The translations under genes and the position numbers were made by a program. Under the pieces are notes generated by a model. That model did not search any database. It was not told the origin of the DNA and was given only the letters and a program-made list of their open reading frames with translations. Source: an uncultured cyanobacterium (GTDB lineage: Bacteria; Cyanobacteriota; Cyanobacteriia; Cyanobacteriales; FACHB-T130). Taken from it: a stretch of DNA of 36,368 nucleotides. The stretch covers positions 1 through 36,368 of the forward strand of contig CAKZHE010000245.1 of assembly GCA_936920195.1 (NCBI GenBank), read 5' to 3'. Positions 1 to 36,368 of this stretch are shown one piece after another (the first letter of the stretch is position 1; every line of letters begins with the position of its first letter).

Positions 1-80
1 GAGGCTCTGCCTCGGATGACAAAGCGAGGCAGAGCCTCGCGATTCGGTTCCCAGGCAGAGCCTAGGAACCAGTTCAAGGG
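1..80. repeat. Dispersed palindromic repeat, partial copy at the window edge
   Basis: GAGGCTCTGCCTCG (1-14) and CGAGGCAGAGCCTC (25-38) form a perfect 14-bp hairpin with a 10-nt loop. It is followed by GGTTCCCAGGCAGAGCCTA and GGAACCAGTT. The same arrangement recurs at 21904-21981, so this is a dispersed repeat family. This copy probably continues beyond the left edge. Confidence 0.85.
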
Positions 81-196
81 GAGTTGTAATATCGAACAGG
101 GTTGTTGCATGAATAAAATTGCCGAAAAACTCACAAAGTCAACAGCCTAGGCGCTACCCCTACACCACAAATGATTCAGACGCGCTATATTCCCTA

Positions 197-871
197 TTAA
201 GCTAAAAATTGCTGATTGTGCGATCGCAATAAATTCTGGGCATCTACTAAACTTAATTGCGGAAATTCGACATAAAAGCGACTGACGCTAAAAAAAGGAT
301 GGGGTGCATCTAGAATAATCAACCGTTCAGCCTGCTTGCCTAGCCATTCTAATAACTCCTGGGGAGCCAAAGGAGAACAGATCCAAATTTGGGCAGGTTG
401 CTGGGATCTCAGGGCTTGTACTGCCACTGCCATCGTCATTCCCGTGGCAATACCATCATCAACTAAAATGGCGATCGCGCCTGAATAATCAATTTTTGGA
501 CAGCAGGGTTGCAATTGAACCAATTGGTTTTCAGCCTTGGCTTGGGCGCGTTGCAATGCTTCCTGTGACTGGGGGCGATTTCCGATCCAAGGGGCATTTG
601 ACCACAAAACATCGCCGCTGGCAGTTGCCGCACCAATAGCTAATTCAGTATTCTCTGCCAAAGTAATCTTTTTGGCAACCACAATATCCACTGGACAACC
701 CAATTGTTGCGCCACGGGGAGGGCAACGGGAATCCCTCCCCTAGGTAAGGCGCAAACAATAGGGCGAATTTCCATCTCGGCGGCTCGCAGTTCATTTAAG
801 GCGGAAATTACCCGTTCAGCCAAATGAATGCCTGCACTAGCGCGATCGCTAAATAGCGGTATAGATGACAT
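197..871 (-). CDS. Phosphoribosyltransferase family protein
   Basis: A 224-residue type I phosphoribosyltransferase-fold protein. The PRPP-binding loop is visible as AILVDDGIATGMTM (about residues 134-147), the classic hydrophobic-VDDG-(I/V)ATG-(M/R)T signature. A second conserved element, ALPRGGIPVA (41-50), is typical of the stand-alone 'predicted phosphoribosyltransferase' group found in bacteria next to dienelactone hydrolases or erythromycin esterases. The true substrate of that group is not established, so no specific nucleotide-salvage reaction is claimed. The start is supported by AGGAG six bases upstream of ATG. The gene is transcribed in the same direction as sir, lying about 60 bp downstream of it, so it could be the distal gene of that transcript, but nothing in its sequence ties it to sulfur metabolism. 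Confidence 0.9.
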   Translation of the reverse strand: MSSIPLFSDRASAGIHLAERVISALNELRAAEMEIRPIVCALPRGGIPVALPVAQQLGCPVDIVVAKKITLAENTELAIGAATASGDVLWSNAPWIGNRPQSQEALQRAQAKAENQLVQLQPCCPKIDYSGAIAILVDDGIATGMTMAVAVQALRSQQPAQIWICSPLAPQELLEWLGKQAERLIILDAPHPFFSVSRFYVEFPQLSLVDAQNLLRSHNQQFLA

Positions 872-930
872 AAGGCGCTCCTGCGTGGCAGTGCGATGCC
901 TCTATCATGGCTGATTTTAGCCGCAAAATC

Positions 931-2835
931 CTACTGGGATTGCAGGTAGGCCACGATCGCTTCGGCAGCCAAATGACTAATGGGTTTGCCTTGACTTGCC
1001 GCTGCCTGATTGAGTTGGTTGTAAATCTCTTCCGGCAAACTGACTCGGTGGCGGGTTTTGGTGGCGGTGGTTTCTCCTGATTGGGATTTAGTCACAAATT
1101 CCCGGATGGCTTCCATACCGACGCGATCGCAGAAATCCCCAAATTTCTCGTTTTTGCGGCGGGACTTTTTAAAGTAGGCAAAAACAGGTTCTAAATGGAT
1201 TTCCAATTCCGCATGGTTTACCCGTTCTTGATAAACCTGCGCTAATCGGGTTTGATGGGGAGAACCACCCAACCAGACTTGATAGGTATCCGGCGCAATG
1301 CCCACAAAACCCAATTCTGCCATGTAGGGGCGAGCGCAACCGTTGGGGCAACCAGTCATCCGGATAGTAAAGGATTCGTTGGTTAAACCCAGTTTATCCA
1401 ATAGGACGCGCATCCGGTCGGTAATGCCCGGTAAGGCTCGTTCTGACTCGGTAATGGCTAAACCGCAGGTGGGTAAAGCTGGACAAGCCATGGAATGCCG
1501 CACCAAGGGATCGAAGGCGGTGGGGTCGATTTCTACGCCATTTTCTTGGAAAATCTTAGCGATCGCCTCTTTGTCATTGGGTTCAATGTCGTAAAAGAGG
1601 ACATTTTGATGGGGGGTGAGGCGCATCGGCAAGGAGAATTGCTCAACAATTGTCCGCAGAGCGGTGCGTAATTTAAACTTGCCTTCGTCCTTTACCCTTC
1701 CATTTTCAACCGAAAGTCCTAAAAAGAGCTTGCCATCACCCTGTTCATTCCATCCCAGAAAATCTTGATATTTAAAGGCTGGCATGGGTTTGGCAGGGGA
1801 GATCGCTTTGCCCAAATACTGCTCTACCTTTTCTCGAAAACTATCCACTCCCCAATCAGCGAGCAGATACTTCATTCTGGCGTGACGGCGGTTGGCGCGA
1901 TCGCCATAATCTCTTTGGGTGGCGACAACGGCTTTTACTAAGTCGTAAATATCCGCTTTGTCTACAAACCCGATGGGATCTGCTACCCTCGCAAAGGTTT
2001 CTTCTTTGTTGTGGGTTCTGCCTAAGCCGCCGCCTGCAAAGATATTAAAACCTTGCAATTCCCCTTTTTTGTTGGTAATGACCACTAAACTCAAATCCTG
2101 GGAATAGAGGTCAACGGAATTATCCCCCGGCACTGTCACGGCAATTTTAAACTTCCGGGGCATGAAGTTAGTCCCGTAAATCGGTTCCTGGGGATCGGGA
2201 AGATTGACATCGTTGGCATTCCGCTGCCGAGCCGCTTTCACTTCCGGACTTTCTTCGGCAGAGAGGAATTTTTCCCCATCTAGCCAAACTTCATAGTAAG
2301 CGCCGGATTGGGGAGCTAACAAGTCCGCAATATTATTGGCATATTCCCAAGCCAGGGTGTATTCGGGGCGATTTTTGTAGGGAGCCGGGGGAGCCATGAC
2401 GTTGCGGTTAATGTCGCCGCAGGCTCCTAGGGTAGAACCCATGCTTTTAACAATCGCCGCGATCGCCTGTTTGAGATTTTTCTTTAAAATACCATGCAGT
2501 TGAAAGCCTTGCCGAGTAGTTGCCCGCAGGGTATTGTTGCCATAAGCTGCTGCCAGCTTGTCCAGGGTTAAATACAGTTGGGGGGGAATAAATCCTCCAG
2601 GGCTGCGAGTTCGCAGCATCATCTGATAGTCTTTTTCCTGACCCTTGGCTCGGTTATCCCGGTTGTCTTGCTGGTATGAGCCGTGAAATTTCAGAATTTG
2701 GGTGGCATCTTCACTAAAACTGTTAGTATCCAACCGCAGTTCGCTAGCCACAGGTTCGCGCAGATAGTTACTGCGTTCCTTCAGTCCTTCAACTTTCGAT
2801 AGTTTGTAGTCGGGGGAAAAGGGAGTTTTTACCAT
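931..2835 (-). CDS. sir: Ferredoxin-sulfite reductase with a C-terminal ribbon-helix-helix-like tail
   Basis: Assimilatory sulfite reductase: six-electron reduction of sulfite to sulfide with electrons from ferredoxin, using siroheme coupled to a 4Fe-4S cluster. The four cluster/siroheme cysteines are Cys451, Cys457, Cys496 and Cys500 (C-x5-C ... C-x3-C, within TGCPNGC). The N-terminal ferredoxin-reductase-like half has [13 protein letters not shown] and the [10 protein letters not shown] substrate region. At 634 residues it has the full catalytic length plus an extension: after a Ser/Thr/Gly linker (about 581-594), residues 595-634 ([18 protein letters not shown], then a second helix) resemble an Arc/CopG ribbon-helix-helix module. 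It lies divergent to the DMT transporter gene, with 258 bp between starts. No transit or signal peptide is seen, so it should be cytosolic. Family call is very secure; the tail interpretation is inference. Confidence 0.97.
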
Positions 2836-3093
2836 CGGTGATGCAGTGCAGAAGCTTTATATATTTCCGGTAAGTCGCTCGGAATTGTTGTGAATACTCT
2901 AGATCTTATCGCAGTTTGGGCGATCGCTACGCCGCTCATGCAAACTTCAAAGTTGGAAATTAGCAAATTTTCCCTGAGCCTCTCCCAGAAATTTAGCTAT
3001 TTTTAATGTTAAATTAACAAAAATATACAATTCGCTCAATAAGTCCAACTTTTTGTTCGCCCAACCCCCGAATGTTGAGCAATATAGAGAGCT

Positions 3094-4086
3094 ATGCAGT
3101 TAAAACTCGCTGAATCTAAACTTCCTTTTGCGCCCCTATTACTGATCGCCCCTTTTTTCCTCTGGGGAACGGCAATGGTAGCCATGAAAGGGGTTATCCC
3201 CCATACTACCCCCCTATTTTTAGCTGGAGTGCGCCTCCTTCCCGCAGGCATCTTAGTATTAGTCGCCGCCGGGATTATGGGTAAATCTCAACCCCAAGGC
3301 TGGAAAGCTTGGCTGTGGATTAGTTTATTTGCCTTGGTAGATGGCAGTCTCTTTCAAGGCTTTTTAGCCACCGGATTAGTCAGAACTGGGGCAGGATTAG
3401 GTTCAGTGATGATTGATTCCCAACCCCTAGCCGTGGCGCTGCTCTGTTGGGGATTATTTGGGGAAAAAATTAATTTTTGGGGCTGGCTGGGTTTGGCAAT
3501 TGGAGTCCTCGGCATCAGTTTGATTGGTTTGCCGTCAGAATTAATTGGGCATTTTCTGAATGGAGGCGGTATGACTACTGCCTTTAGCTGGCCAGAATTT
3601 TGGCAGCATGGGGAATGGTTGATGCTGCTGGCTGCCCTGTCAATGGCGCTAGGAACTGTGATTATTCGGGGAGTGTGCCAATATACCGATCCGGTAGTAG
3701 CAACGGGTTGGCACATGATTTTGGGCGGTATCCCTTTGTTTATTCTGTCCTCCCTCTGGGAATCAGAACAATGGGTGCAAATTGATTTTAATGGCTGGTT
3801 GGCGCTGAGTTATGCTACTGTTTTTGGCAGTGCGATCGCCTATGGGTTATTTTTTTACTTTGCCTCCCAGGGGAATCTCACCAGTTTAAGTTCTCTAACT
3901 TTTCTGACTCCAGTCTTTGCCCTACTCTTTGGTAACTTACTCCTCTCCGAAGTCCTCACCCCCTGGCAATGGCTAGGAGTGAGCTTCACCCTGGCAAGTA
4001 TTTATTTAATTAATCAGCGGGAGGAAATTGCCCAAAAATGGCGATCGCTCCCGAACAGGGAACAGGGAATAGGGAATAGGGAATAG
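3094..4086 (+). CDS. DMT-superfamily (EamA/RhaT-like) transporter
   Basis: A 330-residue hydrophobic protein with about ten predicted membrane segments, organised as two EamA repeats (about 15-150 and 175-305). It begins with PFFLWGTAMVAMKGV, the usual first-helix signature of drug/metabolite exporters; the second repeat contains GTVIIRGVCQYTDPVVATGWHMI and SLSSLTFLTPVFALLFG. Plasma-membrane export of a small metabolite is the likely role, but the substrate cannot be read from sequence. The start ATG is preceded by a TAGAGAG element. Oddity: the last residues ([11 protein letters not shown]) and the TAG stop are encoded by the first units of the GGGAACA/GGGAATA heptamer array that begins at 4058, so the repeat now supplies the C-terminus. 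Confidence 0.9.
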   Translation: MQLKLAESKLPFAPLLLIAPFFLWGTAMVAMKGVIPHTTPLFLAGVRLLPAGILVLVAAGIMGKSQPQGWKAWLWISLFALVDGSLFQGFLATGLVRTGAGLGSVMIDSQPLAVALLCWGLFGEKINFWGWLGLAIGVLGISLIGLPSELIGHFLNGGGMTTAFSWPEFWQHGEWLMLLAALSMALGTVIIRGVCQYTDPVVATGWHMILGGIPLFILSSLWESEQWVQIDFNGWLALSYATVFGSAIAYGLFFYFASQGNLTSLSSLTFLTPVFALLFGNLLLSEVLTPWQWLGVSFTLASIYLINQREEIAQKWRSLPNREQGIGNRE

Positions 4087-4134
4087 GGAATAGGGAATAG
4101 GGAATAGGGAATAGGGAATAGGGAATAGGGAATA
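4058..4134. repeat. Heptanucleotide tandem repeat (STRR), 11 units
   Basis: One GGGAACA unit followed by ten uninterrupted GGGAATA units (4065-4134). Short tandemly repeated repetitive heptamers of this type are a known feature of filamentous cyanobacterial genomes. The array overlaps the last codons of the DMT transporter. Confidence 0.97.
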
Positions 4135-4144
4135 AAGAGCAAAA

Positions 4145-4199
4145 GTTCGTAGTTGGGCTTTAGCCCTAATCCGGAGAGGGCTAAAGCCCAACTACGAAC
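4145..4199. repeat. Perfect 23-bp inverted repeat (dispersed palindrome or terminator-like hairpin)
   Basis: The arms 4145-4167 and 4177-4199 are perfect complements around a 9-nt loop; the core is GTTGGGCTTTAGCCC. It lacks a following T tract. The long perfect stem next to an STRR suggests a dispersed palindromic element, possibly also ending transcription from the transporter gene. The rest of the 4087-4449 gap shows nothing else recognisable. Confidence 0.85.
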
Positions 4200-4449
4200 C
4201 TTTGCGTTCTTTAGCCTAGCCTACACCCCAACTCCCCATCACTTGACACTAATGAGCAGTTTACAAATCAAATTAGGATGGCTATATTTAGTTTTTGGAT
4301 TAAATTTAAGATGGTGATTGCCAAATACGCAGAAAGATGACAATAGACAACTGCTTAGATGAGAATGAAAACTGGTTACTACCCTACCAATTGATTCAAA
4401 TAAAGAATCTTGTCGATTGCGAGTTGCCTAGATAAGATTCCCTAATGCA

Positions 4450-5511
4450 ATGTCCAAGCGCTCTCCTCTGCTGATATTTCTCTGTCTTACCTGTTTCAGC
4501 CTAGCGGCTAATTCCGGCAAAAATCCTGTTAGCGCCCAGCTACCAACCTATTCGTCTAGCGTAGAAGTCGCGCAAGCTACTCCCAGCCTAGAGCCGATTG
4601 TTGAACCCAGCCAAAAACCCAAAAAACCTAAGCCAGTTAAATCGCGATCGCCCGGTCTATTATTTTGGGTAATCTTAACTGTACTCACCTTTACCTTGGT
4701 AGGGGGAGCATTTTTCTATTTGCAGTTGCGGTTAAGTAGGACATCTTGGGAGGAAGAAGCAGAAGAAGATCTAGAGCCTGAAGAAGAATCAGCCGCTTTA
4801 GATGAACATGGTTTCCATCCCGAAAATGGCAATTTCCAGAGTTATCCACTACCAGAAAATCCTCCTGTCAATAATTTACCGCTGCCAGAACCAGAAAATC
4901 AACTCAATGGCCACAATCCTTTCTCCTTTGCCATTCCCGAAGCCGTTGCCGAGCCACCCGAAGTAACTCCCCCACCAGTAGCACCGCCGCCACCAGAAGT
5001 TACCCCACCCTCCAATACGGAACTTTTGACAGTGGAAGAAACTACTCGGTTGCCCAAAATCAATATTGTGGACGAATTGATGACAGAATTGCAGGCACAA
5101 GATCCTGCCAAGCGACGCAAAGCGATTTGGGAATTAGCGCAACGGGGAGATTCTAGAGCCGTGCAACCCTTAGTTGAATTGATGATTGATTCCGATTCCC
5201 AGCAACGAAGTTTGATTTTAGAAGCTTTATCTCAAATTACTACCCGCACCCTCAAACCGATGAATCGGGCTTTGAGTGTTTCCCTGCAAGATGAAAATGC
5301 CGAAGTCCGCAAAAATGCCATTCGAGATTTAACCCGAATTTATGAATTGATTGCCCAAACCAGTCAAATGTTACGCTATGTGGCAGACGATCCCGATGCC
5401 GAGGTGCGGGAAACGGCAAAATGGGCATTAACTCAATTAAATCGTTTGCGCCCTCCGGCGGGAATGGATAGTTTGCCGCGCCCTAATGCCAGCGATTCAG
5501 ATTCCAACTAA
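4450..5511 (+). CDS. Membrane-anchored HEAT-repeat protein
   Basis: A 353-residue protein of unknown specific function. It has an N-terminal hydrophobic signal (LLIFLCLTCFSLAANSG), a second membrane segment at about residues 69-91 (GLLFWVILTVLTFTLVGG), then an acidic stretch (EEEAEEDLEPEEES) and a long Pro/Glu-rich linker (about 130-200). The C-terminal part (about 208-335) consists of HEAT/PBS-lyase-type repeats: DPAKRRKAIWELAQRGD, QQRSLILEALSQ, NAEVRKNAIRDLTRIYE, DAEVRETAKWALTQLN. HEAT repeats of this kind serve as protein-docking scaffolds in cyanobacteria (phycobilin lyases, assembly factors), but no lyase residues can be identified here. The topology suggests the HEAT domain sits on one face of a membrane, tethered by a flexible stalk. 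The gene stands alone between repeat-rich spacers. Confidence 0.85.
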   Translation: MSKRSPLLIFLCLTCFSLAANSGKNPVSAQLPTYSSSVEVAQATPSLEPIVEPSQKPKKPKPVKSRSPGLLFWVILTVLTFTLVGGAFFYLQLRLSRTSWEEEAEEDLEPEEESAALDEHGFHPENGNFQSYPLPENPPVNNLPLPEPENQLNGHNPFSFAIPEAVAEPPEVTPPPVAPPPPEVTPPSNTELLTVEETTRLPKINIVDELMTELQAQDPAKRRKAIWELAQRGDSRAVQPLVELMIDSDSQQRSLILEALSQITTRTLKPMNRALSVSLQDENAEVRKNAIRDLTRIYELIAQTSQMLRYVADDPDAEVRETAKWALTQLNRLRPPAGMDSLPRPNASDSDSN

Positions 5512-5513
5512 AT

Positions 5514-5627
5514 CAGGACTTACGCAACTATCCTAGGAATAGGGGCAACCACGGGGGGATGGTTGTTGAGCTTGTCGAAACATTGCCCCTACAAAACACT
5601 ATATGTAGATGGTCTGCGTAAGTCCTG
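5514..5627. mobile_element. MITE-like element A, CAGGACTTACGCA termini
   Basis: 114 bp bounded by perfect 13-bp inverted termini, CAGGACTTACGCA (5514-5526) and TGCGTAAGTCCTG (5615-5627). There is no coding capacity inside. It sits between the HEAT gene and the 3' end of the STAND/TPR gene, nine bases from that gene's stop. Two more complete copies lie at 27378-27468 and 29161-29278. Confidence 0.85.
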
Positions 5628-5635
5628 TATTGGCT

Positions 5636-8395
5636 TCAATTCTTGACTCTTGCTACTAACTTGCCCCCATTTGACAACAATGCCTGAAACCGCAACCATC
5701 CCTGGCAAACGAAAATCAAACCTTTATTGTACCAAGCTTCGTAAACCGAGATATCTGGCTTAAGTTTGATTGCTTGCTTGTAGGAGGCAAATGCTTCTTC
5801 ATATCGGCCTAAATTTTCGAGGGCAATCCCCTGGCTGTACCAGATTTCATGGAGATCTCGCTTGAGTTTGATTGCTTGTTCGTAGGAGGTAATTTCCTCT
5901 GCATATTGGCCTAAATTTCCTAGAGCTATTCCCCGACTGTACCAGGCGGGATAAAAATCTGGTTGAATTTTTATCACTTCACTATAGGAAGCGATCGCCT
6001 GTTCATATCGGCCTAAATTAAATAAAGCCATTCCCCGACTGTACCAGGCTTGATAGAAATATTTTTTGATTTCTATGGCTTCATCATAGGAGGCGATCGC
6101 TTCTTCATATCGGCCTAAATTAAATAAGGCCATTCCCCGGTTGTTCCAGGCTTCATGGAAATCCACTTTGAATTTTATCGCTTGATCGTAGGCGGCAAAT
6201 GCTTCTTCGTATCGCCCCAAATTAAATAAAGCAATTCCGCGATTGTTCCAAGCTTCATGGTATTCTGGCTTAAATTTGATCGCTTCGTCATAGCAAGCGA
6301 TCGCCTCTGAGCATCGATCTAAATTAAATAAAGCAATCCCTCGATTGTTCCAGGCTTCATGTTTATCTGGTTTACATTTGATCGCTTCATCGTAGGAGTT
6401 GATCGCTTCCTGGTAACAGCCTAATTCATAAAATTTATATCCCAATTCCCAGACAAATATATTGCTACTAAATTCTGGATCGAGAGCCGGGGTAATTTTT
6501 ATGGCTTGATTCTTAGCTTGCTGCAACAATTTTAATGGCTGATTTTCACAACAGCGTCTAGCTTGATACAGCAAAGCTGCAAATTTTGCCAATCCTTCTA
6601 AGGACTCTATTTGACTAAAGCAAAGTTTGAGTGTTGCTTCTATTTGTGTTTTAGAAAAGCCAATTTTCCTTAATAGATCGTAGTTTATTGACTCTTCTAC
6701 CAAAACTGACCATCCCCGTTCAACCGCAGGTTTAATTGTTTGCAAAAAACTCTTGATTTCATTCGACAATAAAGGATTGTCGTTTAGATCTGCTTCGGTA
6801 ATGATTGCTTGCAAGGGAATTTCTACAACTTCAGTTTTACCGAGATATTGAGCCGCAAACAAATGAGAAATAAACTCAACCTGAAAATTTGGAATGGCGG
6901 CAAACAGTAGGTGATATAGATACTCAGCGATGGAAATACGCCAGTCAGAATTATTATACTTTTCCGTGGGCAAACTATCTGGCATAACCTTCCTGTCGCT
7001 GCGCTGCTGAAAGTAATTTGCTAACAAGGAATGAGTTTGATAAAACCTGTCTTCATCCTCTTGTAACAGCGACAAGCGAAACACATCCCGCGCCACATCA
7101 TCTAAGCGATAGTGTTTTTCTGGACACTCGACAAAATCCCGCTCAATTAACCAATCAAATACATCCCTAGATTGGTTGGTAATTGTCAGCGACACCCCTT
7201 GCTTTTCTAGTAAATAGCGCATTACCGAACGATCGAACCAACGGCAGCAAGCCGCAATCTGTACGATCTGCTTTTCCTGAGAGTTTAAACCTTGCGATAA
7301 TAGATCGACTATAGCGCGATTTCCCTGATGGAAACTTGGTTTTCTCCCTCCTAACTTTTCTTTCCGAATCCACTCTAAATAGTAAGGCAAACCTTTTGTT
7401 GCCTGATAAATATCCACCACTTCTTCGCGGTTATTAATCCCAATTATTTGCAAATAATTCTCTGTTTGATCGAGGTCGAATTTTTCCAAGGATTGTTCGC
7501 TAATCGAGTCTCTATCCTGGATTAATTTCCGCCAGTATTCAGTTTTAATTAAGCTTTTTCTGCCCGCCACCGCAATCCTGATTTTTGTGGCGCTTAGATC
7601 GGATTTGGACAGTAAATATTTGCACAACCAAAAATCAATATCCGCAGGCGCTTTTTCGTAATTATCCAGCACTAATACAATTGGGCGCTGTGTGGATTTT
7701 TGTTGCAATCCTTCTACAAAAGCTTTAGTTAGTGGTGGCAAAGGTTGCAGTAGTAAAGCTTGCAAATCAGTTTTATTTTTAGTTGCTGGATGCTGTTTCA
7801 GCAGTTGTTGTATTCCTTCTTTGCTATCTGGTGCAGGTTTCATGCCCTCTTTGAGCATTTCCATACCTTCGACAATAGTTTTGATTGCTAAGTCTGCTGA
7901 ACTTGCAAACGGCGACATCGCTGCCATTGCTATCCATTTCAAGAACTTCACCGAACTTTTCTGCTCTGAAGTAACTGTACTTCCGCTCGCAGGTTGGCTT
8001 GCCAAGAGAGAAAGTGCTTGTTGATATATTTCATACAGGGAAAGAAAAGTATCTGGTTTTGGCTGAAGTTCTCGCACATCCCGCTGCCAAACGGAAAGAG
8101 TTGGCGGCGCTGGGATTTTGTCATACAGCGTTTTCATCAGTTGCAAAGGCGTTTCCAATTCCCCTGTAATGCCAAAGGAAAATTCTGCAAAATGAGCCAC
8201 TGACTGGTTAGCTGCCTGCATTTCCTTCAGCAGTCGCGTCTTCCCCACGCCGCCAATGCCATAAACGTGAAATAATATGGTTGCTGTGGATGGGGAACTC
8301 AAGGCTAAGGCGATTTGGCTGAGAAACCGATTGGTTTGCTCGCGGGGGATATAAAAATTCTGGTTCGCCATTGGGTGAGACAAATTTAGAGGCAT
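5636..8395 (-). CDS. STAND-like P-loop ATPase with C-terminal TPR array
   Basis: A 919-residue protein. The N-terminus goes straight into a P-loop NTPase domain: Walker A GIGGVGKT (46-53) and Walker B IVLVLDNYE (about 240), followed by a winged-helix-like region (about 380-460) and a helical arm. Residues about 657-900 hold roughly eight tetratricopeptide repeats, each close to EAWNNRGIALFNLGRYEEAI, so similar to each other that the DNA shows a 102-bp tandem periodicity (about 5720-6420). STAND ATPases with TPR sensors act as ligand-triggered oligomeric switches in signalling or antiviral defence; no N-terminal effector domain is visible, so the output is unknown. The last repeat breaks off after YEAWYNKGL and ends in an unrelated tail just before the MITE at 5514-5627, suggesting a damaged 3' end. 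An alternative start is Met9 (8371). Confidence 0.85.
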   Translation of the reverse strand: MPLNLSHPMANQNFYIPREQTNRFLSQIALALSSPSTATILFHVYGIGGVGKTRLLKEMQAANQSVAHFAEFSFGITGELETPLQLMKTLYDKIPAPPTLSVWQRDVRELQPKPDTFLSLYEIYQQALSLLASQPASGSTVTSEQKSSVKFLKWIAMAAMSPFASSADLAIKTIVEGMEMLKEGMKPAPDSKEGIQQLLKQHPATKNKTDLQALLLQPLPPLTKAFVEGLQQKSTQRPIVLVLDNYEKAPADIDFWLCKYLLSKSDLSATKIRIAVAGRKSLIKTEYWRKLIQDRDSISEQSLEKFDLDQTENYLQIIGINNREEVVDIYQATKGLPYYLEWIRKEKLGGRKPSFHQGNRAIVDLLSQGLNSQEKQIVQIAACCRWFDRSVMRYLLEKQGVSLTITNQSRDVFDWLIERDFVECPEKHYRLDDVARDVFRLSLLQEDEDRFYQTHSLLANYFQQRSDRKVMPDSLPTEKYNNSDWRISIAEYLYHLLFAAIPNFQVEFISHLFAAQYLGKTEVVEIPLQAIITEADLNDNPLLSNEIKSFLQTIKPAVERGWSVLVEESINYDLLRKIGFSKTQIEATLKLCFSQIESLEGLAKFAALLYQARRCCENQPLKLLQQAKNQAIKITPALDPEFSSNIFVWELGYKFYELGCYQEAINSYDEAIKCKPDKHEAWNNRGIALFNLDRCSEAIACYDEAIKFKPEYHEAWNNRGIALFNLGRYEEAFAAYDQAIKFKVDFHEAWNNRGMALFNLGRYEEAIASYDEAIEIKKYFYQAWYSRGMALFNLGRYEQAIASYSEVIKIQPDFYPAWYSRGIALGNLGQYAEEITSYEQAIKLKRDLHEIWYSQGIALENLGRYEEAFASYKQAIKLKPDISVYEAWYNKGLIFVCQGWLRFQALLSNGGKLVARVKN

Positions 8396-8535
8396 AAAGG
8401 GAAAGTAAGCTTTACTGACTATTGTATCTCGATTTTGAGCGATTAACTATATATATAATATATTTCTATATGTTGAGGGTGTAAATAATATGGCTCGTTC
8501 CTAAAATCGTAGGTTGGGTTGAAACGACTGTAGAA

Positions 8536-8635
8536 ACCCAAAATTGAGGATTAATTAACTTGAATGATGCTTCGGGGGCGGGTTGATTCAGGTTATTGGT
8601 GAATATTAAAAGTCATCCCCAAACCCGCCCCTACA
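8536..8635. repeat. Dispersed non-coding repeat, copy 1
   Basis: Partner of 36172-36269. Arms GGGCGGGTT and AACCCGCCC flank about 37 bp; no open frame. Confidence 0.75.
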
Positions 8636-8722
8636 TTAATCATAAGTTTTTAATATTTTGTGCGATCGCGATCGCTTATATTATGTGACAATTGTTGTGA
8701 ACGAATGGCCTAGCCAAAGAGA

Positions 8723-8791
8723 GGGAACAGGGAATTGGGAACAGGGAATTGGAAATTGGGAATTGGGAATTGGGAATTGGGAATTGGGAAT
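8723..8791. repeat. Heptanucleotide tandem repeat (GGGAATT type)
   Basis: Alternating GGGAACA and GGGAATT units, then a run of GGGAATT. Same class as the arrays at 4058, 29438 and 36292 but with a different dominant unit. Confidence 0.95.
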
Positions 8792-8820
8792 GGACGCGCT
8801 ATATCTCTTATCAATTGATA

Positions 8821-11800
8821 CTAGAGTTTTTCCTCTAACTCCGCGACTCCTTCCCAATCTTCAGCTAACTTTCCGGCAAGTTGTTGTTGACAGCGCCGCA
8901 AATAAAGTTTCACTGCCTGATCTCGTTCATTGATTTGTGACAAACGCTCAAAAATTTCCAGAGCTTGCAAAAACTTGGCTTGATGATAAAAATAAACGCC
9001 TTGTTCAAATTCTCCATTAGTTTGACGCTTCAGATCTCTGGATTCTTCTGGTTCTCCATCATAAACTTCAAAAACCGCTACAGCCGCTTTTTTACCTTTG
9101 ACTTTGACTTTATCTAAAAACCGGAAACTGTAATTTTGCGGTTCATCCAAGCGGCAAAGGGTTTGCTCGCTGATCACAATCCCCGCCCCATACAGTTTAG
9201 TTAATCCTTCCATTCGCGAGGCTAAATTAACGGCATCAGAAATCACTGTGCTTTCCATCCGCTGTTCTTCGCCAATTGTCCCTAACATCAGCGTACCAGT
9301 ATGCAGGCCGATACCGATGGCGATCGCCGGATAGCCGCTATTTTTCCGATGGGAGTTATAAATAATTACCTGTTTCTGCATATTCACCGCTGCTTTCAAA
9401 GCATCTTCGGCAGTTTCAGGAAACAGCGCCATAATTGCATCGCCAATATATTTATCAATAAATCCATTGTATTCCCGAATCACTGGACCAACTCGTTTTA
9501 AATAGGAATTGAGAAAATTGAAGTTTTCCTTGGGCGGCATACTTTCCGATAAAGTCGTAAAGGAACGAATATCGGAAAATAAAATTGTCATCTCTTTTTG
9601 GACTTGATCGCCCAATTTGAGATCCACAATACTTTCTCTGCCCAAAAAACGCAAAAATTCCCGGGGGACAAAGCGACTGTAAGCTAGATTGAGTTTAGCT
9701 AAATGTAGGTGAGTTTTCACTCGCGCAATTAATTCATTTTTGGAAATAGGTTTGGTCAAATAATCATTAGCTCCGGCAGCTACCCATTCCGCCAATTCGG
9801 ATACTTGATCGTTGGCGGTTAAAAATACCACGGGCAATTCATTGGCGGGATATTGCTCGCGAATTTTTCGACAGACTTCATAACCTGTCATTCGCGGCAT
9901 CATCACATCGAGTAAAATCAAGTCTGGTTTCAAACCATTTTCTAACGCTTTTAAGGCATCGACACCATTAGAAGCTTGGGCGATCGCATAATTTTGTAAA
10001 GATAAATAGTTCACCAAAACTTGTAAATTCACAGGTTCATCATCTACAATTAAAATCTTGAACTCACCCTCATTTGTTGGGGGTTGGTAGCCATTATATT
10101 GACTACCATTGACTAAAACTGGTTGAGATTGATTGCTGGGTTGCTGCCATTTCTCTGAAGATAAATTATAATTTTCTGGCGAGATTATATTCGCTTTCGT
10201 ATTTCTGGGAATTTTGACTTTCTGGGATAGGGGTAAAGTAAAGGTGAATCGGGAACCGCGATTTAATTCGGACTCTAGGCTAATTTTTCCTCCGTGTAAT
10301 TCCACTAACTTTTTAGTTACCGCTAACCCTAAACCAGTGCCGCCGTATTTTCTGGCAGTGGAACCATCGGCTTGAGCAAAAGACTCAAAAACCTTTTCTA
10401 ATTTATCTTGAGCAATGCCAATTCCGGTATCAGTCACCGAAATTTCCAACCAATTATTTACGACTTTAGCTGATACTTCCACTTTGCCAACTTCCGTAAA
10501 TTTGACGGCATTGCCAATCAAATTGTACATGATTTGCTGGACGCGATTTTCATCGGCATCAGCATTAGGAATATCGACTGGAATTTGATTGATTAATTCT
10601 AGGGATTTGCTGGCAGCTAGGGGTTGAGATAGAGACAATACCACATCAGTCAAAGCTCGCATATCAATTTGACTGATTTGCAACGGAATATTATTATGTT
10701 TAAGTTTAGAAAAGTCTAGGATGTCGTTAACTAAATTAGCCAAGCGCTTCCCACTAGATGCCACCATGGTTAAATTAGCAATTTGCTGGGGATTTAATGT
10801 TCCGGCGGCTCCATCAATTAAAGATTCTGTCAGTCCAATAATCCCATTGAGGGGAGTTCTCAATTCATGGGAGGTATTGGCTAAAAACTCATCTTTGTGT
10901 TTGTCCATTTCTTGTAGGGCAATGTTACTGGCTTCTAATTCTTGAGCATAAATTTGCAGGTGATTTCGGGCTTCGGTAAAGCGACGATCGAGAATAAAGG
11001 CAATGAAAACAATAAAAATGAATAATCCCCAATAGTAAAATTCTTGACTGGCGGGGACAATCTCAATAATGGTGAGGACATCGTGCAAGCCAAAAAAGCT
11101 AAAAATTACAAATCCAGCGGTAAATAATCGGGCTTCAATGTTGCCTTTGAGGGCAATGAGGGCGGAATTGACAAAGATGACTAAGATGGTGATAATGAAT
11201 AGAATGGAAAACAGATTGGTGACAGATTCTAAGTAAGTGTTATTGCTGGTAATAATGGCAATGGTGGCAGCGATCGCACAAATTAGATTAATCTGCCACA
11301 GTTGGCGAACAATTAACATATAGCCTGCCCCAAAGACTTGCTCAAAGAAGATCCCCATCGTCACAGGCATGAGGTAGAAGCAGGCGATCGCAATCACAGG
11401 CCAGAATTCCGGTAGATTAAAAAATAGCATGGTAATTTCATTTTTAGAAACCGTAAATATCCCAGTACAAATCACTAGCAAACCGAAGGAAAAATACGCT
11501 TTTCTTTCTTTTCTTCCCAGCGCCATTAAAATTGGAAAGATCCCCACACAAATAAAGAAGCAGCCTAAAACAAACTTACCAATATTATTTTGGATAATAT
11601 CTTGAATAATATTAATTTGCGAACCAATCGTCATTTTTTTATAAACAAAAATCGGGGAATAACTGCTTTGCCCAGCATAGATTTTTAAAAACAGAGTTTT
11701 CCCCAGGAAATCATTCTCTAAGGGAATAATAGGCCAATAACGTCGGCGATATTTAACTGCCCCAGATGGTAAGATATCCGCTTGTTTGCTAATTAATTTG

Positions 11801-12186
11801 TTACCTAAATAGGCTTCCAAACAAGGCATAAAACTGATATCAAAACTGGGATATTTCCACTGCCCAACCGTGGGTAATTTTACCCGCAACCACAGAATTT
11901 TTTCCTCTTTTGGTTTGAGCAACTTGGCGGGAACTTTCAAGGACTGCCAATTAGGATTGGTAGTATTTTCTTCAGTCCAGGTAGGAATACCGACATCATT
12001 GAAAGGTGAATCCCCCCAGCGGTATTGCCACCCTTGAGTAATTTCTATGGTGGGCGAGTTCTGTAAGTTATTGGGAAGAACTTGGCTAAATGCAGACCCA
12101 AAAAACCAGCTTGCTAGCCAAATTAAGAAGCAAGTAACTACAGACCATAAAATTTTGGCGCGGAGAGAACCAAAGATCAACCTCAT
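8821..12186 (-). CDS. Hybrid sensor: 7TM - histidine kinase - receiver - adenylate cyclase
   Basis: A 1121-residue multi-output signalling protein. In order: N-terminal membrane anchor (about 10-32); an extracytoplasmic beta-rich region and multiple membrane helices resembling a 7TMR-DISM sensor (about 40-400); a HisKA domain with phospho-acceptor His440 in [12 protein letters not shown]; a HATPase domain with N, G1 and G2 boxes ([22 protein letters not shown]); a receiver with phospho-Asp760 ([15 protein letters not shown]); and a class III cyclase. The cyclase keeps both metal aspartates (Asp872 in FSDIRSF, Asp916 in KYIGDAI). Its substrate pair is Lys912 and Thr980, the combination of bacterial adenylate cyclases of the CyaC/CyaB type, so cAMP is the predicted product. 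The start was placed at 12186 because GGAG lies eight bases upstream; an in-frame ATG at 12216 would add ten residues. It stands alone, divergent from nothing obvious. Confidence 0.93.
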
Positions 12187-12194
12187 TTTTAGGT

Positions 12195-12200
12195 CTCCTA
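12195..12200 (-). promoter_or_regulatory. Ribosome binding site deciding the cyclase-kinase start
   Basis: TAGGAG on the minus strand, eight bases before the ATG at 12186. The upstream ATG at 12216 has no comparable element, so the downstream start is preferred. Confidence 0.6.
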
Positions 12201-12453
12201 GGAGGCTATCTGCCATGCAGTGGCACTGGATAGAAAAGTCTGGACGCGCACGGAAAATATTGCCCAGAAAGTTATAGCACCCCTACAGTTGAAATAATTG
12301 GCGCGAACCGACAGCTAGAATTTTCTAGAACTCGCTCCCAATCCCCTAATATCTACTATCTACCAAAATGTCTGTAAATTAGCTGACGGCGGATGACTCT
12401 CAATGGTTCGATGGGCTGTTGACAGCAAAAAGGCGATCGCCACAGCATTAATT

Positions 12454-13095
12454 CTAGTTTACATCCGATGATGGATCGCGAGAGTTAAGAAAAGCCAGTA
12501 TATGCTGACAGCGTTCAGCAATTTGAGGTTCTAGGCTATTAATATCAACCGGATTATTGGGTAATTTCTTGGCAAAAGACCGTCCAGGGTGAATTTGATC
12601 CCATATAGATCTCATTTGTGCCTGTCTACCTTTTCCAGGAGCATGAATCCCAAAGCCAGAGATTAAACTACACCAAACAGGCTGAAAATGTCTGATTAGC
12701 ACCGCTTCACCCCAAGCCACTAAATCAACTGACATCGCTACCACTTTGAATTGAAAGTCTTCAACTTGAAGATTTTCCACTCCATTAATTGAGTTTCTGT
12801 GTTCTTTTAACCGACCAATTAAACCACCTCCAATAGTGCCAATGCCAGTCCGCTTGCCTGGGTTTTCTGCCTTGCCAATATAAATTGGCAAACAACAGGC
12901 TTGAGTATTAGCAGATGCTATTTCTGAATAAAGCGAAAATGAACCTTGGTAGAAAAGTAAGTATGTCCCAACATATCCTGACATTTGGTTGATTAATTGA
13001 TTTAGTTCTGCCAGCGGATAGCAAACTTGTTGATGTTGAAATTTGAGGAGTTGTTGCCGCAGTTCTGGAGGTGCTTGAAAAACTTCTAATGCCAT
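12454..13095 (-). CDS. Eco29kI-family GIY-YIG restriction endonuclease
   Basis: Type II restriction enzyme, predicted 213 residues, matching the roughly 214 residues of R.Eco29kI. GIY-YIG landmarks: GTYLLFY (43-49), YIGKA (72-76), GRLKEH with Arg95 and His99, and Glu130 in AWGEAVLI. The family-typical C-terminal block is clear: GFGIHAPGKGR (147-157) and WDQIHPGRSFA (165-175). Eco29kI cuts CCGCGG; the same target is inferred here from homology only. The start at 13095 lies 26 bp after the methyltransferase stop; longer in-frame starts (13218) overlap the methyltransferase and lack homology. Oddity: the Asn usually following P-x-W in GIY-YIG nucleases (P-x-W-N) is Cys142 here, which could weaken catalysis. 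Last gene of an rnd - methyltransferase - nuclease row. Confidence 0.88.
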   Translation of the reverse strand: MALEVFQAPPELRQQLLKFQHQQVCYPLAELNQLINQMSGYVGTYLLFYQGSFSLYSEIASANTQACCLPIYIGKAENPGKRTGIGTIGGGLIGRLKEHRNSINGVENLQVEDFQFKVVAMSVDLVAWGEAVLIRHFQPVWCSLISGFGIHAPGKGRQAQMRSIWDQIHPGRSFAKKLPNNPVDINSLEPQIAERCQHILAFLNSRDPSSDVN

Positions 13096-13121
13096 AATAA
13101 ACTTACCAAATCGGATTGGTA

Positions 13122-14288
13122 TTAAATAGCTTGTAATTGCTGATAGATGCTTTCTGAAAGTAGATGAGCCAGAGTTATTGGTACGGCATTGCCTATTTGC
13201 CGCATCGATTCTCCCCAAGGATTTGGGAAGCAGTAATTATCGGGAAATCCTTGCAATCTAGCTGCTTCTCGGATGGTCAAGTAACGGACGCTTCCATCAG
13301 GCCAAGCTAACATATTTTCACCACCAGGAACTCCATGTACGCCAGCTTTGAGCGTTTTAGCTGGTTCATCGAGGGGGCTACCTGTATGTCCAGGATAGGT
13401 TTTAGCACCTGGATTATAAAGGCGATCGCTCCTTTTTTCTCCCTCTGGCAATTTTTCTGCAAGTAAGTCAGAAATCGCATCTCTAACGGTTTGCCAAGGC
13501 TGCATAATGCTGGTAAATAAATTCATGCCTTGACGTTGTAATTGCCGCTGAAATTTTGGCGAGATGGGTGGCTGTTCAGCTAGGGGAATTTGATGTTTTT
13601 GCCAATATTCTCCTGTCACCCATTTCTGATAATTGAGAGCAGCTTCAGAATGAGTTGGTTCAGGAAAAGACCAACTGGATTGGAGATCGGCGCGAAAACC
13701 AACAATAAAAACTCGTTCCCGTTTTTGGGGAATACCATAATCGGCGGCATTCAGCAGGCGAAAAGTAATCCGATAATGCAATCCCGGCTCAGAATTATGA
13801 TTATGATGCTGTTCCAGTCTGGCGAGATGTTCGCGCCAATTTTCCTCTGGCTTGGGTAATATGTCCGGATAAGCTAGCTGCAAAACAATGTATGCAAAAT
13901 AGTTGGCGAAGGATGAGCGCAGTAAACCCCGAACATTTTCAATTAAAAAGGCTTTAGGGCGCAATTCTCGCACAGCTCTAAAAAACTGGGGAAACATATC
14001 CCGTCGATCTAGATTTGCTCCATGTCTGCCCCCAATTGAGAATGGTTGACAGGGGGGACCGCCAGAAAGGAAATCAATTTTTTCGGAAAATAATCCAAAA
14101 TCAAAATCGGCAACATCCATTTCATAAACAGCGCCACCGCTAATTATTTCTACTCCCTGACGTTGATTTTCGCGCATAGTATCGCAACAGCGGCGATCGC
14201 ACTCCACTAGAGCTTGATGTTCAAAGCCTGCCATTGCTGTTCCCATGGCTAAACCACCTACTCCCGCAAATAATTCCATTGAGTTCAT
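13122..14288 (-). CDS. DNA (cytosine-5)-methyltransferase, partner of the Eco29kI-type nuclease
   Basis: A 388-residue C5 methyltransferase that would protect host DNA from the adjacent nuclease. Conserved motifs in order: I, ELFAGVGGLAMG (5-16, SAM binding); IV, GGPPCQPFS with catalytic Cys80; VI, ENVRGLL (117-123); VIII, QKRERVFIVGFR; IX/X, LTIREAARLQGFPDNY and QIGNAVP near the C-terminus. The target recognition region lies between VIII and IX. Its length is close to that of M.Eco29kI. It starts two bases after the RNase D stop, suggesting translational coupling to a housekeeping gene, and the nuclease follows in the same direction. Methylation-before-cutting order (M then R) is usual for such pairs. 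The specificity CCGCGG is inferred, not shown. Confidence 0.95.
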   Translation of the reverse strand: MNSMELFAGVGGLAMGTAMAGFEHQALVECDRRCCDTMRENQRQGVEIISGGAVYEMDVADFDFGLFSEKIDFLSGGPPCQPFSIGGRHGANLDRRDMFPQFFRAVRELRPKAFLIENVRGLLRSSFANYFAYIVLQLAYPDILPKPEENWREHLARLEQHHNHNSEPGLHYRITFRLLNAADYGIPQKRERVFIVGFRADLQSSWSFPEPTHSEAALNYQKWVTGEYWQKHQIPLAEQPPISPKFQRQLQRQGMNLFTSIMQPWQTVRDAISDLLAEKLPEGEKRSDRLYNPGAKTYPGHTGSPLDEPAKTLKAGVHGVPGGENMLAWPDGSVRYLTIREAARLQGFPDNYCFPNPWGESMRQIGNAVPITLAHLLSESIYQQLQAI

Positions 14289-14290
14289 TA

Positions 14291-14914
14291 CTAATGCTCA
14301 AAGATGTCTTTGTATTGTAGTAAGTCTAGGTTAACCAATACTGGCAAACATTGAAAGCATTGTTGGGCTAATTCCCAGCGTTCTTCTCGTTCCAGCATGG
14401 CGGTTAATTTTTTCTGCACGCTTAATAAATAGCGGACATCGTTGGCAGCATAGCGCAGTTGTTGTTCGGAAAGGTTGGCGGCATTTCCCCAATCAGAACT
14501 TTGGGCGCTTTTGTCTAACTCCACCTGTTCCAATTCTTGTACCAATTCCTTTAATCCGTGGCGGGGGGTATAAGTCCGCGCCAACTTACTAGCAATTTTG
14601 GTACAGAAAATTGGGTTGACGTGAATATCTAGGTGATATTGCAGTTGGGCCACATCAAAGCGGGCAAAATGAAACACTTTAGTAATGCCGGGAGCCTCCA
14701 ACAATTGCTTTAAATTGGGGGCATCTTTTTGGCCTTTGGCAATCCGAATTACGGCAACTTGCCCTTGAGGATTGCACAACTGGATTAAACACAAGCGATC
14801 GCGCTGGGGCAGCAATCCCATAGTTTCAGTATCTACGGCAATGGCCTCTGCTTGCAAATACTGGGTGAGTAATTCTGCCGATAAGTCGCGATCGCTCGCT
14901 TGAAAGTCTGTCAA
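14291..14914 (-). CDS. rnd: RNase D-like 3'-5' exoribonuclease
   Basis: A 207-residue DEDDy exonuclease domain without HRDC domains. Exo I: AIAVDTETMGL with Asp28 and Glu30. Exo II: KVFHFARFDVAQL. Exo III: YAANDVRYLL, giving the final Asp and the Tyr that define the DEDDy class. Bacterial RNase D trims 3' ends of tRNA precursors and other small RNAs; the short single-domain form is common in cyanobacteria. The methyltransferase follows almost immediately, and trpB lies 78 bp upstream in the same direction, so the three may share a transcript. A role in maturing the Y RNAs found elsewhere in this window is possible but unsupported. Confidence 0.93.
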   Translation of the reverse strand: MTDFQASDRDLSAELLTQYLQAEAIAVDTETMGLLPQRDRLCLIQLCNPQGQVAVIRIAKGQKDAPNLKQLLEAPGITKVFHFARFDVAQLQYHLDIHVNPIFCTKIASKLARTYTPRHGLKELVQELEQVELDKSAQSSDWGNAANLSEQQLRYAANDVRYLLSVQKKLTAMLEREERWELAQQCFQCLPVLVNLDLLQYKDIFEH

Positions 14915-14992
14915 CGGTTTCTCCTAGCTGACTGAAAAGTTCTGGCGGAATAATATTCTTTATTACTATTCCTAGGGATAATAATCCGGAGA

Positions 14993-16303
14993 TTAAGCAG
15001 GATTTAAAAATTTGGCAACTGTTTGGACATCCTTATCTCCCCTGCCAGAGCAATTGATAATTAGTCTGGGACTGCCGCTGAGTTGGGGACAAAGGGTTTC
15101 CAAATAGGCGATCGCATGGGCGGTTTCCAAAGCGGGAATAATCCCTTCTAATTGAGATAGGCGCTGAAATGCTGCCAAGGCATCCTTATCCGTGGCGCTA
15201 TAATATTCCGCTCTGCCCAAATCCTTTAAATAACTGTGTTCTGGTCCCACACCCGGATAATCCAACCCCGCACTAATTGAATGGGGTTCAATGACTTGTC
15301 CATCATCATCTTGCAATAAATAGCTCATGGCTCCGTGGAGTACCCCCACCCTACCCTTCGTCAGCGTTGCCGCGTGTTTCTCCGTTTCGGCTCCTTCTCC
15401 GGCAGCTTCTACCCCAATCAGCCGTACCGATGGCTCATCGACAAATTCGTGAAATAATCCCATAGCATTAGAACCGCCACCGACGCAAGCCAATAAAATA
15501 TCTGGCAAACCGCCCCATTTTTCTTGACATTGAGCGCGGGTTTCCTGTCCAATCACCGCTTGAAATTCCCGCACCATCATCGGGTAGGGATGGGGACCCG
15601 CCACCGAACCGAGAATATAATGGGTAGTTTCCACATTCGTCACCCAATCCCGAATCGCTTCCGAAGTCGCATCCTTCAAAGTTCCCGTTCCCGATGCCAC
15701 CGGACAAACTTCTGCTCCCATCAACCGCATTCGGAAGACATTTAAAGCTTGCCGTTCCATATCGTGAACGCCCATATACACCAGGCATTCCAACCCAAAG
15801 CGAGCGCAAACCGTGGCAGTAGCTACGCCGTGCTGTCCGGCTCCCGTTTCCGCAATAATCCGTTTTTTCCCCATCCGCTTTGCCAGCAGCACCTGAGCTA
15901 AAGCATTGTTAATTTTGTGCGCCCCAGTATGGTTTAAATCCTCTCGTTTGAGGTAAATTTGCACTCCCGTACCATCGGGGCGAGCATAATAATTGGTCAG
16001 GCGTTCGGCAAAATAGAGCGGGCTAGGCCGTCCCACATAGTCGCGCAACAACCCCTGGAATTCCGCTTGAAAATCTGGCTGATGGCGATAGAGATCGAAA
16101 GCGGCCTCTAGTTCGCTCAGGGCAGGCATGAGGGTTTCGGGAACATATTTACCGCCAAATTTGCCAAAACGTCCAAAGGAGTCAGGGCGCTGGCTATTGG
16201 TAACTATTTGGGGACTGGGAGATAAAGGAGTCACGGTAGAGTCTGGTAGCTGAAATGAATATTCCTCATTGTACTGGCTGGGAATTGATTTATTCACCAC
16301 CAA
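14993..16303 (-). CDS. trpB: Tryptophan synthase beta chain
   Basis: A 436-residue PLP enzyme that condenses indole (channelled from TrpA) with L-serine to form L-tryptophan. The PLP lysine lies in [16 protein letters not shown]; the phosphate-binding loop is [10 protein letters not shown]; the C-terminal SGRGDKDV is typical TrpB1. [20 protein letters not shown] opens the conserved region at about residue 42. The first ~40 residues are a non-conserved Ser/Pro/Thr-rich extension, so translation might begin later, but no better-supported internal start was seen. trpA is not adjacent, as usual in cyanobacteria where trp genes are dispersed. Confidence 0.98.
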
Positions 16304-16393
16304 GGCACGAAGGCACGAAGGGGATTTGCTATTTGTGGAATTTCTCCATTCATAAAAAAGCAGTAAATAAATGAAAATTTAGGCTAAACTTAT

Positions 16394-16495
16394 TTATAAA
16401 TTGTAGTAAGATCGCAGTTCTCTGGAAATTGTTTCTGGTGTTTCTTTAAGACTGATTAGCACTTCTTCAGGAATTTCTAGTTGAACTGTACTCAT
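16394..16495 (-). pseudogene. Truncated UPF0175-like antitoxin remnant
   Basis: A 33-codon open frame, MSTVQLEIPEEVLISLKETP then ETISRELRSYYNL and a TAA stop. The start resembles the N-terminus of UPF0175 proteins (antitoxin-like partners of PIN/DUF3368 toxins), which are normally about 80-90 residues, so this is about a third of a gene. No DUF3368-like partner is adjacent. The surrounding gap (16304-16610) otherwise holds a CACCAAGGCACGAAGGCACG repeat at about 16296-16322 and the ftsH terminator. Confidence 0.45.
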
Positions 16496-16553
16496 GTTTT
16501 CTACTCTGCGCGATCGCCCTTTCTTGGGCTAGGTCATTCGTTATTTCGGCTTG

Positions 16554-16601
16554 ATTAAAAAGGGGGACTTTAAACAATTTCTTGTTTCCCCCTTTTTTAA
16601 T
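16554..16601 (-). terminator. Rho-independent terminator of ftsH
   Basis: AAAAAGGGGG (16557-16566) pairs with CCCCCTTTTT (16588-16597); an inner AAACAA/TTGTTT stem extends it. Read on the minus strand, the hairpin ends in CCCCCTTTTT just past the ftsH stop at 16611. Confidence 0.85.
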
Positions 16602-16610
16602 CGTCCTCAG

Positions 16611-18497
16611 TTAGAGAGTGGGAACATATTGCTCTTTCTCTGGCACTTCGGCATACTCCGCCACAATCTGACGAAACTCTTCGCCGTCAATGGTTTCCTT
16701 CTCAATCAACAAATCTACCAGACGGTCAATCACAGTTCGGTTTTCGCGAATAATCCGCCGCGCTTCGTTGTAGCAATGCTCGACAATTGTCCGCACTTGA
16801 GCATCAATTCGGGCAGCGATTTCTTCGGAGTATTCCGAACGAGTTGTCCAATCTCGACCCAGGAACACTTCCCCCTGTTGTCCTTCCAGAGATAAAGGTC
16901 CTAAATCGGACATTCCAAATCGAGTTACCATTTGACGGGAAAGTGCTGTCACTTGTTGCAAGTCGCCGCCTGCACCTGTAGTTACTTCCGCATCACCAAA
17001 AACAATTTCTTCGGCGGCTCTGCCACCCAAAGCGCCTTGAATTCTGGCTAACAATTGCGCTCTGGAAACTAAACCTTGGTCTTCGGAAGGAGTAAACCAA
17101 GTCAGTCCTCTGGCTTGTCCTCTGGGAATTAAAGTGACTTTTTGGACGGGATCGTGTTCTTTAATTAAAGTACCGACGATCGCGTGACCAATTTCGTGAT
17201 AGGCAATCAAGCGCTTGCTCTTGCTATCTACCAAGGGAGTGCCTTCCATCCCTGCCACCACCCGGTCAACGGCATCGTTGATTTCCAACATGGTAATGGC
17301 TTCTTTGCGCCGACGGGCAGTGAGAATTGCCGCCTCATTTAACAGGTTAGCTAAATCTGCGCCAGTAAAACCAGGGGAACGACGGGCGATCGCTTCTAGG
17401 GAAATTTCCGGAGCCAGTTTCTTGTTGCGAGCGTGAACTTCCAGAATTTCTAAACGACCTTTGAGATCTGGTGCATCCACCATCACCTGTCTGTCAAAGC
17501 GTCCGGGACGGAGCAAGGCCGAGTCTAGCACATCGGGACGGTTGGTAGCTGCAATAATAATAATCCCCGTATTGCCTTCAAAACCGTCCATTTCCGTCAG
17601 CAACTGATTTAGGGTTTGTTCCCGTTCATCGTTACCACCGCCAATGCCAGCACCGCGCTGCCGTCCTACTGCGTCAATTTCATCGATGAAAATTAAGCAG
17701 GGAGCATTTTCCTTAGCTTTGCGGAACAAGTCGCGGACGCGGGAAGCACCCACACCCACAAACATTTCCACAAATTCCGAACCAGAGATGCTAAAGAATG
17801 GTACGCCAGCTTCCCCAGCGATCGCCTTTGCTAGTAAAGTTTTACCAGTCCCCGGAGGTCCCACCAGCAGCACTCCCTTGGGAATCCGCGCTCCCACGGC
17901 GGTAAAGCGTTCTGGTTGTTTCAGAAAAGTGACCACTTCCTGTAACTCTTCTTTCGCCTCTTCAATTCCCGCCACATCTTCAAACTTAATCCCAGTTTTG
18001 GCTTCCATCTGAAAGCGAGCCTTGGATTTGCCAAAGTTCATCGCTTGTCCGGGACCGCCGGGAAGATTGCTCGAACGACGGAAGAGGAAAAACAATCCGG
18101 CAATTAACAGGACAGGGAAAACCAGATTGCCCAAAAAGCCCCAAATCGCGCTTTCATTCCGGGGAGGGTGAGATTCTAGGCTAATATCAGCCGTAGTCAG
18201 CTTAGAAATCAGTTCCGGTGAATTGAACGGTAAATCTACCCGCCACCGTTGGGTGCGATTATCTAGTTCGGGATCGGTGGCTTCCACAATCGCCGTTCTA
18301 CCGCCATCATAAAGATCTACACTTCTGACGCGATTGGTGTCTAAGTATTCTAGAAACCGTCCGTAGGTCATGCGAGTATTAGCGGCATTCCGACCGAGGT
18401 CTGTGGGATTGGGGGCAAATGCACCTTGCCAAACAAAAAACCCAATCACCAAGGCTGGGATTGACCACAGCAGAATTGTTTTCCAAGAAATTTTCAT
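16611..18497 (-). CDS. ftsH: ATP-dependent zinc metalloprotease FtsH (FtsH2 / Slr0228 type)
   Basis: Membrane AAA+ protease, 628 residues. N-terminal membrane helix (6-25), lumenal/periplasmic domain, second helix (about 119-139), then the AAA module: Walker A GPPGTGKT (213-220), Walker [32 protein letters not shown]; then the zinc protease domain with HEIGH. The N-terminus ([23 protein letters not shown]) and C-terminus ([10 protein letters not shown]) closely follow the Synechocystis Slr0228 pattern. That FtsH2 forms hetero-hexamers with FtsH3 in thylakoids and degrades photodamaged D1 during photosystem II repair. Paralogue assignment rests on recalled sequence and is likely rather than proven. 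It has its own terminator at 16554-16601. Confidence 0.97.
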
Positions 18498-18545
18498 AGG
18501 CGCGGCCTCTAGATATTGATAAAACAGGTTTACTATTTTTGATTC

Positions 18546-18689
18546 TTAATTAAATTTAACGTAATTCTCAGGATTGTTCTGAATAACTTCTGCAATACAC
18601 ACTAAATAATTTTTGTCAAGGGATAATCTACGAACTTTATGGGCTTTTTGAGGAGAAATTTTGCGCCCACCATATTGCCGGGTTAGCAT
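18546..18689 (-). CDS. Small hypothetical protein, possibly a gene remnant
   Basis: 47 codons starting MLTRQYGGRKISPQKAHKV and ending ENYVKFN before TAA. It is basic in the first half. I do not recognise a family. It lies between ftsH and decayed Uma2 fragments, so it may be the remains of a lost gene rather than a functional peptide. No convincing ribosome binding site was identified. Confidence 0.25.
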   Translation of the reverse strand: MLTRQYGGRKISPQKAHKVRRLSLDKNYLVCIAEVIQNNPENYVKFN

Positions 18690-18879
18690 AAATAATAATG
18701 AGGGAGCGATCGCACCCATTTAAATTCTGGCATTTTGGTATTTTCATCTAAAACAGGAGTTTAGGAAGATTTTTTTAACGCAAAGGGCGCAAAGGGGGCG
18801 CAAAGAGCGCAAAGTTAGGAAGGGAAATTAAAATTGCTGCTTGGTGTCACTGATATACTTAGGATTGAGGGAAAATGTT

Positions 18880-18955
18880 ATAAATGCGATCGCTTCTAGT
18901 GCTAGACTTGCTGCGATCGCACCCATTCTCGAAACTCTCTCATCCTAGCATTTTC
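18880..18955. repeat. Left direct repeat flanking the PIN toxin-antitoxin module
   Basis: 76 bp, four mismatches to 19812-19887 in the same orientation. Together they bracket 18974-19746. Confidence 0.85.
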
Positions 18956-18958
18956 ATC
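18902..18958 (-). pseudogene. Remnant of a second Uma2 gene (3' end only)
   Basis: On the minus strand this encodes ENARMREFREWVRSQQV and a TAG stop, matching the intact Uma2 C-terminus at 19834-19890 (ENARMREFREWVRSQQL). The DNA identity over 18880-18955 versus 19812-19887 is 72 of 76 positions by my alignment. Upstream sequence is lost, replaced by the antitoxin gene. Confidence 0.75.
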
Positions 18959-18973
18959 TTAAAGAGAACAGCT

Positions 18974-19285
18974 ATGAAAGCAATTCAAACTACTGGAAAA
19001 ATCGATGCTGAAGGTCAATTATTTTTGGATAGCCCAATTAAAGGGACTTTATCCAGGTCAGTCCGAGTAATTATTTTTCTTGAAGAAACAGAATCAGATG
19101 TTAATGACTTTTTGGGACAAATCAGTCAATATCAACAAAATCCCTTAATATCAGCAGAAAAATTACAACAGGAACTAAAACAATCTTTGACTGACGCAGG
19201 TTATGATTCCAGGGAGAAAATCATTGATCTTGTCCAGGATATTAAACGAGAAATTTCTCAAGAGCGTCAACAAAAACAAAAATGA
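18974..19285 (+). CDS. Putative antitoxin of a PIN-domain toxin pair
   Basis: A 103-residue protein starting MKAIQTTGKIDAEGQLFLDS. The first ~40 residues resemble the short beta-rich N-terminus of many cyanobacterial antitoxin-like proteins (MKTIxTxGxIxxDGxLxL...VRVIIFLEE). The rest is charged and helical (residues 45-103), suitable for toxin wrapping. The start at 18974 is preceded by AGAGAA. A longer frame from 18884 exists, but its extra 30 codons are antisense Uma2-remnant sequence, so it was rejected. The stop overlaps the toxin start (ATGA), the usual arrangement for translational coupling. Its role as antitoxin is inferred from this arrangement. Confidence 0.75.
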   Translation: MKAIQTTGKIDAEGQLFLDSPIKGTLSRSVRVIIFLEETESDVNDFLGQISQYQQNPLISAEKLQQELKQSLTDAGYDSREKIIDLVQDIKREISQERQQKQK

Positions 19286-19746
19286 ATGAAATGACAAAAA
19301 TTCCTCAGTTGATTTTTTTAGATACTAATGTTTATTTAATTGGGGCAAGTGAACCAGAAAGTCCTGAAGGATTGATTTTGCAATGGCTCGGTTGGGAAGT
19401 TAAAAATAATAACACTGTTGAGGTGGTAATTTCTGAAGAGTTGATTGACCAAATTTCTAGAGTGGCTAAACGGTTAAAAAATAAAGATTGGAGTGGGGAA
19501 ATAATTGGGCGTATTTGGCAAAATCTAAAAGTCTTCTACGTCCAAATCGATGAATCTGAATTAGCTAGAATAGAGGCTTTGGCAGTGATACCACGTGAAG
19601 ATGTGGGGGTTTATTTAACGGCAAAAGTTGGTCAATCGCAATGTTTTATATCTGCTAATCATAAATTAATTAAGATTTTAGCTCAGAAAACGGGAGAATT
19701 TGAATGTTTAACTCCATCTGCATTTGTTAGTAAATATTTAATGTAA
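19282..19746 (+). CDS. PIN-domain protein, putative VapC-like ribonuclease toxin
   Basis: 154 residues. It opens with LIFLDTNVYLIG, the first acidic motif of PIN nucleases. Further acidic residues fit the metal-binding set: Glu in ISEELIDQ and Asp in REDVGVYLTA. Late residues CFISANHKLIKIL match the PIN 'D/N-x-x-(L/F)' segment, although an Asn occupies the position often filled by Asp. PIN toxins cleave RNA, commonly tRNA or rRNA. The gene overlaps the upstream antitoxin by 4 bp. The AT-rich composition and flanking direct repeats suggest it arrived as a unit. Confidence 0.85.
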   Translation: MNEMTKIPQLIFLDTNVYLIGASEPESPEGLILQWLGWEVKNNNTVEVVISEELIDQISRVAKRLKNKDWSGEIIGRIWQNLKVFYVQIDESELARIEALAVIPREDVGVYLTAKVGQSQCFISANHKLIKILAQKTGEFECLTPSAFVSKYLM

Positions 19747-19811
19747 TAAATTATCATAAATCTTTCTTTTGCTAATAGTTACATCTTTTCTGGTGATGCT
19801 AGAGTCTAAGA

Positions 19812-19887
19812 ATAAATGGGATCGCTTCTAGTGCTAGAGTTGCTGCGATCGCACCCATTCTCGAAACTCTCTCATTCTGGCATTTTC
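19812..19887. repeat. Right direct repeat flanking the PIN module (3' end of intact Uma2)
   Basis: Partner of 18880-18955; contains the stop codon and last codons of the Uma2 gene. Confidence 0.85.
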
Positions 19888-20484
19888 CCCTTTTTCAGAA
19901 TCTAGCTGGATAAACTCTGTTAACTTTTTCACTGGAAATGAACCAAATGCCCAGCTAGTTTCCGACTCTTCATAAACGCCATCAATTAGCAGATAAATAT
20001 CTAGATTGCCCTGACGATAACGCCAAACTTCTGGTACTTTGAGATCGGCATAGATCGCCATCATATTCATGGATGAATGAGTAGTTTCAACTTCGATGAC
20101 TAAATCCGGAGGGGGATCTTTGGTTAAATCAATCTTTAATTTGCCTCGCATCTGGGCTTCATGTTGAATATAAAAACATTCATCGGCTTCTTTGCCAACT
20201 CCAGCGGCTGCCAATCGCCAAGTTGTTGATTTTAAACCTAAAATTTCTAGATTTAATTCTTCGGAAAGCACTACTAATAACCGCCCAATTGTCCAACTAT
20301 ATCTTTCATGTTCTGGTAAAGGAGTCATTATTTCTAATATTCCTTTATAATAAGTCATGGCAATGCCGGGATGTTCGGCAAAAACCTCCAGCAGTCCTTC
20401 GTACATTTCCCAGCTAATATTGTGGAGAACTAGCGGAGAATCTGTAGTTGGTTGGGGAAGGGAAGTGAAAATCGGAGTCATCAC
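19834..20484 (-). CDS. Uma2 family protein (DUF820, PD-(D/E)XK-like nuclease fold)
   Basis: 216 residues. The Uma2 core is clear: YYKGILEIMTPLPEHE, LGLKSTTWRL, ADECFYI, PDLVIEVETTHSS (acidic Asp and Glu of the PD-(D/E)XK-like fold) and YADLKVPEVWRY. Uma2 proteins are hugely expanded in cyanobacteria; nuclease activity is predicted from fold and their cellular role is not established. It starts two bases after the DUF1823 stop, making it the last gene of a four-gene row. Its 3' end is duplicated at 18880-18955. Confidence 0.9.
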   Translation of the reverse strand: MMTPIFTSLPQPTTDSPLVLHNISWEMYEGLLEVFAEHPGIAMTYYKGILEIMTPLPEHERYSWTIGRLLVVLSEELNLEILGLKSTTWRLAAAGVGKEADECFYIQHEAQMRGKLKIDLTKDPPPDLVIEVETTHSSMNMMAIYADLKVPEVWRYRQGNLDIYLLIDGVYEESETSWAFGSFPVKKLTEFIQLDSEKGENARMREFREWVRSQQL

Positions 20485-20486
20485 TT

Positions 20487-20858
20487 TTAACTGTTGATTT
20501 TCATGTAGCTTAATAGCCAGTTGGCGGCAGTGGCTCGCCGGGTTTGCCGAGGACCAAATTCACCAATTTTATAACCTTTGAAACCTAACTGTTCTTTCAA
20601 TAACTGTTTGTTTTCTGGGGGAATGGAACGAGTTAGTTTGACGGTGGGAGGACGATTGGCGATAAAATCGGGAGGTTCGGGATATTCGGTTTGCCAATCA
20701 GGAGCAACGCCACTGTTATCCCATTGGTTAGTGGTGCTGTCGTAGCGATATCCCAAATAATGCCAAACTATTTGATTCACTATGGCATCGTCGATTTGTT
20801 CGTTAATGATTGCCCAAATAGTCTCGGTATTCAACGGCGGTAAATTAGACATCATCAT
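20487..20858 (-). CDS. DUF1823 family protein
   Basis: 123 residues, a small soluble protein highly conserved in cyanobacteria and of unknown function. Characteristic blocks: IVWHYLGYRYD, EYPEPPDFIANRPPTVKLTRS, IPPENKQLLKEQLGFKGY and FGPRQTRRATAANWLL. The start overlaps the stop of the upstream lumenal peptide gene (ATGA at 20855-20858), indicating coupling. No membrane segment or signal peptide. Confidence 0.88.
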   Translation of the reverse strand: MMMSNLPPLNTETIWAIINEQIDDAIVNQIVWHYLGYRYDSTTNQWDNSGVAPDWQTEYPEPPDFIANRPPTVKLTRSIPPENKQLLKEQLGFKGYKIGEFGPRQTRRATAANWLLSYMKINS

Positions 20859-21139
20859 CTTGGTAAAACTGGACGGATGAATTGCCGGATGCGGAGGAGA
20901 AAAATTAAGTGCTGAATGTCCGCAGACACTCGCGGAGGATAGTTAGAAGTGGCTAATTTGGCTCGCAATTCGGCATATTCAGCGGCGGTGAGGGGTTTGC
21001 CGTCGATAGGAGATCGCGCTTCGGTAATAATCTCGGTTCGCAACACTTCTTCTGGGACATCTTCCGGTGGTGGTAAGGCGATCGCAGGCATTGCCATGAC
21101 CATACTACTTAATGATAGTAAATAAATGGGTTTCCACAT
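20855..21139 (-). CDS. Small exported hypothetical protein
   Basis: 94 residues. The N-terminus (MWKPIYLLSLSSMVMAMPAIA) is a typical signal peptide with cleavage near AIA-LPP. The mature part has the block EVLRTEIITEARSPIDGKPL followed by TAAEYAELRAKL, which I associate with conserved small cyanobacterial exported proteins of unknown role. It lies 6 bp after the GST stop and overlaps DUF1823 by 4 bp. It would act in the periplasm or thylakoid lumen. Confidence 0.8.
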   Translation of the reverse strand: MWKPIYLLSLSSMVMAMPAIALPPPEDVPEEVLRTEIITEARSPIDGKPLTAAEYAELRAKLATSNYPPRVSADIQHLIFLLRIRQFIRPVLPR

Positions 21140-21145
21140 GATAAT

Positions 21146-21814
21146 TTACATTCCTGGCGGTAAGGGTTCTCCACAAAGTTGATGAATTTGGGCAATCCGT
21201 TCAAATAACCAAGGATGATTTTCTCGGTATTGGGGAATTAAGGCGAGGGGACTAAGTAAGGCAGCGGCGGTAAGATCGGCAACGCTGAGGCGATCGCCAA
21301 CTAAATAATAACTTGTTTGCCAGCGTTGGGAGAGGAAAGCGATCGCATTTTCCAATCTGCTCTCTGCCAATTCCACCGCTGCCGGAGTAATCCCATATTG
21401 TCGGCGGACAATTTGAATTAATACTTGACTGAAGAGGGAAGGATCGATTTGTTTGCCAGCCCCCGCTCGAAAGTCATAATAAACAAACCGGGTTGCCGTG
21501 CCAATACTTTCATCTAACCAATCTTCCAGCAACCAAGCTTCCGTTTGTTGCTCTAAACTGGCTAAAAACAGGTTTGGTTCGGGACGATAGATTTCCAGAT
21601 ATTTAAAAATTCTAGTCGAATCGGCGATCGCTTCTGGTTCCCCAGTTTGTTGCGGCAACAATACCGGAATCGTCGTTAACCCAGTTAAAGGACGCAATTT
21701 CAGGGCGTGGAGTCCCGGAGTTAAATTTTCAACTTGGTAGCTAATTCGCTTGTATCCTAAAGCCAGTCTAGCTTTGCGGCAGTAGTGAGAGGTACTAAAT
21801 TGTAATAAAAGCAT
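21146..21814 (-). CDS. Glutathione S-transferase family protein
   Basis: 222 residues with the two-domain GST layout. Thioredoxin-like N-terminal half: SHYCRKARLAL with a candidate catalytic Ser/Cys at the first helix, TIPVLL with the cis-proline (about 48-54), and ADSTRIFKYLE for glutathione gamma-glutamyl binding. The all-helical C-terminal half contains YLVGDRLSVADLTAAALLSPL, the conserved N-capping box. Substrate unknown; probable role in conjugation or peroxide handling. First gene of the row GST - exported peptide - DUF1823 - Uma2, all within a few bases of each other. Confidence 0.9.
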   Translation of the reverse strand: MLLLQFSTSHYCRKARLALGYKRISYQVENLTPGLHALKLRPLTGLTTIPVLLPQQTGEPEAIADSTRIFKYLEIYRPEPNLFLASLEQQTEAWLLEDWLDESIGTATRFVYYDFRAGAGKQIDPSLFSQVLIQIVRRQYGITPAAVELAESRLENAIAFLSQRWQTSYYLVGDRLSVADLTAAALLSPLALIPQYRENHPWLFERIAQIHQLCGEPLPPGM

Positions 21815-21840
21815 CAGAAAGCTGTAAAAAATTAACTCAA

Positions 21841-22021
21841 ACAGAACTTACGCCACGCCTCTATATTCACTCGTTCCTAGGCTCTACCTAGGAATGCCTA
21901 TCAAGAGGCTCTGCCTCGACGAGAACCAAGCGAGGCAGAGCCTCTCGATATCGGTTCCCAGGCAGAGCCTAGGAACCAGTTTAAACTGGTATGCGGTGCG
22001 TTACGCTATCGCTAACGCACC
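21841..22021. repeat. Composite of dispersed palindromes
   Basis: The stretch contains, in order: a degenerate MITE end (CAGAACTTACGCC, 21841-21853); an inverted copy of the GTTCCTAGGCTCT element; AGAGGCTCTGCCTCG / CGAGGCAGAGCCTCT (21904-21918 / 21931-21945, perfect 15-bp arms); GGTTCCCAGGCAGAGCCTA; a 14-bp palindrome CCAGTTTAAACTGG (21976-21989); and GGTGCGTTA / TAACGCACC (21995-22003 / 22013-22021). This fills most of the gap between the TPM gene and the GST operon. Confidence 0.85.
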
Positions 22022-22066
22022 CTACTACTACTACTTCTAAAAGGATTGGAGAAGGCGATCGCCCTT

Positions 22067-22873
22067 TCAGGAAGATTCCGAACTAGAATTGATATAGGGC
22101 GACAAATAGGCTACCAATGCTCCCATCCCAAATCCAGCCAAATTCCGAACAATTGGTACCCAATCGGAAGTTCGGGAAATCACCGGACCTAGACCAAAGG
22201 CAATGAACAGAATGCCCCATAGAGGAGAAAAAATCAATGCCCATTGCCAAGCAAAGATTTGATTTGGTTTGCGGGGGTGCGCGGCAAAGCCAAAAATCAC
22301 CCCGCCTAAAACGGAGGTAATCAGAGTAAGAATCCATTGCTCCCTAGGCAATCCGGGAACTGCTCGGCAACCACCTTGGCGCAAGCAAGATTTGATCGAA
22401 TCTAAGGATTTGAGAATAGATTGGTCTTCGCCATATTCCCGCACAAAGTACAAATTACCAAATCTGGTTTGTAACTCAATCCAGAAGGTACGGGGGAGCA
22501 ATTGATATACTGCATCTCCAACGTTGAAGTTTAACAGATTGCCGCCGCGCGGATCGGCAACCAGCAAGACACTCTTATCATCTAACCCCCAAAATTTTCG
22601 CACTGATAGCCCCGGAGTGCGGTCATATTGGGTAAGGACGCGCAACTTCCAACCAGTTTCATCTTCAAAATGGGTGATATCTTCGGCTAGGGCTGTCTCT
22701 TGGGCATTGGTGAGAGACTTAGCCAGATCAATTACTGGGGTGGGCGTACTAGGCAAAAGATCGGGATTGTCGTAAGCTTGGGCAATGGGTGCGATCGCCC
22801 AAACCGAAACGGCAAGGCAAAAAGCAAATAGTGATACTGCCAATCGGCGGATAAATAATTGCTGCATTTTCAA
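22067..22873 (-). CDS. TPM-domain thylakoid lumen/membrane protein (plant TLP15-like)
   Basis: 268 residues. A signal peptide of about 33 residues ends in APIAQAYDN. The TPM-type domain (about 40-165) begins TPVIDLAKSLTNAQETALAE and includes GWKLRVLTQY, LLVADPRGGNLLNFNVG and DQSILKSLDSIKSCLRQGGC. These blocks resemble the plant thylakoid lumen 15.0-kDa protein more than Psb32/TLP18.3. After it come two or three membrane segments (about 177-258), which the plant protein lacks as far as I recall. TPM proteins are linked to photosystem II repair or acid phosphatase activity; function here is unproven. The domain should lie in the lumen or periplasm. Confidence 0.82.
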   Translation of the reverse strand: MKMQQLFIRRLAVSLFAFCLAVSVWAIAPIAQAYDNPDLLPSTPTPVIDLAKSLTNAQETALAEDITHFEDETGWKLRVLTQYDRTPGLSVRKFWGLDDKSVLLVADPRGGNLLNFNVGDAVYQLLPRTFWIELQTRFGNLYFVREYGEDQSILKSLDSIKSCLRQGGCRAVPGLPREQWILTLITSVLGGVIFGFAAHPRKPNQIFAWQWALIFSPLWGILFIAFGLGPVISRTSDWVPIVRNLAGFGMGALVAYLSPYINSSSESS

Positions 22874-22964
22874 GATCGATCAAAATCTCAGATTTGGACA
22901 CTCTGCAATGGCTGGAAATGCCTGGAGTGGATAGAAATTTATTAATTTCGCTCTAGCTCCAATT

Positions 22965-25268
22965 TTAACTTTTTAATAATTTTAGCAAAGCTTGAGCAAC
23001 TTCTTGAAATACACTTGTCCAATCCTGCGGCTGAGATTGTCGAAATAAACGCATTGTCGGATACCAAGGAGTATCATTACAGTTTAACATCCACCGCCAA
23101 TCGGGACTATAACAAAGTAATGTCCAAACTGGTTTGCCTAATGCTCCTGTCAAGTGAACTACGGAAGTATCGACGCTAATGACTAAATCCAGTTGGGCAA
23201 TAATCCCAGCGGTATCGCCAAAATCTCCTAAATCAGAACTTAAATTGAAAACATGAAATTCTTGGAGTTTGGGCAAGTCTCCCGGTTTTAAAACTTTTTG
23301 CAAGCTATAAAAATCAACTTGCGAATTATTCAAAATCGGGATAAAATCATTTAATTGACAAGAACGATTATGGTCATTTTTATGGGTAGGGCTACCTGCC
23401 CAAACAATCCCAACTTTGAATTTTGAACTTTGAATTAACAGCTTTTTACCTGGGGGAACTTGTAAATAGGGAACTTGGTTCGGCACAGTGGCTAATTTTG
23501 TTCCGAGTATGTAAGGCAAACTCATCAAGGGAATATAGACATCAAATTCTGAAGTGGCAACATCTCCAGGAGGTAGTAATTTATCAATTTCTGGAATGGT
23601 GGCAAATAGGGACATTAATTCCGGAATGCAAACCAAAATTAAGCGCCGACATTTCGGTTTAACTAAGGGAATATAACGGATAAACTGAATGGCATCGCCG
23701 GAACCTTGTTCGGTATGGATGAGGATAGTTTGATTGGGAATTTTACTGCCATCCCATTTGGGTTGAGGACAAATAAAAGGGGTAAAGTGCTTAGTTTTCC
23801 ACCGCCATTCCGATTCGGCAAAGCCGGGGAGATAATCGCCTTTAGCTAATAGTGCCATGCCCAAGTTGAAATGAGCATCGGGAAAATCAAACCTGATTTT
23901 TAGAGCTTGGCGATAATAGGCGATCGCCTGTTCTAAATTATGCTGATTATGGCTAATATTGCCCAAGTTATTGTAGGCTTCGGCATAATTGGGATCGCTG
24001 GCAATTACTTGTTGTAAGAGGGCGATCGCTTCCTGCCATTGTTCCTGTTCTAATAATACCACGCCCAAGTTATACTGAGCCACATTTAGATCGGGTTTCA
24101 ATTGCAAACAGCGGCGATAACAGCGTTCTGCCTCGACTAAATTCCCTTGATGATAGGCATCGTTGCCCAAGTTGAGATGATAATCGGAGTCATTGGCTAA
24201 CTCGGTATTTTCAGTCAGCCAGACATTTTTTAAAGCTTCATCGGGTAAAATGTAGGAACTGCTTAAAAGTTTGGTATCCCAATCAATAATTTCTGGAAAT
24301 TTAATTCCTGGTAAAATGGTAACAGCAAAGATTTCCTGTACTGCCTCTTCAAATCGGAGAAAAGCTACGGTTTCTCCAGTTTCAATATTTACTACCCATA
24401 CGCCACAAGTTCGTTCTTGCAATCTTTGGGCAATGGGAATACCGCTAAAAACTGCAGTTTCGCGAATTTGGGATAAACCAATAAAAGCCAACTTGCCATA
24501 AAAATCGATGCCGCGAGTAAAACCGGGAACCATTGCCACGGTAGTCAATTTACCCGTATGTAAATCCACTTTGGCTAAACTGCCATTTCCCGATTCCAAA
24601 ACCCACAACTCTCCCAAATACCAGCGGGGCGAATGGGGCATGGATAAACCTTGATAGATGATTTCATTCGTGGTAATATCCATTAGTATGCCGCCATTGG
24701 CTTTATTTTTGCGCCAACCTGCCGCCGTGTCAGTAGTTCCCAAAGCGGTAATATAACGGGGTTGATGGTCGCGAATACCTAAGCCGTTTAGATGACAGCG
24801 ATCGCTTAAATCATAAGCAGTAATAAATGGTGGTCGCCAGCGAGGAATAAAACTATGAACGCCATCCAAAGTACACAAACAAGAAAACCGGGTATTAATA
24901 AACCATAATTCTTCCCCAGTATATGCCATTTCGTGAATATCAATATCCCCAGTAATATGAGTGCGCCGGGGCAAATAACAAGCATCATGTTTGCCGAGGG
25001 GTTCCAGTTTTTCCGCTACCGCTGGCACATTTCGCAATTCCCAAATTTGACAAGCCGTACCCAAAGCGATTTTTTCTCTGTCGGCAGCCACACCCATCGG
25101 ACGATCGAATGTCCGAAAATGAGTATTAATGGTATTACCATCGGCGCGTAAAACAATTAACTTGCCAGCTTGGTAAGTGGAAACTATCACCGAGATGCCC
25201 AACTGATTGAGAATATCGGGCAAATTAGTAGTATGGACACTGCGGAGGGGAATATCTTGGGGATTCAT
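22965..25268 (-). CDS. TIGR03032 domain - TPR - glycosyltransferase-like fusion protein
   Basis: 767 residues. Residues about 1-345 match the TIGR03032 type of conserved hypothetical domain (IVSTYQAGKLIVLR, RPMGVA, DIDIHEMAY, HLNGLGIRDHQPRYITALG, GGILMD, MPHSPRW, VPGFTRGIDFYGKLAFIGLSQIRE), a predicted beta-propeller. Residues about 360-470 are three TPR units (AYHQGNLVEAERCYRRCLQL, NLGVVLLEQEQWQEAIALLQQ, NLGNISHNQHNLEQAIAYYRQAL). The C-terminal ~290 residues resemble the TPR-linked GT9/GT41-like glycosyltransferase fold (HTEQGSGDAIQFIRY, VGIVWAGSPTHKND, DLVISVDTSVVHLTGALGKPVW). A protein or polysaccharide glycosylation role is plausible. Divergent from the DUF433 gene with 39 bp between starts. 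Confidence 0.85.
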   Translation of the reverse strand: MNPQDIPLRSVHTTNLPDILNQLGISVIVSTYQAGKLIVLRADGNTINTHFRTFDRPMGVAADREKIALGTACQIWELRNVPAVAEKLEPLGKHDACYLPRRTHITGDIDIHEMAYTGEELWFINTRFSCLCTLDGVHSFIPRWRPPFITAYDLSDRCHLNGLGIRDHQPRYITALGTTDTAAGWRKNKANGGILMDITTNEIIYQGLSMPHSPRWYLGELWVLESGNGSLAKVDLHTGKLTTVAMVPGFTRGIDFYGKLAFIGLSQIRETAVFSGIPIAQRLQERTCGVWVVNIETGETVAFLRFEEAVQEIFAVTILPGIKFPEIIDWDTKLLSSSYILPDEALKNVWLTENTELANDSDYHLNLGNDAYHQGNLVEAERCYRRCLQLKPDLNVAQYNLGVVLLEQEQWQEAIALLQQVIASDPNYAEAYNNLGNISHNQHNLEQAIAYYRQALKIRFDFPDAHFNLGMALLAKGDYLPGFAESEWRWKTKHFTPFICPQPKWDGSKIPNQTILIHTEQGSGDAIQFIRYIPLVKPKCRRLILVCIPELMSLFATIPEIDKLLPPGDVATSEFDVYIPLMSLPYILGTKLATVPNQVPYLQVPPGKKLLIQSSKFKVGIVWAGSPTHKNDHNRSCQLNDFIPILNNSQVDFYSLQKVLKPGDLPKLQEFHVFNLSSDLGDFGDTAGIIAQLDLVISVDTSVVHLTGALGKPVWTLLCYSPDWRWMLNCNDTPWYPTMRLFRQSQPQDWTSVFQEVAQALLKLLKS

Positions 25269-25307
25269 TATAATAGATACAGAATTGTCACCGGACTCAA
25301 TTTTAAA

Positions 25308-25640
25308 ATGCCACTGGTTCTGATCGCTGACCCAATTCCCCTAGTAACTAATGCTGATGGTGTGATTCGCATCAGCAATACTCGCGTTACCCTAGATACG
25401 GTAATAACGGCTTTTCTGGAAGGCGCTACCGCTGAAGAAATCAGAGAGCAATACCCATCACTTCAGCTTTCTGATATTTATTCTACGATTGGGTACTACT
25501 TGAGACATCAACTTGAAGTTGATGCCTATCTCCTCGAACGTCAACAGATTGCTAACAGGGTACGGCAAGAAGCTGAAAAGCGTTTCAATCCCGTGGGAAT
25601 ACGCGATCGCTTATTAGCAAGGCGCAACCATCAAGTATAA
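25308..25640 (+). CDS. DUF433 family protein, putative antitoxin
   Basis: 110 residues. The DUF433 core reads GVIRISNTRVTLDTVITAFLEGATAEEIREQYP followed by LSDIYSTIGYYLRH (shown here only as description: a winged-helix-like fold). The start was set at ATG 25308 (MPLVLIADP); a longer frame from 25170 runs into the divergent gene's 5' end and has no homology. The DUF5615 gene starts 6 bp downstream, the usual partner order for this toxin-antitoxin type. Confidence 0.85.
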   Translation: MPLVLIADPIPLVTNADGVIRISNTRVTLDTVITAFLEGATAEEIREQYPSLQLSDIYSTIGYYLRHQLEVDAYLLERQQIANRVRQEAEKRFNPVGIRDRLLARRNHQV

Positions 25641-25646
25641 ACTAAT

Positions 25647-26000
25647 ATGCTGAGATTCTTAGCGGATGAAAACTTTAACAATCAGATTATCCGTGGGGTT
25701 TTACGTCGGAATCCTAATGTTAACATTGTCCGGGTTCAGGATGTAGAATTAACTGGAGCAGACGATCCAACTGTATTAGCATGGGCAGCGCAGCAAGAGC
25801 GTATAGTGTTAACACATGATGTCGCCACAATGACCAACTTTGCCTATGAGCGACTGGCAGCAGGTTTGTTGATGCCAGGATTGTTTGAAATCAGTCGTCG
25901 CGTTCCGGTTAGGCAAGCAATTGAAGAAATTCTGTTGTTAGATGAGTGTAGTCTAGAAGGAGAGTGGGAAGGGCAAGTACAATTTTTGCCATTGCGTTAA
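25647..26000 (+). CDS. DUF5615 PIN-like protein, putative toxin
   Basis: 117 residues with the Mut7-C/DUF5615 PIN-like fold: FLADENFNNQIIRGVLRR (acidic Asp-Glu pair), VQDVELTGADDPTVLAWAAQ, RIVLTHDVATM (second acidic site). Such proteins are typically paired with DUF433 antitoxins and are predicted RNases. Just 17 bp before the CCA-type nucleotidyltransferase start, so the three genes may be co-transcribed. Toxicity is inferred from the pairing. Confidence 0.87.
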   Translation: MLRFLADENFNNQIIRGVLRRNPNVNIVRVQDVELTGADDPTVLAWAAQQERIVLTHDVATMTNFAYERLAAGLLMPGLFEISRRVPVRQAIEEILLLDECSLEGEWEGQVQFLPLR

Positions 26001-26017
26001 CCTGAGCAGGTATAATC

Positions 26018-27268
26018 ATGGGCGATCGCTCCCTAGCTACCATTAATCCCGAAAATTGGCCTTTTAGTTTAGAATTATTACCCGAACCCGCCTATTTAGT
26101 TGGTGGAGCCGTGCGGGATGCCTTATTGGGTAGGCAGCGGGAATATTTAGATTTAGATTTTGTTCTTCCCCAAGCCGCCGTCGCCACCGCCAGCCAAATC
26201 GCCTACCACTATGATGCCGGGTTTGTGGTACTGGATGCCGAACGTCAAATTGCGAGAGTGGTATTTCCCCACGCTACCGTTGATTTTGCCCAACAGGAAG
26301 GGGAAAAGATCGCAATTGACTTGCACCGTAGAGATTTTACCGTGAATGCGATCGCCTACAACCCCCGCACCCAAGAATTAATCGATCCCTTGAATGGTTG
26401 CGCTGACTTAGAATTGGGCATGATGCGGATGGTATCTGAATTTAACCTGCAAGATGATCCTTTACGATTATTGCGAGGCTATCGTCAAGCAGCACAATTG
26501 GGTTTTACGATTGAATCGGCAACTCGCGCTAGTATCATCCAATTGGCGCATCTTTTAGGCTCGGTGGCAGCGGAAAGGGTGCGGGTAGAAGTTGGTTATT
26601 TGCTCAACTCTTCCCAAGGCACTCCCTGGTTAATCGCCGCAGCAGAGGATGGGGTGTTAGCCACTTGGTTGCCGCAAATCAAGTCCGAAAATCTCACTTT
26701 GTTCGCGGCTATTGATAACGCTGTTGCCACCCTAGAGCAAAATTGGCCTAACTTGCCCCAGATTTTAGCAGGTACGCTGGAAAATACCATTAAAACTTCT
26801 TGGTTGGCGATCGCCAAATTAGCGACTTTACTTTCCCCTTCTCCCCAGATAGCCGAAACTGAGTTATCAGAACTTAAGTATAGTCGGGCGGAAATCCGTG
26901 CCGCTAGCGCCATTCATAAGTTTTTACCTCAAATGCGATCGCTATCGACTAATTCTATCCGCGATCAATATTTTTTCTTTCGGGAAATTGGGCAGATTTT
27001 CCCCTCTCTGGCAGTAGTGGCAGTAGCTAATAGTGTATCAATAGAGGCGATCGCTCCCCTCATCAACCGCTATTTTAATCCTCAAGATCCCGTAGCTCAT
27101 CCCATTTCCCTACTTTCTGGCAACGACTTAATGCAAGTCTTAAATCTTCCTCCCAGTCGGAAGATTGGCGAATTATTGACAGAAATTCAAGTTGCCTGTG
27201 CCGAGGGAAAAATCCTGACTAAAGAAGCTGCTTTAAAATTTGCTGCCCAACTAATTGAAACCAATTAA
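26018..27268 (+). CDS. cca: tRNA nucleotidyltransferase (CCA- or CC-adding), class II
   Basis: 416 residues. Class II nucleotidyltransferase core: YLVGGAVRDALLG (about 26-38), the two metal aspartates in YLDLDFVLP, HRRDFTVNAIAYNP, DDPLRLLRGYRQAAQLGF and AAERVRVEVGYLL. It adds nucleotides to tRNA 3' ends without a nucleic-acid template. A second family member (32899-35646) is in the same window. In several bacteria, including Synechocystis, CC-adding and A-adding activities are split between two related enzymes, so this shorter one may be the CC-adding partner; sequence alone does not decide. The start ATG at 26018 overlaps a HIP1-containing codon run. Confidence 0.9.
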   Translation: MGDRSLATINPENWPFSLELLPEPAYLVGGAVRDALLGRQREYLDLDFVLPQAAVATASQIAYHYDAGFVVLDAERQIARVVFPHATVDFAQQEGEKIAIDLHRRDFTVNAIAYNPRTQELIDPLNGCADLELGMMRMVSEFNLQDDPLRLLRGYRQAAQLGFTIESATRASIIQLAHLLGSVAAERVRVEVGYLLNSSQGTPWLIAAAEDGVLATWLPQIKSENLTLFAAIDNAVATLEQNWPNLPQILAGTLENTIKTSWLAIAKLATLLSPSPQIAETELSELKYSRAEIRAASAIHKFLPQMRSLSTNSIRDQYFFFREIGQIFPSLAVVAVANSVSIEAIAPLINRYFNPQDPVAHPISLLSGNDLMQVLNLPPSRKIGELLTEIQVACAEGKILTKEAALKFAAQLIETN

Positions 27269-27377
27269 AATCAATAATAGTTACGAATTGTAGTAGCACA
27301 TCTGGTCTAAAATCTTGGGTTATCCCAATTCGTAGAGACGTTCCGGTGGAACGTCTCCAATTTCTACATAGCTATAT

Positions 27378-27468
27378 CAGGACTTATGCAAAGCCTCTAT
27401 CCGTAGAGTGAGTTGTCGTGTAGCGCAAGGCACTATCAACTATATATGAGGTAACTGCGTAAGTCCTG
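27378..27468. mobile_element. MITE-like element B
   Basis: 91 bp with termini CAGGACTTATGCA (27378-27390) and TGCGTAAGTCCTG (27456-27468), one mismatch. Both flanks are TATAT-rich, compatible with a TA-type target. The remainder of the 27269-27568 gap shows no gene. Confidence 0.8.
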
Positions 27469-27568
27469 TATATATAAAAAGAGAGATCTTTTTTTGAATC
27501 ATACTAAGTCCATAATATAACTGTTATAACCGGATTCAGAAGGCAAATTTTAACCAGGATTTTCTAAT

Positions 27569-28945
27569 ATGTTATTTCATCAATCAAGCTCTATCAGAAA
27601 ATCGAGTCATCGCTTGATTCGCCTATCGCTCTCAGGGAGCTTAATTGCCGGAGGAGCAATCGGTGCGATCGCCATTCACGAAATCGCTTTTACTAACCCC
27701 AATTGGCCCCAGGCAAACCGTGCTTTAGCTCAAAGTAATAGTGGATGGGAAGATGTTGTTAGTCAAGTCAGTCCAGCAGTAGTATCCATTGAAACTGATA
27801 TCAGTAGTGGTAGTGGGGCGATCATTAGTTCAGAAGGTTTAGTATTAACCAATGCTCACGTTGTTAAAGATGTGAAGGAAGTCACCGTTATCTTAAAAGA
27901 TAAGACTAGGTTGACAGCAAAGGTAATTGCTTGGGGTGGAACTCGCAAGGATGGTAAGGATATCGACTTAGCGCTGCTACAAATCCAGGGTCAGCATAAT
28001 CTGCCCACAATTCGACTTGGTAGTATCGGCTCAGTCCGCGTAGGACAAGAGGTAATTGCCATTGGTTCGCCTGATTTTTTTCCAGATACCGTAACCAAAG
28101 GGATTGTCAGCCACCTTGACTCAGCGCGGGGAATAATCCAAGCAGATGCACAGATTAATCCTGGTAATTCTGGAGGGCCACTGCTAAACAGTCAGGGAGA
28201 ATTGATTGGAATCAATACCTCGAAGCCAGAAGTTTCAGGTATTAGCTTGGCCATCTCTGTAGATCGAGTGCAATATTTTCTGGCTCATCAGGAGTTGTAT
28301 CCACCGGAAAGAGCGCAAGTTAGGTGTCTTGGGAGTCAGTCACCTCAACAAATAATTCCGAATGGTGCAGCTGTCAATGGCAGACTGAGCAGCAATGACA
28401 ATACTCTCTCTTCTAATAAAAGCTTTTGCAATCTCTACACTTTTACAGCTAAGGCTGATCACTGGATTGCGATCACTATGGCTAGTGTAGAATTTCATCC
28501 ATCTCTATTGCTACTTAATCCTAATGGTAGACAACTAACATTGGGTTCCGGAAACGCTAACGATGACAGAATTAATCAAGAAATACCACAAGATGGCACT
28601 TATACAATAATTGCCATCTCCGACCAGCCAGGGAAATCGGGAGATTATAGCTTATTGGTAGAAGACTTCGCTCTTCGGAAAACTGGCACGCTCAATCCCA
28701 ATGAATCGTTTAGAGATTTTTCTTTTACAACAGGTAAAGCTGGTCAATCAATCAGGATTGCTGTGAAAAGTAATCAGGAGTCAACTCTCAATCTGTCGCT
28801 CGTTGGCCCCAATGGTCAATTAATTAGCAAAGGTGCAGGAGAATTAGTTACCAAATTACCTGATGCTGGATTGTATGTTGTGAGAGTTTCGGCTTCTAAC
28901 CCTCAAAAGCAAGACCAATTTGAGATTACAATTCGCGAACAGTAG
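27569..28945 (+). CDS. Exported trypsin-like serine protease with two PPC-like domains
   Basis: 458 residues. N-terminal basic stretch plus hydrophobic segment (about 17-40), then ALAQ, a likely export signal. The Deg/HtrA-like chymotrypsin fold carries the full triad: His97 in LTNAHVV, Asp133 in DIDLALLQI, Ser201 in GNSGGPLL. Instead of PDZ domains, residues about 265-370 and 375-458 look like bacterial pre-peptidase C (PPC) beta-sandwiches (FTAKADHWIAITM, PSLLLLNPNGRQL, DGTYTIIAIS; FTTGKAGQSIRIAV, LVGPNGQLI, AGLYVVRVSA). Likely acts in the periplasm or outside the cell. A stand-alone gene ending next to a double-HIP1 palindrome. Confidence 0.9.
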   Translation: MLFHQSSSIRKSSHRLIRLSLSGSLIAGGAIGAIAIHEIAFTNPNWPQANRALAQSNSGWEDVVSQVSPAVVSIETDISSGSGAIISSEGLVLTNAHVVKDVKEVTVILKDKTRLTAKVIAWGGTRKDGKDIDLALLQIQGQHNLPTIRLGSIGSVRVGQEVIAIGSPDFFPDTVTKGIVSHLDSARGIIQADAQINPGNSGGPLLNSQGELIGINTSKPEVSGISLAISVDRVQYFLAHQELYPPERAQVRCLGSQSPQQIIPNGAAVNGRLSSNDNTLSSNKSFCNLYTFTAKADHWIAITMASVEFHPSLLLLNPNGRQLTLGSGNANDDRINQEIPQDGTYTIIAISDQPGKSGDYSLLVEDFALRKTGTLNPNESFRDFSFTTGKAGQSIRIAVKSNQESTLNLSLVGPNGQLISKGAGELVTKLPDAGLYVVRVSASNPQKQDQFEITIREQ

Positions 28946-28951
28946 TAGCGA

Positions 28952-28973
28952 AGTGCGATCGCGCGATCGCACT
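28952..28973. repeat. 22-bp palindrome made of two abutting HIP1 octamers
   Basis: AGTGCGATCGC joined directly to its reverse complement GCGATCGCACT. It lies six bases after the protease stop and could form a hairpin ending that transcript. No T tract follows. Confidence 0.75.
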
Positions 28974-29160
28974 CAAGCCGCTTTGTTTGCTCATTCTCTG
29001 TTTCGCGAACCGCTGTGAATGCGCTAGCGCCGGGGCAGTTACAAGAACCAAGCAAAATTTGCCTTCCAACTACTTGACAACCATTAAACTTGTGTACTAC
29101 AGTGATACTACAAGGCGTGAGGGCAAGCCCATGAATGTTTAGGAAACAACAGAAATCTTT

Positions 29161-29278
29161 CAGGACTTACGCAACACCTCTATTAGTAGGGTGTGTATAG
29201 CCTATCGGCATGGCTAACGCTAAAGCGACAGCGTAACGCACCATAAACGCTATATGCGGAGCAACTGCGTAAGTCCTG
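29161..29278. mobile_element. MITE-like element C, upstream of the Y RNA genes
   Basis: 118 bp with perfect 13-bp termini CAGGACTTACGCA (29161-29173) and TGCGTAAGTCCTG (29266-29278). The interior carries GCGTAACGCACC, a half of the palindrome also seen at 21995-22021 and 35959-35983. It ends 25 bp before the first Y RNA. Confidence 0.85.
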
Positions 29279-29303
29279 TTGCTGGTAAATTCAAAAATTG
29301 TGT

Positions 29304-29431
29304 GTGGTAGGTAGCTCAATTGTAGAGTGCCAACTTTGTCTGCAAAGGCCGAACGAATTGAGGGTTATCGCTATTAACGATTCAACCCCCTTAATTCACC
29401 GGAGATGCGGGTGCAAATCCCGCCCTACTAC
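29304..29431 (+). ncRNA. Y RNA (YrlA-like), copy 1
   Basis: A tRNA-like RNA with a Ro-binding insert, about 128 nt. GTGGTAGG (29304-29311) pairs with CCTACTAC (29424-29431), 8 bp with one G-U. TA then D arm GCTC/GAGT (29314-29328). The insert has hexaloop TGCAAA (29341-29346) closed by GTC/GGC, a bulged C (29350), then TTT/GAA: the same pattern (UUG-pairs, bulged C, GGCCGA strand) that defines the Ro60 site of animal Y RNAs. A long hairpin follows (29355-29398, GAATTGAGGG...CCCCTTAATTC). The T arm is GCGGG-TGCAAAT-CCCGC (29407-29423). No anticodon arm of tRNA type, so it is not a tRNA. Ro60 is encoded 360 bp downstream. Confidence 0.82.
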
Positions 29432-29437
29432 TGAAAT

Positions 29438-29519
29438 AGGGAACAGGGAACAGGGAACAGGGAACAGGGAATAGGGAATAGGGAGGAGAAGAATGGGGAA
29501 TAGGGAATAGGGAATAGGA
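29438..29519. repeat. Heptanucleotide array (GGGAACA / GGGAATA)
   Basis: Starts just after Y RNA copy 1. Runs of GGGAACA then GGGAATA, interrupted by GGAGGAGAAGAATG. Confidence 0.95.
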
Positions 29520-29587
29520 GATTTGACCAGTCAAGTCGCTTCGCTCCAATTCAAAATTATCAATTCAAAATTAAAGACAATTTCATT

Positions 29588-29626
29588 TTGAATTTTGAAT
29601 TTTGAATTTTGAATTTTGAATTCAAA
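29588..29626. repeat. AT-rich heptamer array (TTTTGAA)
   Basis: About five TTTTGAA units directly upstream of Y RNA copy 2, with complementary TTCAAAATT segments at about 29551-29572. The promoter of copy 2 must lie in or near it; no good -10/-35 pair could be fixed. Confidence 0.85.
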
Positions 29627-29630
29627 TTAT

Positions 29631-29756
29631 GTGGCGGGTAGCTCAGATGGTAGAGCGCCAAAAACATCCTTGTTCATACCTTGCCTGCAAAGGCCGAAGA
29701 ATTAGGGTTATCGACTCATAATCGGGTAGTCGCAGGTTCGAGTCCTGCCCCGCCAC
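29631..29756 (+). ncRNA. Y RNA (YrlA-like), copy 2, with tRNA-Met-like features
   Basis: About 126 nt. GTGGCGGG (29631-29638) pairs perfectly with CCCGCCAC (29749-29756). D arm GCTC-AGATGGTA-GAGC (29641-29656) keeps G18G19; T arm GCAGG-TTCGAGT-CCTGC (29732-29748) keeps the canonical TTC-R-A. Between them, hexaloop TGCAAA (29686-29691) is closed by GCC/GGC, bulged C (29695), then TT/GA pairs: the Ro-binding helix shared with copy 1 and with animal Y RNAs, circularly permuted. 3' of it lies CTCATAA (29714-29720) within a short stem, identical to an elongator tRNA-Met anticodon loop (CAU). A T6 run (29762-29767) follows the acceptor-like stem. No encoded CCA. A tRNA finder might miscall it as intron-containing tRNA-Met. 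Confidence 0.87.
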
Positions 29757-29792
29757 CTGTCTTTTTTGCCCCAATGGGGACGGGAGAACCAA

Positions 29793-31394
29793 ATGAGTTA
29801 TAAGTTCTTCACTCAACCACAAAACAGCGTACCACAAACCCAACCAATTCCGGGAAGAGAATCAGAAATGATTCCAGGACGTTCTGGCGGTTGGATGTTT
29901 AATGCTGGAATTTGGACAATGCTGCGGCGCTGTTTGTTGATTGGGACTGCCCAAAATACTTATTATGCTGGCAAAAAAGAATTAACTGATGATTTTGTGG
30001 AAGTGGTGCGACAAGCGATCGCCCAAAATCCCGCAAAAGTTGCCGAAGAAATCCTTTATGCTAGCGATGGACGAGCGATCAACAACAGTACCCCCATTTT
30101 TGCCCTAGTCTTGCTATCGATGGGGGAAACACCAGAGGCGAAAAAAGCTTTTCAAGCCATCTTTTCCGATGTAGTTCGGACTGGCAGTCACTTCTACGAA
30201 TGGCTGAGTTATACCAAATCCCTGCGCGGATTGGGAATGATGGTACGGGAAGCTGGTAAAAAGTGGCTTTCGCGGGAAGATGTCAAGGGTTTAGCCTACC
30301 AGTTGTTGAAGTACCAACAACGCCACGGCTTCTCCCACCGGGATGCTTTGCGCCTTTTCCACGTTAAACCAATCACCGAGGAACATCGCCAACTCTTTGA
30401 ATGGGCGGTAAAAGGGTGGGATACTCTGCCAGAATCCATTCCTTCCCCTGCCCTAGCGCAGATTTGGTGGTATGAGTGGTTAAAGCGCCATCCAGAGCAT
30501 ACCCATGAAGCGATCGCCCAAGGACATCTAACCCACGAAATGGCGGCTCCCGTCGGTAAAATGGACGTAGCGGCATGGCAGTTGCTGTTTAACGAAATGC
30601 CCATTGGCGCAATGTTGCGAAATCTAGGTTCTTTAACCGAAATTGGCGTATTGCGAGCCGATGAACCTGCCAATTTAGACAGAGTTGCAGCCATTCTCAA
30701 CGATGCCGAACATTTGCGAAAGGGGCGCATCCATCCTATTGATGCCCTGAAAGCGCTGAAAACCTACCAATCTGGAGGCAAATTAGGGCGCAGTCACAAA
30801 ACTTGGCATCCAGTAACTAGGATTGTGGATATTCTGGAAAAAACCGTAGAAATGTCCTTTGATGTGACAGAACCAACCGGGAAAGTTTTCCTCCATGCCG
30901 TGGATATTTCCGGTTCAATGGGTAGCTACATTGCCGATATTGGACTTACCTGCTGCGAAGTGGCAACGACAATGGCGCTAGTCACAGCCAAAGCCGAGAG
31001 AAACTATGCTATTCGCGGTTTCTCTACCGAGTTCCGCAACTTGGGTATCAACCGTCAGGATAGTTTTAGTTCGGCAATGAAAAAGGCGAGCAATCAAAAC
31101 TTTGGTGGTACTGATGCGGCGGTTGCCTACGACTGGATGATTCAGAACCGATTCAAAGCTGATGTAGTTTGTTTTTGGACTGATTCTGAATCCTGGGCTG
31201 GTCATAAACATCCCAGCACCGCTTTAGCTACCTACCGGAAAAAGGTAAATCGGAATATCAAGGCAGTTTATATCACTTTAGCTCCTTACCGGATTACCTT
31301 GGTAGACCCCAAAGACCCCCTCTCCTGGGATTTGGGCGGTTTTGATCCTGGAATGCCGCGTCTGATTCAGATGCTCGCTACAGGCGATTTGTAA
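29793..31394 (+). CDS. rsr: Ro60 orthologue (Ro sixty-related protein, TROVE + vWA)
   Basis: 533 residues, close to human Ro60 (538). The N-terminal TROVE domain (about 1-350, helical HEAT-like ring that binds misfolded RNA ends in its cavity and Y RNA on its outer face) includes YYAGKKELTDDFVEVVRQAI, SLRGLGMMVREAGKKW, YQQRHGFSHRDALRLFH and LLFNEMPIGAMLRNLGSLTEIG. The vWA domain carries an intact MIDAS: Asp371-Ser373-Ser375 (DISGSMGS), Thr440 (GGTDAA) and Asp464 (WTDSESW). In bacteria such as Deinococcus, Rsr with Y RNA tethers PNPase and assists rRNA maturation and stress RNA turnover. The start at 29793 has GGAG six bases upstream; a TTG start at 29766 is possible but less likely. It begins 36 bp after Y RNA copy 2. 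Confidence 0.97.
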   Translation: MSYKFFTQPQNSVPQTQPIPGRESEMIPGRSGGWMFNAGIWTMLRRCLLIGTAQNTYYAGKKELTDDFVEVVRQAIAQNPAKVAEEILYASDGRAINNSTPIFALVLLSMGETPEAKKAFQAIFSDVVRTGSHFYEWLSYTKSLRGLGMMVREAGKKWLSREDVKGLAYQLLKYQQRHGFSHRDALRLFHVKPITEEHRQLFEWAVKGWDTLPESIPSPALAQIWWYEWLKRHPEHTHEAIAQGHLTHEMAAPVGKMDVAAWQLLFNEMPIGAMLRNLGSLTEIGVLRADEPANLDRVAAILNDAEHLRKGRIHPIDALKALKTYQSGGKLGRSHKTWHPVTRIVDILEKTVEMSFDVTEPTGKVFLHAVDISGSMGSYIADIGLTCCEVATTMALVTAKAERNYAIRGFSTEFRNLGINRQDSFSSAMKKASNQNFGGTDAAVAYDWMIQNRFKADVVCFWTDSESWAGHKHPSTALATYRKKVNRNIKAVYITLAPYRITLVDPKDPLSWDLGGFDPGMPRLIQMLATGDL

Positions 31395-31428
31395 ATGGTA
31401 TTCTCTGCCTATAAGCAGAGAATACCAT
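31395..31428. terminator. Hairpin after the Ro60 gene
   Basis: ATGGTATTCTCTGC / GCAGAGAATACCAT, perfect 14-bp arms around CTATAA, beginning just after the rsr stop (the TAA ends at 31394). Only a weak TATTAGG follows, so it may act as a 3' stabiliser or bidirectional terminator. Confidence 0.6.
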
Positions 31429-31735
31429 ATTAGGCCATTCTGGACGCTTAATAAAGAAGCTGAAACCCTTGCTCTGCTGTTACAGTGCGTAAGTCCTAGT
31501 CCTTTAAAGTTGCTTTTATCGATAGTTATAAGTAAAGCCAAAGATTTGCTTGCTTACAATTAAAATCTACAATCTAACCAAAGTTAGATTTCAAAGACGA
31601 TAAGATTATCTATAGTTAACGTATATTCTGTTTCTCCAATTAGCGTCAGGACAAAATCCAGTTATCGCAAGGAATTGAACAGAAATAACATTAGGCTAAG
31701 TTTTCCATTATTTCGCACCATTGCAGGAGTAAGTT
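31429..31735. other. Intergenic region between rsr and the PEP-CTERM gene
   Basis: No gene. 31486-31499 (TGCGTAAGTCCTAG) is a lone MITE end. AATCTAAC / GTTAGATT (31571-31578 / 31583-31590) is an 8-bp inverted repeat that could be an operator. AT-rich sequence precedes the PEP-CTERM gene, whose start has AGGAG seven bases upstream. Confidence 0.6.
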
Positions 31736-32542
31736 ATGATACCTCAATTAAACAGGCAATTTCAAGGATTAATTAGATTTGTAGGAGTTGTAGGACTGCT
31801 GACACTATCAACCACTTCAGCATCAGCAGCCACATTTTATGTTTCTACTTCAGGGGGTCAGGTAGGAGAAGTTAATCAATCAACTGGGAATTTTGCCCAA
31901 GTTGCTAGCGGTATCGTTTATACTGATATTGCGTTATCTCAAACTGGAGATCTTTTTGGTATTGATTTTCAGACATTGTACAAAATTGATACCCAATTAG
32001 GTACAGGATATTTAGTAGGATCATTAGGCGCAAGTTTAAATGGATTGGGATTTACTAATAGTAATGACCTTTATGGTACTGGAGGCTCTGGTTTTTATAA
32101 GGTTAATGCCCAAACTGGTCAGGCATCTTTGGTTTCCACAATTTCTGGTTTTAATAGCAGCGGCGATATAGTCTACGATCCTACAACTAATAGATTTTTG
32201 GCTACCTCAGTAGGAGATAGTTTGTGGTCGATAAAAACGGACGGTACTGCCAGTAAAATTGGTAATATCGGTTTTGTAGATGTATATGGATTAGCTTTTG
32301 ACGATAATGGAACTTTATTTGGCTATACAGCAAATCGCCAACAAATTGCCATTGATATCAATACAGGTGTTGGTATTTTTAAGCAAAACGTTGTTGGTAC
32401 TAATGGTGAAATTTGGGGTTCCGCATCGTCGCCGTCAACTGGTTCAGCACCAAAATCTGTACCGGAATTTAGTTCTGCTTTAGGATTGCTAGCTTTTGGA
32501 TTGGTAGGTGGTGCAGTCCGACGCAGGTATCGAAAAAACTAG
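31736..32542 (+). CDS. PEP-CTERM sorting-domain exported protein
   Basis: 268 residues. Signal peptide about residues 1-31 (GVVGLLTLSTTSASA-A). The middle (about 32-225) is a repeating beta structure of NHL/propeller style: GQVGEVNQSTGNFAQV, GDLFGIDFQTLYKIDTQLG, NDLYGTGGSGFYKVNAQTG, GTLFGYTANRQQIAIDINTG. The C-terminus is a PEP-CTERM anchor: VPEFSSALGLLAFGLVGG followed by the basic AVRRRYRKN, with Phe replacing the usual Pro after E. Such proteins are cleaved by an exosortase and go to the cell surface or exopolysaccharide. Function of the propeller is unknown. Confidence 0.88.
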   Translation: MIPQLNRQFQGLIRFVGVVGLLTLSTTSASAATFYVSTSGGQVGEVNQSTGNFAQVASGIVYTDIALSQTGDLFGIDFQTLYKIDTQLGTGYLVGSLGASLNGLGFTNSNDLYGTGGSGFYKVNAQTGQASLVSTISGFNSSGDIVYDPTTNRFLATSVGDSLWSIKTDGTASKIGNIGFVDVYGLAFDDNGTLFGYTANRQQIAIDINTGVGIFKQNVVGTNGEIWGSASSPSTGSAPKSVPEFSSALGLLAFGLVGGAVRRRYRKN

Positions 32543-32898
32543 GCTATCAAGGTTTTTAAAAACCTCTTCACCATTTATAGCGGTTCTTGATTTAGTAAAG
32601 AGGAATCTTTGATAATTGATGGCGAGGGAATATTTGATGATGAGGAAAAGTTAGAGTGAAATATTTATTGTCCAACTTTCTCCATCATTTCTGTAAGCTG
32701 CGTACCAGCTTATACACTTTGATGGTGTGACACCCCTGTTAGCGGTTTTGCTCTTGACTTTTGAGTTAATAAAGGATAAGTTTGATATAGGCACAGCCTA
32801 GGGGTGGTCGTATGACCGCCGCACAAACCGCTATAAATAGCGGTTTTGTTGTTTCTATCAATCATCAAAATAGATGATTTTGAACTTTCCCGATGCTT
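32543..32898. other. Intergenic region with a terminator between converging genes
   Basis: 356 bp without a gene. AAACCGCTA / TAGCGGTTT with loop TAAA (32825-32846) followed by TGTTGTTT is a terminator-like hairpin; another TAGCGGTT copy occurs at about 32579. The genes on either side converge here. Confidence 0.6.
32825..32854 (+). terminator. Putative Rho-independent terminator
   Basis: Nine-bp stem AAACCGCTA/TAGCGGTTT, TAAA loop, then TGTTGTTT. It could also serve the convergent 915-residue gene, whose stop is at 32899. Confidence 0.65.
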
Positions 32899-35646
32899 CT
32901 ATGGAGGAAAGTGTTCTAATAAAAAAGCTTCTGCGGTAGCGCGATCGCCGATCTTCCCATCCAAGGTAGCTGCTAAAATAGTTTCGAGGATTTCTTTGAA
33001 TTGTTTGCCCGGTTGATAGCCTAATTTTTTCAGATCCTTACCATTGAGTAATGGTTGGACTTGAGACAAGCAAGTTAAATAGTGCCAGATTTGCCGACGG
33101 ATTAACCGGGGAACTTGGGCGATAATTAAAATTAGGTTTGGTAATTCGTAGCGTCGCAATAGTTTGACAACTTCACTATGAGGAGGAGAAATTGATAAAG
33201 CTGTACTGAGATGATTGACGGCTTCAGCCAAATTTTGCAAGCGAGTAATGCTATCAGCCGATAATTGCAGATTGGTGGCTACCTTACCTCGATGCGCTGG
33301 GGATAAATGGGCAATTAAGACTTCTAGACGGAATTGCCAATGCTCTAAACGCGGCTGAGAATCGAAACGGCGCAAACAGCGATCGCTTAACCGCATCTGC
33401 CACCACAATTGCCGATCTAGTTGTAAACTGGGATGGAGGCAGCGCAATGCCCCTAATTCTGCCAGTAACTGTAAAGCCGCTTGCCAGTAGGGAGCTTGTA
33501 AAATATATTTTAATTCGCTTTTTAGGCGAGTTTGCAAAGCTGGAGCCTTACTATTAGTTTGTAATAAGCGATCGTAAATGCCACTGTTTAAAGCATAACG
33601 AATATAACTTTCTGTTTGGGGTTCAATGGTAAATTGCAACCGAACTGCAAAGCGCACGGCTCGATAAATTCGGGTGGGATCTTCAATAAAACTATTGGCA
33701 TGGAGTACCCGAATTTGGCGCGATCGCAAGTCTAGCATCCCCCCAAAGAAATCTAATAAAAATCCGCTTTCATCCGTACCGCTCAAACTGGCAGCAGTTA
33801 ATCGTATTGCCAAGGCATTAATAGTAAAATCGCGCCTGTACAAATCTTGTCGAATTGAACTAGCTTCCACTTCCGGGTTAGCTGCTGGATAGGGATAAAA
33901 TTCAGTTCTGGCAGTGGCAATATCTACCCACAGAGAACCCATGACGGCATCTTTATGCCACAATAAAGCCGCCGTTTGAAATTGTCCATGAATATCCAAT
34001 CGAGCGGCGGGATAGATCTTTTGTAGAGCTTGGGCAATCTGCACCGCAAAAGAACTTTCCGCCATGGGAGAATTTTGACTTTCTGGTTGATTGAGAATCC
34101 CATCGACTACTAAATCTAGATCTGACAACATTAAAGGTTGATCGGTTTTCGCCAGCAGTAAATCCCGTACTGCTCCACCCACTAAATAAAGTTGCCAATT
34201 TTGACTTTCAGCTACTGCCGCCGCTCTTTGCAGAAATTCCCTTAATTGCGGAGCCAATCTGTCACGCAAATTCAAAATTAAAGCTGATGAATCTGTCATA
34301 GTAGGGGATTTCTGTTGGCTAGTTTGATGCCACTGCCGTAAAACATCGGTGCGAGTCACAATCCCGACTAATTGCCCCTTTTCTAAAACAGGCAATCGTC
34401 CCACATCATAAGTTACCATCAACCGCTCAATTTCCGAAAGCAAAGTTGCTGGGGTAATGGTTTTCAAATTGCCGCTCATATAACCTTTCACCGGAGCATG
34501 ACTAAAGCCATGATGGAGGGCTAAATCAATATCTCGCCGGGAAATAATTCCCACTAATTCATCCCGTTCATTGACTACAGACAAACCCGAATGTCCATAC
34601 CGGAGGAGGATACGTTGAGCCTCGCTAATAGTAGTTTCCGGGCGAATTGTCCGCACAGGAGAAGACATTAATTCCTGGGCGGTGGGCGGGTGAGGAATTT
34701 GACTGGCAATGGCAGTTAAAATTTGATCTAAGATTGCTTGAGGATCGACACCGCGCAGACTTAAAGAAGCGGCTGAAGAATGTCCGCCGCCGCCCAAAGA
34801 TTGAAAAATCTGGTGGAGATTTACCCCTTTAATGCGCGATCGCCCAATTATATTTAATTTAATAGGCTCGGCAGCAGACTCCCGCACGGGATGAGTATTT
34901 GCCAACAACAAGACATCACTATCAGTTAATGCCAGCAACTCCGAAGCCAAACTAGATAATCCCGGCACAAACTCATTGGTGGGCAACCATACCCAAGCCA
35001 CTTGATATCCAGAAATAGTTTTCGCTTGCAAAGTTTCTAAAGCTACTTTTAACAACTTTTGCAACTTCGGCGACAAACCCGGATGGACATAAGTAGCGAT
35101 CGCTGATAAACTAGCTCCCTGTGACATCAACCAGGCCAACGCCAGGGCATCGCGGGGAGTAGAATTTTCAAATAACAACGAACCCGTATCCACGTGAATT
35201 CCCAAAGCCATTACCGTCGCTTCCGCCGAAGTCAAAAACTGCTGATGGGGAGCAGCCAGTTTCTGCAAATGTTCCACAATTAACGTTGTCGTTGCCCCCA
35301 CCGCCTCAACTTGGATTTGAGTTGCCGGGATTGCCAGTTCCCCATCTGGGTGATGATCGTAAACAGCGATCGCTTCTACATTGGGCAAATCTAACCATTC
35401 CGCTGTTTTTCCCAAGCGATCGCGCTTTTGGCAATCTACCACCGACAGCGAGCGAATTTGTTTCGGATTCACCGCCCGACTTTCCATCAACCCATACTCA
35501 TCCCGATGCAAAGCCAAAAAATCCCGCACCCCCGGATGACATCCCCCCGCCAGCACGATTCTCGCCCCTGGGAGCAAGCGGGTTAGCCCCACGGCTGCGC
35601 CCAAAGCGTCAAAATCTGCGGTTGTATGGCACAAAATTAGATCCAT
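32899..35646 (-). CDS. DHH - CBS - tRNA nucleotidyltransferase fusion (putative A-adding enzyme)
   Basis: 915 residues. Residues 1 to about 320: DHH/DHHA1 phosphoesterase with CHTTADFDALGAA (Asp11, Asp13), VVDCQ, DHHPDG (Asp97-His98-His99) and GGGGHSSAAS. Residues about 325-440: two CBS domains (MSSPVRTIRPETTISEA, LVGIISRRDIDLAL; LVGIVTRTDVLRQW), probable adenine-nucleotide sensors. Residues about 460-915: class II nucleotidyltransferase (YLVGGAVRDLLL, SDLDLVVD, YRRDFTINALAIRL, EDPTRIYRAVRFAVRLQF). The same DHH-CBS-polymerase layout occurs in Aquifex-type A-adding enzymes, which complete tRNA CCA ends after a separate CC-adding enzyme. It may therefore be the A-adding partner of the 416-residue enzyme at 26018. 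The DHH domain could add nuclease or cyclic-dinucleotide hydrolase activity; this is untested inference. Confidence 0.92.
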   Translation of the reverse strand: MDLILCHTTADFDALGAAVGLTRLLPGARIVLAGGCHPGVRDFLALHRDEYGLMESRAVNPKQIRSLSVVDCQKRDRLGKTAEWLDLPNVEAIAVYDHHPDGELAIPATQIQVEAVGATTTLIVEHLQKLAAPHQQFLTSAEATVMALGIHVDTGSLLFENSTPRDALALAWLMSQGASLSAIATYVHPGLSPKLQKLLKVALETLQAKTISGYQVAWVWLPTNEFVPGLSSLASELLALTDSDVLLLANTHPVRESAAEPIKLNIIGRSRIKGVNLHQIFQSLGGGGHSSAASLSLRGVDPQAILDQILTAIASQIPHPPTAQELMSSPVRTIRPETTISEAQRILLRYGHSGLSVVNERDELVGIISRRDIDLALHHGFSHAPVKGYMSGNLKTITPATLLSEIERLMVTYDVGRLPVLEKGQLVGIVTRTDVLRQWHQTSQQKSPTMTDSSALILNLRDRLAPQLREFLQRAAAVAESQNWQLYLVGGAVRDLLLAKTDQPLMLSDLDLVVDGILNQPESQNSPMAESSFAVQIAQALQKIYPAARLDIHGQFQTAALLWHKDAVMGSLWVDIATARTEFYPYPAANPEVEASSIRQDLYRRDFTINALAIRLTAASLSGTDESGFLLDFFGGMLDLRSRQIRVLHANSFIEDPTRIYRAVRFAVRLQFTIEPQTESYIRYALNSGIYDRLLQTNSKAPALQTRLKSELKYILQAPYWQAALQLLAELGALRCLHPSLQLDRQLWWQMRLSDRCLRRFDSQPRLEHWQFRLEVLIAHLSPAHRGKVATNLQLSADSITRLQNLAEAVNHLSTALSISPPHSEVVKLLRRYELPNLILIIAQVPRLIRRQIWHYLTCLSQVQPLLNGKDLKKLGYQPGKQFKEILETILAATLDGKIGDRATAEAFLLEHFPP

Positions 35647-35754
35647 AGGTGGTCAATTTTTGGTAGCGTACTACTCAGGCATGAATAAAAATTCCGATCC
35701 ATCGAAGCCGATGGGCAATATCCAAATCTGTTGCTGTCTTGGGAGAGATCAAAA

Positions 35755-35943
35755 ATGACTATTGTATTTCAATTGGCTTTAACTGTTTTAGTCCTACTGT
35801 CCTTTGTGATGGTGGTGGGAGTTCCCGTCGCCTATGCTAGCCCTCAAAACTGGGATCAATCCAAGAGTCTAATTTTACTCGGTTCCATTGCTTGGACAGC
35901 CCTGGTACTGATTGTCGGCGCTTTGAATTATTTCGTCGCCTAA
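35755..35943 (+). CDS. psbZ: Photosystem II reaction centre protein Z
   Basis: 62 residues, the usual PsbZ (Ycf9) length, with two membrane helices: [20 protein letters not shown] (about 3-22) and [20 protein letters not shown] (about 40-59), joined by [16 protein letters not shown]. It sits at the periphery of the photosystem II core and stabilises light-harvesting and PsbK/Ycf12 binding. The start at 35755 is preceded by GGGAGAG; the longer frame from 35731 was rejected because its extra residues are absent in PsbZ. Divergent from the A-adding-type gene. Firm marker of an oxygenic phototroph. Confidence 0.97.
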
Positions 35944-36171
35944 TCCTCTATCGATAGGGTGCGTTACGCTGCGCTAACGCACCATCAACATTACATGACT
36001 TACGCAAATCTACAATGTAGCAACTGTCTTGAATGTCAAGGACGAGGCTCTTGTGTTATGAAAATATTCTGACACCACCAAGGCACAAAGACACAAAGGA
36101 TAAAACCTTCTAGGAGCGGGTTTACTCAGATTTTTGAACCCACCGACAAACTATCTTAAGCCACCCCACAC

Positions 36172-36269
36172 GCCCAAAATTGAGCATTAATTAACTTTAC
36201 AGCTGCGTGGGGCGGGTTTATTGAGGTTATTGATGACGATTAAAATTCATCGCCAAACCCGCCCCTACA
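36172..36269. repeat. Dispersed non-coding repeat, copy 2
   Basis: Shares ordered blocks CCCAAAATTGAG, ATTAATTAACTT, GGGCGGGTT, GAGGTTATTG and CCAAACCCGCCCCTACA with 8536-8635. The GGGCGGGTT and AACCCGCCC arms can pair. Confidence 0.75.
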
Positions 36270-36291
36270 AGGTTCAATTTGCTGTAATTTT

Positions 36292-36368
36292 CTATTCCCT
36301 GTTCCCTATTCCCTGTTCCCTGTTCCCTGTTCCCTGTTCCCTGTTCCCTATTCCCTGTTCCCTGTTCC
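36292..36368. repeat. Heptanucleotide array (complement of GGGAACA / GGGAATA), cut by the window edge
   Basis: TTCCCTG and TTCCCTA units, about eleven visible. Opposite orientation to the arrays at 4058 and 29438. Confidence 0.95.

Follow-up and report, generated by a model that had tools for sequence, protein, structure and literature searches.

Putative circularly permuted, tRNA-shaped Y RNAs upstream of a cyanobacterial Ro60 gene

Results

The rsr gene and the elements upstream of it

The window (the whole stretch of 36,368 nucleotides that was analysed) carries an rsr gene preceded by two tRNA-shaped elements, classed as Y-tRNAs, and by a hairpin in the mRNA leader. The features are as follows.

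29304..29431, + strand: element 1, putative Y-tRNA of type B, counted with G-1 and C73; 8-bp acceptor, D arm, Ro-tip hairpin (29336-29352), apical hairpin, T arm
29355-29364 paired with 29386-29397, + strand: swapped lower helix of element 1
29631..29756, + strand: element 2, putative Y-tRNA of type A, counted with G-1 and C73; acceptor of 8 bp; D arm followed by tRNA positions 26-28, the Ro hairpin with its GCAA loop, a distal anticodon stem-loop, a variable loop and the T arm
29666..29711, + strand: Ro hairpin of element 2; 3' strand ATCCTTGTTC first, then the tip, then 5' strand GAATTAGGGTTAT
29681-29697, + strand: GCAA-closed tip of element 2, with the invariant bulged C, U.G and U-A
29712..29724, + strand: distal anticodon stem-loop of element 2, CGA-CTCATAA-TCG, triplet CAT, U33
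29762..29786, + strand: rsr mRNA leader hairpin TTTTTT-GCCCC-AAT-GGGGAC-GGGAG, ending on the Shine-Dalgarno sequence; candidate autoregulatory Ro60 site
29793..31394, + strand: rsr, Ro60 orthologue of 533 aa with TROVE and vWA_Ro60 domains and DISGSMG

The rsr product has the features of a Ro60/Rsr protein, namely full-length TROVE and vWA_Ro60 domains in a domain search, DISGSMG as a MIDAS-type motif when read by eye, and homology to a solved structure, its top PDB match being Rsr of D. radiodurans (2nvo, E 2.9e-70). These results bear out the sequence-only reading, which had proposed a full TROVE-vWA gene with intact MIDAS, and its two tRNA-mimic RNAs with a Ro site upstream of rsr were likewise located at the positions above. 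No rtcB was seen among the ORFs read by eye beside rsr; RtcB genes lie at two places in the genome, on contigs other than that of rsr. A peptide-pattern scan of viral contigs for this Ro60 found none.

The tip TTGYCT-GCAA-AGGC-C-GA is present in both elements (29336-29352 and 29681-29697), and short repeats lie between them. ARAGORN called no tRNA in the window, so that neither element was recognised as an uninterrupted cloverleaf tRNA gene; the Rfam tRNA model matched element 1 end to end (36.5 bits, cut-off 29) only across the insert, and element 2 in part (29692-29748, 22.2 bits, below cut-off). Neither the YrlA model RF02553 nor the animal Y RNA model RF00019 matched the local region when E values up to 10 were admitted. 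RF02553 likewise had no match in the window's own genome at E 0.001; at its gathering score it also misses 16 comparator loci, so this test is a weak one. Plastid-ycf2 matched the opposite strand with E 4e-05 but, at 33.2 bits, stayed below its cut-off of 65.7; it was set aside as a putative tRNA-like resemblance. By folding alone element 1 was convincing (z -3.25; 0/200 shuffles equally good) and element 2 was not (z -1.61; 9/200 as good); element 2 scores 130.2 bits with a family model that includes its own sequence. The significance of the elements comes from comparison, that is, from covariation over 32 type A and 21 type B elements and from co-occurrence with rsr.

Covariation and co-occurrence with TROVE genes

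A strict scan of 80 cyanobacterial rsr loci, which are related to one another and not independent samples, as are their leaders, found 195 elements in 77 loci (1-9 per locus), and the family model gave 319 matches over the same loci. L074 has a single element, L049 weak elements only, and L060 had none at E 1. The strict tip occurred 0 times in the 583,728 bases of the reverse strands of the 80 loci. In an alignment of 32 hand-picked type A rows, 96.5% of cells were paired in a structure of which helices 1, 2 and 7 were finder criteria and helices 3 and 6 main-class criteria, against 39.2-56.1% in slid controls; 25/37 pairs showed changes on both sides, and double-change cells numbered 154, where shuffling gave 36.4 on average. 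The two helices of the Ro hairpin, neither of them used as a selection criterion, were 95.0% and 95.8% paired. Covariation was also seen over 21 type B elements, their apical hairpin being weak (54% paired); assignment to type A or B by duplex energy is ambiguous for 6/197 elements, two of which are type B alignment rows. The compensatory variation among relatives that the sequence-only reading had named as a check was thus found in both types. The Ro site, with its bulged C, U.G, U-A and UUAUCG, does not vary among the 32 type A rows (columns 62-63 and 77-79), and type B rows have the U-A in 16/21 and the U.G in 19/21. With this conserved site (bulged C, U.G, U-A and UUAUC strand) the elements are candidate Y RNAs in the broad sense of RNAs bound by Ro60.

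Across the phylum, model matches of at least 57 bits, a line set after the scores were known, were found in 31/386 genomes, all of them among the 40 genomes with TROVE, and in 0/346 others. Three TROVE-negative genomes (G109, G145 and G187) gave 164-nt matches of 53.5-55.3 bits with tRNA-like bodies and a long insert, in which the tip pattern found no Ro tip on the matched strand (two were also read by eye); an interrupted tRNA body alone is therefore not diagnostic. In the 31 genomes the tip pattern had 84 matches in 27 genomes, 78 of them at the rsr locus, and the reversed pattern 4; the other 6/84 matches lay elsewhere, no genome having more than one of them, and set beside the 4 of the reversed pattern they gave no sign of a tip regulon in these genomes. 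That the elements are decaying tRNA copies, or a functionless mobile tRNA-like repeat, would fit the varying array size (1-9 in the strict scan) and the repeats between the window elements, but it has to contend with compensatory changes in both Ro-hairpin helices, an insert of 47-55 nt in 123/125 main-class elements and the lack of any match of at least 57 bits in the 346 TROVE-less genomes, and we regard it as scarcely credible.

Strand order of the elements

The acceptor strands pair 7/7 within the element in 140/151 elements, which were found without use of the acceptor. The stem is mostly 8 bp, with G-1:C73 (-1:73 is G:C in 158/197), and a CACCA tail is present in 58. Pairing across to the neighbouring element is 7/7 in 15/78 and 6/7 in 45/78 neighbour pairs; the own acceptor is better in 61, the neighbour's in 4, and 13 are ties. 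These counts bear on the proposal that the arrays are tandem classical YrlA RNAs, each starting at one Ro 5' strand, passing the T arm, the spacer and then the D arm of the following element, and ending at that element's Ro 3' strand. The likeness of neighbouring acceptors, by which 45/78 pair 6/7 across, speaks for it, as do the actinobacterial and phage loci L177 and L172, where one unit each folds classically with ~10-bp terminal stems and a closed acceptor-like hairpin. It is at odds with the preference for the own acceptor (61/78, worse in 4), with the short loop (GNRA in 139/197) that joins the Ro strands as against a median of 68 nt between neighbours, and with L074, where a single element stands without a partner; we hold it to be very improbable.

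In most elements, element 2 of the window among them, the Ro hairpin, usually GNRA-closed, lies between tRNA positions 28 and 29. With the Ro stem an insert at 28/29 and the ends forming the acceptor stem, this order is a circular permutation of YrlA. No such cyanobacterial permutation is described in titles or abstract openings among the matches listed. When the insert is skipped, 89/197 elements have all 5 pairs of the anticodon stem in tRNA register, a trait that was not selected for, together with a 7-nt anticodon loop, and position 33 is U in 122/125 main-class elements.

The intact anticodon arm would suit tRNA genes with a removable intron, in which excision of the Ro hairpin yields a normal tRNA. 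RtcB is encoded at two genomic places, the body of element 2 is nearest to the host tRNA-Met(cat), and the tRNA-like bodies of TROVE-negative G109, G145 and G187 carry other inserts, all of which would be in keeping with such introns. The genome has, however, ordinary tRNAs for 19 amino acids, and five of these tRNAs have CAT (no Ile(GAT) tRNA was seen among the 150 of 376 candidates scored); the best host tRNA, the host being the window's genome throughout, differs from the element triplet in 117/125 main-class elements, and the Ro hairpin co-occurs with TROVE. We consider introns of this kind very unlikely. Capture from several cognate tRNAs was rejected, the best host tRNA sharing the triplet in only 8/125.

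Element 1 has, by its predicted structure, a second connectivity with the lower helix swapped, so that elements 1 and 2 differ in how their strands are connected. A plain GGCCGAA/CCGG stem for element 1 was rejected by the alignment, in which the tip pairs locally, closed by a GNRA loop, and the lower helix finds its partner strand downstream. An unconstrained fold of element 1 does show a CCG/CGG stem, so the local-tip structure reflects a preference for the comparative model. The earlier description does not include the anticodon arm of element 2, the permuted topology, the differing connectivity of the two copies or the leader hairpin.

A Ro-tip copy in the rsr leader

A copy of the Ro tip stands beside the Shine-Dalgarno sequence in 74/83 related leaders, compared with 136/4150 shuffles (3.3%); the window hairpin is a variant of it that escaped the leader pattern. 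The copy has the form UU-4bp-4nt-4bp-Y-G of the Y tip, and its end lies 11 nt from the start codon in 60/79 leaders in which the end was placed. It commonly reads CGG or TGG in place of the Y tip's CGA, with GG instead of GA as the final two bases in 69/80 leaders, a difference that may weaken Ro60 binding or abolish it. From its place by the Shine-Dalgarno sequence, Ro60 may regulate its own synthesis through this copy. That the hairpin is a mere ribosome-site or terminator-like stem to which Ro60 does not bind, the remainder of our explanation standing, is a serious possibility; the GG ending in 69/80 leaders points that way, and the form shared with the Y tip, the 11-nt distance in 60/79 placed leaders and the rarity of the tip motif elsewhere (reverse strands of the 80 loci; the 31 genomes) point to a Ro60 site.

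Discussion

We consider it probable that the locus, taken as one whole, encodes a Ro60 ribonucleoprotein with permuted tRNA-shaped Y RNAs and a Ro tip in the rsr leader. This explanation joins observed features (sequence, covarying structure, topology, co-occurrence and leader hairpin) to predicted steps, namely transcription, end processing, Ro60 binding, autoregulation and, under translation stress, a part in RNA surveillance. The particle would contain two RNAs of tRNA-like shape, into each of which a Ro-binding hairpin is set. Both ends of each RNA would be matured as in tRNAs. Ro60 would bind the hairpin, and the tRNA-like elbow would stay available to recruit tRNA-handling enzymes or PNPase. 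Excess Ro60 would block its own ribosome site through the leader tip, so that its level would track that of the Y RNAs.

The 8+5 bp arm of the elements is presumably selenocysteine-tRNA-like. A wider reading, which we put forward as tentative and rather doubtful in its entirety, would see a circularly permuted Y RNA family in two or more connectivities, whose members mature like tRNAs and are barred from translation by that arm; Ro60 would be set by competition between Y RNA and the decoy tip at the Shine-Dalgarno sequence, and consumption of Y RNA in translation stress would reset Ro60 synthesis. A TROVE transcript of Chlorogloeopsis PCC 9212, putatively of the rsr family, 'increased dramatically' after erythromycin (PMC6424891), and in coculture under far-red light a cyanobacterial TROVE gene, again putatively of this family, rose by 4.5 log2 and RtcB by 3.5 log2 (PMC11423583). 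Chlorogloeopsis PCC 6912 carries this rsr family.

If the explanation is true, a single RNA-binding module would be wired in three ways, as YrlA, type A and type B, and a non-coding RNA that mimics tRNA would have been returned to tRNA topology by circular permutation in nature. The 319 model matches over 80 loci would provide naturally occurring variants by the hundred with which the Ro site could be mapped, and the system would offer a direct test of how cells match Ro60 to its RNAs. A tractable host would be the laboratory strain Picosynechococcus PCC 7002, which has the system on plasmid pAQ7, with three elements upstream of its TROVE gene.

Comparison with known systems

With tRNAs (RF00005) the elements share acceptor, D and T arms, U8, U33, a 7-nt anticodon loop and sometimes an encoded CCA; they differ in the mostly 8-bp acceptor with G-1:C73 and in the 47-55 nt insert (123/125) between positions 28 and 29. 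The Ro site of animal Y RNAs has a bulged C followed by G.U and A-U pairs and a GUUAUC-like strand, and the elements resemble it in the bulged-C site and in this strand. They differ in that RF00019 has no local match at E up to 10, and animal Y RNAs are not known to have a tRNA body.

The Salmonella rsr-yrlBA-rtcBA RNA repair operon likewise combines Ro60 with tRNA-like Y RNAs and is stress-induced (PMC7790460); unlike there, no rtcB was among the ORFs read by eye beside the cyanobacterial rsr, and RtcB lies on other contigs. In the arrays of actinobacteria and actinophages (Nonomuraea, L177; phages Specks, L172, Cashline, L170, and Magritte, L179) a Ro gene, whose product is ~30-34% identical to this Ro60, also has tRNA-like Y RNAs upstream, but L177 and L172, one unit of each folded, are modelled in the classical order: the Ro stem is terminal and ~10 bp long, and the acceptor-like hairpin is closed.

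YrlA of Salmonella (RF02553) is nearest in layout, being encoded beside rsr with D, T and acceptor-like arms and a Ro stem, a large stem built from its 5' and 3' ends according to its description (PMC8394870). The sequence-only reading had likened the elements to the YrlA class; its tRNA mimics beside a Ro60 gene stand, with D, T and acceptor arms, and class membership is not supported, the elements lacking an RF02553 match, keeping an anticodon arm in the main class and having ends that form an acceptor stem whose strands pair within the element, with the Ro stem an internal closed hairpin. YrlA has an open-ended Ro stem and a closed acceptor stem; in the elements a short loop, mostly a GNRA one, caps the Ro stem, and the acceptor stem would be the open one.

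The rsr Locus and Its Flanking DNA

The rsr gene, which encodes the Ro60 orthologue, and the two tRNA-like RNAs preceding it lie as follows.

29304-29431: element 1, tRNA-like RNA 5′ of rsr
29631-29756: element 2, tRNA-like RNA 5′ of rsr
29793-31394, + strand: rsr, Ro60 orthologue of 533 aa with TROVE and vWA_Ro60 domains

The closest solved relatives of the encoded protein were D. radiodurans Rsr (2nvo, E 2.9e-70) and Ro60 (1yvp, E 1.1e-66), and its stretch KYQQRHGFSHRDALRLFHVKP aligned to a 21-residue segment of 1yvp that we take to be a Y RNA contact region. RtcB is encoded at two places in the same genome. Element 1 was spanned by the Rfam tRNA model at 36.5 bits (cut-off 29), and ARAGORN called neither element as a tRNA. 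In this genome ARAGORN found ordinary tRNAs for 19 amino acids, including five with CAT; tRNA Ile(GAT) was not seen among the 150 of 376 candidates scored.

By eye, an inverted repeat tcaggacttacgca...tgcgtaagtcctg and short GGGAACAGGGAATA-like repeats lie on either side of element 1 (29160-29280 and 29437-29515). Two small neighbouring genes at 25170-26000 presumably resemble a DUF433/DUF5615-type pair. In a separate region, G000:C154:11400-19600 (L113), ARAGORN called 32 tRNA genes; many of them are second copies of genes that lie dispersed, and one was called as stop (tta).

The Elements Are tRNA-Like Bodies Interrupted by a Ro Hairpin

Relatives of rsr were collected in one genome scan with the window protein; of 157 loci the best 80 were kept, at 76-82% identity. 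A strict scan, in which T arm, D stem and an acceptor with all 7 bp paired were required, yielded 197 rows; after two inside rsr were dropped, 195 elements remained in 77 of the 80 loci (1 to 9 per locus), and adding the window's own pair brings them to the set of 197 used below. Type A, to which element 2 belongs, reads acceptor, U8 A9, D arm, positions 26-28, Ro hairpin, 29-31, 7-nt loop, 39-43, variable loop and T arm. In an alignment of 32 hand-picked type A sequences 96.5% of 1182 cells were paired; slid controls gave 39.2-56.1%. Pairing in the acceptor, D and T helices, on which the finder selected, and in the anticodon helices, which define the main class, is partly by choice. Both sides had changed in 25 of 37 pairs, and doubly changed cells numbered 154 vs 36.4 ± 6.5 in shuffles. 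The Ro-hairpin helices, which were not selection criteria, were 95.0 and 95.8% paired, with 8 of 16 pairs changed on both sides and 4 invariant. RNAalifold, unaided, predicted 27 pairs and left out the split anticodon stem. Across the 197 elements, unselected for that arm, an anticodon stem in tRNA register had 3/3 + 2/2 pairs in 89 and 2/3 + 2/2 in 29. Within the main class (125 of 197, small shifts of the anticodon arm permitted), U33 was present in 122 elements and the insert measured 47-55 nt in 123. The hairpin usually ends in the tip UU-GCCU-GNRA-AGGC-C-GA; by script, the 4-bp tip stem closed a GNRA loop in 139 of the 197 elements and another loop in 15, and was absent from 43. By eye, some of the remaining elements have the hairpin elsewhere, either inside the anticodon loop, the body being Leu-like (L002 2507), or behind an anticodon-like hairpin (L078 2675).

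Element 1 represents type B, with a tip as in type A but a lower helix GAATTGAGGG that pairs with CCCCCTTAATTC downstream, not upstream. Over 21 aligned type B sequences 90.4% of cells were paired (shuffles 85.5%, slid 35-51%) and 12 of 37 pairs had changed on both sides; the swapped helix was 84.6% paired and the apical hairpin only 54%. Duplex energy assigned 167 of the 197 elements to A and 24 to B and left 6 undecided, two of which (L070 2322, L072 2186) are rows of the type B alignment. By the same measure, 78 loci including the window held A and B together in 21 cases, A alone in 57 and B alone in none.

Plasmid pAQ7 of PCC 7002 (L173 2042-2443) carries three elements, by eye two of type A and one of type B closest to rsr, and offers a tractable model.

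A covariance model built from the 32 type A elements (R1) gave 319 matches at E 1e-4 in the 80 loci, partly its own training rows. Among the 300 of these matches listed, a single one, 71 nt long and in L074, fell on the minus strand, and a match stood at or shortly past the rsr stop in at least 37 of the 80 loci. L049 had two weak matches (19.1 and 23.6 bits), and in L060 R1 found no element at E 1. The strict pattern placed a Y element directly after the rsr stop in 17 of 80 loci (e.g., L003 4685, L006 4685); by eye it comprises acceptor, Ro hairpin, short hairpin and T arm, without a D arm.

The Elements Co-occur With TROVE Genes

TROVE was present in 40 of 386 genomes of the phylum. All 386 match R1 at E 1e-4, because tRNA-sized matches score up to 55.5 bits. 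With stricter search filters on and a line at 57 bits, drawn after the scores were seen, matches of at least 57 bits occurred in 31 of the 386, every one TROVE-positive. The TROVE genomes without one were G030 (TROVE frame of 83 aa), G078 (53.5 bits, adjoining rsr), G127, G018, G021, G032, G038, G041 and G044. Three TROVE-negative genomes, G109, G145 and G187, had 164-nt matches of 55.3, 55.0 and 53.5 bits (L181, L182, L183), two of which look by eye like tRNA-like bodies, each broken in the anticodon region by a long insert that carries a repeat (CTTTCCGCAG-ATGCA-AG). None of the three had the tip pattern on the match strand and ARAGORN called no tRNA in them; they are something other than Y RNAs, an unrelated interrupted tRNA or a tRNA mimic. 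Their occurrence in TROVE-negative genomes means that an interrupted tRNA body alone is not a mark of a Y RNA.

In other Ro60 lineages of the phylum (L160, L162, L164, L165) no more than a few kb separate the Ro genes from arrays of tRNA matches, several of them 85-98 nt long, which may hide other Y-tRNA designs.

A Second Tip in the rsr Leader

The rsr leaders of the 80 loci, the window and two Picosynechococcus, 83 in all, were scanned from the final element to the start codon. A second tip, TT-4bp-loop-4bp-N-G-A/G, was found in 74 of them, which are related and so not independent cases, and in 136 of 4150 nearly dinucleotide-preserving shuffles (plain shuffling as fallback). The nine leaders missed by the pattern include those of PCC 7002 and PCC 8807 and that of the window, whose hairpin is TTTTTTGCCCCAATGGGGACGGGAG (29762-29786). 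The strict GNRA tip occurred at the 80 loci 64 times in leaders, 138 times in listed elements, 40 times elsewhere upstream, many of these falling by position in R1 matches, and once downstream; there was none in the 1600 bases that follow the rsr start and none on the reverse strand (583,728 bases, 80 loci). The tip pattern was present in 27 of 31 whole genomes, with 78 of 84 matches at the rsr locus, and the reversed pattern matched 4 times. The 80 leader tips ended in CGG or TGG (69), CGA (4), TGA (3) or CGT (3), with one unplaced. From these sequences we infer that Ro60 may regulate itself through the leader tip.

The tip of the elements would probably be bound by Ro60, and their tRNA-like body would probably serve processing enzymes, perhaps PNPase, with which the D. 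radiodurans Y RNA acts according to portions of two reports (PMC8394870, PMC7790460). In passages of two further reports, a TROVE transcript of Chlorogloeopsis PCC 9212 "increased dramatically" upon erythromycin, "for unknown reasons" (PMC6424891), and in a coculture in far-red light a TROVE gene rose by 4.5 log2 and RtcB by 3.5 log2 (PMC11423583). On these passages a TROVE gene responds to stress, its membership of the rsr family studied here being presumed; Chlorogloeopsis PCC 6912 carries that family (L004).

Topology Compared With Classical YrlA

A finder blind to the acceptor, run on 85 loci, returned 151 elements in 73 loci and caught one of the window's two; 140 of the 151 paired their own acceptor 7/7. 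Pairing across to the next element reached 7/7 in 15 and 6/7 in 45 of 78 cases, and mean pairing was better within the own element than with the neighbour in 61 of 78, worse in 4 and tied in 13. Gaps between neighbouring elements ranged from 16 to 888 nt (median 68). One locus (L071) has three differing acceptors, each self-complementary and followed by ACCA. Among the 197 elements position -1:73 is G:C in 158, giving an 8-bp acceptor, and the 3′ tail is CACCA in 58 and CCTTT in 42.

By eye, an apparent Ro-site strand pair lies in the Ro leader just 5′ of the ribosome site in the actinobacterium Nonomuraea (L177, about 2405-2465) and phage Magritte (L179, about 2410-2465), and no clear pair was seen in the Ro leaders of phages Specks and Cashline. 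The annotated tRNA-Arg(tct) of Magritte (L179 1946-2022) overlaps a Y-RNA-like match (1876-2016) and is possibly a misannotation.

In YrlA, the classical bacterial Y RNA class, the 5′ and 3′ ends are described in part of one report as forming a stem, alongside a tRNA-like domain (PMC8394870). One unit each from the actinobacterial locus L177 and phage Specks (L172) folded in a YrlA-like manner, with a long terminal stem and a closed acceptor-like hairpin, whereas the topology of the cyanobacterial elements is the reverse of the YrlA order.
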